From Aureimonas sp. ME7 (GTDB taxonomy: Bacteria; Pseudomonadota; Alphaproteobacteria; Rhizobiales; Rhizobiaceae): a stretch of 64,000 nucleotides of DNA. Positions 1 to 64,000 of the stretch are shown in pieces (positions within the stretch are counted from its first letter, which is position 1; each line of letters begins with the position of its first letter). The notes beneath the pieces are model-generated. The model had not been told where the DNA came from and ran no database searches. It saw only the letters and a list, made by a program, of their open reading frames with translations. Both the position numbers and the translations under genes were made by a program. The stretch spans positions 248,001-312,000 of the forward strand of contig NZ_CAJCKW010000003.1 in the NCBI RefSeq assembly GCF_903970965.1, read 5' to 3'.

Positions 1-150
1 GCGCTCGCCGGCTTCGATCTCCAGGGCATGCCGGCGATCGCGGTCTCGGAAGGAACGATAGGGCGCTCGGCGCGCGAGGTCGGCTCGGCGAGCCTGCCCT
101 TCTTCGCCAAGTTCCTGCTGGATCACCGGGTGCTTTTGACCGAAGGCTGA
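1..150 (+). CDS. C-terminal end of a ROK-like protein (partial)
   Basis: Only the last 49 codons are in the window; frame 1 runs open from the first base to a TGA at 148-150. The tail reads as a compact domain end with the stretch AREVGSASLPFFAKFLLD, which resembles the C-terminal helix of ROK-family sugar kinases or regulators, where a similar G-A-A-x-L-P-x-x-x-R-F pattern occurs. This assignment is from memory of the family and is tentative. It converges on the nfeD-like gene and overlaps its 3' end by 28 bp, tail to tail. Confidence 0.35.
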   Translation, partial: ALAGFDLQGMPAIAVSEGTIGRSAREVGSASLPFFAKFLLDHRVLLTEG

Positions 151-599
151 GGCGGCTCGTCATCCACGGCGCGCACCCGCAGGACCGAGCCGTCCGCACC
201 TTCGATCACGACGCTGGCGCCGACCGGCAAGTCGGGCCCTTCGACGCTCCACCAGCCGTCGTCGACCGCGATGCGCCCACGCCCGTTGCGGATCGCCTCG
301 CTCACGCTCGCCGTGCGCCCGACGAGGCGGCGCGTACGCTCGTTGAGCGGCGCGCCGTCGCCGAGCCGCGCGCGCTGCCCGTACCAGCGATGGCCGAGAA
401 GCGTCGCTACGCCCGACACGACCGCGAAGCCGAGGAACTGGCTCTGCCAGGACAGGTCCGGCAGGAAGAAGGCGTTGGCGCCCACCACCAGGGCGCCGAT
501 GCCGAAGAACAGGAGGTAGACGCCCGGCAGCAGCGCCTCGCACAGGAGAAGGGTGACGCCGAGGATCCACCAGCCATAGGTCGAGACCAGTTCCCCCAT
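123..599 (-). CDS. NfeD-family membrane protein
   Basis: NfeD-like protein of 158 aa. The N-terminal half holds two or three hydrophobic segments, one after the WWILGVTLLLCEALLPG stretch. The C-terminal half is a soluble beta-rich domain of the NfeD OB-fold type, starting near the LVGRTASVSEAI segment. NfeD proteins act with SPFH/stomatin partners in membrane quality control or microdomain organisation, and the partner is immediately upstream here. I chose the ATG at 599. An in-frame TTG at 608 would overlap the stop of the upstream gene, and such overlap often marks translational coupling, so the true start may be 9 bases earlier. The 3' end overlaps the plus-strand partial gene. Confidence 0.85.
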   Translation of the reverse strand: MGELVSTYGWWILGVTLLLCEALLPGVYLLFFGIGALVVGANAFFLPDLSWQSQFLGFAVVSGVATLLGHRWYGQRARLGDGAPLNERTRRLVGRTASVSEAIRNGRGRIAVDDGWWSVEGPDLPVGASVVIEGADGSVLRVRAVDDEPPQPSVKSTR

Positions 600-604
600 C
601 GCGC

Positions 605-1642
605 TCAAGCGTCCGGGCGCGGAAACACGACGCCGGCCTGCGGCACGGAGGCGCCGCCCTTGCGCGGCGGGGCCGCCGGCCGGCCGGCCGGGGCGGCGGG
701 CGCATCCGCGAAGCTCGCCCTCGCCAGCTCGGCGATACCGCCGATCGAGCCGATCAGCGACGAAGCTTCGAGCGGCATGAGGACGACGCGCTGGTTGGGC
801 GCGGAGGCGAGCTTGGCGAGGGCCTCGGTGTATTTCTGGGCGACGAAGTAGTTGATCGCCTGGACGTCGCCGGCCGCGATCGCGTCCGACACGAGCTGCG
901 TCGCCTTGGCCTCGGCCTCCGCCAGACGCTCGCGCGCTTCCGCCTCGCGGAACGCGGCTTCCCGCTTGCCCTCGGCTTCCAGGATCTGGCTCTGCTTCTC
1001 GCCTTCGGCGCGCAGGATCTTGGCGTTTCGCGCTCCCTCCGCCTCGAGGATCTCGGCGCGCTTCTCGCGCTCGGCCATCATCTGGCGGGCCATCGAATCC
1101 ACGAGGTTCTTCGGCGGATTGATGTCCTTGATCTCGATGCGGGTGATCTTGATGCCCCAGCCGTGCGCCGCCTGATCGACGACGCGCAGGATGCGCTCCG
1201 AGATCGTGTCGCGGTTGGACAGGAGGTCGTCGAGATCCATCGACCCCATGACCGAGCGCAGGTTGGTCATCACGAGGTTGAGGACGGCGTATTGGAGGTT
1301 CGACACCTCGTAGGCGGCCGAGGAGGCGTCGAGGATCTGGTAGAAGGCGACGCCGTCGGCGGCGACGGACGCGTTGTCGCGAGTGATGACCTCCTGTGTC
1401 GGAACGTCGAGCACCTGCTCCATCATGTTCATCTTGTGCCCGATCCGCTCCACGAAGGGCATGATCAGGTTGAGGCCCGGCGTCAGGGTGCGCACGTAGC
1501 GGCCGAAGTTCTCGACCGTGTAGTTGTAGCCCTGTGGTACGATCTTGATCGTCGAGGCCAGCACCACGAGGATCGCGAACACCACCACCACGACGAGGAT
1601 GCTGCCGAGCCCGAGGTCGAAGCCGAATGGATAATCGTTCAT
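605..1642 (-). CDS. SPFH/band-7 (stomatin/QmcA-like) protein
   Basis: A 345-aa SPFH-domain protein. One N-terminal transmembrane segment (about residues 12-32, very Val/Ile rich) is followed by the band-7 domain (about 33-190), with the family-typical [14 protein letters not shown] and [18 protein letters not shown] stretches. A charged Glu/Ala-rich coiled coil (about 190-250) comes next, which in this family drives oligomerisation. The protein should form membrane-anchored rings with the NfeD partner encoded directly downstream, overlapping or nearly so. The last 30 residues are an Ala/Pro-rich tail without clear structure. The ATG start at 1642 is the only good one near the hydrophobic segment. 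Confidence 0.9.
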
Positions 1643-1669
1643 CGCGCGCCTAGTCTCCCGAATGTCATG

Positions 1670-3277
1670 TCAGTCGATTTCCCGGATCCGCCCGTCCGTC
1701 GCGGGTTTATACGAGGTGTTGCCGTCCTGGAGATAGGCGATCACCGCGTCCTCCATGTTAGGCCCGTAGTCGTAGGCGTTGACGGCCTTCGTCGCGAACA
1801 CCTCGTAGCCGTCGCCGCCCTGGCGCAGGAAGTTGTTGGACACCACCGTGTAGGTGCCCTCCGGGTCGATCGGCTCCCATTCGCCCGCCGCGTTACGCAC
1901 GCGCACCGCCTTCACGCGATCGACGCCCGCCGTGCCCTTGCGCGACCAGTCGAACTGGATGCCGGCGATCTGGGGAAAGCGGCCGGCGCCGTCCTCGACC
2001 TGGGACACCCCGTTTTCCAGCGCTGCCTTGATGTCGGCGCCCGTCAGCTGGAAGGTCGCCAGCGTGTTCTGGAAGGGCAGGACGGTGAGCACCTCGCCCA
2101 TGGTGATCGGCCCTGCGTCGATCGAGGCGCGCACGTTGCCGCCGTTGCCGAAGGCGATGGTGACGCCCTGGTCCTTCGTCCGGTCGAGGATCGCGTCGGC
2201 CACGAGATTGCCCATCTGGCATTCCGCCACGCGGCAGGTGTCGCGCTGCCCATCGATCGGCTCGGCCGCCTCCGCCACGACCTTTTGTCGGATTTCCTCC
2301 AGCGGCTTGGCGAGTTCGGCGACGCGTGCCTTGATGGCTTCGTCTTCCGGCACGGAAGCGTCGAGCAGGATCGGCGCGCCTTCCGCCTTGGTGACCCGGC
2401 CTTCGTCGTCGAAGTTCACCGTCAGCTTGCCGAGATATTTCGAATAGGCATAGGCCTGGACGATCGGCACGTCCCGCCCGTCCGGCCCCTTCACCAGCGT
2501 CGGATAGGGACCCGCCGCCTTCGGGTCGGTGGAGGACAGAAGCGTGTGCGAATGGCCGCCGACGATCACGTCGATCGCCGGCACTTCGGCCGCCAGCCGC
2601 TTGTCGAGCTCGTAGCCGGAATGGCTGAGGAGCACGATCTTGGTGACGCCTTCGCTTGTCAGCTTGGCGGCCTCGCGTTTGGCCGCTTCGACCGGGTCGG
2701 TGAAGGTGATCGACTTGCCGGCGGCCGTCAGTTCCTGGTTGTCGCGCGGCGTCAGGCCGATGATCCCGATCCGCTCGCCGCCCTTCTCGATCACGACGGA
2801 CGGCCTCACGATGCCGGCGAGCTTGGGCTCGCGCACGAGGTCGGCATTGGCCATCAGCATCGGGAAATGGACGGCGCCCGCGAACTTCTCGATCACCGGC
2901 ACGCCGTCGTCGAACTCGTGGTTGCCGATCGCCATCGCCTCGAAGCCGATCGTGTTCATGAACTCGGCGGCGTCGTCGTTGCGGTAGCGGGTGTAGAACA
3001 GCGACCCCTGGCTCTGGTCACCCGCGTCGAGAACGAGAACGGGCGTGTCGCCGGCCGCCGCGCGTTCGGAGGCGATCGCCGAGGCGATGCGCGCCACGCC
3101 GCCGAAACAGGTCTTCTCCCCCGCTTCCTTGTCGGAGCAGGGGCCGTCGTACTTGTTGATCGGCTCGACGCGGCTGTGGAAGTCGTTGATGTGGAGAATG
3201 GTCAGATCGAAGGCCGTGGCCGGTGCGGCGGTGCCGCCGGCCAGCATCGCAGCCAGTCCCCAAAGGGCGATTCGCAT
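1670..3277 (-). CDS. 5'-nucleotidase / 2',3'-cyclic phosphodiesterase family, periplasmic
   Basis: A 535-aa metallophosphoesterase of the UshA/CpdB superfamily, predicted to release phosphate from nucleotides in the periplasm. An N-terminal signal peptide (about 20 residues, ending ATA) precedes the catalytic domain, which shows the metal-binding blocks ILHINDFHSR, DAGDQSQGS, AIGNHEFDDG and GGHSHTLL. The C-terminal substrate domain carries GNGGNVRASI and ITMGEVLTVLPFQN, typical of the 5_nucleotid_C fold. The frame is open upstream to 3337, but the ATG at 3277 starts the signal peptide and has a GGGAG ribosome site, so I use it. It is divergent from malate synthase. A link to phosphate scavenging is plausible, but no PHO box is evident here. 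Confidence 0.9.
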   Translation of the reverse strand: MRIALWGLAAMLAGGTAAPATAFDLTILHINDFHSRVEPINKYDGPCSDKEAGEKTCFGGVARIASAIASERAAAGDTPVLVLDAGDQSQGSLFYTRYRNDDAAEFMNTIGFEAMAIGNHEFDDGVPVIEKFAGAVHFPMLMANADLVREPKLAGIVRPSVVIEKGGERIGIIGLTPRDNQELTAAGKSITFTDPVEAAKREAAKLTSEGVTKIVLLSHSGYELDKRLAAEVPAIDVIVGGHSHTLLSSTDPKAAGPYPTLVKGPDGRDVPIVQAYAYSKYLGKLTVNFDDEGRVTKAEGAPILLDASVPEDEAIKARVAELAKPLEEIRQKVVAEAAEPIDGQRDTCRVAECQMGNLVADAILDRTKDQGVTIAFGNGGNVRASIDAGPITMGEVLTVLPFQNTLATFQLTGADIKAALENGVSQVEDGAGRFPQIAGIQFDWSRKGTAGVDRVKAVRVRNAAGEWEPIDPEGTYTVVSNNFLRQGGDGYEVFATKAVNAYDYGPNMEDAVIAYLQDGNTSYKPATDGRIREID

Positions 3278-3442
3278 GAAGGGCTCCCTCGCTTCGCGCC
3301 ATGCGGGTAGTGTTTCGTTCCGGTGTTGGTTTGGCAACCCGTTCCGCCGCCTTCTCGGCCGGCGCGGTTTGACATGCCTCCCGCCATGCCCGACATCAGC
3401 CGGAACTTTCGCGGATTTTCCTGCAAGGATGGAGAGCGTCGC

Positions 3443-5620
3443 ATGTCCGATGTCGTCGAGATCAACGGTTTGAAGGTGGCGTCCGAGCTGCGCGACTTCA
3501 TCGAGCGCGAAGCCCTGCCTGGAACGGGGATCGAGGCGTCGGCCTTCTGGCGCGGCCTGGCGTCGATCCTCGAAGATCTCGCGCCCCGCAACCGCGAGCT
3601 GCTTGCCATCCGCGACGAGTTCCAGGCGCGGATCGACGTCTGGTCGGCGGAGCGGCGCGGCCGGGCGGTGGACGGGGCGGAAACGGAGGCCTTCCTGCGC
3701 GAGATCGGCTATGTGGTCCCGGCGGGCGAGCCCTTCGCCGTGGAAACCGAGAACGTCGATCCCGAGATCGCCGGCGTCGCCGGGCCGCAGCTCGTGGTGC
3801 CGGTCCTCAACGCGCGCTTCGCGCTGAACGCGGCGAACGCGCGCTGGGGCTCTCTCTACGACGCGCTCTACGGCACGGACGCGATCGGCGAGGAGGATGG
3901 CGTCGAGCGCACCAAGGGCTACAACCCGGCGCGCGGCGAGCGGGTCGTCGCCTGGGCGCGGGCGTTCCTGGACCGTTCGGCACCGCTCGAGGGGGCTTCC
4001 TGGCGCGATGTCGCGAGCCTCTGCGTGGCGGGCGCCGCGCTGCGCGTGAACCTATCGGATGGCGGCGAAAAGGGGCTTACCGACCCCGCCCGGTTCGCTG
4101 GCTATCGTGGTGCCCCGGACAAGCCGGACGCCGTGCTCCTTCGCACCAACGACCTGCACGCCGAGGTGGTGATCGACCCGTTGTCGCCGATCGGGAAGAC
4201 CGATCCGGCCGGCATTGCCGACGTGGTGCTGGAATCGGCAATCACCACGATCCAGGACTGCGAGGATTCGGTCGCGGCGGTGGATGCCGAGGACAAGGTC
4301 GCCGTCTACCGCAACTGGCTCGGCCTGATGCGCGGCGATCTGGCCGAGACGTTCGAGAAGAACGGGCATGCGATGACGCGCCGTCTGAACCCGGATCGGA
4401 CCTACCATGCGCCGGACGGCTCGGAACTGACCCTGCCGGGCCGCTCGCTCATGCTGGTGCGCAACGTCGGCCACCTGATGACCAATCCCGCCGTTCTCCT
4501 GCCCGACGGATCGGAGGCTCCCGAGGGCATCCTGGACGCCGCCATCACCTCGCTGATCGCGCTGCACGATCTGCGCAAGACCGAGGGCCCGCGCAACTCC
4601 AGAGCCGGCTCTGTCTATATCGTCAAGCCGAAGATGCATGGGCCGGACGAGGTAGCCTTTGCCGACACGATCTTCGCGCGTGTCGAGGCGATGCTCGGCC
4701 TTGCACCCCACACGCTGAAGATGGGCATCATGGACGAGGAACGTCGCACCACGGTGAACCTGTCCGAATGCATCCGGCAGGCCCGGCACCGCGTCGTCTT
4801 CATCAACACCGGTTTCCTCGACCGCACCGGCGACGAGATCCACACCTCGATCGAACTCGGCCCCATGATCCGCAAGGGGGATATGAAGGCTTCCACCTGG
4901 ATCCGCGCGTACGAGGAGCGCAACGTCGACACAGGCTTGGCCGCAGGCCTCAAGGGACACGCCCAGATCGGCAAGGGCATGTGGGCGATGCCCGACATGA
5001 TGGCGGCGATGTTGGAACAGAAGATCGCCCATCCGAAGTCCGGCGCCAACACGGCCTGGGTGCCGAGCCCGACGGCGGCGACGCTCCACGCCACGCACTA
5101 CCACACGGTGGACGTGGCCAAGGTCCAGGCCGGGCTCGAGGGGCAGACGCGCACCAAGCTCGCCGACATCCTGACCATTCCCGTCGCCACGCGGCCGAAC
5201 TGGACACCCGAGGACATCCAGGCCGAGCTCGACAACAACGCGCAGGGCATCCTCGGCTATGTCGTGCGCTGGGTGGATGCGGGGGTCGGCTGTTCCAAGG
5301 TGCCCGACATCCACGACGTCGCGCTGATGGAGGACCGGGCGACCTGCCGCATCTCCTCGCAGCACATCGCCAACTGGCTGCTGCACGGCGTCGTCTCGGA
5401 GCGCCAGGTGCGCGAAACGATGGAGCGCATGGCGGCCGTGGTCGACCGGCAGAACGCCGCGGACCCGGCCTACGAGCCGATGGCGCCGGACTTCGAGCGC
5501 TCGATCGCCTTCCAGGCGGCGCTGGAGCTCGTTCTCGACGGACGCCGGCAGCCCAACGGCTACACCGAGCCGGTGCTCCACCGCCGGCGGCTGGAGAAGA
5601 AGGCCCAGCGAGGCGCCTGA
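3443..5620 (+). CDS. glcB: malate synthase G
   Basis: A 725-aa protein, the usual length of the G isoform. It condenses glyoxylate with acetyl-CoA to malate in the glyoxylate shunt or glycolate use. Diagnostic stretches include [43 protein letters not shown] and [11 protein letters not shown]. The C-terminal domain has [17 protein letters not shown], which holds the family's catalytic aspartate. The ATG at 3443 follows an AAGGATGGAG ribosome site and matches the usual N-terminus; the open frame extends to 3323 without support. No isocitrate lyase gene lies next to it. Confidence 0.97.
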
Positions 5621-5641
5621 CGCTTCCAGGCAGCGTAGTCG

Positions 5642-6100
5642 ATGGATCTCACCGACGCAGGGGCGCCGGGCGTGTACGGCGCCCTGTTGCTGTCCGCCTT
5701 TCTGTCGGCGACGCTTCTTCCCGGATCGTCCGAGCTCCTGCTCGCAAGCCTGCTCGTTGCCGGACGGGGCGATCCCGTCCTCCTCACGCTGATCGCCGCC
5801 CTCGGCAACACGCTCGGCAGCGTCTTCAACTGGTGGTGCGGTCGCTTCCTGATGCACCGGCAGGATGCGCGCTGGTTTCCCGTGTCCCGAGCGCAGCTCG
5901 ATCGCGGCGCCCGCGTCTTCGCACGCTGGGGCCGGCCGGCGCTGCTGCTTTCATGGATGCCGGTGGTCGGCGACGCGTTGACGCTGGTCGCGGGGCTTCT
6001 GGGGGTGCGGCTCCTGCCCTTCGTATTCCTGGTGGGCGCGGGAAAGGCGCTGCGCTACGCCTTCGTCACCGCCTTGACCCTCGGCGTCGTTCAGTTCTGA
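5642..6100 (+). CDS. YqaA-family inner-membrane protein (DedA/VTT-like)
   Basis: A 152-aa membrane protein of the YqaA/SNARE-associated (VTT) group. It has hydrophobic segments near residues 12-35, 45-62, 100-120 and 125-150. The LPGSSELLLASL and ALGNTLGSVFNWWCGR stretches are typical of YqaA, in which the re-entrant loop motif is related to DedA lipid-handling proteins. The substrate is not known for this subgroup. It starts 22 bp after malate synthase and could be co-transcribed with it. The 3' end overlaps the next, convergent gene by 10 bp. Confidence 0.85.
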   Translation: MDLTDAGAPGVYGALLLSAFLSATLLPGSSELLLASLLVAGRGDPVLLTLIAALGNTLGSVFNWWCGRFLMHRQDARWFPVSRAQLDRGARVFARWGRPALLLSWMPVVGDALTLVAGLLGVRLLPFVFLVGAGKALRYAFVTALTLGVVQF

Positions 6101-7479
6101 GGCGGGGCGGGCAGGTTGCGCGCGGCTTCGTCGGCCTTGGCGGCGGAGGCGTCCGGCGAGGCGGGCGCGCCGGTGCCGCGACGCAATTCGTCGAGCGTCG
6201 TCGAGCCGCGAAACACGATGGCGTTGTCCTGCGTCGTCGGCGACACGGCGCCGCTGCGCCCGGTCCAGTTGAAGTGGTCGGCGCGCCCTTCCGTCGGGTC
6301 GAGCGGCGCCCCGGCCACGACGAGGCGCGAGCGCGCGCTGCCGTCGGCCGCAAGGGGGGCTCCGGGTGCACCGCCGAGCAGGCTTTCGCCGCCGTCGAGG
6401 CTCGGGTCTGAGAAGGAAACGGGCGGCGTGGTCGTGGTGGCGGCGAGGTCGTTGATCGCCGGAAGGTCGGTCGCGGAAAGCTGCTGCGAGCCGAGGTTGG
6501 CCACCATGTCGTCGATGCTGAGGCCGAGGATCTTGGTCACCGGCTTTTCGACGAAATAGGCGAGCTTGTCCTGGCCGGCACCCGTCAGGGTGATGCCGTC
6601 GGAGTTGCGAAGGCGGGCCGTCTGCCCCGCCATGTCGGGGCCTGACGCGGTGAACGCGCCGCTCGCGTCCGTGAAGCCGCCCCAGACGTCGACGAACTCG
6701 CCGCCGACCTTGAGGGCGGCCGTGCGATACAGGTCGTTGAAATAGACCATGTCCTCGCTGGCGCGATCGGTGCCGAAGGGCAGCGCGCCAACCCAGACGA
6801 GCGAGGCGCCGCCGGCCTTCACGGCCGCGGCGAGACGGTCGATCCGCTCGGTGTAGCGCGCGGCCCATTCCGGAGTGCGCAGGGTCAGCGACGTTCCGTC
6901 CTCGCGGATGGCCTGCCGGTCGTTGGCGCCCAGCATCACCACCACTACGGCGGGCTTCACATCCGCGATGACCTGGCCGATCTCGCCCGGCCAGTCGTAG
7001 TGGTCGTCGCGCACCAGCCCGGACGAACCGTTCGCCTTGCCCTCGACCTTGATCTCGCGGCTTTGGGAGACGGCCTCCTCCAGCCCCTTGGCCAGCGAAG
7101 CGGCCATGAAGTCGCCGACCACGAGAACGGTGCGCGCCGTTTCGCTCTTCTCCACCGGCGCAAGGGCCACGGTCGCGGCACCGGCCGCGGCACCTGAGGC
7201 TGCCGCTGCCGCCTTGCTGCTGCGACCCGTGCTCGAACGCGACGCGGACGGATCCGCCTTGCGCGGCTTTCGCACCTTCTTGATCTGGCGCTGCTCGGGA
7301 GGCGCGACCGCGCGCGGCGGTTGACGCTGCGGCTGGCGATTGCCGAACAGCATGTCGAGAAGCCCGCGGCGCTCCTGCGCGCTCGCGGGCGAGGAAGCGC
7401 CGGCGTCCATACCGAGGACGCCAAGCGCCAGAACGGCGGACAGAACGGCGCGAAGCCCCCGTGCGGATCCGCCCGCCAT
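6091..7479 (-). CDS. DUF459 SGNH-hydrolase-like periplasmic protein with degenerate catalytic motifs
   Basis: A 462-aa protein with a signal peptide (MAGGSARGLRAVLSAVL..., cleaved near ASAQ), a basic Pro/Lys-rich linker and a DUF459 SGNH-like domain (about residues 120-330). The core blocks are recognisable: VVGDFMAASL in place of the GDS(L) block, VVVMLGANDRQ for the GxND block and SDGITLTGAGQDKLA for the DxxH block. The nucleophilic Ser is Phe and the catalytic His is Thr, so hydrolase activity is doubtful. The 130-residue C-terminal tail is Ala/Ser/Pro-rich. The start ATG lies 5 bases after the stop of the lytic transglycosylase gene, so the two probably form an operon and act at the cell envelope. 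Confidence 0.85.
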   Translation of the reverse strand: MAGGSARGLRAVLSAVLALGVLGMDAGASSPASAQERRGLLDMLFGNRQPQRQPPRAVAPPEQRQIKKVRKPRKADPSASRSSTGRSSKAAAAASGAAAGAATVALAPVEKSETARTVLVVGDFMAASLAKGLEEAVSQSREIKVEGKANGSSGLVRDDHYDWPGEIGQVIADVKPAVVVVMLGANDRQAIREDGTSLTLRTPEWAARYTERIDRLAAAVKAGGASLVWVGALPFGTDRASEDMVYFNDLYRTAALKVGGEFVDVWGGFTDASGAFTASGPDMAGQTARLRNSDGITLTGAGQDKLAYFVEKPVTKILGLSIDDMVANLGSQQLSATDLPAINDLAATTTTPPVSFSDPSLDGGESLLGGAPGAPLAADGSARSRLVVAGAPLDPTEGRADHFNWTGRSGAVSPTTQDNAIVFRGSTTLDELRRGTGAPASPDASAAKADEAARNLPAPPQN

Positions 7480-7484
7480 CCGTT

Positions 7485-8708
7485 TCAGTGCCTGCGCAGG
7501 AGGTCGAGCAGCGCCTTGGACGCGTTGCCGTCCTCCTCGACGCCAGCCTGTTTTTGATAGGCGGAGATCGAGGCCTTGGAGCCGGAGCCGATCTTGCCGT
7601 CGATCTTGCCGTCGTAGAACCCATGATGGGTCAGGCGCTGCTGCACCTCGTAGCGCTCTTCCATCGACAGCGGCGTGTAGCCGCGCGGCCAGCCTTGCGC
7701 GAAATCGCCGTAGCCGGCGATCCGATCGGCGAGATGGCCGACGGCGAGAGCGTACTTGTCGGCGTTGTTGTAGCGCTTGATGACGAAGAAGTTCTTGGTC
7801 ATCAGGAAGGCCGGGCCGTTCATGCCCGCCGGCAGAAGCAGGTTGGCGTTGTCGCCGGGCGCCGGGAACGGGCGGTTGCTGACGCGCTTGAAGCCGTTCG
7901 CCGACCACTGCGACAGCTTGCGGTTGGAGCGCTCGAGCCCGGCCGAACCCGAGGGCGCGACCACCTCGTAGCCCCAGCTCTTGCCGGTCTGCCAGCCGTT
8001 CTTCTTCAGAAGATTGGCGGCGGTGGCGAGCGCGTCGGGCACCGAGTTCCAGATATCGGGGTGACCGTTACCGTCCATGTCCACGGCATAGGCCTGGTAG
8101 CTCGTCGGGATGAACTGCGTGTGGCCCATGGCACCGGCCCATGAGCCGGTCAGGCCCTTGGGGCTGACATGGCCGTCCTGCACGATCTTGAGAGCGGCCA
8201 GAAGCTGGGTCCGCGCGAACTTGGCGCGCTTGGGGTCTTGGTAGGCAAGGGTGGCGAGTGCCTGCGGGACGCTCTTCATCACGTCCTGGCGCTCCAGGAT
8301 GCGGCCGTAGTTCGACTCCATCGACCAGATGGCGAGAAGGATGTGGCGGTCGACGCCGAAGCGTTGTTCGATCCGGTCGAGCCAGGGCTTGTACTGGACC
8401 AGCATCCGCCGACCCTCGGCCACCGACTCGTCGTTGACGCGGTTGTCGAGATAGTCCCAGATCTTGTCCTGGAACTCGGGCTGGAAGCGCGCCTTCTGGA
8501 TGACGTCGGGATCCGGCTCGGTGACGCCCGAAAACACCGCGCGATAGGTGCGCGCGCTGATGCCGTTGGCGACCGCCGTCTTCTCGAAGCCGTCGATCCA
8601 GTTGCGAAAGCCCGCATCGGCGAGCGCCGGCGTGGCGGCAGCCAGAACCGCCAGCGTCAGGCAGGCGGCGCCGAGCCGGCGAAGGCGGGAGAGGGTGGGT
8701 CCAGACAT
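7485..8708 (-). CDS. lytic murein transglycosylase, MltB/SLT_2 type
   Basis: A 407-aa periplasmic enzyme expected to cleave peptidoglycan with 1,6-anhydro product formation. After a signal peptide ending near ALA comes the SLT_2 catalytic domain. The catalytic Glu lies in LAIWSMESNYGR (about residue 132), and GAMGHTQFIPTSYQAYAVDMDGNG follows. A C-terminal PG_binding_1 repeat (about 340-405) carries MEERYEVQQRLTHHGFYDGKIDGKIG. The ATG at 8708 has a strong GGAGGAG site. It is divergent from galU, with about 226 bp between them. Confidence 0.95.
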   Translation of the reverse strand: MSGPTLSRLRRLGAACLTLAVLAAATPALADAGFRNWIDGFEKTAVANGISARTYRAVFSGVTEPDPDVIQKARFQPEFQDKIWDYLDNRVNDESVAEGRRMLVQYKPWLDRIEQRFGVDRHILLAIWSMESNYGRILERQDVMKSVPQALATLAYQDPKRAKFARTQLLAALKIVQDGHVSPKGLTGSWAGAMGHTQFIPTSYQAYAVDMDGNGHPDIWNSVPDALATAANLLKKNGWQTGKSWGYEVVAPSGSAGLERSNRKLSQWSANGFKRVSNRPFPAPGDNANLLLPAGMNGPAFLMTKNFFVIKRYNNADKYALAVGHLADRIAGYGDFAQGWPRGYTPLSMEERYEVQQRLTHHGFYDGKIDGKIGSGSKASISAYQKQAGVEEDGNASKALLDLLRRH

Positions 8709-8934
8709 GGGTCTACTCCTCCGAAGAACAGAACGTGAGCGTGAGCCTCGAGTCTAGAGGGCGGATGTGAACGCTTCCTTTACCACAACCCGACGCGAAA
8801 AGCTTTCCGTCGACACCGTGTCATTTATTCAGCATGTTCTTGGGCGAAATGACGGCGGATGCGTCGAATCGCTCGACGTGGGCGAAGCCGCGCCTAACTA
8901 GTCACGATCTCGTCAACGGCAGGAAGGACATCGA

Positions 8935-9852
8935 ATGCGCAAGGTCAGGAAGGCTGTATTTCCGGTCGCAGGTCTGGGAACGAGGTTTCTTCCCGCCACC
9001 AAGGCGATCCCCAAGGAAATGCTGACGGTGGTCGACCGGCCGGTGATCCAGTACGTGGTGGACGAGGCGCGCCAGGCCGGGATCGAGCACCTGATCTTCG
9101 TGACGGGTCGCAACAAGGGCGTGATCGAGGACTATTTCGACATCCAGGTCGAACTGGTCTCGACCCTCACCGAGCGCGGCAAGAAGGCCGAGCTCGGCCT
9201 CTTGGAAGAGCTGCAGCCGACGCCCGGCACCGCGAGCTTCACACGCCAGCAGGCGCCGCTCGGCCTCGGCCACGCCGTCTGGTGCGCGCGCGATCTCGTC
9301 GGCCCCGAGCCCTTCGCGCTTCTCCTGCCCGACATGATCATGCAGGACGGCGAGGGCTGCCTGAAGCGGATGGTCGAGCTCTACGAACAAACGGGCGGCA
9401 ACGTCATCTCGGTCGAGCAGTGCGACCCGGCGCAGACCAACAAGTACGGTATCGTCGGGCGCGGCGAGGACGTCGGCAACGGCTTCCGCATCGATGGCAT
9501 GGTGGAAAAGCCCAAGCCCGAGGAAGCTCCGTCGAACTTCTTCATCTCCGGCCGCTACATCCTTCAGCCCGAGATCTTCGACATTCTGTCCACCCAGGAA
9601 AAGGGCGCGGGCAACGAGATCCAGCTGACCGACGGCATGCTGAAGCTCGCCAAGAACCAAGACTTCTACGGCTATCACTTCACCGGCCGCACCTTCGACT
9701 GCGGCTCCAAGGAAGGCTTCATCCAGGCCAACGTCGCCTTCGCGCTGTGGCGCCACGACATCCGGCACAAGGTGTTCGACGACATCGGCGAACTGATGCG
9801 CACGGTGGAGCCGCAGGAGCGGCGCACCGCCCCCCGCACGGCGGCGGAATGA
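8935..9852 (+). CDS. galU: UTP-glucose-1-phosphate uridylyltransferase
   Basis: A 305-aa nucleotidyltransferase that makes UDP-glucose for polysaccharide and glycolipid synthesis. The N-terminal signature [22 protein letters not shown] is complete, and [17 protein letters not shown] and the acceptor-site [10 protein letters not shown] stretch are also present. The length is normal for GalU. The ATG at 8935 has an AGGAAGGA site. A strong hairpin terminator follows the stop codon. GalU could supply precursors to the envelope genes around it, but no operon partner is seen. Confidence 0.97.
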
Positions 9853-9860
9853 ACGGTTAG

Positions 9861-9890
9861 AAAGGGGGGCGCCTTCGGGCGCCCCTTTTC
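9861..9890. terminator. Rho-independent terminator after galU, likely bidirectional
   Basis: GC-rich stem GGGGCGCC / GGCGCCCC around a TTCG tetraloop, extended by A/T and G-T pairs and ending in TTTTC. It sits between the convergent ends of galU and the beta-barrel gene, so it can serve both. Confidence 0.85.
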
Positions 9891-9893
9891 GCA

Positions 9894-11618
9894 TCAGCGC
9901 TGGAGGCGAACGCCGACGCGAACCGTGTTGGCGTCGTAGTCCTGGCCGGCGAGAGGGGAATCGAACCGGTCGTAGCGGTAGCGCGCGGTCAGCGCCAGCG
10001 TCCGGTTCAGCCAGTAGGTCAGGCCGGTTTCAGCGGCATAGAGATGCTCGTCGCCGGCCACCGGTCCGTCGCGCAGGGCGGCGATCAGGCGACCGTCCCA
10101 GTCGATCCGAGCCGTCGCACGGTGGCGCAGGCCGATCGAGCCCTGATAAAGCGTCGAGGTGGCAAGGCCCGTCGTGTCCGGCTCGAAAAAGGTCTCGGCC
10201 CGCAGGAGAACGTCCGTGCCGCGCCGGGGCGACCAGTTGACCGTCGCGTCCAGCGTCGGGCTCGCGGTCGTCTCCAGCGCATCTTCGTCAGGCAGGTTCC
10301 AGGCATAGCCGAGCGCGACCTCGCCCGACAGCTTCTCGCCCCAGTCGAAGCCGAGCCCCGCACGCAGGGCCGGGATCACGCTGTCGCGATCGAGGAGTGC
10401 GGCCGTGTCCTCGTCGAACAAGCGGCGCCCGACGCTGGCGCCGACGAACGGGCGGAGCGGGGGCGCGATGTCGTATCCCGCGCGAAGGCCGGCGCTCCAG
10501 GTCGTGTAGCTGTCGTCCGTGCGAAGGGCGAGACCATCGAACAGGCCGTCGTCGCGGTCCTCGCGGACGGCCGAAAGGTCGAGGTCGGTATGGAGCGGCC
10601 CCGCCGCGCGCCCGAGCGTCGCCCCGGCGGAATAAGCCAGAATGTCGCGCTCGCGCGAGGCCGTGGTGGCCGCGCCGGTGTCCAGCGTGTCGTCTCGGTC
10701 GAAGCGCAGGGCGCCGCGCAGCGTCGCCGTCCAGTCCCGGTCGATGTCGAGGCGAAGGCGTCCGTCGAGGTCGATCCGGGGTTCTTCCTTCAAGGGACCG
10801 GAGAAATTGCGGCGATAGGTGGCGAGCGCATTGATCTCGGCTTCGTTGCGCGACCAGTCCGACAGGAGGCGGGCGCCGAGCGTGGTCTCGGAAAAGGCGC
10901 CGCGTGCGCCGTCGATCGTGTTGGTCAGGTTGTCGGACACGCCGACGCCCTGTTCGAGCGTGGGATACAGGACGAAACTTCCGAGGCGAAGGCCGACGGG
11001 GGCGAACGGATCGTCCGGGCTGCGGGGCAGGATACGGCGCAACTGGTCGAGCCCGGCGTCCGTACCCCGTCCCAGCCGCGTGTCGAGCGTCGGGCTGCGC
11101 ACCGGACCGACGGCTCGGAAGAGATTGAGGGGCTGGGACGTGGGATCCGTGTTCGGCTCCTCCGCGCCCTCCAGCCGCTCCCCGGCTTGGGTTCCGCGCC
11201 GGTCTGCAGCTTGTCGGTTCAAGGGCTGGGCGGGGGCGGCAGGCGTCGACGTGTCGGGAAGGTTCTCGCGCCGCGACGGGGTCGGGCCGGCGAAAAGATC
11301 CAGTTCCTCCGTCGCGGTTCTCGGCCGCGCGCCCGGCTCCTGCGGCTCGGCCGGCTGTTCGTCGCCGGGCGCGCGCAGGTCGCGCTCGAAGGTGGCGGAG
11401 CGCTCGCGCGCTTCCGCGCCCAGCGGCTGTTCGCTCCCGCGGCGCGATTCCTCCAGGGGCGAGGTGTCGGTGCGCAGGCGGTAGGAATCGGAAAACCGGA
11501 TCTCGTCTCCGCTTTGCGTGCGGTCGGGCGTGGGAGCGTCCTCTTGGGCACGCACGGGGCCGAGCGCGCCGGCAATGCCGGTGGCCAGCGCCACGGATGC
11601 GAGAACGGGACGGAACAT
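9894..11618 (-). CDS. outer-membrane beta-barrel protein (porin-2-like)
   Basis: A 574-aa exported protein. A signal peptide ends near VRAQ, then comes a Pro/Arg/Glu-rich disordered region of about 170 residues. About 390 residues of alternating hydrophobic/polar strands follow, with repeated YRYDR, GLRHRATARIDWDG and similar motifs, ending in an aromatic/basic last strand (VRVGVRLQR). This pattern fits the outer-membrane beta-barrel family often annotated in rhizobia as beta-barrel porin 2. The substrate is unknown. The ATG at 11618 begins the signal peptide with a GAAGG site; the frame is open to a TTG at 11633. Confidence 0.8.
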   Translation of the reverse strand: MFRPVLASVALATGIAGALGPVRAQEDAPTPDRTQSGDEIRFSDSYRLRTDTSPLEESRRGSEQPLGAEARERSATFERDLRAPGDEQPAEPQEPGARPRTATEELDLFAGPTPSRRENLPDTSTPAAPAQPLNRQAADRRGTQAGERLEGAEEPNTDPTSQPLNLFRAVGPVRSPTLDTRLGRGTDAGLDQLRRILPRSPDDPFAPVGLRLGSFVLYPTLEQGVGVSDNLTNTIDGARGAFSETTLGARLLSDWSRNEAEINALATYRRNFSGPLKEEPRIDLDGRLRLDIDRDWTATLRGALRFDRDDTLDTGAATTASRERDILAYSAGATLGRAAGPLHTDLDLSAVREDRDDGLFDGLALRTDDSYTTWSAGLRAGYDIAPPLRPFVGASVGRRLFDEDTAALLDRDSVIPALRAGLGFDWGEKLSGEVALGYAWNLPDEDALETTASPTLDATVNWSPRRGTDVLLRAETFFEPDTTGLATSTLYQGSIGLRHRATARIDWDGRLIAALRDGPVAGDEHLYAAETGLTYWLNRTLALTARYRYDRFDSPLAGQDYDANTVRVGVRLQR

Positions 11619-11760
11619 GGGCCTTCGATCCAACGGGTTGCCTTGGACGGGGCGCTGCGCGCACCCGGTGCTTTCCCATCCCTAGAACTTCTGCATGGAG
11701 CCGGGCTTGACCGGCCGGCTTTCTCTGGCGCGCGGGGCTTCGGCGGAGTAGAAATCGGCG

Positions 11761-12759
11761 ATGACATCGCTTGCCCGTCCCCTTGCCGCCCCGCCCCTTC
11801 CCGGAACCGCCTCGGCCATCCGCACCGTGCGCACCGAAGCCGAAGGGCTCGGCCTGCTGGCCGAGGCTTTGGAAGGGGAGCTTGGGTCTGCCTTCGAGCG
11901 CGTCCTCGATATCATCGCCTCCATCAAGGGGCGCCTCGTCGTCACCGGCATCGGCAAGAGCGGCCATGTCGGCTCGAAGATCGCGGCGACCTTCGCCTCG
12001 ACCGGGACGCCAGCCTTCTTCGTCCACCCTGTGGAGGCCAATCACGGCGACCTCGGCATGATCGGGCGCGACGACGCGGTTCTGGCCATGTCCTGGTCGG
12101 GCGAGTCGGCCGAGCTGAAGGGCATCGTCGCCTATACCCGTCGGTTCCGCATCCCGCTGATCGCGATCACCTCGCGCGAGGCCTCCGCACTCGGGCGCGA
12201 GGCGGACGAGCGCCTTGTTCTGCCGCGCATCACCGAGGCCTGCCCGCACGGGCTGGCGCCGACCACCTCGACGACGCTGCAACTTGCGCTCGGCGACGCG
12301 CTGGCCGTGGCGCTTCTGGAACGCAAGGGCTTCATGCCGAGCGATTTCCGGGTGTTCCACCCGGGCGGCCAGCTCGGCGCCAGCCTTCGCCATGTCGGCG
12401 ACGTGATGCATCGCGGCGAAGCGCTGCCGCTGGTGGCCAGCGGCACGCCGATGAGCGAGGCGATCCTCGCCATCTCGCGAAAGGGTTTCGGCTGCGTCGC
12501 GGTGGTGGACGGCGAGGGCCGGCTGCTCGGCATCGTCACCGACGGCGACCTGCGCCGGCATCTGGCGCCCGATCTCCTCGCCCGCACGGTGGACGAGGTA
12601 ATGACAACAGCGCCCAAGACCATTCGGCCCGACACATTGGCTGTGAAGGCGCTCGACATCATCAACGGCGCCAACATCACCGCCCTGATGGTGGTGGAGG
12701 CGGAGCGCCCGGTCGGGATCATCCACCTCCACGATCTCCTGCGCCTCGGCGTCGCCTGA
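11761..12759 (+). CDS. kdsD: arabinose-5-phosphate isomerase, KpsF/GutQ/KdsD family
   Basis: A 332-aa enzyme interconverting ribulose-5-phosphate and arabinose-5-phosphate, the first step toward Kdo for lipopolysaccharide. The SIS domain (about residues 45-175) holds VTGIGKSGHVGSKIAATFAS and the SWSGES motif. Two CBS domains follow (about 205-265 and 275-330). FHPGGQLGASL is typical of the family. The symbol kdsD versus kpsF cannot be settled from one gene. It is divergent from the beta-barrel gene, with 142 bp between them. Confidence 0.93.
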   Translation: MTSLARPLAAPPLPGTASAIRTVRTEAEGLGLLAEALEGELGSAFERVLDIIASIKGRLVVTGIGKSGHVGSKIAATFASTGTPAFFVHPVEANHGDLGMIGRDDAVLAMSWSGESAELKGIVAYTRRFRIPLIAITSREASALGREADERLVLPRITEACPHGLAPTTSTTLQLALGDALAVALLERKGFMPSDFRVFHPGGQLGASLRHVGDVMHRGEALPLVASGTPMSEAILAISRKGFGCVAVVDGEGRLLGIVTDGDLRRHLAPDLLARTVDEVMTTAPKTIRPDTLAVKALDIINGANITALMVVEAERPVGIIHLHDLLRLGVA

Positions 12760-12834
12760 GGCGGGGGTGGGGCATTTCCAGCGAAAGCCGATCCGACTTC
12801 CGCGCCCGGATCATGCGGCAAACCAGGGATCTAA

Positions 12835-12870
12835 ACCTTTTCCGGTGAATGCCTATTCGCCGGAAGAGGT
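12835..12870. terminator. long hairpin between convergent kdsD and hemH
   Basis: A 15-bp stem (two G-T pairs) with loop TGCCTA abuts the hemH stop codon. It lacks a clear T-run on either side. It probably acts as a shared 3'-end structure or terminator. Confidence 0.5.
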
Positions 12871-13938
12871 CTAGTCGAGCCAGCCCCGAAGCTCGCGGCG
12901 CACCATGTGCTCGATCACATCCATGCCGTTGTCGGAATCGTTGAGGCAGGGGATGTGGGCAAACTTCTCGCCGCCGTGCTCGTGGAAGATCTCGCCGACC
13001 TCGCCCGCGATCTCCTCCAAGGTTTCCAGGCAGTCTGACACGAAGCCGGGATTGAGTACGGCGATGCGCTTGACCCCCTTCTTCGCCAGCGCCTCCACCG
13101 TCTTGTCGGTATAGGGCTGGAGCCATTCCTCCGGCCCGAAGCGGGACTGGAACGTCGTCATCAGGCGGCCCTTCGGCCAGCCGAGGCGCTCGTCCAGGAG
13201 GCGCGAGGTCTTCTGGCAGTGGCAATGGTAGGGGTCGCCGTTGCGGAAGTAGCTCTGCGGGATGCCGTGATAGGAGGCGATCACGTGCTCCGGCTCGAAG
13301 TCGAGCGAGGCGAGATGCGTCTCGATCGAGCGGGCGAGCGCCTCGATATAGACCGGCTCGTCGTGATAGGCCGGCACGGTGCGCGCGGCCGGCATCCAGC
13401 GCAGGCTCTGAAGGTGCTCAAAGAACTTGTCGTTCACCGTCGCCGTGGTGGAGGCGGAATATTGCGGATAGAGCGGGAAGCACAGGATGCGCTCGCAACC
13501 CTCCGCCCGCAGCGCCTCCATGCGCTCGGCGATCGACGGCTTGCCGTAGCGCATCGCCCAGTCGACCACGACGGCAGCGTCTCCGGCCATCCGCTCGGCC
13601 AGCTTCTTGCCTTGCGCGCGGGTGAAGGTGCGAAGCGGGCTCTCGTTGCGCTCCTTGTTCCAGATCTGCTCGTAGGCGTGTCCCGACTTCTTCGGACGCG
13701 TGTTGAGGACGATGCCGTAGAGGATCGGATACCAGGCGATGCGCGGCCACTCGATCACGCGGCGATCCGACAGGAACTCCCGGAGGTATCGGCGCATCGG
13801 CCAATAGTCGGTTCCATCCGGGGTGCCGAGATTGACGAGGAGCACGCCGATCTTCTTCGCCTTCACGGGCGGGTGGCCGGCGGGGAGGGGGCCGACGGCG
13901 GTGGAGGCGGCGGGATCGAGCGGTGTCTTGGTCAGCAT
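12871..13938 (-). CDS. hemH: ferrochelatase
   Basis: A 355-aa enzyme inserting Fe2+ into protoporphyrin IX, the last step of protohaem synthesis. It shows VLLVNLGTPDG near the N-terminus, then FPLYPQYSASTTATV and VIASYHGIPQSYFRNGDPY with the metal-site His. The C-terminal part has QSRFGPEEWLQPYTD and NPGFVSDCLETLEEI. The length is standard. The frame is open to 14112, but the ATG at 13938 fits the family N-terminus; its ribosome site is weak. The open-frame extension would overlap the omp10-like gene and is not used. Confidence 0.96.
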   Translation of the reverse strand: MLTKTPLDPAASTAVGPLPAGHPPVKAKKIGVLLVNLGTPDGTDYWPMRRYLREFLSDRRVIEWPRIAWYPILYGIVLNTRPKKSGHAYEQIWNKERNESPLRTFTRAQGKKLAERMAGDAAVVVDWAMRYGKPSIAERMEALRAEGCERILCFPLYPQYSASTTATVNDKFFEHLQSLRWMPAARTVPAYHDEPVYIEALARSIETHLASLDFEPEHVIASYHGIPQSYFRNGDPYHCHCQKTSRLLDERLGWPKGRLMTTFQSRFGPEEWLQPYTDKTVEALAKKGVKRIAVLNPGFVSDCLETLEEIAGEVGEIFHEHGGEKFAHIPCLNDSDNGMDVIEHMVRRELRGWLD

Positions 13939-14071
13939 GGGGCACAAGGATCGCAGGAGGGCCGGGCTCGGCCGGAAACGACGAACGGCGGCGCTCCGTG
14001 GTGGAAAGGCCGCCGTTCGAGGGGATATGGCCCGCTGCTCCTTTGTGGGCAAGCGGACAAAAGGTCCGGCG

Positions 14072-14449
14072 TCAGGCCCGGCGCGAGAACTCGAAGCGGT
14101 TGCCGTTGGCATCGACGCAGGCGAGCCGGTCGGCCGACATCTGGTTGCAGTTCACCGACATCTGCTGGTTGCGCGAGCGCGAGGTGTAGATGATGCTGGC
14201 CGCGCTCGCGCCCGTCTTGGTGTAGTTGCCGTCCGCCAGGATCGCGCCCGTCGCCGCCTCGCGCGAGGTGAAGCGGCCACCCGCGAAGGTCGCGGTATAG
14301 GCGACCGGCCCGCCGACCGAAGCCCACTGGCCTTCCAGCCCTGTCGCGCGCGGCGCGATCGACGCCTGCTGCTGGGGTGCCGCCGTCTGGCAGGCGGAAA
14401 CGGCCACGCCTGCGGCCACGAGGAGAAGGGCGCGGAAGGGCGAACGCAT
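14072..14449 (-). CDS. Omp10-like outer-membrane lipoprotein
   Basis: A 125-aa lipoprotein with a signal peptide and lipobox VSAC at about residue 20. The mature part (GLEGQWASVGGP..., EAATGAILADGNYT, SVNCNQMSADRLACVDANGNRFEFSR) aligns by eye with Brucella Omp10, including the paired Cys residues and the final NRFEFSRR pattern. It is therefore expected in the outer membrane. In Brucella, Omp10 is a minor surface lipoprotein of unresolved biochemical role. The start at 14449 has a GGAG site. It stands alone between hemH and an NTF2-like gene, all on the minus strand. Confidence 0.8.
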   Translation of the reverse strand: MRSPFRALLLVAAGVAVSACQTAAPQQQASIAPRATGLEGQWASVGGPVAYTATFAGGRFTSREAATGAILADGNYTKTGASAASIIYTSRSRNQQMSVNCNQMSADRLACVDANGNRFEFSRRA

Positions 14450-14536
14450 GGAGCACTCCGGGGGCAAAGGTCGGACTTTACGATTCTTGGAAGGATTTTA
14501 GGGCATTCGCGCCCGTTCGTCACCGCAGCGCGGTAG

Positions 14537-15007
14537 TCACGAAAGCGGATCGGCCATCGTGTCGGCGCGGCGCGCGGCGATCACGGAGTGGATCACGCCG
14601 ATCGTCTCGATGGAGCGGATGCGCCCGTCCGAGGTGAAGGAAAACCAGTACATGGTGCTGCCGGTGACGAGCGAGCCGTTGCTTTCGTCCTGGCGCGTCC
14701 AGTCGCAGCGGCTGGCGCCCTCGTCGTCCTCGACGACGGTTCCGCGCGGCTTGTAGGAAATGTAGGTGGCGCGGCGCAGGAGCTCGTTGAGAAAGGACTT
14801 CGCTTCCTCCTCACCGCTCAGGCGATACTCGCCCTCCATGCGGTTGAACCAGGGCGCGTCGATGATCCCCGCATTGTTGCGGTTGGAGAAGACGGCGCCG
14901 GGCGCGAAGTGGCGCGCGATCGATCCGGCGGCGCCGGACATGGCCGCGTCCATGATCTCGCGGATCACCCCGCGCCGACGCTGCGCCTCCGTGGCGAACT
15001 CGCCCAT
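14537..15007 (-). CDS. NTF2-like/SnoaL-fold protein
   Basis: A 156-aa cytoplasmic protein with no signal peptide. The layout (helices in the first 50 residues, FNRMEGEYRLSG, then beta strands SRCDWTRQDESNGS and MYWFSFTSDGRIRSIETIG) is typical of NTF2-like domains. These bind small ligands or act as isomerase-like enzymes; no specific function can be given. The ATG at 15007 has an AAGGAG site at good distance and is preferred over an in-frame ATG at 15028. Confidence 0.65.
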   Translation of the reverse strand: MGEFATEAQRRRGVIREIMDAAMSGAAGSIARHFAPGAVFSNRNNAGIIDAPWFNRMEGEYRLSGEEEAKSFLNELLRRATYISYKPRGTVVEDDEGASRCDWTRQDESNGSLVTGSTMYWFSFTSDGRIRSIETIGVIHSVIAARRADTMADPLS

Positions 15008-15083
15008 TCCCAACTCCTTCAAGCGCATCAAGCACTTGGGAACGGATGGTAGGGCAGGACGTCCACTTCGCCAGACCGATACG

Positions 15084-15112
15084 AAAAAGCCGCAGTGCAT
15101 CCTGCGGCTTTT
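15084..15112 (-). terminator. Rho-independent terminator of the homospermidine synthase gene
   Basis: Stem AAAAGCCGCAG / CTGCGGCTTTT with a 6-base loop. On the minus strand it ends in a T-run. It lies 27 bp beyond the hss stop codon. Confidence 0.88.
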
Positions 15113-15138
15113 CCACTGTTTCGTGTGTAGGTTCGACT

Positions 15139-16584
15139 TTATCGAACCAGAATGTTCCGGAACTGCCAGGGATCCTTCTCGTCCAGATCTTCCGGGAACA
15201 GGCCCGGGCGATCGGTGAGCGGGGTCCAGTCGGTGTAGTATCCTTTCACCGGGCCGAGATAGGGGCGCTGCACTTCGAGGCACCGCCGGTAGTCGATCTC
15301 GTCAGCCTCGACGATGCCCGATTCCGGATTTTCCAACGCCCAGACCATGCCGGCGAGAACCGCCGAGGTGACCTGGAGGCCGGTGGCGTTCTGGTAGGGC
15401 GCGATGCGGCGCGTTTCCTCGAGGCTGAGCTGCGAGCCGTACCAGTAGGCGTTCTTTTCATGGCCGAAGAGAAGGACGCCGAGCTCGTCGATGCCCTCCA
15501 CAAGCTCGTTCTCGTCGAGAACGTGATGCTCGGGCTGGATCTTTCCGGCCGCGCCGAACAGCTCGTGAAGCGAGAGAACCGCATCGTTCGCCGGATGATA
15601 GGCGTAGTGGACGGTGGGCCGGAAGGTGACCTCGTCCTCCTTGTTGCGATGGGTGAAGTAGTCGGCGATCGAGATGCTCTCGTTGTGCGTCACCAGAAAG
15701 CCGTACTGGGCGCCGGGCGTCGGGCACCAGGAGCGCACGCGCGTGTTGGCGCCCGGCTGCTCCAGGTAGATCGCGGCCTGGCAGCCGTGCTTGTGCTCCT
15801 TGGCGTTTTTCGGCATCCACTTCTCGTGCGTGCCCCAGCCGAGCTCGGCCGGCTGCATGCCCTCCGACAGGAAGCCTTCCACAGACCACGTGTTCCAGAA
15901 CACGTCGCGGGGCTTCGGCTTGGCGGCGACCTGCGTGTCGCGCTCGGCGATGTGGATACCCTTGACGCCGACCCGCTTCATCAGCTTCGCCCAGCCCTTG
16001 CGGTCGTCCGGGCCGGGTTCCTCGAAGTCGAGATTGGTGTCGCGCGCGATGTCGACGAGCGCCTGCTTGACGAACCAGGACACCATGCCGGGATTGGCCC
16101 CGCAGGTGGACACGGCCGTGGTGCCGCCGGGGTTCTTGCGCTTTTCCTTGCGGAGCGTTTCGCGCAGCGCATAGTTCGTGCGGTCGGCGTTCGACAGGTT
16201 CTCGTCGAAATAGAAGCCGAGCCAGGGCTCGATCACGGTGTCGATGTAAAGGACGCCGAGTTCGCGGCACAGGCGCATCAGATCCACCGAGCCGGTGTCC
16301 ACCGACAGGTTGACGCAGAAGCCCTGGCCGCCGCCTTCCGTCAGGAGCGGGGTCAGGAGTTCGCGGTAGTTCTGGCGCGTCACGCCTTCCTGCAGATAGC
16401 GGATGCCGCGCTCGTCCAGGAGGTGGCGGCTCGTGTCGCGCGGGTCGATCACGGTGAAGCGCGACTTGTCGAACTTGAAATGCCGCTCGATCAGGGGCAG
16501 CGTGCCGCGCCCGATGGAGCCGAAGCCGATCATGACGATCGGGCCGGTGATCTCGGCATGGACCGGGTAGTTCTCGTCCGCCAT
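15139..16584 (-). CDS. hss: homospermidine synthase
   Basis: A 481-aa NAD-dependent enzyme forming sym-homospermidine from putrescine, the polyamine characteristic of many rhizobia. The N-terminal Rossmann signature VMIGFGSIGRGTLPLIERHF and DPRDTSRHLL fit the bacterial saccharopine-dehydrogenase-like type. GANPGMVSWFVKQAL and HKHGCQAAIYLEQPGANTRV fit as well. The length agrees with the family. It has its own terminator and looks monocistronic. It is divergent from the Rsm22-like gene. Confidence 0.95.
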   Translation of the reverse strand: MADENYPVHAEITGPIVMIGFGSIGRGTLPLIERHFKFDKSRFTVIDPRDTSRHLLDERGIRYLQEGVTRQNYRELLTPLLTEGGGQGFCVNLSVDTGSVDLMRLCRELGVLYIDTVIEPWLGFYFDENLSNADRTNYALRETLRKEKRKNPGGTTAVSTCGANPGMVSWFVKQALVDIARDTNLDFEEPGPDDRKGWAKLMKRVGVKGIHIAERDTQVAAKPKPRDVFWNTWSVEGFLSEGMQPAELGWGTHEKWMPKNAKEHKHGCQAAIYLEQPGANTRVRSWCPTPGAQYGFLVTHNESISIADYFTHRNKEDEVTFRPTVHYAYHPANDAVLSLHELFGAAGKIQPEHHVLDENELVEGIDELGVLLFGHEKNAYWYGSQLSLEETRRIAPYQNATGLQVTSAVLAGMVWALENPESGIVEADEIDYRRCLEVQRPYLGPVKGYYTDWTPLTDRPGLFPEDLDEKDPWQFRNILVR

Positions 16585-16711
16585 GGAGTCCCTTTCCGTC
16601 TGGACGTGTCTGGAAGCGCCGGGCTAGAGCAGATCGCTGTCAAATAAAAGGGCCTCGCGGCGGTTAATGCCCGCCGCCTCGGCTCGCGGCACACCCGGTG
16701 TGGTGCGCCCG

Positions 16712-17698
16712 ATGGACCCGACCCGACCCATGGACCTGCCCAACCTCCTGCGTTCCCGGATCGAGGAAAGCCTCCTCGGCACCTCGTCCACCGAACTCCA
16801 GCGCGCCGGCGAGATCCTGTCGGGGCGCTACCGGGCCGAGACGCGCGACGGGCGCCTCCATTTGTCCGACGACCTCTTCGCCAAGGCCTATACGGCCGCG
16901 CGCCTGCCCGCGACCTATGCCGCGGTGCGCGCTGCGATGGAGGCGGTGGCCGAGGCACTACCGGAGTTCGGGCCCGATCGGCTCCTCGATGTCGGCTCGG
17001 GGCCGGGAACCGTTCTCTGGGCGGCAGCGGACGCATTCGAGACGCTGTCGGGCGCGACGCTTCTGGAAGCCTCCGCACCCATTCGCCGGCTCGGCGAGCG
17101 GCTGGGGGAGGGGGCGTTCGCCTTCCCGCCTGAATGGCGCTCCGGCGACCTGCGCTCGGGCCTCGTCGGCTTGGGGCCGGCCGATCTCGTGACCCTGTCC
17201 TATGTGCTCGACGAGATCGAGCCGGCGGATGCCGACCGCCTCGTCGACGCCCTTTGGGAGCGGACGGAGGGGGTTCTTCTGATCGTCGAGCCGGGAACGC
17301 CCGCCGGCTGGCGGCGCATCCTTCGCGTGCGCGATCGGCTTCTGGCGCGGGGCGCCCATGTCGTCGCGCCGTGCCCGCACGCCGAGGCGTGCCCGATCGA
17401 GGCGCCCGACTGGTGCCATTTCTCCCAGCGTCTGCCGCGCTCGCGGCTCCACCTGCGCGTCAAGGACGCGGAGGTGCCGTTCGAGGACGAGAAGTTCGCC
17501 TATGTCGCACTGGCTCGCGAGACGGGCGCGGAGAAGGCCGCGCGCGTCCTCGCACCACCGCGCACCGGCAGCGGCAAGGTCCGCCTCAAGCTCTGCCGGC
17601 CGGACGGCACGGCGGGGGAAGAGCTTCTCACCAAACGCGACGGCGAAGCGTTCCGTCGGGCTCGGCGCGCCGACTGGGGCGACCGGCTGCCCGCTTAA
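16712..17698 (+). CDS. Rsm22-like small-ribosomal-subunit methyltransferase family protein
   Basis: A protein of about 328 aa with a SAM-binding methyltransferase core (DRLLDVGSGPGTVLWAA, then LVTLSYVLDEI and VLLIVEPGTPAGW). A Cys-rich motif follows: PCPHAEACP...DWCHFSQRLPRSRLH. This Cys-containing block is the signature of the Rsm22/mitoribosome-assembly family, whose members may hold an Fe-S cluster. A role in ribosome assembly is inferred from the eukaryotic relative. The start is uncertain: ATGs occur at 16667, 16712 and 16730, none with a strong ribosome site, and homologues usually begin near MDLPNLL (16730). Confidence 0.85.
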   Translation: MDPTRPMDLPNLLRSRIEESLLGTSSTELQRAGEILSGRYRAETRDGRLHLSDDLFAKAYTAARLPATYAAVRAAMEAVAEALPEFGPDRLLDVGSGPGTVLWAAADAFETLSGATLLEASAPIRRLGERLGEGAFAFPPEWRSGDLRSGLVGLGPADLVTLSYVLDEIEPADADRLVDALWERTEGVLLIVEPGTPAGWRRILRVRDRLLARGAHVVAPCPHAEACPIEAPDWCHFSQRLPRSRLHLRVKDAEVPFEDEKFAYVALARETGAEKAARVLAPPRTGSGKVRLKLCRPDGTAGEELLTKRDGEAFRRARRADWGDRLPA

Positions 17699-17702
17699 GC
17701 CT

Positions 17703-19517
17703 TCAGTCCATCGCTTCCAGCTCGTCGATGAAGCCGGAGATCATCGACAGCCCTCTCGCCCAGAAGTCAGGGTCCGTCGCATCGAGGCCGAAGGGCGCAA
17801 GAAGCTCCGAATGGTGCTTCGTACCGCCAGCTCGCAGCATGGCGAAATAGCGGTCCTGGAAGCCCTCGTCGGCGTCCTGGTAGACCGCATAGAGCGAGTT
17901 CACGAGGCAGTCGCCGAACGCATAGGCGTAGACGTAGAACGGCGAATGGATGAAGTGCGGGATATAGGTCCAGAAGGTCTCGTAGCCTTCGCCGAGCCGG
18001 ACGGCGGGGCCAAGGCTCTGCTTCTGGACGTCCAGCCAGATCTCGCCGATCCGCTCGGCCGTCAGCTCACCCGAACGGCGCTCGGTGTGGATCTCGCGCT
18101 CGAACTGGTAGAAGGCGATCTGGCGGATCACCGTGTTGATCATGTCCTCGACCTTGGAGGCGAGGAGCGTCTTGCGCTCGGCCGGGCTCGCGGTCTTTTC
18201 GAGAAGCGAGCGGAAGGTCAGCATCTCGCCGAACACCGAGGCCGTTTCGGCGAGCGTCAGCGGGGTCGAGGCCATCAGAGCGCCCTGGTCGCCGGCCAGT
18301 ACCTGATGGACGCCGTGCCCGAGTTCGTGAGCGAGCGTCATCACGTCGCGCGGCTTGCCGAGATAGTTGACGAGCACATAGGGGTGGACGGACGGCACGG
18401 TCGGATGCGCGAAGGCGCCCGGCGCCTTGCCGGGGCGCACGCCCGCATCGATCCAGTTCTGGTCGAAGAAGCGCGCGGCGATCTCCGCCATGTCGGGCGC
18501 AAAGCCGCGATAGGCGGAGAGAACCGTCTCCTTGGCCTCGCCCCAGGGGATGTCGCGGCGCGAGGCGCCGGGCAGCGGTGCGTTGCGATCGTAGAATTCG
18601 AGAGCGTCGAGGCCGAGCCACTTCGCCTTCAAAGCGTAGTAGCGATGGGCGATCGAGGGATAGGCGTCGGACACGGCCTTGGCGAGCGCGTCCACCACCT
18701 CGCGCTCCACGCGGTTGGCGAGGTGGCGCGAATCCGCGACGTCCTCGAAGCCGCGCCAGCGGTCGGAAATCTCCTTGTCCTTGGCCAGCGTGTTGGTGAG
18801 GAGCGCGAAGGTGCGAAGGTTCTGGCGGAACACGGCAGCCAGCGCCTCGGCGCCCGCTCGGCGCCGCTCGCGGTCCGGATCCTGCAGGAGGTTCAGCACC
18901 TCTTCCAGCGCCAGCTCCTCGCCATCGACATGGAAGCGCAGCGCCGTCATCGTTTCGTCGAAGAGGCGGTTCCAGGCGCCGTGGCCGGTGACCGACTTTT
19001 CCAGAAACAACTCCTCGATCCGATCCTCGAGCTGGAACGGCTTGTCGCGGCGAAGATCGACGATCCAGGGCCGGTAGTGAGCGAAGGCCGGATCGCGCTC
19101 CATCGCTGCGTCGATCACGGCTTCGTCGACGCGGTTGAGCTCCAGCCCGAAGAACAGGAGCTGCGCCGCGATATCGGTGATGCGGGACTGGATGTCGCCG
19201 TAGAACTTGGCGTTGGCCGGCGAGGCGGTGTCCCCAGCATACAGGAGGCCGGCATAGGACACGAGGCGGCCGAGAAGCTCCTCGATCGCCTCGAATTCGG
19301 CGACGGCCGCGCCGAGGCCCTCCGCTCCGGTGCCCGCTGCCGCTTCCTCCAGCCGTCCCTTCCAGCGCGCCTGGAAGGCGGCGGCCCTCCCGCGTCCCTG
19401 TTCGAGATCGGCGGCCACTTCCGGTGCGTCGATGCCGGCATAGAGATCGCAGAGGTTCCATTCGGGAAGCGCGCCGGCGTCGACGGCGGCAGGAGTGGAA
19501 GAGGAAACTGCGCTCAT
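17703..19517 (-). CDS. pepF: oligoendopeptidase F (M3 family)
   Basis: A 604-aa zinc metallopeptidase that degrades short peptides in the cytoplasm. The zinc-binding HELGH motif lies in MTLAHELGHGVHQVL (about residue 396), with the third ligand expected in the ETASVFGEML stretch. The rest matches the PepF family (IPHFIHSPFYVYAYAFG near the C-terminus). The length is usual. The ATG at 19517 has a GGAG site. The stop codon lies 4 bp from that of the convergent Rsm22-like gene. Confidence 0.95.
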   Translation of the reverse strand: MSAVSSSTPAAVDAGALPEWNLCDLYAGIDAPEVAADLEQGRGRAAAFQARWKGRLEEAAAGTGAEGLGAAVAEFEAIEELLGRLVSYAGLLYAGDTASPANAKFYGDIQSRITDIAAQLLFFGLELNRVDEAVIDAAMERDPAFAHYRPWIVDLRRDKPFQLEDRIEELFLEKSVTGHGAWNRLFDETMTALRFHVDGEELALEEVLNLLQDPDRERRRAGAEALAAVFRQNLRTFALLTNTLAKDKEISDRWRGFEDVADSRHLANRVEREVVDALAKAVSDAYPSIAHRYYALKAKWLGLDALEFYDRNAPLPGASRRDIPWGEAKETVLSAYRGFAPDMAEIAARFFDQNWIDAGVRPGKAPGAFAHPTVPSVHPYVLVNYLGKPRDVMTLAHELGHGVHQVLAGDQGALMASTPLTLAETASVFGEMLTFRSLLEKTASPAERKTLLASKVEDMINTVIRQIAFYQFEREIHTERRSGELTAERIGEIWLDVQKQSLGPAVRLGEGYETFWTYIPHFIHSPFYVYAYAFGDCLVNSLYAVYQDADEGFQDRYFAMLRAGGTKHHSELLAPFGLDATDPDFWARGLSMISGFIDELEAMD

Positions 19518-19871
19518 GGACGGGAACTCCGGGAATTCGAGCTTCAGGACGGGCGGGGACCCGAAACCCCGAGGCCGTCATGGCCGCGTGGTGGCGAATC
19601 GGTCGCCCTACACATAGGCTCGGACGCGCGGTTTGGCATCCGCTACGGCCCGCGCGGCTTCCCGAACGAGCCCGGGTTCGAAGGCAGCCAACCATCGGCC
19701 CCCCGATTTTCACTCGCCGTTAACCTCAATCCTGTGTATTGGCGAAGAAATCGGCCAAGTGTCATTTTCGTGCCGCACTCCCCATCGAATAGACTGGTCC
19801 CTGGATCGGGTTCATTCGTTCACTGATGCGGGGACGCCGTCAGCGGCACGACACACCGGGGGAATTGCCGC
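19518..19871. other. intergenic region between divergent pepF and DUF882 gene
   Basis: 354 bp without a convincing gene. It must hold promoters for both divergent genes. The segment 19725-19765 is less GC-rich and contains GTTAACC, but I cannot define -10/-35 boxes with confidence. Confidence 0.4.
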
Positions 19872-21623
19872 ATGTTCGGATGGACCGAATGCGTCGCGCG
19901 ACGCGTGGCGAAGCACGCCGCGCTCGTGCTGGTCGGCCTCGTGGCGGTGTCCGCCTCCGCCGCGCAGGCCGAAACGCGGACCTTGAAGCTGTATCACGTG
20001 CATCTCAAGGAAAAGAGCGAGATCGTCTACAAGCGGAACGGCAAGTTCCTGCCCGACGGCCTGAAGAAGGCGAACTGGGCGCTGCGCGACTGGCGCGAGA
20101 ACAAGCCGACCACGATGGACCCGAAGCTCCTCGACCTTCTCTACGAGGCGCACAAGCAGTCCGGCTCGCGCGGCTATATCCACGTCATCGGCGGCTACCG
20201 CTCGCCCGGCACCAACAAGATGCTGCGCTCGCGCTCATCGGGTGTCGCCGGCTCCAGCCTCCACATGTCGGGCAAGGCGGTGGACTTCTTCCTGCCCGAC
20301 GTGCCGCTAAAGAAGGTCCGCGACATCGGCCTGCGCATGCAGCTCGGGGGCGTCGGCTATTATCCGCGTTCCGGCTCGCCCTTCGTGCATTTCGACACGG
20401 GGAAGGGCCGTTACTGGCCGCGCATAAGCCGCACGGAGCTGGCCAGCGTCTTCCCGAAGGGCAACACGATCCATCTGCCGGCCGACGGCAAGCCGCTGCC
20501 CGGCTACGAGACGGCGCTCGCCTCCTACAACAAGCGCAAGGGCGCCAACGACGTCCAGATCGCGTCCTCGTCCGGTTCGGGCGGTGGCCGCTCGCTTCTG
20601 GCCGTTCTGTTCGGCGGCGGTGCCGACGAGGCCGAGGACGAGGCGGAAGCGGTGGCCGCTCCGGTCGGCAAGCCGGCCGCCCGGCCCGCCGCCGCGCCCG
20701 AGCCGCAGGTTCAGGTCGCCGCCGTTTGGCCGACGCGCGCCGCCCCGCCGCTGCCGCCCGCCGCAATGCCCGTCGGCATCGCCATGGCCGATCGCGACGC
20801 GTTCGACGGAACCAGCCGCGCAAGCCCGCCGGCCGGCATTCCCGCTGAGACGCAGGTCGCCGCGCTCGTGCCGGCCCGCGTGCCGCTGCCGACGCATGCT
20901 CCCGAGCGGCCGGCGGTTGCCGATGCCGTGGCGGCGACGCTCGTCGCCTCGCTCGAGGCGGAAGCTGCCGAGGCCTCTCCCGTGGCGCCCGCGCAGCTCG
21001 CCTACGCGGTTCCCACGCCCCGTGCTCGGCCGCCGTTCGAGGCGGTACTGCGCGGCGAACAGGCCGCCCTGCCGACCCCGCGCATGGTCGGCTCGGAGCC
21101 CGACCTGACGCCCGAATCCATCATCGCCGCCGCACTGGCCGACGAAGCGCCCGCGCTGTCGACGCCCGCCGCCGCACGGCCCACGCACCGCCCGGCCACA
21201 CCCTTGGCGCTGGCCGCCGCGATGCCCGGCGAAGCGCCGGCGTCGGCCGAGCGAAAGCCGATCGTCGTGGCCGCCTTGGGCGGCACGGGGTCCTCGACCT
21301 TGCCCAAGCCGGCTCGAAAGACCGTTTCGTCGAAGGGCGGGCGCGTGGTCGGCGACGAGGCAGCACTCGCCGCCGCCAAGCGCGCGGCCCAGCCTTCGTC
21401 CCGCATCATCGCGGAGCGCGTCGAGATCGCCTCGCTGATCACCAATCCGGAGCGGCGCGCGGTCGAACAGGATCTGGAGCGACCGGTCGCCCACAGCCTG
21501 ATCGGCAGCATTCCCGACACCGTGTTCGTGCGCGGCTTCTCCTCCAAGAGCGCCAGCCCGTCCGGCTCGTCGCGCTTCGAAGGGACGGCGGTGAACTTCA
21601 TGCCGGTGCACAAGCTCAACTAG
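19872..21623 (+). CDS. DUF882/M15-type peptidase with long Ala/Pro-rich tail
   Basis: A 583-aa exported protein. A signal peptide (cleavage near SAAQA) is followed by a DUF882 (YcbK-like, peptidase M15) domain at about residues 35-200. Metal-site motifs are visible: GGYRSPGTNKML, SSLHMSGKAVDFFLP and SPFVHFDTG. The family is thought to act on peptidoglycan peptides. The remaining 380 residues are rich in Ala, Pro and Val with Lys-poor low complexity and look disordered. They end in a conserved-looking block (RVEIASLITNPERRAV...VFVRGFSSKS). A terminator follows. Confidence 0.85.
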   Translation: MFGWTECVARRVAKHAALVLVGLVAVSASAAQAETRTLKLYHVHLKEKSEIVYKRNGKFLPDGLKKANWALRDWRENKPTTMDPKLLDLLYEAHKQSGSRGYIHVIGGYRSPGTNKMLRSRSSGVAGSSLHMSGKAVDFFLPDVPLKKVRDIGLRMQLGGVGYYPRSGSPFVHFDTGKGRYWPRISRTELASVFPKGNTIHLPADGKPLPGYETALASYNKRKGANDVQIASSSGSGGGRSLLAVLFGGGADEAEDEAEAVAAPVGKPAARPAAAPEPQVQVAAVWPTRAAPPLPPAAMPVGIAMADRDAFDGTSRASPPAGIPAETQVAALVPARVPLPTHAPERPAVADAVAATLVASLEAEAAEASPVAPAQLAYAVPTPRARPPFEAVLRGEQAALPTPRMVGSEPDLTPESIIAAALADEAPALSTPAAARPTHRPATPLALAAAMPGEAPASAERKPIVVAALGGTGSSTLPKPARKTVSSKGGRVVGDEAALAAAKRAAQPSSRIIAERVEIASLITNPERRAVEQDLERPVAHSLIGSIPDTVFVRGFSSKSASPSGSSRFEGTAVNFMPVHKLN

Positions 21624-21649
21624 CCGTCTCGAAAAGACTGCGTGAACAA

Positions 21650-21676
21650 GGCTCGTGCCCCGGTACGGGCCTTTTT
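21650..21676 (+). terminator. Rho-independent terminator after the DUF882 gene
   Basis: Stem of 10 bp (two G-T pairs) built from GGCTCGTGCC and GGTACGGGCC, with a 2-base loop, followed by TTTTT. Confidence 0.8.
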
Positions 21677-21868
21677 CGTTGGCAAGGACGCCCGCAACCC
21701 CTGGGCTCTTCGATCGGAGGTTGCGAATACCGTCGATGCATGATCCTATGGAGATCGACGCATGTTCTTCGCTGAATAGACTTTCGGTCGTCAAGATGTG
21801 TTTTCGTGCTTCGGTGTCCAGCTGCAGCAGTTGATCGTTTCGGCAACTGTCCGTTGAAAAGACGCGGC

Positions 21869-21898
21869 TTGACAATAAGTATCCTTTGAAAGGATACG
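21869..21898 (+). promoter_or_regulatory. mucR promoter region with perfect 19-bp palindrome
   Basis: TTGACA at 21869-21874 resembles a -35 box. Just downstream is the perfect palindrome GTATCCTTT-G-AAAGGATAC (21879-21897), lying where spacer and -10 box would be; GATACG at 21893-21898 is the best -10 candidate with an 18-bp spacer. The palindrome is a likely repressor operator. I do not recognise it as a published MucR/Ros box, which is AT-rich. The 402-bp gap around it (21624-22025) contains no other convincing gene. Confidence 0.5.
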
Positions 21899-22025
21899 GT
21901 CTCAGCCGATATCGGAACACTCGTGCCGATCGCGTCGCAAGTCGATTCGATCATCGCGCCTTACCTTGTTCCAGTTTTCAGCCTTGGGATGCGAAGTCGC
22001 ATCCACCGACCAGATTGGACGAACC

Positions 22026-22454
22026 ATGGATCAACTCGACATTCCCGCGACGAATGACGAAGGGCTGATGGAACTGACCGCCGAAGTGGTGGCCGCCTAT
22101 GTCAGCAATCACTCCCTTCCCGTCGCTGATCTTCCGGCCCTGATCGCGGATGTTCACGGCGCGCTGGGGCGCGCAGGCGCCGCGCCCGAGCCGGCGCCGG
22201 TGGAAAAGCCGAAGCCGGCGGTTTCGGTGAAGAAGTCCGTGACCGACGACTACATCGTCTGCCTGGAAGACGGAAAGAAGTTCAAGTCGCTCAAGCGCCA
22301 CCTGATGACGCATTACAACCTCTCGCCGGAAGAATACCGCGAGAAGTGGGACCTACCGACGGATTACCCGATGGTGGCGCCGAACTACGCGGCCGCCCGC
22401 TCGCGCCTCGCCAAGCAGATGGGTCTTGGCCACAAGCGCCGCCGCGGTCGCTGA
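22026..22454 (+). CDS. mucR: MucR/Ros-family zinc-finger transcriptional regulator
   Basis: A 142-aa regulator of the MucR/Ros family, which controls exopolysaccharide, motility and virulence genes in Rhizobiales. The zinc-finger block [20 protein letters not shown] is followed by the conserved [20 protein letters not shown] and a basic tail. In Ros the second ligand is Cys (C-x2-C); here it is Asp (C-L-E-D), with both His present. This variant is common in MucR proteins. The N-terminal 40 residues are helical and resemble the oligomerisation part. The ATG at 22026 is chosen by homology; the ribosome site is weak. The long upstream gap with a palindrome suggests tight transcriptional control. 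Confidence 0.95.
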
Positions 22455-22494
22455 GCCGGTATCCCGCTTGCGTTTCAGGCATCGAAAATGAGGA

Positions 22495-22529
22495 AAGGGC
22501 CGAGGCGGTGAACGCCTCGGCCCTTCTTT
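22495..22529. terminator. bidirectional terminator between mucR and gapR
   Basis: Stem of 13 bp, AAGGGCCGAGGCG / CGCCTCGGCCCTT, loop GTGAA, followed by CTTT on the plus strand. It lies between the convergent ends. Confidence 0.85.
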
Positions 22530-22553
22530 GCTTACAGCCGTTGCGCGCGACGC

Positions 22554-22808
22554 TCAGCCCTGCTGCATGCCCAGCGCCTGGAGATACAGGTCCAGGATCG
22601 CGTCCTGCTCGGCGCGCTCGTTGGCATCCTGCTTGCGCAGCGAGATCACCTTGCGCAACACCTTGGTGTCGAAGCCGTTGCCCTTGGCCTCGGCATAGAC
22701 GTCCTTGATGTCGTCGGAGATCGTCTTCTTCTCCTCCTCCAGGCGCTCGATGCGCTCAACGAAGGAGCGGAGCTGATCCTGGGCGACTTCCTCGGTGGCG
22801 TTGGACAT
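22554..22808 (-). CDS. gapR: GapR-like nucleoid protein (DUF2312)
   Basis: An 84-aa protein matching DUF2312/GapR, the alphaproteobacterial nucleoid-associated protein that in Caulobacter binds overtwisted, AT-rich DNA ahead of replication and supports topoisomerases. The helix pattern [19 protein letters not shown] and [23 protein letters not shown] is diagnostic. The ATG at 22808 has a GAGG site; the open frame to 22856 is ignored. The small acidic tail ends in LQALGMQQG. Confidence 0.93.
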
Positions 22809-22908
22809 GGCGAAAACCTCGTTCAGGCGGAAACACGCGAAGGCCGCCGGGCGCACCGGCGACGTCCCCTCTTCGATGAAGCAAGATGGTTAAGAGGTCG
22901 TTGAGGCC

Positions 22909-23208
22909 TCACTCGTGGCCGGGCTTCGCGGCGAAGGCGGCGGCCGCCTGCGGGCTTGCTTCGCGCTGGTAGCGCTCGCGCCATTCCGCATAGGGCATGC
23001 CGTAGACGATGTGCCGTGCCTCGTCTTTGCCAATCGGCCGGCCCGCCGCCTCCGCCGCCTCCTGGTACCAGTTCGACAGGCAGTTGCGGCAAAAGCCGGC
23101 CAAATTCATCAGGTCGATGTTCTGCACGTCGGTTCGCGCCTGCAGATGGTCGCGCAGGCGACGGAAGGCGGCGGCTTCCAAAGCGATGGTGTCGGCATCC
23201 TGCGTCAT
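22909..23208 (-). CDS. DUF1244 family protein
   Basis: A 99-aa protein with the DUF1244 signature LAGFCRNCLSNWY and YGMPYAEWRERYQ. The CxxC within that motif could bind a metal. No function is established. The ATG at 23208 has a GAGGAAAAG site and gives the family length; the longer frame to 23295 is not used. It lies about 100 bp upstream of gapR on the same strand and may be co-transcribed with it. Confidence 0.85.
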   Translation of the reverse strand: MTQDADTIALEAAAFRRLRDHLQARTDVQNIDLMNLAGFCRNCLSNWYQEAAEAAGRPIGKDEARHIVYGMPYAEWRERYQREASPQAAAAFAAKPGHE

Positions 23209-23395
23209 GATCGCGCTTTTCCTCTGCGATGGGTTCGTTTCGATATCAGTCGCCATGCCCGGCGGTGCAAGCGCCCGGTCGATCCTGCCCGGCAATGGCT
23301 CGCGAAAAAGAGTGGCCGGATCGCGCCGCCGCGACTTTGACAGCGTTCGCGACTATGCGAGAAGGAGCCGCAGCTCGCCTTTCGAAGGGTCGCCC

Positions 23396-23866
23396 ATGCC
23401 GTTCCGCCCGATCCCGGGGGGTCGTTCCCCGATCGCCGCCATCTGTCTCGCCGCCGGTGCCTTTCTGTTCGGCTCGCCGATCCTCAGCACCGATGCGCGC
23501 GCCGATTTCCGCGTCTGCAACGGCACCCAGACGCTGGTCGGCGTCGCGGTCGGCCAGCGCACCGCCGAGGGCTGGATCAGCGAAGGCTGGTGGCGTATTC
23601 CGGCGACGACATGCCGCTCCGTCATCGAGGGCGAGCTTCATTCGCGCTACTACTACATCTATGCCGAAGATGCCGAGGGCGTCGGCCGATGGGCCGGCAA
23701 TGTCGACATGTGCATCGCCGAGAACGAGTTCAAAATCGTCGGGGTCAAGGATTGCTTCGCACGAGGGTTCCAGAAGATGGGATTCCGGGAGTATGACACC
23801 GGCGGACAAGGCAGCTGGATGGTTCAGCTGACCGAAGCGCCACGCGGGGGAACCGAGCAACCATGA
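23396..23866 (+). CDS. DUF1036 family exported protein
   Basis: A 156-aa protein with an N-terminal signal-like segment ending near ARADF, then a DUF1036 domain. Recognisable parts are FRVCNGTQTLVGVAVG, GWISEGWWRIPATTC and YYIYAEDAEG, with paired Cys residues suggesting disulfides in the periplasm. The function is unknown. The start at 23396 has an AAGG site. Its stop overlaps the pyruvate kinase ATG by 4 bp (ATGA), implying translational coupling, a common arrangement for DUF1036 and pyk in Rhizobiales from memory. Confidence 0.85.
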   Translation: MPFRPIPGGRSPIAAICLAAGAFLFGSPILSTDARADFRVCNGTQTLVGVAVGQRTAEGWISEGWWRIPATTCRSVIEGELHSRYYYIYAEDAEGVGRWAGNVDMCIAENEFKIVGVKDCFARGFQKMGFREYDTGGQGSWMVQLTEAPRGGTEQP

Positions 23867-25299
23867 AACGCAACCGCCGGGTCAAGATCCTCGCCACCCT
23901 CGGGCCCGCTTCCTCCGACGAGGCGATGATCCGCAAGCTTCACGAAGCGGGCGCCGACGTCTTTCGCATCAACATGAGCCACACCGACCACGATTCGATG
24001 CGCGAGCTCGTCGCCCGCATCCGCCGTGTGGAAGAGGCCGTCGGGCGCCCTATCGGCATTCTCGCCGACCTTCAGGGGCCCAAGCTGCGCGTCGGTAAGT
24101 TCACTGATACCAAGGTCGATCTGAAGCCCGGCGACATCATCACGCTGGACGACAACCCAGAGCCGGGCGATGCGACGCGCGTCTACCTGCCCCATCCCGA
24201 GATCCTGGAAGCGGTGAAGCCGGGCGACCGGCTCCTGATCGACGACGGCAAGCTGCAGCTTCGCGCGCTGGAATCCACTGGCACCGCGATCCGCTGCCAA
24301 GTGGTGGCCGGCACGCGCATTTCCGACAAGAAGGGCGTCAGCCTGCCCGACACGCTGTTGACGAGCGGTGCGCTGACCGACAAGGACCGGCGCGATCTCG
24401 ACGCGGTCCTGGAGGCCAATGTCGATTGGATCGCGCTGTCCTTCATTCAGCGGCCGGAGGATCTGGCCGAGGCGCGCAAGGTCTCGCGTGGTCGCGCCGG
24501 GCTGATGTCGAAGATCGAGAAGCCGCAGGCTGTCGAGCGGCTGGAGGAGATCATCGAGCTGTCGGACGCCATCATGGTGGCGCGCGGCGATCTCGGCGTC
24601 GAGATGCCGCTGGAGCAGGTGCCGGGCATCCAGAAGCGGATGACCCGCCTTGCCCGGCGCGCCGGCAAGCCCGTCGTCGTCGCCACGCAGATGCTGGAAT
24701 CCATGATCACCGCCCCCGTGCCGACGCGCGCCGAAGTGTCGGACGTGTCGATCGCCGTGTTCGAAGGCGCCGACGCGGTCATGCTGTCGGCGGAGTCTGC
24801 GGCCGGCGCCTATCCGGTGGAAGCCGTCCAGACCATGGACAAGATCGCGGTCGAGGTGGAGAAGGATCCGCTTTATCCCGGCATCATCTTCGCCCAGCGC
24901 CCCGACCCGGAATCCACAGGCGCCGACGCCGTGTCGCTGGCCGCGCGGCAGATGGCCGAGACGCTGAAGGTCGCGACCATCGTCACCTACACCTCGACGG
25001 GCACCACAGGGCTTCGCACCGCGCGCGAGCGTCCGCAGATCCCGATCCTCGCCCTGTCGCCGATCGAGGCGACGGCGCGCCGGCTCAGCCTCGTCTGGGG
25101 GCTTCACTGCGTGGTGACCGAGGACGCCTACGACATGGAGGACATGGTGGACCGCGCCTGTCGTCTCGCCGTACAGCAGGGCTATGCGCGGGTCGGCGAG
25201 CGGGTGATCGTGACGGCCGGCGTGCCGCTGCGCACGCCCGGCGCCACCAACATGATCCGCATCGCCTATATCGGCTCGGACGGCCTGTCGGCCATCTGA
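23863..25299 (+). CDS. pyk: pyruvate kinase
   Basis: A 478-aa glycolytic enzyme converting phosphoenolpyruvate and ADP to pyruvate and ATP. It shows KILATLGPAS at the N-terminus, FRINMSHTDHD and the active-site stretch IMVARGDLGVEMPLEQVPGIQKRM, and VATQMLESMI. The C-terminal domain has TSTGTTGLRTARERP. The length is typical. It overlaps the preceding DUF1036 gene by 4 bp. Confidence 0.97.
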   Translation: MKRNRRVKILATLGPASSDEAMIRKLHEAGADVFRINMSHTDHDSMRELVARIRRVEEAVGRPIGILADLQGPKLRVGKFTDTKVDLKPGDIITLDDNPEPGDATRVYLPHPEILEAVKPGDRLLIDDGKLQLRALESTGTAIRCQVVAGTRISDKKGVSLPDTLLTSGALTDKDRRDLDAVLEANVDWIALSFIQRPEDLAEARKVSRGRAGLMSKIEKPQAVERLEEIIELSDAIMVARGDLGVEMPLEQVPGIQKRMTRLARRAGKPVVVATQMLESMITAPVPTRAEVSDVSIAVFEGADAVMLSAESAAGAYPVEAVQTMDKIAVEVEKDPLYPGIIFAQRPDPESTGADAVSLAARQMAETLKVATIVTYTSTGTTGLRTARERPQIPILALSPIEATARRLSLVWGLHCVVTEDAYDMEDMVDRACRLAVQQGYARVGERVIVTAGVPLRTPGATNMIRIAYIGSDGLSAI

Positions 25300-25315
25300 G
25301 GCCGAGGGCAACCCA

Positions 25316-25942
25316 TCAAGCGGGCTGGCCGGACAGTTCCTCGGCCAGCCTCGCCACCGCGTCCTGCGCGGGCTTCAGCGACGGATAGACCGCCAGCGCG
25401 CGGCCATAGGCGTCGAGCGCCTCGCGGCGTCGCCCGAGCTCCTCCAGCATCGCGCCGAGCCCCATCAGCGCGCCGAAGTGGCGCGGCTCGCGCTTCAGCA
25501 CTTCCCCGACATCGGCGATCGAGAGCCCGTAGCGGTTCTGCGTGTAGTTCAGGGTGGCGCGGCGGTTCCAGCCTTCGGCGAAATCCGGCTGAAGGACGAT
25601 GGCCTGATCCAGGAGATCCATCGCCGCGCCCGCATCCTTCTTGGCGATCGCCTGCGCCGAGCGCAGCATCAGAAGGTCGATCGTCGCGCTGCCGCTCTCG
25701 TTCCAGGTGGTCTGGATCTGTTCGGCGAGGGCACCGGCCTTCTGGGCGTCGCCTTCGCGCCGCAACTCGCCGAAGAGCCGGTCCAGCCTTTCGCTGCGCG
25801 ATTCGGCGGCGGCGGGCGGCTTCTCCGCGGCATCGCCGGACACGTCCGGCGACACGGCCTCTTCGGCCCGCAGGGAAGGGGCGCCGCCGAGAAAGGCGAT
25901 CACGGCGGCGATCGGGATAAGGAAACGAAGAAAGGCGCGCAT
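25316..25942 (-). CDS. exported tetratricopeptide-repeat protein
   Basis: A 208-aa protein with a signal peptide (MRAFLRFLIPIAAVIAFLGG, cleavage near LRA). About four TPR-like helix pairs lie between residues 55 and 200, for example AMDLLDQAIVLQPDFAEGWNRRA and EALDAYGRALAVYPS. It probably serves as a periplasmic scaffold. The ATG at 25942 starts the signal peptide; the frame is open to 25978. Confidence 0.8.
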   Translation of the reverse strand: MRAFLRFLIPIAAVIAFLGGAPSLRAEEAVSPDVSGDAAEKPPAAAESRSERLDRLFGELRREGDAQKAGALAEQIQTTWNESGSATIDLLMLRSAQAIAKKDAGAAMDLLDQAIVLQPDFAEGWNRRATLNYTQNRYGLSIADVGEVLKREPRHFGALMGLGAMLEELGRRREALDAYGRALAVYPSLKPAQDAVARLAEELSGQPA

Positions 25943-25991
25943 GGGACGAAGGTTAGACCTTCCCAGCGCGCCTTCCAATCGAATTTTCGAA

Positions 25992-26009
25992 CGGCCGGAG
26001 AACCGGCCG
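25992..26009 (-). terminator. possible terminator after rpmJ
   Basis: Stem CGGCCGG / CCGGCCG with AGAA loop, 10 bp beyond the rpmJ stop. On the minus strand it is followed by TTCGAAAATTCG, so the T-run is poor. Confidence 0.45.
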
Positions 26010-26018
26010 CTGCAAGCC

Positions 26019-26144
26019 TCAGCCCTGGCGCGCCTTGTAGCGCGGGGCGAGCTTGTTGATGATGTAGATGCGGCCCTTGCGGCGAACCAGGCGGTTGGCG
26101 CGGTGGCGGCCCTTGAGGGACTTCAGCGAGTTCTTGATCTTCAT
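26019..26144 (-). CDS. rpmJ: 50S ribosomal protein L36
   Basis: A 41-aa basic protein, [14 protein letters not shown]...[22 protein letters not shown], matching the alphaproteobacterial form of L36. The Cys/His zinc residues of the classical short L36 are absent. It is a structural part of the large subunit near the peptidyl-transferase centre. Usually it stands alone in alphaproteobacteria, as here. Confidence 0.93.
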
Positions 26145-26201
26145 GGCTTCGACCGTCGAGTGGAGGCGACGATCGGGCCCAATCCCATTCCGCCGCATAA
26201 T

Positions 26202-26226
26202 GAAAAACGCGCCGTTTCGGGCGCGT
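26202..26226 (-). terminator. Rho-independent terminator of purEK
   Basis: Stem ACGCGCC / GGCGCGT with loop GTTTCG. On the minus strand it is followed by TTTTTCATT. It sits beyond the purK stop and upstream of rpmJ. Confidence 0.75.
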
Positions 26227-26296
26227 CGACCTGGGCTTGGCATTAGCCGCAGGGGCGGGGCGATGTCAACCGTATGACGCACCCCGCATATGGATT

Positions 26297-27379
26297 TCAG
26301 ACGCCTCGCCCGCGCGAAAGGCGGGTGGCATGGCCCATCTTTCGGCCCGCGCGCGCTTCGCGCTTGCCGTAGAGCGTGAGCAGCGTGTCGGCTTCGCGCA
26401 GGAGCGCAGGAACGCGCTCGACGTCGGAGCCGATGAGATTCTCCATGACGCAGTCGGAATGGCGCTCCGCGCTGCCGAGCGGCAGGCCGGCGACCGCGCG
26501 GATGTGCTGCTCGAACTGGGAGATCGTGCAGGCGGCCTCCGTCCAGTGGCCGGAATTGTGGACGCGCGGCGCGATCTCGTTGACGAGGAGCGTGCCGTCC
26601 GTGCCGACGAAGAACTCGACGCCGATCACGCCGACATAGCCGAGGCGTTCGGTGATCGTGCGCGCGATCGCGACGGCGCGCGCCGCGACATCCTCGCCGA
26701 CGGCGGCGGGCACGGTGGAGCGGCTGAGGATGCCCATCCGGTGCACGTTCTCGACGGGGTCGAAGGCGGCGAAGTCGCCGCTTTCGGTTCGCGCGGCGAT
26801 GACGGAGATCTCGCGCTCGAACGGGACCTTCTTTTCCAGGATGGCGGGCACGCCCCCGAGGCTCTCGAAGACGCCCTCGTGCGTGCTGCCGGCGACGATC
26901 GTCGCCTGCCCCTTGCCGTCGTAGCCGAGGCGGCGCGTCTTCAGGATGCAGTCGCCGCGAAGGTCGAGAAGCGCGTGGTCGATCTCCTGCGGATCGTCCA
27001 CGGCGCGCCAGGGTGCGGTCTGGATGCCGATGCCGTTCAGGAACGCCTTTTCCACCACCCGGTCCTGCGCCACCTCCAGCGCCTCGATCGGCGGATGGAC
27101 GGAACGCCTGGCGGCCACCGCGCGAAGCGGCTCCACGGGAACATTCTCGAACTCGTAGGTGACGACGTCGCTCGCTTCCGCCAGCCGATCGAGCGCTGCC
27201 GCGTCGTCGTAGGTGCCCTGGATCAACTCGTTGGCCAGTTGCGCGGCCGGGCAGTCGGCGTCGGGATCGAGGACGAGGGTTCGAAAGCCGAGGCGCGCGG
27301 CGGCCGAAGCCAGCATGCGTCCGAGCTGGCCGCCGCCGATGATGCCGATCGTGGAGCCCGGGGGGAGGGAAGAGGTCAT
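26297..27379 (-). CDS. purK: N5-carboxyaminoimidazole ribonucleotide synthase
   Basis: A 360-aa ATP-grasp enzyme that carboxylates AIR to N5-CAIR in purine synthesis. It shows [14 protein letters not shown] at the N-terminus, then [16 protein letters not shown] and the ATP-grasp core [15 protein letters not shown]. The ATG at 27379 is preferred over an in-frame TTG at 27394. It follows purE by 11 bp in the same operon; PurE uses its product. Confidence 0.96.
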
Positions 27380-27390
27380 GGGGTCTCGCT

Positions 27391-27891
27391 TCAATGGGCG
27401 GGCGCGTCGTCCACCGGATGGTCCGCGACGGCGGCGGTCTGGCGCTCGCGCCAGGCGTCGAGCCGCGCGGCCAGCGCTTCGTCGTTAAGGGCAAGGACGC
27501 TGGCGGCGAGCAGCGCCGCGTTGACGGCGCCCGCCCGGCCGATGGCCAGCGTTCCGACCGGCACGCCCGCCGGCATCTGGACGATCGACAGCAAGCTGTC
27601 CTGCCCCGAAAGCGCCCGGCTTTCCACCGGCACGCCGAACACGGGCAGCGGCGTCATCGAGGCGGCCATGCCGGGCAGATGGGCGGCCCCGCCCGCGCCC
27701 GCGATCACCACCTGGAACCCGGCCGCCTTGGCGCCCTTGGCGAAGCTCACCAGCCGGTCCGGCGTCCGGTGGGCCGAGACGATCCGTGCCTCGAAGCCGA
27801 TGCCGAGCGCATCCAGCGTATCGGCCGCATGCTTCATCGTGGCCCAGTCGGACTGGCTGCCCATGATGACGGCGACGGGCACCGCGCTCAT
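27391..27891 (-). CDS. purE: N5-carboxyaminoimidazole ribonucleotide mutase
   Basis: A 166-aa class I PurE, which shifts the carboxyl group of N5-CAIR to give CAIR. Signature stretches are [24 protein letters not shown] and [17 protein letters not shown]. It overlaps the stop of the upstream DUF465 gene by 4 bp and precedes purK, giving an operon DUF465-purE-purK. Confidence 0.96.
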
Positions 27892-28091
27892 GCGATGATG
27901 TCCGGGATGACCTGGTCCTCGAGGTCCTGGAGCCGATCCTTGATCACGAGCTTCTTCTTCTTCATCCGCTGGACCTGGAGCCGGTCACAGCCGACCGTTT
28001 CCATCGCCTCGATCGCCGCGTCGAAATCGGCATGCTCCTGGCGCAGCCTTGCCAGCTGCAGCCTGATTTCGGCCTGTTCCTGATCCGCCAC
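27888..28091 (-). CDS. YdcH-family (DUF465) small coiled-coil protein
   Basis: A 67-aa all-helical protein with the DUF465 pattern [15 protein letters not shown] followed by the basic [16 protein letters not shown]. The function is unknown. It begins with GTG at 28091. Its stop overlaps the purE start by 4 bp. A second DUF465 gene lies head to head about 290 bp away. Confidence 0.85.
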
Positions 28092-28379
28092 CCCGGTCCC
28101 CTCGAACGCATCACCCCTGGCCGGCTTTCCGCTCGAAAAACCGGTCCGGCATCACAAAATTTCGATCCACGGGCCGTTCGTCGCCAAAGCGCCCGAACCG
28201 CCGGGATCCCGCGGCTTTTGCAGCAGGTTCTTCGTTACCAGCCCGGCGGGAAATTAAAAACCCGGCTCTTGAAGCTCATTCGACAGGGCAAACCTTATGT
28301 GACACTTTCACCGTGTCCACGACGCCTCGGGTCGTCCCGGGCGACGGTGGAAGGGGAAGAGATCAACAGGAGCTCAAGA
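28092..28379. other. intergenic region between two divergent DUF465 genes
   Basis: 288 bp with no gene I can support. The middle, about 28230-28310, is less GC-rich and probably contains both promoters. No box is clear. Confidence 0.4.
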
Positions 28380-28553
28380 ATGTCCTTGGATGCCCATCTC
28401 GCGACTCTGGAACAACGCCATTCGGTGCTGAACGATGAGATCGCTTCGGCCCACACCAAGCCTGCCATGAGCGATGCGGAACTACAGGAACTCAAGCGGC
28501 GCAAGCTGCTTCTGAAGGACGAGATCGAGCGTCTGCGTACCGGAACGGACTGA
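28380..28553 (+). CDS. YdcH-family (DUF465) small protein
   Basis: A 57-aa DUF465 protein: LATLEQRHSVLNDEI, then LQELKRRKLLLKDEIERL, matching the helical hairpin of the family. It begins at the ATG at 28380 with a strong AGGAG site 6 bases upstream. It is a paralogue of the divergent gene at 27888-28091. The function is unknown. Confidence 0.85.
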   Translation: MSLDAHLATLEQRHSVLNDEIASAHTKPAMSDAELQELKRRKLLLKDEIERLRTGTD

Positions 28554-28574
28554 TCATCCAATCCCGAGCCCAAG

Positions 28575-28598
28575 CGGCGTGGCCTTCGGGCCGCGCCG
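28575..28598 (+). terminator. hairpin after the plus-strand DUF465 gene
   Basis: Stem CGGCGTGGCC / GGCCGCGCCG with a TTCG tetraloop, one G-T pair. There is no adjacent T-run, so termination is uncertain. Confidence 0.45.
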
Positions 28599-28700
28599 GA
28601 CACGACCCCCATCCTTTTCCTTGTAGTCTCGCCGCAATCGGTATCTAGAGCGTCTCGCCGGCCTCCAAGCGCCGGAGCTCTCCGCTGCACAGATGGCTCG

Positions 28701-29360
28701 ATGACCGACGAAGACCGTATCCGCCCCCGCCTCGTTCTGGCGACCACGCTTCTGCCCGACGGGGAGCTCGGCGAGGCCCGGCTTCGCGAGGCCCTGTCCG
28801 CCGGCGACGTCGCCTCCGTCCTGGTCGATCCCGCCGGGCGCCAGGAAGCCGCCTTCCAGGATTTTGCCGAGCGCCTCGTGCCGATCGTCCAGGAAGCGGG
28901 CGCCGCCGCGATCGTCGCCGAGGATACGCGCTGTGCGGGCCGGGTCCGGGCCGACGGTTTCCACGAATCCAAAGGCAGCGTCGGCGCGCTTCGCGAGGCC
29001 GTCGCCCGCCTGTCGCCCAAGCTCATCGTCGGCGGATCGGGCTTCACCACGCGCCACGACGCGCTGGAAGCAGGTGAGGCGATGCCGGACTATCTGTTCT
29101 TCGGCAAGCTCGGGGCCGATACGGGCGCCGAGCCCCTGAGGCGCAATCTGGAACTCGCCGAATGGTGGGCCGCGATCGTCGAAATCCCCTGCATCGTGCA
29201 AGGGGGCGCCGACCTCGCCACGCTTGGGCTTGCGATCGACACGAGAGCCGAGTTCATCGCCCTGTCCGCGGCCGTGTTCGGCGACGAAGCCGGCATCGGT
29301 GCTCGCGTCAAGGCCGCCAATCGGATGATCGACGAGGCGATGGAGCGCGGCGCCGCATGA
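28701..29360 (+). CDS. thiamine-phosphate-synthase-like (ThiE superfamily) protein
   Basis: A 219-aa protein with a TIM-barrel layout like ThiE/TenI: AAIVAEDTRCAGRVRADGFHES, then DYLFFGKLG and a final PCIVQGGADLATLGLAIDTRAEFIALSAAVF strand-turn region. The canonical ThiE phosphate and metal motifs are only partly kept (DGFHESKG instead of DGVHLGQ), so this may not make thiamine phosphate. Its TGA overlaps the ATG of the Sel1 gene by 4 bp, so the two are coupled. Confidence 0.6.
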   Translation: MTDEDRIRPRLVLATTLLPDGELGEARLREALSAGDVASVLVDPAGRQEAAFQDFAERLVPIVQEAGAAAIVAEDTRCAGRVRADGFHESKGSVGALREAVARLSPKLIVGGSGFTTRHDALEAGEAMPDYLFFGKLGADTGAEPLRRNLELAEWWAAIVEIPCIVQGGADLATLGLAIDTRAEFIALSAAVFGDEAGIGARVKAANRMIDEAMERGAA

Positions 29361-30397
29361 AGCGGCTCGCGCTCCTCGCCGTCGTGGTCGCGACCCCGAG
29401 CCTCGCGCAGCAGCAGGCCGCGCCCGCGCCGGGCGATGCCGCCCCGATCGCTTCGCCGGCCGTGTCCGCTCCCGTGCCGCCGGCCGGCGGGACGCCGGCC
29501 CTTTCGCCCAATCTCCTGCCGACGCCGGTCGCAAAACCCTCCGACGATGCCGGCGGAACGGACGCCTCGCCGACCGCCGACGCCTATGGCGCGTTTCAGC
29601 GCGGCTACTACCTTTCGGCCCTTCGGATCGCCGAGCCGCTCGCCAATCTCGGCGATCCGGCGGCGCAGACGCTGCTCGGCGAAATCTACGGCCGAGGCCT
29701 CGGCGTGCCGCGCGACGAGCTGGAATCGGCGCGTTGGTATGGCGTCGCCGCCAAGGCCGGCGTGCCCGAAGCCCAGTTCCGCTATGCCATGCTCCTGATC
29801 GAGGGGCGGGCCGTGCCGCGCGACGATGCCACCGCGCGCGACCTGATGAAGGCGGCGGCCGACGCGGGAAACCCGCTCGCCGCCTACAACTACGGCCAGA
29901 TGCTGATCCGCGCCGCGCCCACCGGCGGCTTTGCGGAAGCGGCCGGCTATTTCCGCAAGGCCGCCGATTCCGGCCTCGCCGACGCACAGTATGCCCTGTC
30001 GCAGCTTTATGCCTACGGGCGCGGCTTCGACAAACCCGACGATGGGCAAGCTCGCAAGTGGCTGGACGAGGCGGCCAAGGGCGGCAGCGATACTGCCCAG
30101 ATCGAGCTCGGCATATGGCTGATCAACGGCCGTGGCGGCGAGAAGGACCCGGTGGAAGGGTTCCGCTGGCTGAAGGGCGCCGCCGAACGCGGCAATCCGA
30201 TCGCGGTCAACCGCATGGCCCATCTCTACAAGGACGGGGTCGGAACGGCGCGCGACCGGGAAAAGGCGGCGATGTGGGCGGTTCTGGCGCGCCGCGCCTC
30301 CAACTCAGACGCCACACTCGACAAGTGGTTCGCCGCGCTGCCCACCGACGAACAGAAGGCGGCGCTGGAAGCGGCCAACCGCTCGCCCACCGGCTGA
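29357..30397 (+). CDS. exported Sel1-repeat protein
   Basis: A 346-aa protein with a short signal peptide (MKRLALLAVVVATPSLAQ) and a Pro/Ala-rich linker. About six Sel1-like (TPR-related) repeats follow between residues 75 and 330, for example GDPAAQTLLGEIYGRGLGVPR, GVPEAQFRYAMLLIEG and GNPIAVNRMAHLYKDGVG. Such proteins act as periplasmic scaffolds in signalling or envelope assembly. It is coupled to the upstream ThiE-like gene. Confidence 0.85.
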   Translation: MKRLALLAVVVATPSLAQQQAAPAPGDAAPIASPAVSAPVPPAGGTPALSPNLLPTPVAKPSDDAGGTDASPTADAYGAFQRGYYLSALRIAEPLANLGDPAAQTLLGEIYGRGLGVPRDELESARWYGVAAKAGVPEAQFRYAMLLIEGRAVPRDDATARDLMKAAADAGNPLAAYNYGQMLIRAAPTGGFAEAAGYFRKAADSGLADAQYALSQLYAYGRGFDKPDDGQARKWLDEAAKGGSDTAQIELGIWLINGRGGEKDPVEGFRWLKGAAERGNPIAVNRMAHLYKDGVGTARDREKAAMWAVLARRASNSDATLDKWFAALPTDEQKAALEAANRSPTG

Positions 30398-30564
30398 CGC
30401 TTCGGGGTTGAACCGGCCCGCAAATTGTGGTTCTCGTCCCGCCGCGGCTCATCTCGCCGCGCCTCATTCCATTTCCCTCCGCGCCCTCGGGTTTTTGCGG
30501 AACGCGGCTGCCGGATCGGCAAGACCCGCGCGTTCTTTCGACCGTTGCAAAGGAAGATGAAGCC

Positions 30565-31410
30565 ATGGCCCGTTCGGCGCTGATGAACGTCATGACGCAG
30601 ACCGCCATGAAGGCGGGCCGCTCGTTGACCCGCGACTTCGGCGAGGTGCAGAACCTTCAGGTCTCGATGAAGGGTCCGGCCGACTTCGTGTCCCAGGCCG
30701 ATCGCAAGGCCGAGGAGATCGTCTACCAGGAACTCGCCCGCGCCCGGCCCGACTGGGGCTTCCTGATGGAGGAGCGGGGTGCGGTAGAGGGCAAGGATCC
30801 CCAGCATCGCTGGATCGTCGATCCGCTCGACGGCACCACCAACTTCCTTCACGGCATCCCGCAGTTCGCCATCTCGATCGCGCTGGAGCGCGACGGCCAG
30901 ATCGTCGCCGGCGTCGTCTTCAATCCGGCGACGGACGAGCTCTACACGGCTGAACGGGGCGGCGGTGCCTTCCTCAACGATCGGCGCATCCGCGTCGCCG
31001 CCCGCTCCAAGCTGCCGGAATGCGTGATCGGCACCGGCATGCCCTTTCTCGGGCACGGCGATCACGCCCGCTTCCTGTTCGAGGCGCGCCAGATGATGGG
31101 CGAAACGGCGGGCCTGCGCCGCATGGGCGCGGCCTCGCTCGATCTCGCCTATGTCGCGGCCGGGCGCTTCGACGGGTTCTGGGAGCATGGGCTTCAGCCC
31201 TGGGATCTGGCGGCCGGTTCGATCCTGGTGCGCGAGGCCGGCGGCTTCGTCACCCACACCGACGGCTCGAAGTTCGAGTTCGTGCAGGGCGACATCGTCT
31301 GCGGCAACGAACTCGTCCATAAGGCGCTCGTCGCCGAGCTGAAGACGGCCAACGCGGCGTTCCGCGGCGGCGCCAAGGTCGCCTCGCCGGCGGCCGCCGC
31401 TGTGGAATAA
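30565..31410 (+). CDS. suhB: inositol monophosphatase family protein (SuhB-like)
   Basis: A 281-aa Mg-dependent phosphatase. Metal-binding motifs are intact: ERG near residue 69 and WIVDPLDGTTNFLHGIPQFAISIA (the DPxDGT motif), then the C-terminal WEHGLQPWDLAAGSILVREAGG. It hydrolyses inositol-1-phosphate or similar substrates; SuhB also has an RNA-polymerase-linked role in E. coli. The ATG at 30565 follows AGGAAGATGAAG; the frame is open to 30427. Confidence 0.93.
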   Translation: MARSALMNVMTQTAMKAGRSLTRDFGEVQNLQVSMKGPADFVSQADRKAEEIVYQELARARPDWGFLMEERGAVEGKDPQHRWIVDPLDGTTNFLHGIPQFAISIALERDGQIVAGVVFNPATDELYTAERGGGAFLNDRRIRVAARSKLPECVIGTGMPFLGHGDHARFLFEARQMMGETAGLRRMGAASLDLAYVAAGRFDGFWEHGLQPWDLAAGSILVREAGGFVTHTDGSKFEFVQGDIVCGNELVHKALVAELKTANAAFRGGAKVASPAAAAVE

Positions 31411-31516
31411 GACCGGAAACGGCCCGAACGGCCCGAACACGGGAGAAAACCGGTTTCCAGCGCGTCCGCCCTCCTTTAGCTTCCACGTCGCCGACACGGG
31501 GGAGGCTTTCGAGCGG

Positions 31517-32569
31517 GTGGATGTGCCGATGCCAGTTTTGAGTTCATCCACGGACGACCGGCCGCAGCCGATCGGCGGCCCCGATCGGTTTTCCAGCCCG
31601 CTGATCTTCCTGTGGGCCATGCTGGTGTTTCTGGTGCTGGCCGGCTTCGTGGCGATGATCCTCGGGCGGCAGGTCACGCAGGCCTTTTCTACCAATCCCG
31701 GCCTCAACGGGCTGATCCTCGGCGTTCTGGCCGTCGGCATCCTGCTCGCGCTTCTCCAGATCTGGAAGCTCGCGCGCGAGGCGCGCTGGCTGAACGCGGT
31801 GCGCGACAACGACCGCGAGCGGCGCGCGCGTTCTCCCGTGCTGCTCGCGCCGATGGAGGCGATGATCGGCGCCGGGCCGATGCCGCGCGCCATGCCCGCG
31901 ACCGCCGTTCGAACCATTCTCGATTCGGTCGGCGGGCGGCTCGACGAATCGCGCGACATCTCGCGCTATCTCGTCGGCCTTCTCGTCTTCCTCGGCCTTC
32001 TCGGCACGTTCTGGGGCCTTCTGACGACGATCGGCTCGATCTCGGCCACGATCCAGTCGCTGGACCCGGCGGCGGGCGATGCCGCGACGGTTCTCGATTC
32101 CGTCAAGAACGGCCTTTCCGCGCCCTTGTCGGGGATGGGTACGGCGTTTTCGTCTTCGCTCTTCGGCCTGTCCGGCTCGCTCGTCCTCGGCTTTCTCGAT
32201 CTCCAGATCGGGCGGGCGCAGAACCGCTTCTACACCGAGCTGGAGGACTGGCTGTCGCTCGTCGCCGTCGAGCCGGCCGCCGCCGTTCTTCCGCCGGTCG
32301 GCGAGGTCACCTCGATCGGGGGCGGGGCGGAGGAGTTCCGTCTTCTGTCCGACCGGATCAACCGCCTCGTTCTGGAGCAGAGCACCAGCCCGCGCACCAG
32401 CGCGGCCATGGCGAACTTGGCCGAAAGCATCCAGGGGCTCGTGCAGCACATGCGAGGCGAGCAGCAGACGCTGCGCGAATTCGTCGAGGCGCAGGCCGGC
32501 GAGCAGCGCGAGATGCGCAAGGTTCTGGAGCGCCTGAACCATTCGCTCACCGAAATCGAGCGGAACTGA
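31517..32569 (+). CDS. MotA/TolQ/ExbB-like proton-channel protein
   Basis: A 350-aa inner-membrane protein. Hydrophobic segments lie near residues 27-50, 65-85, 155-175 and 205-225, with LGLLGTFWGLLTTIGSI and GLSAPLSGMGTAFSSSLFGL matching the MotA/TolQ/ExbB channel helices. It should form a pentameric stator around its partner, encoded 5 bp downstream. The C-terminal third is cytoplasmic and helical. The GTG at 31517 has a GGGGGAGG site 11 bases upstream; an ATG at 31529 is possible. No flagellar or Tol genes are nearby. Confidence 0.8.
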   Translation: MDVPMPVLSSSTDDRPQPIGGPDRFSSPLIFLWAMLVFLVLAGFVAMILGRQVTQAFSTNPGLNGLILGVLAVGILLALLQIWKLAREARWLNAVRDNDRERRARSPVLLAPMEAMIGAGPMPRAMPATAVRTILDSVGGRLDESRDISRYLVGLLVFLGLLGTFWGLLTTIGSISATIQSLDPAAGDAATVLDSVKNGLSAPLSGMGTAFSSSLFGLSGSLVLGFLDLQIGRAQNRFYTELEDWLSLVAVEPAAAVLPPVGEVTSIGGGAEEFRLLSDRINRLVLEQSTSPRTSAAMANLAESIQGLVQHMRGEQQTLREFVEAQAGEQREMRKVLERLNHSLTEIERN

Positions 32570-32574
32570 CGGGG

Positions 32575-33609
32575 ATGGCGCTCGGGCGCGGACGCCGGGC
32601 TCGGCGCGAGATCGACTACTGGCCGGGTTTCGTGGACGCCCTGTCCACGCTGCTTCTGGCCATCATGTTCCTCCTGTCGGTGTTCGTGATCGCGCAGTTC
32701 CTTCTCAGTCGCGACCTGTCGGGACGCGACACCGTGCTCGACCGCCTCAACTCGCAGATCGCCGAGCTCAACCAGCTTCTGGCGCTGGAGCGCTCCAACT
32801 CCACCGACTTCCAGGACCAGATCGCCGCGCTCCAGGCCTCGCTCGCGGGCGCCCAAAGCGACAGGTCGCGGCTTCAGGCGGCTCTTGATGGCGAGCGCAC
32901 CAGCCGGCCCTCCGCCGGCAGCGGTGCGGATGCGGGCACGCTTCAGGCCGAGGTCGAGAACGAGCGGCAGGTGTCGGCGCAGGCGCGCACCCAGATCGAC
33001 CTCCTGAACCAGCAGCTTTCGGCGCTCCGCCAGCAGATCGCCGCGCTGGAGGACGCGCTCGGCGCCTCCGAAAGCCGCGACCGCGAAAGCCAGACCCAGA
33101 TCGCCGATCTCGGCCGCCGGCTCAACGTGGCATTGGCCCAGCGGGTGCAGGAGCTGGCGCGCTATCGCTCCGACTTCTTCGGCCGCCTGCGCGAGATCCT
33201 CGCCGACCGCGACAACATCCGCATCGTCGGCGATCGCTTCGTGTTCCAGTCGGAGGTTCTGTTCGCCTCGGGCGCCGACGTTCTCCAGACGGCGGGCGAG
33301 GACGAGATGCGCAAGCTCGCCGACGCCATCATCCAGCTGAACCGCGAGATCCCGTCCGACATCAACTGGATCATCCGCGTCGACGGCCACACCGACAACG
33401 TGCCGATCTCGGGTGGGCGCTTCACCGACAACTGGCAGCTGTCGACCGCCCGCGCGGCGGCCGTGGTGCGCTTCCTGGTCGGGGCGGGCGTTCCGGCCAA
33501 TCGGCTGGCGGCGACGGGTTTCGGCGAGTTCCAGCCGCTGGTCGCGGGCGATACGCCCGATGCGCGCGCGCGCAACCGGCGCATCGAACTCAAGCTGACG
33601 GAGCGCTAA
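32575..33609 (+). CDS. MotB/OmpA-like peptidoglycan-binding protein with coiled coil
   Basis: A 344-aa protein with one N-terminal transmembrane helix (about residues 22-42). It contains an Asp typical of stator plug helices nearby (WPGFVDALSTLLLAIMFLL). A long Gln/Ala/Leu coiled coil follows (about 50-185), then a C-terminal OmpA domain (about 200-340) with VDGHTDNVPI and LSTARAAAVVRFLV, which binds peptidoglycan. Together with the upstream MotA-like gene it forms an energised stator-type complex of unknown role. Confidence 0.85.
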   Translation: MALGRGRRARREIDYWPGFVDALSTLLLAIMFLLSVFVIAQFLLSRDLSGRDTVLDRLNSQIAELNQLLALERSNSTDFQDQIAALQASLAGAQSDRSRLQAALDGERTSRPSAGSGADAGTLQAEVENERQVSAQARTQIDLLNQQLSALRQQIAALEDALGASESRDRESQTQIADLGRRLNVALAQRVQELARYRSDFFGRLREILADRDNIRIVGDRFVFQSEVLFASGADVLQTAGEDEMRKLADAIIQLNREIPSDINWIIRVDGHTDNVPISGGRFTDNWQLSTARAAAVVRFLVGAGVPANRLAATGFGEFQPLVAGDTPDARARNRRIELKLTER

Positions 33610-33613
33610 GGCG

Positions 33614-35425
33614 CTACTCCGCCGCGCCGCGAAGGGCGGCTTCGGCCGCGCCGAACTGGAGGCGGGCGAGGCGGGCGTAAGCGCCGCCGCGCTCGATCAG
33701 GCTGGCATGCGTGCCTTCTTCGACGATGCGGCCGCCGTCCATCACCAGGATGCGGTCCGCCTTCAGGATCGTCGCGAGGCGGTGGGCGATGACCAGTGTG
33801 GTGCGCCCACGCATCAGCTTGTCGAGCGCTTCCTGGACGAGGCCTTCGCTTTCGGCGTCGAGCGCCGAGGTCGCCTCGTCCAGAAGCAGGATCGGCGCGT
33901 CGCGCAGGATAGCGCGCGCGATCGCCACGCGCTGGCGCTGACCGCCAGACAAGGTGATGCCGCGCTCGCCGACGAGCGTTTCCAAACCCTTCGGCATCGG
34001 GCGCACGAAGGGCATGACGAGCGCGGCCTCGGCCGCCGCCTCGATCTCGGCATCCGTCGCCTCGGGCCGCCCGAAGGCGATGTTGGAGCGCAAGGTTCCG
34101 GCAAACATCGAAACGTCCTGCGGTACCAGAGCCAGCCGGTTACGCAGCGTGGCGACGTCGGCCGATCGGATATCGATGCCGTCGACGAGGATGCGCCCGC
34201 CGGACGGGTCGTAGAAGCGCTCCAGAAGCGCGAAGACAGTGGACTTGCCGGCGCCCGACGCGCCGACGAGGGCGACCGTCTCGCCCGGCTGCACGGTGAA
34301 GTCGAGGCCGCGAAGCGTCGGCCGGTCGGGAGCCGCCGGATAATGGAAGGCGACGTTCTCGAAGCGCACGACCCCGAGCGCGCGGACGGGCAAGGCTGCG
34401 GGCAGGGCGGGGGAGGCGATATCGGCGCGCTCCTCGAGAAGCTCCGACAGTCGCTCCGTCGCGCCGGCGGCCGCCGTCAGGTCGCCCCAGACCTCGGAAA
34501 GCTGCCCGAGGCTCGAGGCCGCGAACACGGCATAGAGCAGGAACTGGCCTAGCGTGCCGGCCGTCATCGTGCCGGCGATCACTTGCTGCGCGCCGACCCA
34601 GAGAACCGCGATGATCGAAACGGTCACGAGAAAGATAGCGAAGGCCGTGAGGCCCGCGCGCGCCGAGACCGAGCGTCGGGCGGCCTCGAAGGCGTCGTCC
34701 ACCGCGCTGTCGAACCGGCCGCGAGCTTGGGCCTCGGCGGTGAAGGCTTGGACGGTGCGAACGGAGGCGATGGCTTCCCCCGCATAGGCGCTGGCAGCGG
34801 CCAGAACGTCCTGTGCGGCGCGCGAGCGCTTGCGCACCGTGCGCCCGAAGGCGACAAGCGGCAGGACGATCAGGGGAATGGCACCGAGCACGATCGCCGA
34901 CAGGCCGGGGCTGGTAACCACCATCATCACCGCCGCCCCGAAGAACAGGATCGTGTTGCGAAGCGCCAAGGAGGCCGTCGCCCCGACGGCGGACTTGATC
35001 TGCGTCGTGTCGGCGGTGAGGCGCGAGACGATCTCGCCCGACAGGTTGCGGTCGTAGAAGGCGGGCGAGAGCGTCAGGACATGGGCGAACACGTCGCGCC
35101 TGAGCGCCGCGACCACGCGCTCGCCGATGGTGATGACGAAATAGTAGCGCCCGGCGCTCGCCAGCGCGAGCACGACGGCGAGGATCGCCAGCATGCCGAA
35201 ATAGGTGTCGACGAACCGCGTGTCGGGCGAGTTGAAGCCATGGTCGACGACCCGGCGCACGGCCAGCGGCAGGGACAGCGTGGTGGCGGAGGCGAGCGCC
35301 AGGAAGAACAGGGCAGCCGCGACGTGACCGCGATGCTGGAGAGCGTAGGGCCAGAGGCGGGCGAGCGGCTTCAGGTTGCGACGGGAGGAACCGCCGCCGG
35401 CTTCGCTGACGGGTCGTTTGGCCAA
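33614..35425 (-). CDS. ABC transporter, fused membrane and ATPase domains (MsbA-like exporter)
   Basis: A 603-aa half-transporter, functional as a homodimer. The transmembrane domain (about residues 20-320) has six hydrophobic segments and the ABC_membrane stretch GEIVSRLTADTTQIKSAVG. The ATPase domain carries Walker A GASGAGKST, signature LSGGQRQR and Walker B ILLLDEATSAL. The substrate could be a lipid or drug. It starts with TTG at 35425 with a GAAGG site; no in-frame ATG upstream exists. It converges with the MotB-like gene. Confidence 0.92.
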   Translation of the reverse strand: MAKRPVSEAGGGSSRRNLKPLARLWPYALQHRGHVAAALFFLALASATTLSLPLAVRRVVDHGFNSPDTRFVDTYFGMLAILAVVLALASAGRYYFVITIGERVVAALRRDVFAHVLTLSPAFYDRNLSGEIVSRLTADTTQIKSAVGATASLALRNTILFFGAAVMMVVTSPGLSAIVLGAIPLIVLPLVAFGRTVRKRSRAAQDVLAAASAYAGEAIASVRTVQAFTAEAQARGRFDSAVDDAFEAARRSVSARAGLTAFAIFLVTVSIIAVLWVGAQQVIAGTMTAGTLGQFLLYAVFAASSLGQLSEVWGDLTAAAGATERLSELLEERADIASPALPAALPVRALGVVRFENVAFHYPAAPDRPTLRGLDFTVQPGETVALVGASGAGKSTVFALLERFYDPSGGRILVDGIDIRSADVATLRNRLALVPQDVSMFAGTLRSNIAFGRPEATDAEIEAAAEAALVMPFVRPMPKGLETLVGERGITLSGGQRQRVAIARAILRDAPILLLDEATSALDAESEGLVQEALDKLMRGRTTLVIAHRLATILKADRILVMDGGRIVEEGTHASLIERGGAYARLARLQFGAAEAALRGAAE

Positions 35426-35619
35426 ATCACTTCGCCTTCTGCGGCCGCCCCCGGCGGCACTTGTGCGCGTTCGGGCCCTGATGTATAGGCTCGCCCTTGA
35501 ATTTGAAAGCGATCGCGCTCCTCATTCCGGTCCATGGTCAAAATGTCCAGGCGGCTCACCCCGTCCGGTTCGACCTTGGGCGAGATGGGTGCGAGCGCGA
35601 AGGCTCTGGGAAAACGACG

Positions 35620-35841
35620 ATGAAGCAGAACATCCACCCCGAATACCACACGATCACCGTGGTGATGACCGACGGCACCGAGTACCAGACCCGCTCGACC
35701 TGGGGCGCGGCCGGCGACAAGCTGAACCTCGATATCGACCCGATCAGCCACCCGGCCTGGACGGGCGGCAACCAGACGATGCTGGACCGTGGCGGCCGCG
35801 TGTCGCGCTTCAAGAAGCGCTACGAAGGCCTCGGCATCTAA
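35620..35841 (+). CDS. rpmE: 50S ribosomal protein L31
   Basis: A 73-aa L31: [20 protein letters not shown]...[16 protein letters not shown]...[15 protein letters not shown]. The four Cys residues that bind zinc in E. coli L31 are missing, so this is a C-minus form, as is usual in alphaproteobacteria. It is a structural protein at the ribosome central protuberance. The ATG at 35620 fits the family; the frame is open to 35497. Confidence 0.95.
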
Positions 35842-35867
35842 GCCGGTCGCTTCCATCGCCTTCGAAG

Positions 35868-35893
35868 AGCCCGGCTTGCGTCCGGGCTTTTTG
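35868..35893 (+). terminator. Rho-independent terminator of rpmE
   Basis: Stem AGCCCGG / CCGGGCT with a 7-base loop, then TTTTTG. Confidence 0.88.
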
Positions 35894-35916
35894 TTATCCG
35901 CCGCAGACTTTCCGCA

Positions 35917-35962
35917 CATGAAAAAGGGGCGTCCGGCTTGGCCGGGGCGCCCCTTTTTCATG
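35917..35962 (-). terminator. Rho-independent terminator of the DUF1465 gene
   Basis: A 15-bp perfect stem (CATGAAAAAGGGGCG and its complement) with a smaller CCGG/CCGG stem inside. On the minus strand it ends in TTTTTCATG. It lies 18 bp beyond the DUF1465 stop. Confidence 0.82.
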
Positions 35963-35979
35963 TGTCTGTTCGAGAGGGG

Positions 35980-36501
35980 TCAGACGGCGAAGGCGGTCCG
36001 CAGGAGATGGATCTGCTCGCCTACGGGATTGGTCGAGGGGTCGGGCTCCGCCGCGCCGTAGATCTCGCGGTCCAGCATGGCGATCCGCCGCTCCAGCATC
36101 ATCGCGCGCTGGACGAGATCGCGGAATGCCAGGGGCAGTTCCTCGTAGAAGGGCGAATCGGCGCCGACGTTCAATCCGTCGAGCCGCACCTTCACCTTCT
36201 CCGCCTCGACCTGGGCGCGCGACATGTCGCCCTGGTTCGCCGCGCGCTGGAGAAGGAGCCAGGAGGCCACCTGCATCAGCCGCGTCGTCAGGCGCATCGA
36301 TTCGGCCGCATAGAGCGTCGCCGCCCCGCGCGAAATCGTTCGAACGTCGGCGCGTCCGTCCCCGTCGAGATAGGCCGCGGTTTCGTCGACCAGCATCATC
36401 CCCTCGTCGAAGATCGGCTGAAACGACGACGAGAAGGCAAGACGCTCCGCCAGCCTGATGGTCCGGGACGCGTCGCTCTGATCGATAAGCTTCTTTGTCA
36501 T
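35980..36501 (-). CDS. DUF1465 family protein
   Basis: A 173-aa cytoplasmic helical protein of the alphaproteobacterial DUF1465 family. Recognisable stretches are AERLAFSSSFQPIFDEGMMLVDETAAYLDG and ESMRLTTRLMQVASWLLLQRA. From memory, members have been linked to cell division or regulation, but I cannot assign a function. The ATG at 36501 is chosen by family length; the frame extends to 36624. Confidence 0.8.
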   Translation of the reverse strand: MTKKLIDQSDASRTIRLAERLAFSSSFQPIFDEGMMLVDETAAYLDGDGRADVRTISRGAATLYAAESMRLTTRLMQVASWLLLQRAANQGDMSRAQVEAEKVKVRLDGLNVGADSPFYEELPLAFRDLVQRAMMLERRIAMLDREIYGAAEPDPSTNPVGEQIHLLRTAFAV

Positions 36502-36667
36502 GCGCGATAAACCGGCCTTGCGAGGAATCGTTGCAGCGAGCGACGGCGCCGAACGCGGCCTCGCTTGTCTCTTCGACCCTAGAATCCACCCGGCCGCGAC
36601 AATTCGCAATCCCGTCCGGCCCAATGTGGTTAATGCACGGAAAGCATGCCGAAGCCTTGCGCGCCGG

Positions 36668-36775
36668 ACAAAAAGAGAGCCGCACGGGGCGGCTCTTGAA
36701 GTTCAACAGGGAGGTTCGACAACCGGCAAGGTCGTCATCCAAACAGATCTGGACGCCCCGAGTTATGCCTTCGAA
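36668..36775 (-). ncRNA. candidate small RNA with Rho-independent terminator (minus strand)
   Basis: On the minus strand a strong intrinsic terminator occurs: stem AGAGCCGC / GCGGCTCT (36676-36683 with 36689-36696), then CTTTTTG. No minus-strand protein gene ends here. Just before it the minus strand reads GAACCTCCCTGTTGAACTTC, which has an anti-Shine-Dalgarno core CCTCCC. This layout fits a short trans-acting small RNA; it recalls the MmgR/alpha-r8 (Rfam suhB) group from memory, unverified. The 5' end is a guess, perhaps near 36775. The whole gap is 36502-36857; the rest must hold promoters for qor and DUF1465. Confidence 0.45.
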
Positions 36776-36857
36776 TGGTGAACGAAGGGTTAAGCCCAAC
36801 CTGAAAAATTCACCATGCCGCTTTAGATCTGAGCAAAACCTCTCAAGGAGCCTTGCC

Positions 36858-37865
36858 ATGCGCCGAACCGATCCCGCCCGCCTCCCCGACGACATGTGCG
36901 TGATCGCGCTGAACGGGCATGGCGGGCCGGACGTGCTGCAGGTCGAGCGCCGTCCGCTGCCCCGGCCCGGCCCTGGCGAGGTGCTGATCGCCGTGCATGC
37001 GGCCGGGGTCAACCGGCCCGACGTCCTCCAGCGCATGGGAGCCTATCCGCCGCCGCCGGGCGCTCCGGAATGGCCGGGGCTCGAGGTCGCCGGCACGGTG
37101 GCGCTCGCGGGCGAGGGGAGCCGCTGGCAGCCGGGCACGCGCGTCATGTCGCTTCTGGCGGGGGGAGGCTACGCCGAGTACGCGCTGGCTGCGGAAGGGT
37201 CGGTGCTTCCCATCCCCGATGGGATGGGTTTCGCGGAGGCTGCGGCGATCCCCGAGACGTTCCTCACCGTCTGGCACAACGTCTTCCAGCGCGGCGCGCT
37301 GCGGGCTGGCGAGACCTGTCTGGTGCACGGCGGCACGTCCGGCATCGGAACCGTCGCGATCCAGCTCGCCCATGCGTTCGGCGCCTATGTCGCGACCACG
37401 GTCGGCAGCCCCGAAAAGGCCGAGGCCGCGCGCCGGCTCGGCGCGGACCTGGCGATCGACTACCGGAGGGAAGATTTCGTCGAGGTCCTGAAGGGATGGC
37501 GAAACGGGCGCGGGGTCGACCTGACACTCGACATGGTGGGCGGCGACTACCTCGCCCGCAACGTCGCCGTGGCCGCCGACGACGGGCGCATCGTCCAGAT
37601 CGCTCATTTGCGCGGGCGCGAAGCGCCGGTCGATCTCTTCGCCATCATGCGCAAGCGGCTGGTCCTTACGGGCTCGACGCTTCGGGCCCGCGACGCCGCG
37701 TTCAAGGCGGAGCTCGCGGCCGATCTTCAGCGCCACGTCTGGCCGCTGCTCGCGGACGGACGCATCAAGCCGCTGATCGAGGAAACCTACCCGCTGACGC
37801 AAGCGGGCGAGGCGCACCGGCACATGGACCGGGACCATATCGGCAAGGTGGTCCTGACGCTCTGA
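36858..37865 (+). CDS. NAD(P)H-quinone oxidoreductase, zeta-crystallin (QOR) type
   Basis: A 335-aa medium-chain reductase without structural zinc ligands. It shows the N-terminal VEVRRPLPRPGPGEV-like block (VERRPLPRPGPGEVLIAV), HAAGVNRPDVLQR, then LVHGGTSGIGTVAIQLAHAFGA (the nucleotide-binding loop) and YRREDFVE. It belongs to the PIG3/QOR group (PIG3-like: NRPDVLQRMGAYPPPPGAP). The ATG at 36858 has an AAGGAG site; the frame extends to 36495 unsupported. Confidence 0.93.
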   Translation: MRRTDPARLPDDMCVIALNGHGGPDVLQVERRPLPRPGPGEVLIAVHAAGVNRPDVLQRMGAYPPPPGAPEWPGLEVAGTVALAGEGSRWQPGTRVMSLLAGGGYAEYALAAEGSVLPIPDGMGFAEAAAIPETFLTVWHNVFQRGALRAGETCLVHGGTSGIGTVAIQLAHAFGAYVATTVGSPEKAEAARRLGADLAIDYRREDFVEVLKGWRNGRGVDLTLDMVGGDYLARNVAVAADDGRIVQIAHLRGREAPVDLFAIMRKRLVLTGSTLRARDAAFKAELAADLQRHVWPLLADGRIKPLIEETYPLTQAGEAHRHMDRDHIGKVVLTL

Positions 37866-38022
37866 CGTTCGCGGATGACGGCCGTCCAAAACCATGGCGC
37901 GTGCGGTGCATCGTTTTCTTGCGAACCGGGCCCCGCATCCCTATAGTCGTCCCCGAATTCCCGGATCTGTGGCATGACCACAGCCCGCCTGACCGGGGCG
38001 GGCCAACAGGAGACCTTTATCC

Positions 38023-38721
38023 ATGGCTCAGCAGCTTCTGATGCCCAAGGCCACGGCCGTCTGGCTCGTCGACAACACGGCGCTGTCCTTCGAACAGATC
38101 GCCGAGTTCTGCACGCTGCACCCGCTGGAGGTGAAGGCGATCGCGGACGGCGAGGCGGCGCAGGGCATCAAGGGCATGGACCCGATCATCACGGGCCAGC
38201 TGACGCGCGACGAGATCGTGCGCGCCGAAAAGGACGACAAGCTCAAGCTCAAGCTCGCCCCGCCCAAGGTTCGCGTGCCGGAAGCCAAGCGCAAGGGTCC
38301 GCGCTACACGCCGGTCTCAAAGCGCCAGGACCGGCCGAACGCCATTCTCTGGCTGGTGCGCAACCATCCCGAGCTGAAGGACCCGGCGATCTCGCGCCTC
38401 GTCGGCACCACCAAGCACACGATCGAGCAGATCCGCGAGCGTACCCACTGGAACTCGGCCAATCTCCAGCCGATGGACCCGGTGACGCTCGGCCTGTGCT
38501 CGCAGATCGACCTCGACCTCGAGGTCGAGAAGGCCTCGCGCGGCATGCCGCGTCCCGAGGAAGTGGCCGAGGAGGAACGCCTCCTGTCGGCCGCGCAGAC
38601 CCAGAACTACCGCCCGCGCGGCGACGACGAGGAACTGGACGCCGCCGCCGTCTTCGCCAAGCTCACGGCCATGCGCCGCACCGAGCCGGAAGAAGAAACC
38701 GAGGACGAAGACCTGCGCTGA
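38023..38721 (+). CDS. trcR: cell-cycle transcriptional regulator TrcR (DUF1013)
   Basis: A 232-aa DUF1013 protein. Recognisable blocks are MPKATAVWLVDNTALSFEQIAEFC, GIKGMDPI and DPAISRLVGTTKHTIEQIRERTHWN, which look like HTH motifs. DUF1013 proteins are called TrcR in alphaproteobacteria and are linked to the CtrA/GcrA cell-cycle network. The acidic tail ends EEETEDEDLR. The ATG at 38023 has a CAGGAGA site and a terminator follows the gene. Confidence 0.92.
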   Translation: MAQQLLMPKATAVWLVDNTALSFEQIAEFCTLHPLEVKAIADGEAAQGIKGMDPIITGQLTRDEIVRAEKDDKLKLKLAPPKVRVPEAKRKGPRYTPVSKRQDRPNAILWLVRNHPELKDPAISRLVGTTKHTIEQIRERTHWNSANLQPMDPVTLGLCSQIDLDLEVEKASRGMPRPEEVAEEERLLSAAQTQNYRPRGDDEELDAAAVFAKLTAMRRTEPEEETEDEDLR

Positions 38722-38752
38722 GCGGGGCGGCGTTTCGAAAGGCTGGATCATG

Positions 38753-38778
38753 AAAGGCGGCTCTCGGGCCGCCTTTTG
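38753..38778 (+). terminator. Rho-independent terminator of trcR
   Basis: Stem AAAGGCGGC / GCCGCCTTT with loop TCTCGG, then TTG. Confidence 0.8.
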
Positions 38779-38830
38779 TTTGCGTAAGGACCGGCTAGCA
38801 TACCCACGCCCAGAATGGAGATTGGCAAGC

Positions 38831-39364
38831 ATGATGGATCGCGTGGTCGGCAAGCCAATCCAGCGCTCGCGACCGGGTTCGGCACGCATCTTCTGGTATC
38901 TTGCAGCCGTCGCAGCGCCATCCGTTCTCGTCCTCACGGCATTGTCCGGCGTGGGCACGTTCCTGATGTTCCTGACGATCTACCTTGCGGTGAAGGGAGC
39001 GGTGGCAGGGGAGGCTGTTTCCGAAGGTTTCTTGTTCCTGATGCTGATGACTTCGCCCGGCCCGCTCGGTCTCTTCGCGCTTTTCCAACTGGGTTGCGTT
39101 GCCGCTATGGTTTGGGAAGAAGGATTGGCCGGGCTCGACCGCCAGCCGGGGATCGCATGGCGGGGGCTTGCCGTCGGCTCCATACCGCTGCTTCTCGTTC
39201 AAGGGTCCGCGGTTTGGTCGCTGGTATCCGGCGGGCGGGACAAGCTGAGCTTGGAACTGGTCGTAGTGTCCGGCGTGTCGATCCTACCGCTTCTCGCCTA
39301 CATTCTCGCGCGGCTCATCAACGCGCGCCGGCGGGCGAACGGCGCGGAGACGACAGTCTCCTGA
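38831..39364 (+). CDS. unknown membrane protein with four predicted helices
   Basis: A 177-aa protein I do not recognise. Hydrophobic segments lie near residues 20-50, 60-90, 105-125 and 140-165, so it is probably an inner-membrane protein with both ends inside. The codon use is somewhat less GC-rich than its neighbours. The first of two consecutive ATGs (38831, 38834) has a GGAGA site. It stands alone between trcR and the convergent SDR gene. Confidence 0.55.
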   Translation: MMDRVVGKPIQRSRPGSARIFWYLAAVAAPSVLVLTALSGVGTFLMFLTIYLAVKGAVAGEAVSEGFLFLMLMTSPGPLGLFALFQLGCVAAMVWEEGLAGLDRQPGIAWRGLAVGSIPLLLVQGSAVWSLVSGGRDKLSLELVVVSGVSILPLLAYILARLINARRRANGAETTVS

Positions 39365-39425
39365 ACCGTTGCCGATCCTGTGGGCAGGACGAGGGTATCT
39401 CGCCGCGACGAGGAACTCGTCGTCT

Positions 39426-40241
39426 TCAACCGTTGCCGCGAAAGCCGGGATAAAGCGCCATGCCGCCGTCCACGAACAGGGTCTGGCCGACGATGTAGTC
39501 GGACGCGTCGGAGGCGAGAAAGGCAATGACTCGGCCGACATCCTCCGGGTCGCCGACGCGCCCGTGCGGGATGAGCTGGAGCATGGCCTCGAGCCCACCG
39601 GCCTTTTCGCGCTCCAGCTTGTTGATGTCGGTGGCGATGGCACCGGGCGCGACCGCGTTGACCCGGATGCCCTCGACGGCCACCTCCTGTGCGATCGATT
39701 CCATCAGGATCTTCAACCCGCCCTTGGACGCCGCGTAGTTGACGTGGAAGGCCCAGGGAATGCGCTGGTGGACGGAGGAATCGAAGATCAGCTTGCCGAG
39801 CGCGCGGCTCGTCTCCGGGCGCCGCCCCTTCTTGCGGAACCGTCGGACCGCCTCTCGCGCCACGAGGAAACCGCCGGTCAGGTTGGTGCGGATCACCGTG
39901 TCCCAGTCATCCAGCGTCATCTCCGCGAACTTGGCGTCGCGCTGAAGACCGGCGTTGGAGACGACGATATCAAGGGGGCCAAGCGCGTTCTCGGCTTCGT
40001 CGAACATGGCGGCGACGTCGCCTTCCGAGCCGACGTCGCCCTGCACGGCGATCGCGCGCCGTCCGAGTGCGCGGATGGCGGCGGCCGCTTCCTCGGCGGC
40101 GTCCTGCGAGCCGTGGTAGTTCACCGCGACGTCCGCTCCTGCCCGCGCGAGCTCCAGGCACGCGGCGCGCCCGATGCCGGACGATCCTCCGGTCACGAGC
40201 GCGGTTTGGCCGGAAAGGGAGTGCGGGTCAGAAGACGCCAT
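39426..40241 (-). CDS. SDR-family oxidoreductase (glucose 1-dehydrogenase-like)
   Basis: A 271-aa short-chain dehydrogenase. Cofactor loop TGGSSGIGRAACLELA and SNAGL are intact, the catalytic motif is YAASK, and the C-terminal part has VNAVAPGAIATDIN and QTLFVDGGMALYPGFRG, typical of glucose/ribitol dehydrogenase-like SDRs. It overlaps the 3' end of the GH15 gene by 14 bp, so both are in one operon. This suggests oxidation of a sugar released by the GH15 enzyme (inference). The ATG at 40241 has a GAGG site. Confidence 0.9.
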   Translation of the reverse strand: MASSDPHSLSGQTALVTGGSSGIGRAACLELARAGADVAVNYHGSQDAAEEAAAAIRALGRRAIAVQGDVGSEGDVAAMFDEAENALGPLDIVVSNAGLQRDAKFAEMTLDDWDTVIRTNLTGGFLVAREAVRRFRKKGRRPETSRALGKLIFDSSVHQRIPWAFHVNYAASKGGLKILMESIAQEVAVEGIRVNAVAPGAIATDINKLEREKAGGLEAMLQLIPHGRVGDPEDVGRVIAFLASDASDYIVGQTLFVDGGMALYPGFRGNG

Positions 40242-42096
40242 CGGGATCCTCAATCATCTGGAAGCTGGCATTGCTGGGGTCGCCGAGATCGCTGCCGAGC
40301 GCGCGGTCCAGCCAGATCGCCGCCGAGATCAGCGACAGGTGCGTCAAGCCTTGAGGAAAGTTGCCCAGGTGCTCGCCGTCGGTGGAAAGCTCTTCGGCGT
40401 AAAGGCCGAGATGGTTGGCGTAGGAATGCAGCTTCTCGAACAGAAGCCGGGCTTCGCCGACGAAGCCGGAGCGCGCGAGCGCCTCGACGTACCAGAAGGA
40501 GCAGATGGTGAAGAAACCTTCCTCGCCTTCCAGCCCGTCGTGGTTCGACGGCCCGTTGATGTAGCGGCGTACAAGGCAGTCGTGGACGAGATCGCGCTTC
40601 ACCGCCTTCAGCGTGGAAAGCCACATCGGATCTCGCGGGTTGATGAAGCGCACGAGCGGCATGAGAAGCACCACGGCGTCCAGCGTATCGCCACCCTTGA
40701 ACTGGGTGAAGGCGCCGATCTCCGGGTTCCAGAACTCCTCGACGATGGTGCGTTGGATCTTGTCGCGCTCGGCGCGCCAGCGCGCCATGTCGGCGGGCAG
40801 CGATTCACGGTCGGCGATGCGCATGCCGCGATCGATCGCCACCCAGCACATGAGGCGCGAGGACAGATATTCCTTATCCTCGCCCCGGCTTTCCCAGATG
40901 CCCCGATCGGGCAGATGCCAATTGCCGCAAAGCCAGTCCACGAGGCCGGAAAGCTTGGCCCAGACCGAATAGCTCGGCTTTCCCCGCGCCTTGGTCGCGA
41001 TGTAGACCGCGTCCATGAACTCGCCGAAAATGTCCATCTGGCGCTGGTCGAAGGCGCCGTTGCCGACGCGCACGGGCTTCGACCCGGCATAGCCGGAAAG
41101 ATGCGGCAGCTCGACCTCGGTGAGTTCGGAGCGCCCGTCCATCCCGTACATGATCTGGAGACCGGAGCGGTCTGCCTCGCTCCCGGCGATCCGCTCCATC
41201 AGGAAATGGATGAAGGCTTCCGTTTCGTCGAAATAGTGGAGCCGCGACAGCGCATAGAGCGTGAAGGCCGAATCGCGCACCCAGCAGAAGCGGTAGTCCC
41301 AGTTGCGCTCGCCACCGACGACTTCCGGCAGGCCGAACGTGGCGGCGGCGGCGATCGAGCCGTATTTCGAGGATGTCAGGAGCTTCAGCGTCAGCGCCGA
41401 GCGCACCACGAGCTCCCGCCAGTAGGTCGGGTAGCGCCCGCGTGCCACCCAGCCGTGCCAGTAGGCGCGCGTGTCGGCGAAGGCGGAGCGCACGTAGTCG
41501 CGTGTCGGCACCGGCCAGTCCGGGCGCCCCGGGCAGAACACGGCATGGGCGCTCTCGCCCTCGGCAAGATCGACCTCGCCGACGATCGCCTCGCCCTCGA
41601 TGCGCAGCGGGATCGAGGTCCACAGGAACACCCGGTCACGGGTCCCGTCCGAGCCCGTCCACGAGATGCGCGCGCCGCCCTCCACCCGTTCGATCGTGGT
41701 GACGGTGCCCGCATAGTCCGGGCGCGGCTCGAACCGGAGGGCGAAGCGCATCGGCCCCATGATGGCTTTGGCCCGGCGCACGATGCGGCCCGATCCGTCG
41801 ATCGGCATGAAGTCGGACACCTCACCGATCCCGTTCTCACCGAGGAAGCGGGTGATCAGGATGTTGGTGTCGGGCAGGTAGATCTGGCGCCGGCGCATGT
41901 CCTCGGCGGTGGCCCAGAGGCGGAACTCGCCGCCCTTTCCGGGATCGAGCAGAGAGGCGAAGAGCGTCGGCGAATCGATATTGGGATGACAGAAGAAGTC
42001 GATCCGCCCGTCCGGAGTGACGAGCGCCAGCGTGTTGAGATCGCCGATCACGCCATGTTGCGAGATGGGGTTGGGAAGGGGGCGGCTGGACGACAT
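40228..42096 (-). CDS. glycoside hydrolase family 15 protein (glucoamylase/trehalase-like)
   Basis: A 622-aa enzyme. An N-terminal beta-rich region (about 1-230) with ISQHGVIGDLNTLALVTPDGRIDFFCHP precedes the (alpha/alpha)6 barrel. The substrate-pocket stretches are GERNWDYRFCWVRDSAFTLYAL and a C-terminal GEEGFFTICSFWYVEALA, which holds an acidic catalytic candidate. There is no signal peptide, so it works in the cytoplasm, perhaps on trehalose, maltodextrin or glucans. It overlaps the downstream SDR by 14 bp. The start at 42096 is uncertain because the frame stays open to 42651. Confidence 0.9.
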   Translation of the reverse strand: MSSSRPLPNPISQHGVIGDLNTLALVTPDGRIDFFCHPNIDSPTLFASLLDPGKGGEFRLWATAEDMRRRQIYLPDTNILITRFLGENGIGEVSDFMPIDGSGRIVRRAKAIMGPMRFALRFEPRPDYAGTVTTIERVEGGARISWTGSDGTRDRVFLWTSIPLRIEGEAIVGEVDLAEGESAHAVFCPGRPDWPVPTRDYVRSAFADTRAYWHGWVARGRYPTYWRELVVRSALTLKLLTSSKYGSIAAAATFGLPEVVGGERNWDYRFCWVRDSAFTLYALSRLHYFDETEAFIHFLMERIAGSEADRSGLQIMYGMDGRSELTEVELPHLSGYAGSKPVRVGNGAFDQRQMDIFGEFMDAVYIATKARGKPSYSVWAKLSGLVDWLCGNWHLPDRGIWESRGEDKEYLSSRLMCWVAIDRGMRIADRESLPADMARWRAERDKIQRTIVEEFWNPEIGAFTQFKGGDTLDAVVLLMPLVRFINPRDPMWLSTLKAVKRDLVHDCLVRRYINGPSNHDGLEGEEGFFTICSFWYVEALARSGFVGEARLLFEKLHSYANHLGLYAEELSTDGEHLGNFPQGLTHLSLISAAIWLDRALGSDLGDPSNASFQMIEDPDGVF

Positions 42097-42315
42097 GGCG
42101 CGGACGCAGGGACCTACGGATTGGTTCGTCGGCGAAGAAGTCGGGCGGCGGGCGCGAAAGAAAAGGAGCGCGCCCCCGATTGTGGGCCCGATGTTCTTGG
42201 GACGGCGACCGGCCATGCGATTGCCCCATCCCGCTGCATTCGATATCCCAAGAGGAAAGTCGAAGGCTCGGCCGTGCCCATTCGGTGGCGCAAGGCGGGT
42301 CGGCCGGGAGATGTC

Positions 42316-43296
42316 ATGAGCGCAATGGAAGAGAGTCTCCGCAAGGCCCTCAAGGGCGGGGACGCCACCGATCCGGCCTTTCGCGAGGGCATCTATCAGG
42401 CGTCCGAGCGCGCCCTGGAGCGCATGCTGGAAGGGCGCGGGGCCGACGCCGCCGAAGCCGCCGTGCAGCGCGCCAAGCTCGCCGAAACGATCGGCCGGGT
42501 GGAAGCGGACCACGCGCATCTTGCCCCCGCCGCCGGCTCGGGCCCCGCTTTCGACGAGGCGGCCGATGCCACCGCGCCGGGTTCCGAGCCCTACGACGAC
42601 GAGGATGCGCGGGCCCCGCGTGCCTTTGCACCGCCTGAGACGGACGAGCATGAAGACGAGGGCGCGCAGAACTGGACGCCGGGCGGCGATCGGAGCGCTC
42701 CGCCGAGCGCACCGCGCGACAAACGCTCGCCGCTCGCCGTGGTTGCGGCCGCCGTGGTCTTCGCTCTGGTTCTGGCGATCCTCGCCTATTTCGTCGGCGG
42801 CATGATTCGCGGCTCGGACGGTACAACGGGTGCGGACGGGGCGCAGACCTCCTCGCTCGACTGGATCACCGTGTTCGACGGCGACGATCTGGAAAACCTC
42901 TCGGCGCCGAGCGGCGGCCGGATCGAGGCGGCCGCGCGTGCCGATGGGCGCGAGGCCGTCCGGGTTTCGGGGCCGAGCGGCGGGGAGGGCGAGGTGCTGT
43001 TGGCGGTCGGCCCCGGCGTCGTGAGCCGGATCGCGGGCTCCAACGTGCGCGTCGAGATCCGGACCGGCTCGCCGGACGGGGCGGAACGGGAGTTCTCGAT
43101 CCGCTGCCTCTTCAATGGCGCGAGCCTATGCGAGCGCCAGCGCTTCTCCACCACGATGAGCGAAGACGCCTTCATCTTCGAGTTCCCGCTGCCGGCCGAC
43201 GCCAAGTCGCCCGCCAGCATCGCCATCGCACCGGGCATCGACGGCACGGCCAACGATGTCGACGTCTTCTCGCTGCGGCTGCGCCGCATCAGCTGA
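42316..43296 (+). CDS. unknown single-pass membrane protein upstream of phoR
   Basis: A 326-aa protein I cannot assign. The N-terminal 60 residues form a charged helix, followed by an acidic, Pro-rich stretch. One transmembrane helix at about 140-163 (LAVVAAAVVFALVLAILAYF) puts the C-terminal domain (about 175-326) in the periplasm. This is beta-rich with two Cys (IRCLFNGASLCERQ) that may form a disulfide. The ATG at 42316 has a GGGAG site. It precedes phoR by 22 bp and is probably co-transcribed with it. Confidence 0.65.
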   Translation: MSAMEESLRKALKGGDATDPAFREGIYQASERALERMLEGRGADAAEAAVQRAKLAETIGRVEADHAHLAPAAGSGPAFDEAADATAPGSEPYDDEDARAPRAFAPPETDEHEDEGAQNWTPGGDRSAPPSAPRDKRSPLAVVAAAVVFALVLAILAYFVGGMIRGSDGTTGADGAQTSSLDWITVFDGDDLENLSAPSGGRIEAAARADGREAVRVSGPSGGEGEVLLAVGPGVVSRIAGSNVRVEIRTGSPDGAEREFSIRCLFNGASLCERQRFSTTMSEDAFIFEFPLPADAKSPASIAIAPGIDGTANDVDVFSLRLRRIS

Positions 43297-43318
43297 ACCC
43301 GGATCGGAAGCCGAGGGC

Positions 43319-44587
43319 GTGGTGGACGAAACACGGTCCGGCGGGGAGACGGCGCGCCGCTTCCTCCGCTTCCTCCCGGCGGTGGTCTGGTTGATCGGGC
43401 TCGGCGTCCTTGCCCTGCGCGTGCCCGAAGCGCGAGTGGGCGCGCTGGTCTTCACGCTCGTCGGGCTCGTGGCCCATCTCCTCCTGCGCGGTGCCAGCCG
43501 GACCCAGGCGGTCCGCTCGCCGGGCGGGCGCTCCCGCCATGCTCAGCCCTGGCCGGACGGGAGCGTCAAGAGCGTGGTGGAAGCCGTGCGCGAGCCCGCT
43601 CTCGTGATCGACCGGGCCCAGGCGCTGCGCTTCGCCAACGCGGCGGCGCACAAGGCCTTCGGCGCGATGACGCTGGGCGACCCCATCGCCATGCGCTTTC
43701 GCGCGCCCGAACTTCTCGCGGCTCTGGAGCGCGCGATGGAAAGCGGCGAGGCGGGCGCGGAGGAACTGATCGAGCGCCTGCCCGTCGATCGCTCCTGGGG
43801 GATCGACATCCTGCCGCTGCGCATGGCGGGACGCGAGGCGCCGACCTTCTTCCTTCTCCTGTTTCGCGACCACACGCAGGCGCGGCGCCTCGAGCGCATG
43901 CGCACCGACTTCGTGGCCAATGCGAGCCACGAGTTGCGCACGCCGCTCGCCTCGCTCACCGGCTTCATCGAGACGCTCAAAGGGCCGGCGCGCGAGGATG
44001 CGGCCGCCCGGGCCCGGTTCCTCGACATCATGCAGGACCAGGCCCGGCGCATGTCGCGCCTGATCGACGATCTCCTGTCCCTGTCGCGCATCGAAACGCG
44101 GCGGCGCCTTCGATCCGACGAGACGGTGGATCTCGCCGACATCCTGCGCGCCGTCGCGCAGCAACTCGGCCCCCTGGCCGCAGAGGGCGGCATCGCCGTC
44201 GAACTGGCGGGACTGGACGGGGAAGCCGTGTTCGTCAACGGCGATCGCGACGAGCTCATCCAGGTCTTCGCCAATCTCCTGGAAAACGCCTGCAAGTACG
44301 GCGGCGAGGGCGGCCGCGTCGTCGTCGGCATTCGAACCGAGGGGGATACGGCAGAGGCGTTCGTGCGCGATTTCGGCAAGGGCATCGCGCCTCAACACGT
44401 GCCGCGGCTGACGGAGCGCTTCTACCGGGTCGAGGACGGCGCACCGGCGAAGTCGGGAACAGGCCTCGGCCTGTCGATCGTGCGCAACGTCCTGATCCGA
44501 CATCGCACGCGATTGAGCATCGTTTCCAAGCCCGGCGAGGGGGCGACGTTTTCCGTCGTGTTTCCCGCCCGAAACCCGGAAGCGTGA
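43319..44587 (+). CDS. phoR: phosphate-regulon sensor histidine kinase
   Basis: A 422-aa membrane kinase. Two short hydrophobic segments (about residues 20-55) precede a PAS-like domain (about 90-195). The HisKA box FVANASHELRTPLASLTGFIETL has the phospho-acceptor His at about 204, and the HATPase domain has the N-box NLLENACKYGG and GTGLGLSIVRNVLIRH. It phosphorylates PhoB under phosphate limitation. It starts with GTG at 43319 (or 43322) after GGAAGCCGAGG. The pst genes follow, which supports the role. Confidence 0.94.
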   Translation: MVDETRSGGETARRFLRFLPAVVWLIGLGVLALRVPEARVGALVFTLVGLVAHLLLRGASRTQAVRSPGGRSRHAQPWPDGSVKSVVEAVREPALVIDRAQALRFANAAAHKAFGAMTLGDPIAMRFRAPELLAALERAMESGEAGAEELIERLPVDRSWGIDILPLRMAGREAPTFFLLLFRDHTQARRLERMRTDFVANASHELRTPLASLTGFIETLKGPAREDAAARARFLDIMQDQARRMSRLIDDLLSLSRIETRRRLRSDETVDLADILRAVAQQLGPLAAEGGIAVELAGLDGEAVFVNGDRDELIQVFANLLENACKYGGEGGRVVVGIRTEGDTAEAFVRDFGKGIAPQHVPRLTERFYRVEDGAPAKSGTGLGLSIVRNVLIRHRTRLSIVSKPGEGATFSVVFPARNPEA

Positions 44588-44613
44588 AAAGTCATAAATC
44601 GCAATGGTTTAGG

Positions 44614-44642
44614 GTGTCATAAAACCTATATCCATCCGTCAT
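44614..44642 (+). promoter_or_regulatory. PHO-box-like PhoB site upstream of pstS
   Basis: Three 7-mers at an 11-bp period: GTGTCAT (44614), CCTATAT (44625), CCGTCAT (44636). The spacing and two near-consensus copies match tandem PhoB boxes (consensus CTGTCAT). Another GTCAT lies at 44591-44595 but out of phase. This would activate pstSCAB-phoU-phoB in low phosphate. Confidence 0.7.
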
Positions 44643-44730
44643 ATAAGGATCGCCGAGGGTCGCTAGATCAATGGCCGAACCGGTGCCGCAGACCTGAAGA
44701 ACACAGCCGGCGGTTCGCTTTCGAAACTCC

Positions 44731-45795
44731 ATGACGGAGACAACCTCGGTGTTGACCCAATCGCTTGCCGGCCTCGCGCTCGGCGCCGCCTTCGCGCTTT
44801 CGAGCCCCGCCTTCGCCCAGACCGCCGAGCCGATCCAGGCGGCGGGCTCGTCGACCGTTCTGCCCTATGCGCAGATCGTCTCGGAGAACTTCGGTGAAGT
44901 GTATCCGGACTTCCCGACCCCGGTCGTCGAATCGGGTGGCACGTCGGGCGGCTTCCGCCAGTTCTGCCAGGGCGTCGGCTCGGCGACGGTGGACATCGCC
45001 AACGCCTCGCGTCCGATCTCGGCCTCCGAGAAGAAGGCCTGCATGGACGCCGGCGTGAACGAGATCCAGGAAGTGCGCTTCGGCTACGACGGCATCGTCT
45101 TCGCCTCCGCCGCCCAAGGTCCCGATTTCGCCCTGACGCCCGAGTTCGTCTTCAAGGCGATGGCGGCCAAGGTGGTGAAGGACGGCAAGGTCGTCGACAA
45201 CACGGCGGCCAACTGGAACGAGATCGACGCTTCGCTTCCCTCGCAGCCGATCGCCGCCTTCATCCCTGCCGAGAACCACGGCACGCGCGAGGTCTTCGAG
45301 GAGAAGCTGCTCGCCGCCGGCTGCGAGGCCTCCGGCACGCTCGAAGCCTACAAGGCGTCGGGCATGGACGAGAAGGCCGCCAAGGAACAGTGCCATCAGG
45401 TGCGCAACGACGGCAAGGCGACCGACATTTCGGGCGACTACACCGAGACGCTGGCCCGCATCGCCGCCAACCCGCAGGGCGTCGGCGTCTTCGGTCTCGC
45501 CTTCTACGAGCAGAACCAGGACAAGCTGAAGGTCGCGACCGTGTCGGGCGTCACGCCCTCGGTCGAGACCGTGGCGTCGGGCGAGTATCCGGTGTCGCGC
45601 CCGCTGTTCTTCTATGTGAAGAAGGCGCATCTGGGCGTCGTTCCCGGCCTCTCGGAGTTCGTCGACTTCTTCCTGTCCGAGCAGATGGCCGGCCCCGACG
45701 GCCCGCTCGCCCAGTACGGCCTCGTTCCCGCGCCCGACGCGCAGCGCGAGGAAGCCCGCCAGAAGTTCACGGCCGGCACCACGATCGAGGGCTGA
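44731..45795 (+). CDS. pstS: phosphate ABC transporter substrate-binding protein
   Basis: A 354-aa periplasmic protein binding phosphate for PstCAB. A signal peptide ends near PAFAQ, and the mature protein begins with AEPIQAAGSSTVLPYAQIV. The phosphate-contact motifs are visible as AGSST, ESGGTSGGF and ASRPIS. The ATG at 44731 lacks a good ribosome site; an in-frame GTG at 44749 has GGAG 9 bases upstream, so the real start may be there. A PHO box lies about 100 bp upstream. Confidence 0.96.
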   Translation: MTETTSVLTQSLAGLALGAAFALSSPAFAQTAEPIQAAGSSTVLPYAQIVSENFGEVYPDFPTPVVESGGTSGGFRQFCQGVGSATVDIANASRPISASEKKACMDAGVNEIQEVRFGYDGIVFASAAQGPDFALTPEFVFKAMAAKVVKDGKVVDNTAANWNEIDASLPSQPIAAFIPAENHGTREVFEEKLLAAGCEASGTLEAYKASGMDEKAAKEQCHQVRNDGKATDISGDYTETLARIAANPQGVGVFGLAFYEQNQDKLKVATVSGVTPSVETVASGEYPVSRPLFFYVKKAHLGVVPGLSEFVDFFLSEQMAGPDGPLAQYGLVPAPDAQREEARQKFTAGTTIEG

Positions 45796-45808
45796 TCCCT
45801 CCTGAAAG

Positions 45809-45867
45809 GAGCGCGGCTCGAAAGGGGCGCGCTCTTCGCATCCCGGCGGCCCGGCGATACGGGCCGC
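45809..45867 (+). other. two hairpins between pstS and pstC
   Basis: Stem GAGCGCG / CGCGCTC (45809-45815 with 45828-45834) and stem GCGGCCCG / CGGGCCGC (45846-45853 with 45860-45867). Neither has a strong T-run. They may stabilise the pstS message or reduce read-through to pstC, giving more PstS than PstC; this is inference. Confidence 0.55.
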
Positions 45868-45898
45868 ATCGTTCATCCCCTTCCGGAGACGGCGGACG

Positions 45899-47359
45899 GT
45901 GTCAATCCTCGCAATCGTTCTGATCGTCCTGGCGATCGGCGCCATCGGCTTCGTCGTGGCTGGCCGGCGCAGCGCCGCGCTGGCGGCGGCCTCCGCCGAC
46001 AAGCTGCATTCTCGCTCGGTGTATCACGGCTTCTACGTGGCGCTCGCCGCGACGCTGCCGGCGCTTCTCCTTCTGGCGGCCTGGCTGATCGTGTCGCCCT
46101 TTGTCGTGTCCGGCCTGACGACGCCGCTCCCCGGCGAAAACGCCTCGGTGAGTTCCGGTCTCGTGCGCTCCATCGGGCAGGGCATCCGCCTTTTGCCCGA
46201 TGAGGAGCGCGAAGGACTGTCGCAGACGACGGTCGAACAACTGCGGCCGCTTCTCGCCCGGCGCGGCATTCCCGTGCCGAGCGGGGCGACGGATGCGATG
46301 GTGGCGCAGGCGATCGAGCGCAACGCGCTGGAGGACACGAGCCGCCTCGCCATGACGGCAGCAGTGCTTGTGCTTTCGCTGGCCGGCCTCGTCGTGTCGC
46401 TGCGCCGCGTTGCGGTTCGCCTTCGCGCCCGCAACAGCGTCGAAGGTGTCGTTCGATCCTTCCTGATTGTCTGCTCCTCCATCGCCATCCTGACGACCAT
46501 CGGCATCGTAGCCTCGATGCTGTTCGAATCGATCGACTTCTTCAGCCGCGTGTCGCCGGCCAGCTTCTTCTTCGGCACGGTCTGGGAGCCGCGCTTCGCC
46601 GCCGCCGGCTCCACCGCGACCGGCCAGTTCGGCCTCATCCCGCTGCTGCTCGGCACGCTCTACATCGCCTTCGTCGCCATGCTCTTCGCCGTGCCGGTGG
46701 GCTTGTTCGCCGCGATCTACATGGCGGAATATGCCAGCGACCGCCTTCGCTCGGTGGTGAAGCCGCTGCTGGAAGTGCTGGCCGGCATCCCGACCATCGT
46801 CTACGGCTTCTTTGCCCTGATCACGGTCGGCCCGTTCCTGCGTGACCTGTCGGCCGACATCAACGGCCTCCTGACCGGCGACTATTCGAGCTTCATCCAG
46901 GCCCAGTCGATCCTGACGGCCGGCCTCGTGATGGGCATCATGCTGATCCCCTTCGTCTCGTCTCTTTCGGACGACATCATCACCGCCGTGCCGCGCTCGC
47001 TTCGCGACGGCTCGCTGGGCCTTGGCGCGACGCCGTCCGAAACCGTGAAGAAGGTGGTGCTGCCGGCGGCCCTGCCGGGCATCGTCTCGGCGCTGCTGCT
47101 GACCGCCTCGCGCGCCATCGGCGAGACGATGATCGTGGTCCTGGCGGCCGGCATCGCCGCCAACATCACCGCCAATCCGTTCGAGGCGATGACCACGGTG
47201 ACGATCAAGATCGTCTCGCAGCTGACGGGCGATCTCGACTTCACCTCGCCGCAAAGCCTCGTCGCCTTCGCGCTCGGCATCACGCTGTTTGCGATCACCC
47301 TCGTTCTCAACATCGTCGCGCTCGCCATCGTGCGCAAGTATCGGGAGCAGTACGACTGA
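45899..47359 (+). CDS. pstC: phosphate ABC transporter permease PstC
   Basis: A 486-aa permease. The long N-terminal part has extra helices and a soluble region (about 80-170), as in the alphaproteobacterial PstC type. The permease domain (about 240-480) carries the ATPase-contact motif in LGATPSETVKKVVLPAALPGIVSALLL and RAIGETMIVVLAAG. It starts with GTG at 45899 after GGAGA. Its TGA overlaps the pstA ATG by one base. Confidence 0.95.
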   Translation: MSILAIVLIVLAIGAIGFVVAGRRSAALAAASADKLHSRSVYHGFYVALAATLPALLLLAAWLIVSPFVVSGLTTPLPGENASVSSGLVRSIGQGIRLLPDEEREGLSQTTVEQLRPLLARRGIPVPSGATDAMVAQAIERNALEDTSRLAMTAAVLVLSLAGLVVSLRRVAVRLRARNSVEGVVRSFLIVCSSIAILTTIGIVASMLFESIDFFSRVSPASFFFGTVWEPRFAAAGSTATGQFGLIPLLLGTLYIAFVAMLFAVPVGLFAAIYMAEYASDRLRSVVKPLLEVLAGIPTIVYGFFALITVGPFLRDLSADINGLLTGDYSSFIQAQSILTAGLVMGIMLIPFVSSLSDDIITAVPRSLRDGSLGLGATPSETVKKVVLPAALPGIVSALLLTASRAIGETMIVVLAAGIAANITANPFEAMTTVTIKIVSQLTGDLDFTSPQSLVAFALGITLFAITLVLNIVALAIVRKYREQYD

Positions 47360-48684
47360 TGAGCGACGCGATCCTTCCCCGACCCGGCGCCGTCGTCGAC
47401 GCCGCGCCGCCCGCCCGCCGCGACATCGGCCTGAAGCGCCGCTACGCCGCCGAGCGACGGTTCCGCGCCTACGGGCTGACGGCCATCGCCATCGGCCTCG
47501 TGTTCCTGGCGACCCTTTTGTGGACCGTGATCGGGCAGGGCTACACCGCCTTCTGGCAGACACAGATCCGCCTGCCGATCACCTTCAGCCAAAGCGTGAT
47601 TGATCCGAAGAACACGGGCGGCAAGGACCAACAGGCCCTTCGCATCGCCAACTATCCCAAGCTCGTCCAGGACGCGCTCGTCCAGCGCCTCGGGATCGAT
47701 CCGAAGAACCGTGCCGATGTGACGCTGGCAACCCAGCTCGTGTCGCAAGGGGTGCGTGCGCAGTTGGGCGGCATGGTGATGGAGGATCTGTCCATTATCG
47801 GCACCACGCAGGATGTCTGGCTCTACGCCAACTCCACGGTGGACTCGGCCGTGAAGGGGCAGTTCGACACCTCGATCCCCGAAGCGCGCCGCCCGATCAA
47901 GGACAAGCAGCTGGCCTGGATGGCGCAGCTTCATGAGGCGGGCGACCTGGAGCAGCGCTTCAACACCGGCCTCTTCACCTTCGGCGCCTCGAGCCGCGCG
48001 GAAACGGCTGGTGTCGGCGTCGCCATCATCGGCTCGCTCTACATGATGGGGATCGTGCTGGCGCTGGCGCTGCCGATCGGCGTCGCCGCCTCGATCTATC
48101 TCGAGGAGTTCGCGCCCAGGAACCGGCTGACGGACTTCATCGAGGTCAACATCAACAACCTCGCGGCGGTCCCATCCATCGTCTATGGCCTCCTCGGCCT
48201 TGCGATCTTCGTGAACTGGATGGGCCTGCCACGCTCGGCCTCGCTGGTCGGCGGCCTCGTTCTGACGCTGATGACGCTGCCGACCATCATCATCGCGACG
48301 CGTGCCGCCCTCAAGGCGGTGCCGCCTTCGATCCGCGCGGCGGCGCTTGGCCTTGGCGCCTCGCGCATGCAGATGGTGTTCCACCACGTTCTGCCGCTCG
48401 CCATGCCCGGCATCCTCACCGGCACGATCATCGGTCTGGCGCATGCGCTCGGAGAAACCGCGCCGCTTCTTCTCATCGGCATGGTCGCCTTCGTCGCCAA
48501 CTATCCGGCGACGCCGATGGACCCGTCCACCGCCTTGCCCGTTCAGATCTACATGTGGGCCAACGAGGCCGAGCGCGCCTTCGTGGAGCGCACGTCGGGC
48601 GCGATCATCGTGCTTCTTCTTTTCCTGGCCGTGATGAACATCACGGCGATCCTTCTTCGCCGCCGCTTCGAGCGGCGCTGGTAG
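47359..48684 (+). CDS. pstA: phosphate ABC transporter permease PstA
   Basis: A 441-aa permease. An N-terminal DUF3333-type extension (about 30-200) precedes the permease domain with [27 protein letters not shown] and [26 protein letters not shown]. It pairs with PstC to form the channel. Overlap of one base with pstC indicates coupling. Confidence 0.95.
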
Positions 48685-48692
48685 ACAAGCGG

Positions 48693-49514
48693 ATGAACCC
48701 CATGATGGAACAGCTTTCGGTCAAGGCCGGTATGCCCTTGAAGCCGGTCGCCGCCGAGACGGCGAAGATGCGGGGCAAGGGCGTTTCGGTCTTCTACGGG
48801 CAGAAGCAGGCGCTCTTCGCCGTCGATCTCGACGTTCTCGACCGGCAGGTGACGGCGCTGATCGGCCCGTCGGGCTGCGGCAAGTCCACCTTCCTGCGCA
48901 CGCTCAACCGGATGAACGACACGGTCGAGGGCGCGCGTATCGAGGGTCTGGTGACGCTCGACGGCGAGGACATCTACAACAAGGAGATCGACGTCGTGGA
49001 GCTTCGCGCCCGCGTCGGCATGGTGTTCCAGAAGCCGAACCCGTTTCCCAAGTCGATCTACGACAACATCGCCTACGGCCCGAAGATCCACGGCCTCGCC
49101 CGCTCCAAGGCCGATCTCGACGAGATCGTCGTCACCTCGCTGCGCAAGGCCGGCCTTTTCGAGGAGGTCAAGGATCGCCTGCATGACGCCGGCACCGGCC
49201 TTTCGGGCGGCCAGCAGCAGCGGCTGTGCATCGCGCGCGCCATCGCCGTGTCGCCCGAAGTGATCCTGATGGACGAGCCCTGCTCGGCGCTCGATCCGAT
49301 CGCCACGGCTACTGTCGAGGAGCTGATCGACGAGCTGCGCCAGAACTACACCATCGTCATCGTTACCCATTCGATGCAGCAGGCCGCCCGCGTGTCGCAG
49401 CGCACGGCCATGTTCCACCTCGGCAAGATCGTCGAGGTCGGACCGACGGCCAAGATGTTCCAGAATCCCGACGACAAGCGCACCCAGGACTACATCACCG
49501 GCCGCTTCGGCTGA
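48693..49514 (+). CDS. pstB: phosphate ABC transporter ATP-binding protein
   Basis: A 273-aa ATPase energising phosphate import. Walker A is GPSGCGKST, the signature LSGGQQQR and Walker [28 protein letters not shown] is the PstB-specific stretch. The ATG at 48693 is 8 bp after the pstA stop; an alternative ATG lies at 48702. Confidence 0.97.
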
Positions 49515-49545
49515 CCTCGATTTCCATTCACGAAGGGGCCCTGTC

Positions 49546-50268
49546 ATGGAGCACCATATCGTCACCTCCTATGACGAGGAGCTGAAGTTCATCCTGCGCC
49601 GCATCTCGGAGATGGGCGGTCAGGCGGAGCGCATGGTGGAGCAGGCCGTTTCGGCGCTGATCCGCTCCGACTGGGGCCTAGCCCAGTCGGTGGTCGCCGA
49701 CGACGTGCTGCTCGACGCCGCCCAACGCGAGATCGACGAGCACGCGATCATGACGATCGGCAAGCGCCAGCCGATGGCGCACGATCTGCGCGAGATCGTC
49801 GGCGCGATCCGCATCTCCAACGATCTCGAACGCATCGGCGACCTCGGCAAGAACATCGCCAAGCGGGTGATCGCGGTCCACGACCATGCCCAGCCGGTGA
49901 AGCTCGTGCGCGGCATCGAGCACCTGTCGGAACTGGCGCTCGGCCAGCTGAAGGAAGTGCTCGACGCCTATGCCTCGCGCGACCATCTGCGCGCCGAGGC
50001 GATCCGCCGGAGCGACCAGGAAATCGACGCGATGTACACGTCGATCTTCCGCGAGCTCCTGACCTACATGATGGAGGACCCGCGCAACATCACCGCCTGC
50101 ACGCATCTCCTGTTCTCGGCCAAGAACATCGAGCGCATCGGCGACCATGCGACCAACATCGCCGAGACGATCTACTACATCAAGACCGGCAGCCAGATGG
50201 AGATCGAGCGGCCGAAGGGCGACTCGACCCCGACGCTGACGGCGCCGGCTCAGGGCGGGAGCGCCTGA
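49546..50268 (+). CDS. phoU: phosphate-signalling regulator PhoU
   Basis: A 240-aa protein made of two three-helix PhoU repeats, each with the acidic metal-binding motif (EIVGAIRISNDLERIGDLGKNIA and ARNIERIGDHATNIAE-like, here AKNIERIGDHATNIAE). It links PstB status to PhoR to keep the regulon off in high phosphate. It begins at 49546 with AAGGGG and ends 2 bp before phoB. Confidence 0.96.
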   Translation: MEHHIVTSYDEELKFILRRISEMGGQAERMVEQAVSALIRSDWGLAQSVVADDVLLDAAQREIDEHAIMTIGKRQPMAHDLREIVGAIRISNDLERIGDLGKNIAKRVIAVHDHAQPVKLVRGIEHLSELALGQLKEVLDAYASRDHLRAEAIRRSDQEIDAMYTSIFRELLTYMMEDPRNITACTHLLFSAKNIERIGDHATNIAETIYYIKTGSQMEIERPKGDSTPTLTAPAQGGSA

Positions 50269-50270
50269 CG

Positions 50271-50996
50271 ATGGCCGCCCGCGTCGCCGTTGTGGAGGAC
50301 GAGGAAGCGCTCGGCATCCTCCTGCGCTACAATCTGGAAGCGGAAGGCTACGCCGTCGACGTGATCGCTCGCGGCGACGAGGCGGATCTGCGCCTCAAGG
50401 AGCAGGTGCCCGATCTCCTGCTCCTCGACTGGATGCTGCCGGGCCTGTCGGGCGTCGAGCTTTGCCGCCGGCTGCGGGGCCGCCCCGAGACCGAACGCCT
50501 GCCGATCATCATGCTGACGGCGCGCGGCGAGGAGTCGGAGCGGGTGCGGGGCCTGTCGACCGGGGCCGACGACTACGTCGTCAAGCCGTTCTCGACGCCT
50601 GAGCTGATGGCGCGCGTGCGCGCCATGCTGCGCCGGGTGAAGCCGGAGCGGATCTCGACGCAGCTCGTCGCCGGCGACATCGATCTCGACCGCGAAACGC
50701 ACCGGGTTCGCCGGGCGGGGCGCGAGCTGAAGCTCGGGCCGACCGAGTTTAAGCTCCTGGAATTCCTGATGCAGTCGCCCGGCCGCGTGTTCTCGCGCGA
50801 GCAGCTTCTCGACGGCGTCTGGGGGCGGGACATCTATGTCGACGAGCGGACGGTGGACGTCCATGTCGGGCGTCTGCGCAAGGCGGTGAACCGCGGTCGC
50901 CAGCGCGACCCGATCCGAACCGTGCGGGGCGCCGGCTACGCGCTGGACGAGACGTTCACGGCGACGCGCCCCGCTTCGCGGGCGGAGACGGCCTGA
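50271..50996 (+). CDS. phoB: phosphate-regulon response regulator PhoB
   Basis: A 241-aa OmpR/PhoB-type response regulator. The receiver domain (about 1-125) has the phospho-acceptor Asp53 in LLLLDWMLPGLSG and VKPFSTPEL. The winged-helix domain (about 140-230) carries LGPTEFKLLEFLM and VDVHVGRLRKAVN. It binds PHO boxes such as the one upstream of pstS. The 3' end overlaps the NUDIX gene by 61 bp. Confidence 0.96.
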   Translation: MAARVAVVEDEEALGILLRYNLEAEGYAVDVIARGDEADLRLKEQVPDLLLLDWMLPGLSGVELCRRLRGRPETERLPIIMLTARGEESERVRGLSTGADDYVVKPFSTPELMARVRAMLRRVKPERISTQLVAGDIDLDRETHRVRRAGRELKLGPTEFKLLEFLMQSPGRVFSREQLLDGVWGRDIYVDERTVDVHVGRLRKAVNRGRQRDPIRTVRGAGYALDETFTATRPASRAETA

Positions 50997-51388
50997 TCGC
51001 CCCGCGCGATCAGGGAAAGGACGACGTCGCGCGTGAGCGGAGCGAGGGGCAGGTCGAGCGCAGCCTCGCCCCGGATCCATCTCGCCTCAGCGATCTCCGA
51101 GCGAGCTTCGACCGGAGCGTCGCTCGCGAGGCGAAACAGGTCGGCCGAGACAGTGCAGCCCGCTTCGTAAGCGGCCGGCGCCGAAAAGCAGCCGAGATAC
51201 TCGGCATCCTCCGGCGCGATCGAAAGCCCGACTTCCTCCAGAAGCTCGCGGCGGAGCGCGTCGATCGGCGCTTCGGCTCCGTCGATCTTGCCGCCGGGCT
51301 GCATGAAGGCCGATGTCCCGCGCTTGCGAACGAGAAGCGTCGCGCCGTCGCTGCGCATCACCAGCGCCGCCGCGATCCGGATCTCCAT
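50936..51388 (-). CDS. NUDIX hydrolase
   Basis: A 150-aa NUDIX hydrolase. The NUDIX box is complete: GKIDGAEAPIDALRRELLEEVGL (G-x5-E-x7-REUxEExGU). The substrate is unknown; the MEIRIAAALVMRSDG start and MQPGGKIDG context are like MutT-type or general nucleoside diphosphate hydrolases. It is convergent to phoB, overlapping it by 61 bp at the 3' end. Confidence 0.9.
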   Translation of the reverse strand: MEIRIAAALVMRSDGATLLVRKRGTSAFMQPGGKIDGAEAPIDALRRELLEEVGLSIAPEDAEYLGCFSAPAAYEAGCTVSADLFRLASDAPVEARSEIAEARWIRGEAALDLPLAPLTRDVVLSLIARGDQAVSAREAGRVAVNVSSSA

Positions 51389-51454
51389 GCCGTGCTTCCT
51401 TCGATCACGTCCGGCGCCCGACTTTGGTCTTGTTGCCGGGTGCCGGGTGGCGCC

Positions 51455-51703
51455 TCAGCCTTCTTCGGTCTTGATATAGGGCTCGACGGTGCCCTTGAGC
51501 TTCAGGAGAAGCGGCTTGCCGCGCCGATCGCGCGCGGTGCCGGCCGCGACCTTGATCCAACCTTCGCTGACGCAATACTCCTCGACATTGGTCTTCTCGG
51601 CGCCGTTGAAACGGATGCCGATCCCGTTGGCGAGGAGCGCCTCGTCGTGAAACGGGCTTTCGGGGTCGATGGCGAGGCGGTCGGGGAGTGGGGTCTGGCT
51701 CAT
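51455..51703 (-). CDS. DUF3297 family protein
   Basis: An 82-aa small protein with the DUF3297 pattern LAIDPESPFHDEALLANGIGIRFNGAEKTNVEEYC, EGWIKVAAG and GTVEPYI. No function is established. The ATG at 51703 has an AAGGGGG site; the frame is open to 51784. Confidence 0.8.
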   Translation of the reverse strand: MSQTPLPDRLAIDPESPFHDEALLANGIGIRFNGAEKTNVEEYCVSEGWIKVAAGTARDRRGKPLLLKLKGTVEPYIKTEEG

Positions 51704-51766
51704 GCCCGCCCCCTTAGCGCAAGACGGGCAGGCGTTCCAGCCTTTCGCGCCCTGCGGGCTCCGCCA

Positions 51767-51795
51767 TGAAAAAAGCCCCGGCAATGCCGGGGCTT
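51767..51795 (-). terminator. Rho-independent terminator of gcrA
   Basis: Stem AAGCCCCGGC / GCCGGGGCTT with a 3-base loop, followed on the minus strand by a run of T. It lies 26 bp beyond gcrA. Confidence 0.85.
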
Positions 51796-51820
51796 GGGCG
51801 TCGGACGCTCGTCGGCTTTT

Positions 51821-52396
51821 CTAGCGGACGCGGCGGCGCTCGGACACCGGCTGGAACGCGATCCGCGCGTGATGCTGGCAATAGGGCGAAGCATCGGGCG
51901 CGTGGTTGCCGCAGAAGCGGAACTCGTCCGACAAGGGATCGCCGATCGGCCACTTGCAGGTCCGGTCGGACAGTTGCACCAGCGTCAGGTTGCGCGACAT
52001 CGGCACCACCTCGGCCGAGGCGCCGGGCATGTCGACATCGCCGATCACCTCGTCCTCGACCTCCGGCTCCATCTTCAGAGCGGTGGCGCCCATCGTGGCG
52101 GGGCGCGCAGGGCGTGGCGGGGGCGGGGGCGCGCTTGCAACGGCGGGCGCGACCGAAAGGATACGCGGGCTCGGGGTCTCCGCCACCGCTTCCACCAGCA
52201 CGGGGCGCGAAGGTCTCGCGACCGCCTGCTCGATCGGAACGGCCGCCTTGATGCGACTGTCCAGCTTCAGCCGGTGCACCTTGCCGATCACCGCATTGCG
52301 GGTCACGCCTCCCAGCTGCGAGGCGATCTGACTGGCGCTATGCCCGTCCCCCCACAATTGTCTCAGAAGGTCGATCCGCTCGTCGGTCCAGCTCAT
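51821..52396 (-). CDS. gcrA: cell-cycle regulator GcrA
   Basis: A 191-aa GcrA protein. The DNA-binding N-terminus MSWTDERIDLLRQLW...GVTRNAVIGKVHRLKL is diagnostic. A Pro/Ala-rich linker leads to the sigma-factor-binding C-terminal domain with TCKWPIGDP and FCGNHAPDASPYCQHHARIAF. GcrA directs RNA polymerase to CcrM-methylated promoters during the cell cycle in Caulobacter. The ATG at 52396 has a GAGGAG site. It is divergent from argD. Confidence 0.97.
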   Translation of the reverse strand: MSWTDERIDLLRQLWGDGHSASQIASQLGGVTRNAVIGKVHRLKLDSRIKAAVPIEQAVARPSRPVLVEAVAETPSPRILSVAPAVASAPPPPPRPARPATMGATALKMEPEVEDEVIGDVDMPGASAEVVPMSRNLTLVQLSDRTCKWPIGDPLSDEFRFCGNHAPDASPYCQHHARIAFQPVSERRRVR

Positions 52397-52788
52397 GAAC
52401 AGACTCCTCAACTCTTGAATGCAGCGCGGCACCGATCCGTGCTTGCGTCACCAAGAGGGCATCGAACCACCAGATCTGGTAGACAGCCACGCGCTATACG
52501 CAAAATATGGTGTCTGATCAGAATTTAACCTGTCGGACCGCACTGTGGCAAGGCTCGCACAGTGTTGCGCGAATCGCTTTTCGCGTTTTCAACAGCTTGC
52601 TGCATCAGCGAGGAGCGGCTTTCGGGCCCCGAAGCCTCCGCGTTCATTTGACAATCCGCGTCCCGCGCATGGTATACGAGCCCCTGAATCGTGGGCTTTC
52701 GCAATGCGGCGTTCGGGATTCGTCCCTGCCTGATCGTCCTCGCATTTCCATCCGTTTCGAGATCGTCGTCAACCCGGAAAGACAGGCC
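52397..52788. other. intergenic region between divergent gcrA and argD
   Basis: 392 bp. The best promoter candidate for argD is described separately at 52648-52677. The gcrA side, about 52440-52530, is less GC-rich. I found no small gene with clear support. Confidence 0.45.
52648..52677 (+). promoter_or_regulatory. candidate sigma-70-type promoter of argD
   Basis: TTGACA at 52648-52653 and GGTATA or GTATAC at 52671-52677 with a 17-18 bp spacer. This leaves a leader of about 105 bp before the argD ATG. No terminator-antiterminator pair is evident in the leader. Confidence 0.5.
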
Positions 52789-53994
52789 ATGTCCGACCAA
52801 GACAGTCCGCTATTTCACACCTTCGCCCGCGCGCCGCTGCGCGTCAGCCGAGGCGAGGGCGTGTGGCTCGAGACGGAAGACGGTCGGCGATACATGGATT
52901 TCGCCAGCGGCATCGCGGTGAACTCCCTCGGCCATGCGCATCCCCATCTCGTCAAGGCGCTGACGGAGCAGGCCGGCATCCTGTGGCATGCCTCGAACCT
53001 CTTCGAGATTCCGGGCCAGGAGCAGCTGGCGTCCCGCCTCGTGAGCGCTTCCTTCGCCGACAAGGTGTTCTTTGCCAACTCCGGCGCGGAAGCGCTGGAA
53101 TGCGCGATCAAGACGGCGCGCCGCTACCAGTTCGTTTCCGGCCACCCCGAGCGCTTCCGCATCGTGACCTTCGAGGGTGCCTTCCACGGGCGCACCCTCG
53201 CGACCATCGCGGCGGGCGGACAGAAGAAGTATCTGGAAGGCTTCGGCCCGAAGGTGGAAGGCTTCGATCAGGTGCCCTTCGGCGATCTCGACGCTCTGCG
53301 CGCGGCGGTCGGGCCGGAGACGGCGGCGATCCTGATCGAGCCGATCCAGGGCGAGGGCGGCATCCGCGTCGTGCCCGCTGCCTTCCTGGCCGCCATCCGC
53401 GAGCTTTGCGGCGAGCACGGCCTCCTCCTGATCTACGACGAGGTGCAGACCGGGATCGGCCGCACCGGCCGCTTCTTCGCCTACGAGAGCTCGGGCGTCG
53501 CGCCCGACATCCTGGCGTCGGCCAAGGGGCTCGGCGGCGGCTTCCCGGTCGGCGCGTGCCTCGCGACGGCGGAAGCGGCCAAGGGCATGACGGCGGGAAC
53601 GCACGGCACCACATTTGGCGGCAATCCGCTGGCCATGGCGGTCGGCAACGCGGTGCTCGACGTGGTGCTGAGCGAAGGGTTCCTGGAGGAGGTGCGTCGC
53701 ACGGCACTTCTCTTCAAGCAGAGCCTCGCCTCGCTCAAGGACCGTTTTCCCGACGTCGTCGAGGAGATCCGCGGCGAGGGCCTGCTGATCGGCTTGAAGC
53801 CGCGCCTGCCCAACACGCAGGTGGTGGAGGCCCTTCGCGCCAGCCTTCTCCTGGCCGTTCCGGCCGGCGACAACGTGATCCGCTTCCTGCCGCCGCTGGT
53901 GGTGACGGCCGACGAGGTCCGCGAGGCGATGGAGCGGATCGAGGCGGCGGTCGCCGGCCTTTCCGACGCCGCACAGGAAAGCTCTGCCGCATGA
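52789..53994 (+). CDS. argD: acetylornithine aminotransferase
   Basis: A 401-aa PLP-dependent class III transaminase of arginine synthesis. Active-site features are seen: [52 protein letters not shown], and [13 protein letters not shown], which holds the lysine that binds PLP. The ATG at 52789 has a GGAAAG site. Its TGA overlaps the argF ATG by 4 bp. Confidence 0.96.
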
Positions 53995-54938
53995 ACGTTT
54001 CGTCCTCCGCTTCGCCGAGCCGGCCGCGGCACTTTCTCGATCTGTCGGCGGTGGCCGCCCCGGAGCTGCATGCGATCCTGCGCGATGCGCGCGAGCGCAA
54101 GGCGCTGGGCCGCGCCGGGCCGCGCCCGCTCGAAGGGCGCACGCTCGCGATGGTGTTCGAGAAGCCCTCGACGCGCACCCGCGTGTCGTTCGATGTCGCC
54201 ATGCGCCAGCTCGGCGGCGAGACGCTGTTCCTGTCCGGCTCCGAGATGCAGCTCGGGCGCGCCGAGACGATCGCCGACACCGCGCGCGTCATGTCGCGCT
54301 ACGTCGATGCCATCATGATGCGCACCACAGACCATTCGCGCCTTCTGGAAATGGCGGACGCCGCCACCGTTCCCGTCATCAACGCCCTGACCGATGACAC
54401 GCACCCCTGCCAGATCATGGCCGACCTCCTCACCTTCGAGGAGCATCGCGGCTCGGTGAAGGGGCGCACCTTCGCCTGGACGGGCGACGGCAACAACGTC
54501 CTGAACTCGTTGATCGAGGCGGCCGGCGCGTTCGACTTCTCGCTGCGCGTGGCGACGCCCGAAGGCTCCGACCCCGATCCCGCCTATGTCGACCGCGCCC
54601 TCCGGAAGGGAACGCGCCTTCACCTGACGCGCGATGCCAACGAGGCTGTCGAGGGCGCGGACTGCGTCGTGACCGACACCTGGGTGTCCATGGGGCGCGA
54701 GGAGGCGGCGCGCGGCCACAACGTGTTCATGCCCTATCAGGTGAACGCGGCCCTGATGAAGCGTGCCAAGCCCGACGCCCTGTTCATGCACTGCCTGCCG
54801 GCCCATCGCGGCGAGGAGGTGACGGACGAGGTGATCGACGGGCAGCAGTCCGTGGTGTTCGACGAGGCGGAAAACCGTCTCCACGCCCAAAAGTCGATCC
54901 TCGCCTGGACCTTCGGGAACGTTGCCGCGCATGTCTGA
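53991..54938 (+). CDS. argF: ornithine carbamoyltransferase
   Basis: A 315-aa enzyme making citrulline. The carbamoyl-phosphate loop [24 protein letters not shown], and the ornithine motif [12 protein letters not shown] are intact. It is coupled to argD (4-bp overlap) and to hslO downstream (8-bp overlap). Confidence 0.97.
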
Positions 54939-55929
54939 TCATCATCCCGAACTCGGCGAGTTCGGCTTTGCCGGCGACGACGCCGTGGTCCCCTTCGCCG
55001 TGGAGGCGCTAGACGCGCGCGGGCGCGCGGTGCAGCTCGGCGCGATGGTGGACCAGATCCTCTCGCGCCACGACTACCCCGAGCCGGTGGCCCAGCTTCT
55101 GGCCGAGATGATCGTTCTCACCGTGCTTCTGGGCACGTCCTTGAAGTTCGACGGCAAGTTCATCGCGCAAACGCAGACCGACGGTCCGGTGGATCTCCTC
55201 GTCGTCGATTTCGCCATGCCCTCGAGCGTGCGCGCCTACGCGCGCTTCGACGAGGACAAGGTGACTGAAGCCGTCGCCGCGCGCCGAACCGATCCGGCCG
55301 AACTCCTGGGTCACGGCATTCTCGCGCTGACGATCGACCAGGGGGCGCATATGCAGCGCTACCAGGGCATCGTGGAGCTTTCGGGCGCTTCGCTGGAAGC
55401 GGTGGCGGAAACCTACTTCCGTCAGTCCGAGCAGATCCCGACCACCGTGCGCCTTGCCGTCGCGCGCATGGCCAAGCGCGCCGAGGGCGGCGGCTTCCAG
55501 CAAAGCTGGCGGGCGGGCGGCCTGATCGCGCAGTTCCTGCCCGAAGCGCCCGAGCGCATGCGCATGGCCGACCTGCCGGGGGGCGACGCGCCGGAGGGGG
55601 CGGACACCGCCGAGTTCGAAGAGGACGACGCCTGGACCGAAGTGCAGGCGCTGGTCGGCACGATCGAGCCTTCCGAGCTCGCCGATCCGGAAGTCGGCGT
55701 CGAGCGTCTCCTGTATCGTTTGTTCCACGAGCGCGGCGTGCGCGTCTTCGCGCCGACCCCGGTGCTCGACGACTGTTCCTGCAACCGCGACAAGATCCGC
55801 GGGGTCCTCGCCAACTTCACGGCCGAGGATCTGGCGGAAAGCACGGAAGACGGGCGGATCCACGTGACCTGCGAGTTCTGCGGGGAAGCCTACGACTTCT
55901 CGCCGGACGAGTTTGAGCCGAACGCCTGA
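54931..55929 (+). CDS. hslO: redox-regulated chaperone Hsp33
   Basis: A 332-aa Hsp33, which unfolds and becomes a holdase when oxidised. The C-terminal redox switch keeps CSCN and CEFCG as zinc ligands. The N-terminal domain shows [20 protein letters not shown]. An acidic insert (about 215-235) is extended. It overlaps argF by 8 bp. The argF-hslO arrangement is common in alphaproteobacteria. Confidence 0.96.
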
Positions 55930-56038
55930 GCCGGGACGGCCGTGCGCGCTCGGCCGGGAACGGAGCCTTAACCTCGTCCGGTGAAGAAGCGTGATTCCGG
56001 CGTGGATTTCGCGCCGTCTTCATCTCTTTGCAGGTGCC

Positions 56039-56070
56039 CCTGACGATCATGGAGCCAAGTGATCGTCAGG
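56039..56070 (+). promoter_or_regulatory. 11-bp perfect inverted repeat overlapping the ribosome site of the GGDEF-EAL gene
   Basis: CCTGACGATCA (56039-56049) and TGATCGTCAGG (56060-56070) with a 10-base spacer. The 3' arm includes the first bases of AGGAGG (56068-56073), so in RNA the hairpin would partly hide the Shine-Dalgarno site. Alternatively it is a DNA operator. Confidence 0.6.
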
Positions 56071-56077
56071 AGGGCCG

Positions 56078-57685
56078 ATGTCCGTCGCCCGAATTCCATC
56101 GTCCGGTGCGAGCGTTCTTGCGCCGCCGGACGATATGCTGGACCGTCTGTCCCATCCCGTCGTGGTCTTCGATCGCGACGGCGAGATCGTTCATGCCAAT
56201 GCTTGCGCAAACGCGATGCTCGGACGCGCCGTCGTCGGACTGGCCTTTGCCGACCTGTTTCCCGAGCATCGCGAACCGTTCGAGCGACTGACCGATTCCG
56301 CAAAGCCGCTGGTTCTCGCGACGCGCGGCGGGGTGCGCTACCGCGCCTGGCTCGGCCCATCCGTTCAGGCTGAGCGCGCGCTGAGCCTTTTCCCTGACGA
56401 TGCGGACGACGTGACGAGCGCGGTCGACGAGGACGAGCTGACGGGGCTTTTGAAGCGCAACGGGTTGAACGATCGCCTGACCCAGGCGCTGGCCCTCGTT
56501 GCCGAGGGCGGCGCCGAGGTCGCCGTCCATTGCATCGACCTCGATCGCTTCAAGATCGTCAACGACACGCTCGGCCACGGCGTCGGCGACCTTCTTCTGC
56601 GGAAGGTGGCCGACCGCATCCGCGCCGCCTGCCGCAAGGAGGATTGCGTCGCGCGCATTGGCGGCGACGAGTTCGTCGTCGTCCAGACCGGCATCGCGGA
56701 TGTCGCCGACGCCAAACGGCTGGCGACGCGTTTGGTCGACCTGATCGGGCGAACCTATGTGCTCGGCGGGCACACGGTGAACATCGCCGCCAGTGTCGGC
56801 GTCGCCGTCAGCGCGCCCGGCGAAGGCGCGCGCGACGTGCTCCGAAACGGCGATCTGGCGCTCTATGAAGCCAAGCGCGCGGGGCGCGCCCGCTTTCGGG
56901 TGTTCGAGGCGGGCATGGACGCGGCGCTGCGCAGCCGGCGCGAGCTCGAGATCGATCTGCGCCGCGCGCTCGCGCTGAAACAGTTCTCGGTCCACTACCA
57001 GCCCTTCGTCGATCTCCGGACCGACGAGGTCATCGGGTTCGAGGCGTTGATCCGCTGGGACCACCCCACACGCGGACGCGTCTCGCCAGCGGACTTCATT
57101 CCGCTCGCCGAGGAAACAGGCCTGATCACCAAGATCGGCGAATGGGTGCTGCGCACCGCCTGCCAGACGGCGATGAGTTGGCCGAACGCGATGACGGTGG
57201 CGGTCAACATCTCGCCCGTCCAGTTCCGAGCCGACACGCTGGTCGAGACTGTGCTCTCCGCGCTGGCGCAAGCCGGACTGCCGGCCGGGCGGCTGGAGAT
57301 CGAGATCACGGAAGGCGCGCTTCTGGAAAACACCGGCGACGTCCTGAAAACGCTGCATGCCTTACGCGATCTCGGCTTGAAGATCTCGATGGACGATTTC
57401 GGCACGGGGTATTCGTCGCTGAGCTATCTCCAGAAGTTTCCCTTCAACAAGATCAAGATCGACCGTTCCTTCGTGCAAGGGGCGGACGAGGGCGGGGAAA
57501 GCGAGGCGATCCTGAAGGCGATCGCCGGGCTCGGCCTCAGCCTCGGCATGGCGATCACGGCCGAGGGCGTGGAAACGGCCGAACAGCTCGCGCGCATTCG
57601 CGGCGAGCAGTGCACCCACGTGCAGGGCTACTTCACCGGGCGCCCGATGCCCGCCGACGGCATTTCCTCCTTCCTCTCGACCTGA
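56078..57685 (+). CDS. PAS-GGDEF-EAL c-di-GMP protein
   Basis: A 535-aa cytoplasmic protein. A PAS-like region (about 20-75, RLSHPVVVFDRDGEIVHAN) precedes the GGDEF domain (about 115-275; GGDEF at 195-199 intact) and the EAL domain (about 290-530; EAL at 322-324, with DDFGTGYSSLSYL). It could both make and degrade c-di-GMP, but motif presence alone does not decide which dominates. It is followed 8 bp later by a BLUF sensor gene. The ribosome site is AGGAGG within a hairpin. Confidence 0.93.
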   Translation: MSVARIPSSGASVLAPPDDMLDRLSHPVVVFDRDGEIVHANACANAMLGRAVVGLAFADLFPEHREPFERLTDSAKPLVLATRGGVRYRAWLGPSVQAERALSLFPDDADDVTSAVDEDELTGLLKRNGLNDRLTQALALVAEGGAEVAVHCIDLDRFKIVNDTLGHGVGDLLLRKVADRIRAACRKEDCVARIGGDEFVVVQTGIADVADAKRLATRLVDLIGRTYVLGGHTVNIAASVGVAVSAPGEGARDVLRNGDLALYEAKRAGRARFRVFEAGMDAALRSRRELEIDLRRALALKQFSVHYQPFVDLRTDEVIGFEALIRWDHPTRGRVSPADFIPLAEETGLITKIGEWVLRTACQTAMSWPNAMTVAVNISPVQFRADTLVETVLSALAQAGLPAGRLEIEITEGALLENTGDVLKTLHALRDLGLKISMDDFGTGYSSLSYLQKFPFNKIKIDRSFVQGADEGGESEAILKAIAGLGLSLGMAITAEGVETAEQLARIRGEQCTHVQGYFTGRPMPADGISSFLST

Positions 57686-57693
57686 GGCCGATC

Positions 57694-58140
57694 ATGTCCG
57701 ACGCGCCGCTCTACCAGCTCGTCTACTACAGCCGGAACGAAGTCTCCGGCGACGAGGCGGCCTTCGCCGCTGCGATCCATTCCATTCTGGAAGCCAGCCG
57801 GCGCAACAACGAGGCGGCAGGCATCACCGGCACGCTCCTGTTCAATGCCGGCGTCTTCGCGCAGGTTCTGGAAGGCCCGCTCCCCGCCGTCGAGGACACG
57901 TTCGAGCGCATCCAGCAGGACGAGCGCCATGGCGACGTCTCGCTCCTCGTTCTGGAGCCGATCGTCGAGCGCTCCTTCGCGGGCTGGGCCATGGGCTTCG
58001 TCGGGAACTCCAGCGGCAACGCCGAGCGCTTCGCCGATGTCGGCCTTCTCAGCGGCTTCGATCCGAAGGCGCTCGGCGGGCAGAAGGTGCACGCGATCCT
58101 GCGCGAGCTGACGATCGAGGAAGAAACCGGCCGCCCCTGA
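57694..58140 (+). CDS. BLUF-domain blue-light sensor
   Basis: A 148-aa BLUF protein that binds FAD. The key residues are present: Tyr11 in LVYYSR, Asn39 in RNNEAAGITG, Gln57 in VFAQVLEG and Trp98/Met100 in FAGWAM. The C-terminal extension (about 105-148) is short and helical, so output must be through a partner. It starts 8 bp after the GGDEF-EAL gene, so it may regulate that enzyme in light, as the separate BLUF/EAL modules of other bacteria do. Confidence 0.93.
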   Translation: MSDAPLYQLVYYSRNEVSGDEAAFAAAIHSILEASRRNNEAAGITGTLLFNAGVFAQVLEGPLPAVEDTFERIQQDERHGDVSLLVLEPIVERSFAGWAMGFVGNSSGNAERFADVGLLSGFDPKALGGQKVHAILRELTIEEETGRP

Positions 58141-58158
58141 CGCGAGGCCGGTGGCTCG

Positions 58159-59250
58159 TCAGGTCCAGTAGAGGATGCGGGCCGCGCCCAGACGCGACGC
58201 CAGCCGTTCCTCGAAGAAGCGACGCAAGGTGCCCATCGTCTCCGCGTCGTAGACATGCTTCACCGACCCGAACTTCGTGCGCTTCTCGCGCCGGTTCCGG
58301 TCGCTCATGTCGAGGCTTGAGCCGGGATACCAGCTTTGAAGCACCTCGCGCGAGCCGGGGGTGAACCGGTGGGTGATCAGTTCCACCGTCAGGTCCGCAC
58401 GCTCCGCGACATCCCCTAGCATCTCTGCCAAGTCATCGATCAGCTCGCCATAGGCCTCCCGCCACCCCTCGGCGGCGATGATGGGCGCGATCGTCAGGCC
58501 GATGGGATAGCCCGCGTCCGCCATGCGCCGGAGTGCGCGGATCCGTTCCGCGACCGGACTGGTGCCGCTCTCGAAACGGGCGAAGGCCGAAGGATTCACG
58601 GACGCGCGCATGCGCGTGCGCCCGCCGTGATCGAGGCCGAGAAGCGGTTCGACATGGGCGAACTTCGTCGTGAAACGAAGTTGCACGTCGGCGTTCCAGC
58701 GACCGAAATGGGCGATCAACAGGGATAGCGAGCCGGTCAGGTGCTCGATGCCGAGCGGATCGGTGTAGCACGAGGCTTCGAACGTCGTGCCCTCGTGCGC
58801 GCGGGCGGTTTGGCGCGAGGTGATGGTGCCGGTGCCGAGGTGCCGGGGCAGCGCTTCGAAGATGTCCTCGAGATTGCCGTAGACGCGCGTGATCGGCGGT
58901 CCCTTCAGCGAGCCCGCGAGATAGCAGTAGCTGCAATGGGCGGGGCAGCCTTCCGCCAGATCCACCCGCCAGTCCGCGCTTGGCGCGATCGGCTGGAAGC
59001 GCAGCTTGGAGGGCGGGGCCACCACGACGGCGAGCGTCGATTTCGCCGCCCCATATCCGGCGCGCGCATCCGCGCTCCGATCGAGCGGCAGGCGATCGGA
59101 GCTCAGACGCTCCACGTCGATCCCCAGCGCCTGCGCGCGTGCTGCGATCTCGCGGCCGTGCTCGTGGAGAAGAGCCGAGGCGGTGACGAGAACGCGCTTC
59201 GGTGTCCAAAGGCGGGTCGGTCGGAGAAGGGGGCGAGGGTCCTGCAACAT
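58159..59250 (-). CDS. spore-photoproduct-lyase-like radical SAM enzyme
   Basis: A 363-aa radical SAM protein of the SPL family from a non-spore-former. The cluster motif GCPAHCSYCYL gives Cys102, Cys106 and Cys109. LITHRFTPGSREVLQSWYPGSSLDMS fits SPL-type barrels. The family repairs UV photoproducts in endospores; the role in alphaproteobacteria is not settled. It is convergent to the BLUF gene (19 bp apart). The ATG at 59250 lies at the family N-terminus. Confidence 0.88.
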   Translation of the reverse strand: MLQDPRPLLRPTRLWTPKRVLVTASALLHEHGREIAARAQALGIDVERLSSDRLPLDRSADARAGYGAAKSTLAVVVAPPSKLRFQPIAPSADWRVDLAEGCPAHCSYCYLAGSLKGPPITRVYGNLEDIFEALPRHLGTGTITSRQTARAHEGTTFEASCYTDPLGIEHLTGSLSLLIAHFGRWNADVQLRFTTKFAHVEPLLGLDHGGRTRMRASVNPSAFARFESGTSPVAERIRALRRMADAGYPIGLTIAPIIAAEGWREAYGELIDDLAEMLGDVAERADLTVELITHRFTPGSREVLQSWYPGSSLDMSDRNRREKRTKFGSVKHVYDAETMGTLRRFFEERLASRLGAARILYWT

Positions 59251-59581
59251 GCGCTCCCAACGCGGAACGCGCCGCCGCGTTCACCGGCTGCGACGAAGCT
59301 TCGCGCGACCGGATCTCCGGCCGCCGCCATCAACGCTCCCGAATGTCCAACGCGAAGGCCGCAGCGCCAGGGATTTCCTGATTGGTAACTTGAATGGACG
59401 GTTGATCGAGATGGATAACGGCATTTAACTACGTAGAACAATGTAAACTATAGAAATCGCGACAAATCGCAAAATACGAGATCGATAAAATTCGAGATTT
59501 ATTCGCAGCCAGTTGTTCCGAGCTGATCCCTATAACTGTCCTTGCAAGCGACGAACGCTTCAAACAACGGGGAAAAGAACA
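59251..59581. other. AT-richer region upstream of flagellin
   Basis: 331 bp with no gene. From about 59400 the GC content falls well below the surroundings. AAATCGC occurs at 59454-59460 and 59464-59470, and CGAGAT twice nearby (about 59477 and 59493). These may be regulator sites. No sigma-28 or sigma-54 promoter is recognisable. Confidence 0.45.
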
Positions 59582-60385
59582 ATGGTTTCGCTCATCTCGA
59601 CCAACAACGGTTTCGCTCTCGCCGCCCTTCGCCGCGTCAACAACGAAATCAACGAAACTCAGAACCGTATCGCCAGCGGGTACAAGGTATCGTCCGCCAA
59701 GGATAACGCCGGGGTCTGGGCGACGGCCACGAAGCTGCGCGGTGACATCACCACCAACGAGACGATCAAGGGCGGTATTGCTACGGCCAAGGCCCAGGCT
59801 GACTCGGGTATCGCAGCACTCGACGAAATCTCGTCGCTGGTCGACGAAGTTGCCAAGATCGTCACGGCTGCAAAGGCTGCCGGCGCTGCCAGCGCGTCGC
59901 AGATCGCAGCGATCGCAGGTTACGATGCCCAGATCGCCAATCTGGCCGGTTCGGCGAAGTACGCCGGCAAGAATGTGCTGGAAACGGCCAACAACTTGAG
60001 CGCTGCACTTCCTTATTCCGATGGTGCTTCGGCCGGCACGATCACCTACACCAGCGCGGACTTCGTCACCGCAGGTGAGTTTGCCAACCTGACCGCTGCG
60101 ACCGACTCCACCAAGGTCCTCGCGCTCGATGTCGGCAAGCTCTACGAGGATATCGCTGGCACATCGGCGAAGCTCGGAGCATTCTCCAAGGCAGCCGAGG
60201 GTACGCTGAACTTCGTGGACAAGCTAGCCGATATCCAGAGCAGCGTCCTCGGCTCCCTCGTCGATGCCGATCTGGAACGTGAATCGGCAAAGATCCAGGC
60301 GCTTCAGGTTCGCCAGCAGCTCGCCTACCAGGCAATGGCGATGACCAACAACTCGGCCCAGAACATCCTCATGCTCTTCCGGTAA
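59582..60385 (+). CDS. flagellin (short type)
   Basis: A 267-aa flagellin. The N-terminal D0/D1 region has SLISTNNGFALAALRRVNNEINETQNRIASGYKV, and the C-terminal D1/D0 has DADLERESAKIQALQVRQQLAYQAMAMTNNS ending in MLFR, which assembles the filament core. The central D2/D3 region is very short and Ala/Ser/Thr-rich, so the filament would be thin-surfaced. It is not next to other flagellar genes in this window. The ATG at 59582 gives the standard N-terminus. Confidence 0.95.
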   Translation: MVSLISTNNGFALAALRRVNNEINETQNRIASGYKVSSAKDNAGVWATATKLRGDITTNETIKGGIATAKAQADSGIAALDEISSLVDEVAKIVTAAKAAGAASASQIAAIAGYDAQIANLAGSAKYAGKNVLETANNLSAALPYSDGASAGTITYTSADFVTAGEFANLTAATDSTKVLALDVGKLYEDIAGTSAKLGAFSKAAEGTLNFVDKLADIQSSVLGSLVDADLERESAKIQALQVRQQLAYQAMAMTNNSAQNILMLFR

Positions 60386-60443
60386 GCCCAGGGCGACGCA
60401 TCGCGTCTTCCCCGTCGCGCCACTCGCTCGTGGCTTACAAGAA

Positions 60444-60478
60444 GCCCTCCGGTGCTCCCCGTGCCGGAGGGCGTTTCG
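60444..60478 (+). terminator. terminator of the flagellin gene
   Basis: Stem GCCCTCCGG / CCGGAGGGC with an 11-base loop, followed by GTTTCGTT. Confidence 0.7.
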
Positions 60479-60697
60479 TTGCGCAAAGCTGAACGCCGGC
60501 CACCCAGCGCCACCGATCGTTCACGATGCCAAGCGACTGTTTTCGTTCATCATGTCTAGCATCGGATCGTTCACCCGCATCCCGCATTCTCATCCTCACA
60601 AGGCCGAAACAATCGGTCGATCGAGCGGGCAGAACCGTTCAGCAGGGTGCGTATCGTCGGCGGCAAGGTCGCTCTTTCCAGCGGGATCTCGAAAACC

Positions 60698-60781
60698 ATG
60701 AACGACAATCGGACCATCTCCCTTCCCGCCCTCCCGCGCCCGAGCGAAGCGGCGCAGAAGGTTCTTTCCCTCTTCCGTTGA
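60698..60781 (+). CDS. possible 27-aa small protein
   Basis: An ATG at 60698 opens 27 codons (MNDNRTISLPALPRPSEAAQ...) and ends at a TGA. There is no strong ribosome site and no known family. It precedes the DUF1127 gene by about 160 bp on the same strand. It is listed because small genes are common next to DUF1127 units, but it may be chance. Confidence 0.2.
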   Translation: MNDNRTISLPALPRPSEAAQKVLSLFR

Positions 60782-60877
60782 CAAGCGCGTGATGCGCTCC
60801 AGGACCCTCCCGCCATGCGCAGGGCTCCCATGCGGTCTTTGCGCTAGTGAGGGATGGGGCGTCCGGGTACATCTCTC

Positions 60878-60918
60878 CTCGTCGAAACGAAACAAACAGC
60901 GCAGCTTCCATCGACGAG
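60878..60918 (+). repeat. inverted repeat in the leader of the DUF1127 gene
   Basis: CTCGTCGA (60878-60885) and TCGACGAG (60911-60918), 8 bp perfect, 25 bp apart and 25 bp upstream of the ATG. It could form a leader hairpin or be a regulator site. Confidence 0.4.
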
Positions 60919-60943
60919 AAGCGCGACCCGAAAGGACAAGACC

Positions 60944-61087
60944 ATGGGCATCGCACGTTCCTTCCAGACCTGGCGCCAGTATCGCAACACGGTCAGCGAG
61001 CTGAACCGCCTGTCGCATCGCGAGCTCGCCGATCTCGGCATCTCGCGTTCGGAAATCCCGGCTCTCGCCCGTCAGGCGATCCGCTAA
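60944..61087 (+). CDS. DUF1127 (YjiS-like) mini-protein
   Basis: A 47-aa Arg-rich protein: MGIARSFQTWRQYRNTVSELNRLSHRELADLGIS..., a clean DUF1127 match. It has an AAAGGA site. In Rhodobacter such a protein (CcaF1) is encoded just upstream of, and co-transcribed with, small RNAs of the CcsR/cuckoo group and is an RNA-binding protein. Three CU-loop hairpins follow this gene in the same order. No domain besides DUF1127 is present. Confidence 0.88.
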   Translation: MGIARSFQTWRQYRNTVSELNRLSHRELADLGISRSEIPALARQAIR

Positions 61088-61096
61088 CGCATCATC

Positions 61097-61210
61097 GGTT
61101 TCGCGACGGCCATTCTCCTCCCAAAGGCCGAAGCGGATTTAGCCTGCGATCCTCCTCCCACGCAGGCTAGTCTCGACGCCCCACCGGTCCTCCCCCGGTG
61201 GGGCGTTTTC
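61097..61210 (+). ncRNA. DUF1127-linked cuckoo/CcsR-type small RNA (three CU-loop hairpins)
   Basis: Three tandem hairpins downstream of the DUF1127 stop. First: stem CGGCC/GGCCG (61107-61111, 61126-61130), loop with CTCCTCCC. Second: stem AGCCTGCG/CGCAGGCT (61141-61148, 61161-61168), loop with CCTCCTCCC. Third: 12-bp stem (61176-61187, 61195-61206), loop TCCTCCC, then TTTTC, which acts as the terminator. CCUCC is the anti-Shine-Dalgarno sequence, and such loops define the CcsR/alpha-r14 'cuckoo' family as I recall it. It is probably processed from the DUF1127 transcript. Loop copies may bind ribosome sites of target mRNAs or a sequestering partner. Confidence 0.75.
61176..61210 (+). terminator. 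terminator of the DUF1127/small RNA unit
   Basis: The third hairpin (12-bp perfect stem, loop TCCTCCC) followed by TTTTC forms an intrinsic terminator. It ends transcription before the next GGDEF-EAL gene. Confidence 0.85.
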
Positions 61211-61291
61211 GTATGTCGGACTTATTTTCATGATCGAACCAACGATTCGATAAGAATCGCGCGATAAGCTTCCGCCATCGCGGAGGTTCCT

Positions 61292-62986
61292 GTGACCAAG
61301 AAGACCATTGCCCCCGATCTCATGTATCGCCTCCTGGTTCAGGGGGTGAAGGACTATGCCATCTATCTTCTCGGCGCCGATGGCACGGTGCTGAACTGGA
61401 ACGCCGGGGCCGAACGGGCCAAGGGATACAAGGCCGACGAGATCGTCGGGCTGAATTACGAATGCTTCTACTCGCCCGACGACCGGGCCAAGGGCATCCC
61501 CAGGCGCAACCTCGACCTCGCCTTGCGCAACGGGCATCTGACCACGGAAGGCTGGCGCCTTCGCAAGGACGGCACGGCCTTCTGGGCGCGCGTCGCGCTC
61601 GACGCGATCTACGACGAGGACGGGACGTTCGTCGGCTTCGCGAAGGTCACTCGCGACCTGACCGAGCAGCGCGCCAGCGAGCAGCGCTTCCAGCATCAGG
61701 CGCGGCACGACGCGCTGACGGGACTGCCGAACCGCGACGGCCTGATCGAGTGTCTGGAACTCGAACTTCCGCAGATCGCCTACGGCTCCCCCATCGCCGT
61801 GCATCACGTCGATCTCGATCGGTTCAAGCCGATCAACGACATCTATGGCCATCAGGTGGGCGACCAGGTGCTCCAGGAAGTGGCGAAGCGCCTCTTCGCC
61901 GTGGCGGGTGCGTCCTGCGTGGTGGGCCGGCTGGGCGGCGACGAGTTCGCCGTGCTTCAGTTCGGCGCGCCCGGTTCGGGCAGCATGGCGGCGATGGCCA
62001 AATCGATCGTCGAAGCGCTTTCCGTTCCGATTGCGGTCGGTCCTCGGCTGCTGGAGATCGGGGCCAGCGTCGGCGTCGCCTGCGCGCCCGGCGACGCCAC
62101 GGATCTGAACGAACTCCTGCGCTGTGCCGATCTGGCGCTGCACACCGCGAAGGAAAACGGGCGCAACGGTTTCCGCTTCTACGAGGCGGCGATGGGCGAA
62201 ACCAAGCTCGCCCGCCGCCTGATGGAACTCAAGCTTCGGCACGCCGTCGCGGCGAAGGACTTCGTTCTCGCCTACCAGCCGATCGTCAACGGGCAGAGCA
62301 ACAGGACGGTGGGGTTCGAGGCGCTGCTGCGTTGGACCGACCAGACGGGCCAGCCGATCTCGCCCGCCCTCTTCGTGCCGATCGCCGAGGAGATGGGGCT
62401 GATGCCGGAACTGGGCGAATGGGTCCTGCGCACGGCCTGCGCGCAGGCGACGGCTTGGCCGGACGACGTCACCGTGGCGGTGAACCTGTCGCCGACGCAA
62501 CTCAACGACCCCCTTCTCTTCGACCTCGTCGCCCAAGTGCTTCGCGAAACCGGGCTGCCGGCCCGCCGACTGGAACTCGAGATCACCGAAACCGCGATCC
62601 TGGCCAATCTCGGGGCGGCGCGCGAAACGTTGAAGCGCCTTCGCGGCCTTGGCATCAGCATCGCGCTGGACGATTTCGGCACGGGCTTCTCATCGCTCTC
62701 GCTCGTGCGCGAGCTTCCCCTGACCCGCATCAAGATCGACCGCAGCTTCGTGTCCGACATCGACGGCGGCTCGCGGACCACGGCGGTGATCGAATCAGTG
62801 GTCGCGCTGTGTCGCGGCTATGGCCTGAAGACCACCGCCGAGGGCATCGAAACAGACGGACAGCGGCTCGGCGTCATGATGAGCGGTTGCAGCGACCTCC
62901 AGGGCTATCTCCTCGGGCGACCCCAGCCCGCCTCCCAGATCGAGTGGCCGGGAACGACATCTGTCGCCGCTTCCATCGAGGCCTGA
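61292..62986 (+). CDS. PAS-GGDEF-EAL c-di-GMP protein
   Basis: A 564-aa protein. A PAS/PAC region (about 10-130; DYAIYLLGADGTVLNWNAGAERAKGY, WRLRKDGTAFWARV) precedes the GGDEF domain (about 140-300; GGDEF at 215-219 intact) and the EAL domain (about 315-560; EAL at 343-345, DDFGTGFSSLSLV). All key motifs look intact. It starts with GTG at 61292 after GGAGG. It is a second full-length two-domain enzyme 5 kb from the first; the PAS ligand is unknown. Confidence 0.93.
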   Translation: MTKKTIAPDLMYRLLVQGVKDYAIYLLGADGTVLNWNAGAERAKGYKADEIVGLNYECFYSPDDRAKGIPRRNLDLALRNGHLTTEGWRLRKDGTAFWARVALDAIYDEDGTFVGFAKVTRDLTEQRASEQRFQHQARHDALTGLPNRDGLIECLELELPQIAYGSPIAVHHVDLDRFKPINDIYGHQVGDQVLQEVAKRLFAVAGASCVVGRLGGDEFAVLQFGAPGSGSMAAMAKSIVEALSVPIAVGPRLLEIGASVGVACAPGDATDLNELLRCADLALHTAKENGRNGFRFYEAAMGETKLARRLMELKLRHAVAAKDFVLAYQPIVNGQSNRTVGFEALLRWTDQTGQPISPALFVPIAEEMGLMPELGEWVLRTACAQATAWPDDVTVAVNLSPTQLNDPLLFDLVAQVLRETGLPARRLELEITETAILANLGAARETLKRLRGLGISIALDDFGTGFSSLSLVRELPLTRIKIDRSFVSDIDGGSRTTAVIESVVALCRGYGLKTTAEGIETDGQRLGVMMSGCSDLQGYLLGRPQPASQIEWPGTTSVAASIEA

Positions 62987-63118
62987 GTTCTCGCTAGAAG
63001 CGATTTCCGAGCCATTCAGCCCCCTAGGCATTGAGGGGAGATCGCATCGCGACCGACGAGAAATGCCGCCGAAAAGGCGATGGCGGGGCTCAACCCGGCC
63101 GCAAACCGCTCCGGTGGC

Positions 63119-63331
63119 TCAGGACAGAACCACCTCCAGCCGGATGATGCCTTCGATCCCGTCTTGCGCCGGACTGTGGATGACGGCGCGAACCGTGCCG
63201 GTGCGCGACTGGGCGTTTCCGGGATCGACGACGATCGTCTCGCCCACCCTCGGCAGGGAGCGGAACCGCAGGAGCGTGGACGGCGAGGCGGCATCTCCGT
63301 CGCAGATCTCGACAACGCAACTCACCGTCAT
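63119..63331 (-). CDS. small hypothetical protein
   Basis: A 70-aa protein, unknown family. It reads as a compact beta-rich domain (LLRFRSLPRVGETIVVDPG, TGTVRAVIHSPAQ, IIRLEVVLS) with two Cys near the N-terminus. The ATG at 63331 has a modest GGGATGAGAG site. Codon pattern and the low-repeat sequence favour a real gene. Confidence 0.45.
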   Translation of the reverse strand: MTVSCVVEICDGDAASPSTLLRFRSLPRVGETIVVDPGNAQSRTGTVRAVIHSPAQDGIEGIIRLEVVLS

Positions 63332-63476
63332 GGACTCTCATCCCAATTGATCGTGCCCAATATGATCGAGTGGGCATCTGGTTCCCGGCGTCCACCCTTC
63401 AACACGCGTCCATCCACAGATTCGCATCCACCAGCAGGTCGACGATGGGGTTGGGATGTAAGGCGGAAAGATTGTT

Positions 63477-63501
63477 GATCGCAATATTCAGCTTTGCGAT
63501 C
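63477..63501 (+). promoter_or_regulatory. inverted repeat upstream of the siderophore-binding gene
   Basis: GATCGCAA (63477-63484) and TTGCGATC (63494-63501), a perfect 8-bp repeat with a 9-base spacer, about 90 bp upstream of the ATG. It does not resemble the Irr (ICE) box I know. It could be an operator of another regulator. The rest of 63332-63589 shows nothing clear. Confidence 0.4.
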
Positions 63502-63589
63502 GCACGCCCCCTTCCATATAGGCTTTCGACCGGTACGGCGCCGCCGACGGCGGCCGAGGCGATGCACGGACGCGATACGAAAGGCGGAC

Positions 63590-64000
63590 ATGATGCCAGC
63601 AGGGCAGGGCAGGAACGGCCGACGGACGGCGGCAAGGGCGCGGCTCGAACTGTCGCGCCGCACGTTTCTGGGCGCGCTCCTGTCCTCCTGCGCCGTGCCG
63701 CAAGCCCTCGCGCAAGCACCGGGCGATCTCCGCTTCGCCCACGCCTTCGGCGAGTTCGTGCTGCCGAAGCCCGCCACGCGCGTGGTTTCGCTCGGCTACA
63801 CGTCGCATGACGCGCTTCTCGCCCTTCAAACGCAGCCGATCGCGGTGCGCTACTGGTTCGGCGACCAGCCCCATGCCGTCTGGCCTTGGGCCGCACCCTA
63901 CCTGAACGGCGCGGCGCCGCAGGTTCTCACCGGAGAAGTCTCGGCCGAGGTCGTCGCCGCGCTCCAGCCCGACCTCATCGTCGGCATCGGCTCGGGAATT
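63590..64000 (+). CDS. ABC transporter substrate-binding protein, iron-siderophore type (partial)
   Basis: The first 137 codons are in the window; the gene runs off the end. The Tat-type signal has SRRTFLGALL (residues about 23-32), with cleavage near ALAQ. The mature protein starts with the BtuF/FecB-like fold: FVLPKPATRVVSLGYTSHDALLAL, then EVSAEVVAALQPDLIVGIGSG, the helical-backbone binding-protein signature. It should capture a metal-siderophore complex. Two ATGs (63590, 63593) are possible; AAGGCGG lies just upstream. Confidence 0.8.
   Translation, partial: MMPAGQGRNGRRTAARARLELSRRTFLGALLSSCAVPQALAQAPGDLRFAHAFGEFVLPKPATRVVSLGYTSHDALLALQTQPIAVRYWFGDQPHAVWPWAAPYLNGAAPQVLTGEVSAEVVAALQPDLIVGIGSGI

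Follow-up and report, generated by a model that had tools for sequence, protein, structure and literature searches.

A DUF1127 gene followed by three CU-loop hairpins

The stretch of 64,000 nucleotides that was analysed (hereafter the window) carries a short gene for a DUF1127 protein, and shortly behind its stop codon lie three predicted hairpins with CU loops that together match the alpha-r14 family of small RNAs. The features are as follows:

60819–60833, + strand: GCA-N9-TGC box GCAGGGCTCCCATGC, like the VtlR/LsrB (LysR-type) binding motif; exact match to a post hoc pattern
60867–60874, + strand: possible −10 region, placed by eye in alignment with TATGTT/TATATT-like stretches of relatives
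60944–61087, + strand: DUF1127 small protein gene, 47 aa; open reading frame, PF06568 at 55 bits (cut-off 23.3)
61096–61210, + strand: alpha-r14 (ar14) small RNA, full-length match; RF02344 at 71.4 bits (gathering cut-off 58.8), model positions 1–123 of 123
61100–61137, + strand: hairpin 1, loop 61112–61125 with CTCCTCCC at 61115–61122; predicted fold
61139–61170, + strand: hairpin 2, loop 61149–61160 with CCTCCTCCC at 61151–61159; predicted fold
61175–61207, + strand: hairpin 3, terminator-like, loop 61188–61194 TCCTCCC, then GTTTTC; predicted fold and terminator scan

The preliminary description of this DNA had named a DUF1127 gene followed by three CU-loop hairpins, and both the PF06568 match and the predicted folds bear this out. 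Gene and hairpins were placed correctly there, but the conserved unit starts earlier than 60944, at about 60819. Folding of 61088–61216 gives −59.7 kcal/mol as compared to a mean of −39.6 kcal/mol for shuffled sequences (z −5.74), and none of 200 shuffles is as good. When the hairpins are folded singly, 1, 0 and 0 of 200 shuffles equal hairpins 1, 2 and 3, respectively. A terminator scan of both strands of 60386–61300 marked three terminator-like sites against 0.8 expected; hairpin 3 is one of them, in agreement with the earlier view of the last hairpin as a terminator. The loop motifs are likewise present in all three loops, although the third contains only seven of the nine motif bases. It is important to note that the motif CTCCTCCC is not enriched in the window, where it occurs twice, both times at the locus, against a chance expectation of 4.0. 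What is above chance is that the motif occupies three neighbouring loops, together with the match to the covariance model.

Assignment to the alpha-r14 family

The alpha-r14 match has an E-value of 7e-11 for the whole window, and no other Rfam match within the 64 kb attains gathering level. The RNA had been proposed to be of the cuckoo/CcsR type, with ar14 and CcsR as the models to be run on it. The score of 71.4 bits against 58.8 confirms alpha-r14; CcsR membership fails, since CcsR1 (RF02791) reaches 26.6 bits and needs 65.3. 6C (RF01066) is excluded as well (28.6 bits, 47 needed), and the remaining Rfam families all stay under their cut-offs.

Members of the alpha-r14 family are described as three hairpins, each with an unpaired CCUCCUCCC and with highly different stems (PMC10746234, PMC7143759), and a matching three-hairpin description exists for SmelA075 (PMC3927594). 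The predicted folds of the window RNA have the same characters, i.e. three hairpins, an anti-Shine-Dalgarno (anti-SD) motif unpaired in each loop and variable stems. Compared with the loop motif in print, CCUCCUCCC, loop 3 of the window (TCCTCCC) is shorter. The three distinct stems cannot serve as the point of difference for which they had been taken, as they are part of the published alpha-r14 description and also the shape of the Rfam model. More specifically, the window RNA resembles alpha-r14/NfeR1 (Smr14C2, RF02344) in its three hairpins with CU (anti-SD) loops, its length of about 115–123 nt, the position of the third hairpin at the 3′ end and the presence of several copies per genome. 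It differs in that the published NfeR1 possesses a separate sigma-70 promoter, whereas the window RNA directly follows DUF1127 and has a short third loop motif.

The association of DUF1127 genes with cuckoo RNAs has been termed the CIN1 locus (PMC10253847), and in the window, too, a short DUF1127 gene adjoins a CU-loop RNA. The ccaF1-CcsR1-4 operon of Rhodobacter sphaeroides likewise combines DUF1127, CU-loop RNAs and a terminator (PMC10253847, PMC8625941). However, it contains four CcsR RNAs with two hairpins each, according to the Rfam CcsR1 model, instead of a single three-hairpin alpha-r14, and it is described with an RpoHI/RpoHII promoter (PMC10253847), whereas the window has an LsrB-like box. 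Judged by its sequence, the locus is an ordinary further copy of the known alpha-r14 family, and its arrangement is known too.

Copies in the genome, in the genus and beyond

The genome itself has three alpha-r14 copies over the cut-off, namely in the window, on contig C9 and on contig C12, and two of the three lie directly 3′ of DUF1127. The copy on contig C12 (L195:729-846) has no DUF1127 upstream and a box about 64 nt before the RNA; this solo copy is perhaps the NfeR1 counterpart. A search of the assembly, which is rated 99.91% complete, gave no match to 16S rRNA, perhaps lost in assembly.

At E≤1e-3, alpha-r14 matches were found in 45 of 61 genomes, own included, and in 37 of the 61 they exceed the cut-off. 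Every one of the 21 genomes of the genus, own included, yields between 1 and 10 matches at E≤1e-3. This gives 81 own-genus matches, weak ones included (78 from 20 relatives and the three own). We counted a copy as linked if a DUF1127 open reading frame lies on the same strand at most 700 nt upstream of the RNA, and 50 of the 81 are linked in this sense, the other 31 having no DUF1127 upstream. Of the 50 linked copies, 46 have a spacing of 0–15 nt from the stop codon to the RNA, and in the window 8 nt separate the stop codon from the start of the alpha-r14 model. The other four gaps are 42, 70, 71 and 131 nt. The last is found at L147, where two RNAs follow a single gene in tandem and the more distant one has this gap; the gene was counted twice.

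Three CU-loop hairpins appear in the single folds of 48 of the 50 linked copies and two hairpins in the remaining two. The 31 unlinked copies show three such hairpins in 14 cases, two in 14 and one in three. Loop conservation in relatives had been named as a check on the locus, and the CU loops are indeed kept across the own-genus copies. Stems vary among these copies, and TCCTCCC is loop 3 in nearly all of them. RNAalifold, applied to 38 aligned sequences out of the 81 (37 linked, 1 unlinked), yields 14 consensus pairs in hairpins 1 and 3, and for seven of these both bases of the pair are changed in one or more sequences; for hairpin 1 alone this holds for 5 of 9 consensus pairs. Hairpin 2 is present in single folds and absent from the consensus of the 38 sequences, which we suppose to be because MAFFT misplaces its variable loop.

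Outside the genus we compared 18 loci, of which 13 belong to further genera of the family and 5 to named genomes. Eight have DUF1127 a short way upstream of the RNA (L014, L016, L017, L020, L022, L023, L038, L205) and four have it only downstream (L010, L011, L012, L015); it was not found in five (L013, L025, L202, L203, L206), and at L204 the RNA was not located. Since 31 of the 81 own-genus copies have no DUF1127 and linkage beyond the genus is mixed, the RNA does not require the gene.

Two further observations concern particular groups of copies. Genomes G013 and G019 of the genus have 9 and 10 alpha-r14 matches, of which 7 and 8 are dispersed DUF1127–RNA units (L037 and L163–L168; L032 and L182–L188). 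In these units the distance from stop codon to RNA is mostly 5–8 nt, and 13 of the 15 are without an LsrB-like box. The second group comprises eleven unlinked copies with two similar CU loops and weak alpha-r14 scores (L138, L143, L144, L152, L159, L160, L170–L173, L193). Two such hairpins were folded in nine of them and one in two, and a GCATGGCTGCCATGC-like dyad lies about 15–45 nt upstream of the match in 9 of the 11. These copies may represent a separate two-hairpin RNA of the genus.

Limits of the conserved unit

For the limits of the unit we compared 3.1 kb around the locus with the 81 loci by BLASTN. Among the 40 longest matches, one is the window itself. The left ends of the other 39 range from 4 bases ahead of the box to a point within the DUF1127 gene, and their right ends lie at 61197–61223, that is, in or just past hairpin 3.

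A flagellin gene and a PAS-GGDEF-EAL gene in the neighbourhood had been regarded as distinguishing the locus, which does not hold across the 80 other alpha-r14 loci. In their flanks, mostly 1.5 kb per side, flagellin has no match at E≤1e-5, and a GGDEF/EAL homologue with 34–56% identity is found at six of the 80. The PAS-GGDEF-EAL protein was also compared with named genomes, a set from which very near records may be missing; this gave 80 loci of other groups, with 28–59% identity in the best segments. As they are not conserved, flagellin and PAS-GGDEF-EAL lie outside the conserved unit. The flagellin gene has a terminator-like hairpin of its own at 60444–60472. The approximately 350 bases from this hairpin to the box (60473–60818) contain small open reading frames only.

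The GCA-N9-TGC box and the LsrB-type regulator

A consensus scan found no sigma-70 promoter at the locus. The box pattern, a dyad, was drawn post hoc, after the three own-genome loci had been viewed; 0.03 matches to it are expected in the window. The whole genome of 4.38 Mb contains four matches, three of which lie upstream of the three alpha-r14 loci. The fourth is inside a 430-aa open reading frame on the other strand, which by its motifs we take to be an ABC transporter ATPase.

In a close form of the pattern with at most 2 mismatches, the box is found upstream of 35 of the 50 linked and 25 of the 31 unlinked copies, and downstream of 2 of 50 and 1 of 31, respectively. Its position differs with linkage. 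The 35 linked copies have it 264–399 nt upstream of the RNA and therefore in front of the DUF1127 gene; in the 25 unlinked copies it is 16–110 nt upstream. Fifteen linked loci are without the box at this stringency, 13 of them in G013 and G019. Beyond the genus the box (at most 2 mismatches) is upstream in 8 of 17 located loci, a count that has no control set.

The VtlR motif of Brucella, which is independent of our pattern, is CAATGCAGCCATGCA (PMC12595884). At least 12 of its 15 positions are matched upstream of 15 of the 50 linked and 20 of the 31 unlinked copies, as compared to none of 81 downstream controls. Two results weigh against reliance on this motif. Within 420 nt upstream of the window RNA the best match is 10 of 15 positions, a score attained in 36 of 100 shuffles and hence no better than chance. 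On the opposite strand of the upstream stretches, 12 positions are reached in 12 of 50 linked and 9 of 31 unlinked loci. In linked loci the opposite strand thus matches about as often, so the motif has no clear orientation; note that a dyad would behave likewise. The shared box resembles an LsrB/VtlR-type site and may be bound by such a regulator.

The genome encodes a candidate for the regulator. A LysR-type protein encoded next to trxB aligns along its full length with PDB 9HH1 (454.6 bits), which is the structure of LsrB from A. tumefaciens (PMC11975290). The LsrB-type gene, at L208:3058-3954, stands directly behind trxB within L208:3058-4966. In Brucella, vtlR is described as adjoining a thioredoxin-disulfide reductase gene, and the own LsrB-type gene is likewise beside trxB. 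NfeR1, the alpha-r14 RNA of S. meliloti, is reported to be undetectable without LsrB (PMC10746234), and VtlR, the LsrB homologue in Brucella, to activate three DUF1127 genes (PMC12595884). These Brucella genes resemble the window in having an LsrB-homologous LysR-type regulator and a motif of the same type. However, the sRNA named in the VtlR regulon, as described there, is AbcR2 (PMC12595884), and that of the window is alpha-r14. A search of the genome for AbcR (ar15) gave no match; a control sequence also matched nowhere, so this search is uninformative.

Discussion

We consider it likely that the locus produces a cuckoo-type alpha-r14 RNA that acts in trans and forms the 3′ end of the DUF1127 mRNA, with activation of the LsrB/VtlR type being probable and silencing directed at Shine-Dalgarno regions. 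An LsrB/VtlR-type regulator would probably activate the promoter at the box 60819–60833. The resulting transcript, which we estimate at about 330 nt by counting from the possible −10 region as far as the terminator, would encode the small protein and end in alpha-r14, and transcription would stop at hairpin 3, a predicted intrinsic terminator. The three-hairpin RNA could then act either as part of the intact transcript or after cleavage downstream of the stop codon. Through its CU loops it would base-pair with target mRNAs at their Shine-Dalgarno regions and block their translation.

Four steps are proposed here by analogy with relatives: activation by the regulator, joint transcription of gene and RNA, cutting by RNase E, and silencing through Shine-Dalgarno pairing. 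In the published accounts, NfeR1 pairs at the translation start of ntrB and silences it (PMC10746234), and CcsR is cut by RNase E with the aid of a DUF1127 protein (PMC10253847, PMC8625941). DUF1127 proteins are reported to bind RNA in Rhodobacter and to have protein partners in Agrobacterium and Salmonella (PMC12501420). According to PMC7143759, one of six NfeR1 loci in S. meliloti is reliably visible by northern blot. As only one of the six is so, the copy in the window could be silent.

The strongest alternative is that a separate promoter, located within the DUF1127 gene or at its end, drives alpha-r14 and that linkage is mere neighbourhood. NfeR1 is described with a sigma-70 promoter of its own (PMC10746234), and of the 31 own-genus copies that have no DUF1127, 25 carry the box at 16–110 nt upstream of the RNA. 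On the other hand, in 35 linked copies the box is 264–399 nt away and precedes the DUF1127 gene, the gap between stop codon and RNA is 0–15 nt in 46 of 50, and the scan found no promoter. We regard a separate promoter as unlikely at this locus.

It is much less probable still that the hairpins are just a structured 3′ UTR or terminator that protects the DUF1127 mRNA and has no trans activity. A terminator-like hairpin 3 and an RNA that begins directly after the stop codon would fit such a role. However, the loops are retained in copies whose stems differ, DUF1127 is missing in front of 31 of the 81, and trans action is known for NfeR1 of the same family (PMC10746234). We give equally little credence to a decoy function, in which the CU loops would sequester mRNAs or a protein that binds RNA: three such loops are present, and in R. 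sphaeroides RNA binding is known for CcaF1, a DUF1127 protein (PMC10253847, PMC12501420), but NfeR1 is reported to pair with a specific mRNA (PMC10746234). Finally, a CcsR or 6C family RNA in place of alpha-r14, suggested by the similar loops and the sub-threshold CcsR1 and 6C matches, is extremely improbable given scores of 26.6 bits (cut-off 65.3) and 28.6 bits (cut-off 47) against 71.4 bits (cut-off 58.8) for alpha-r14.

Returning to an LsrB/VtlR-type control of a joint DUF1127–alpha-r14 transcript, we tentatively put forward a wider reading, in which we have less than even confidence. Box, promoter, DUF1127 gene, alpha-r14 and terminator might constitute a self-contained unit, about 400 bp long, with copies at many sites in the genus (7 and 8 linked copies in two genomes). 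One LsrB-type, probably redox-responsive regulator would then drive both a protein and its partner sRNA, and the protein would perhaps mature or chaperone the RNA. We did not find this unit described in the literature that names both LsrB and DUF1127, of which the part covered includes few subscription papers, and we make no claim of priority.

Taken alone, the locus is one more copy of a known RNA family. The box shared by the own copies is a useful hint on their control, and box and unit together are worth a note only. Three published threads, i.e. LsrB and alpha-r14, VtlR and DUF1127, and DUF1127 and cuckoo-type RNAs, may meet in one unit. If they are joined in a single promoter–gene–RNA unit, it becomes testable whether small protein and sRNA act as partners.
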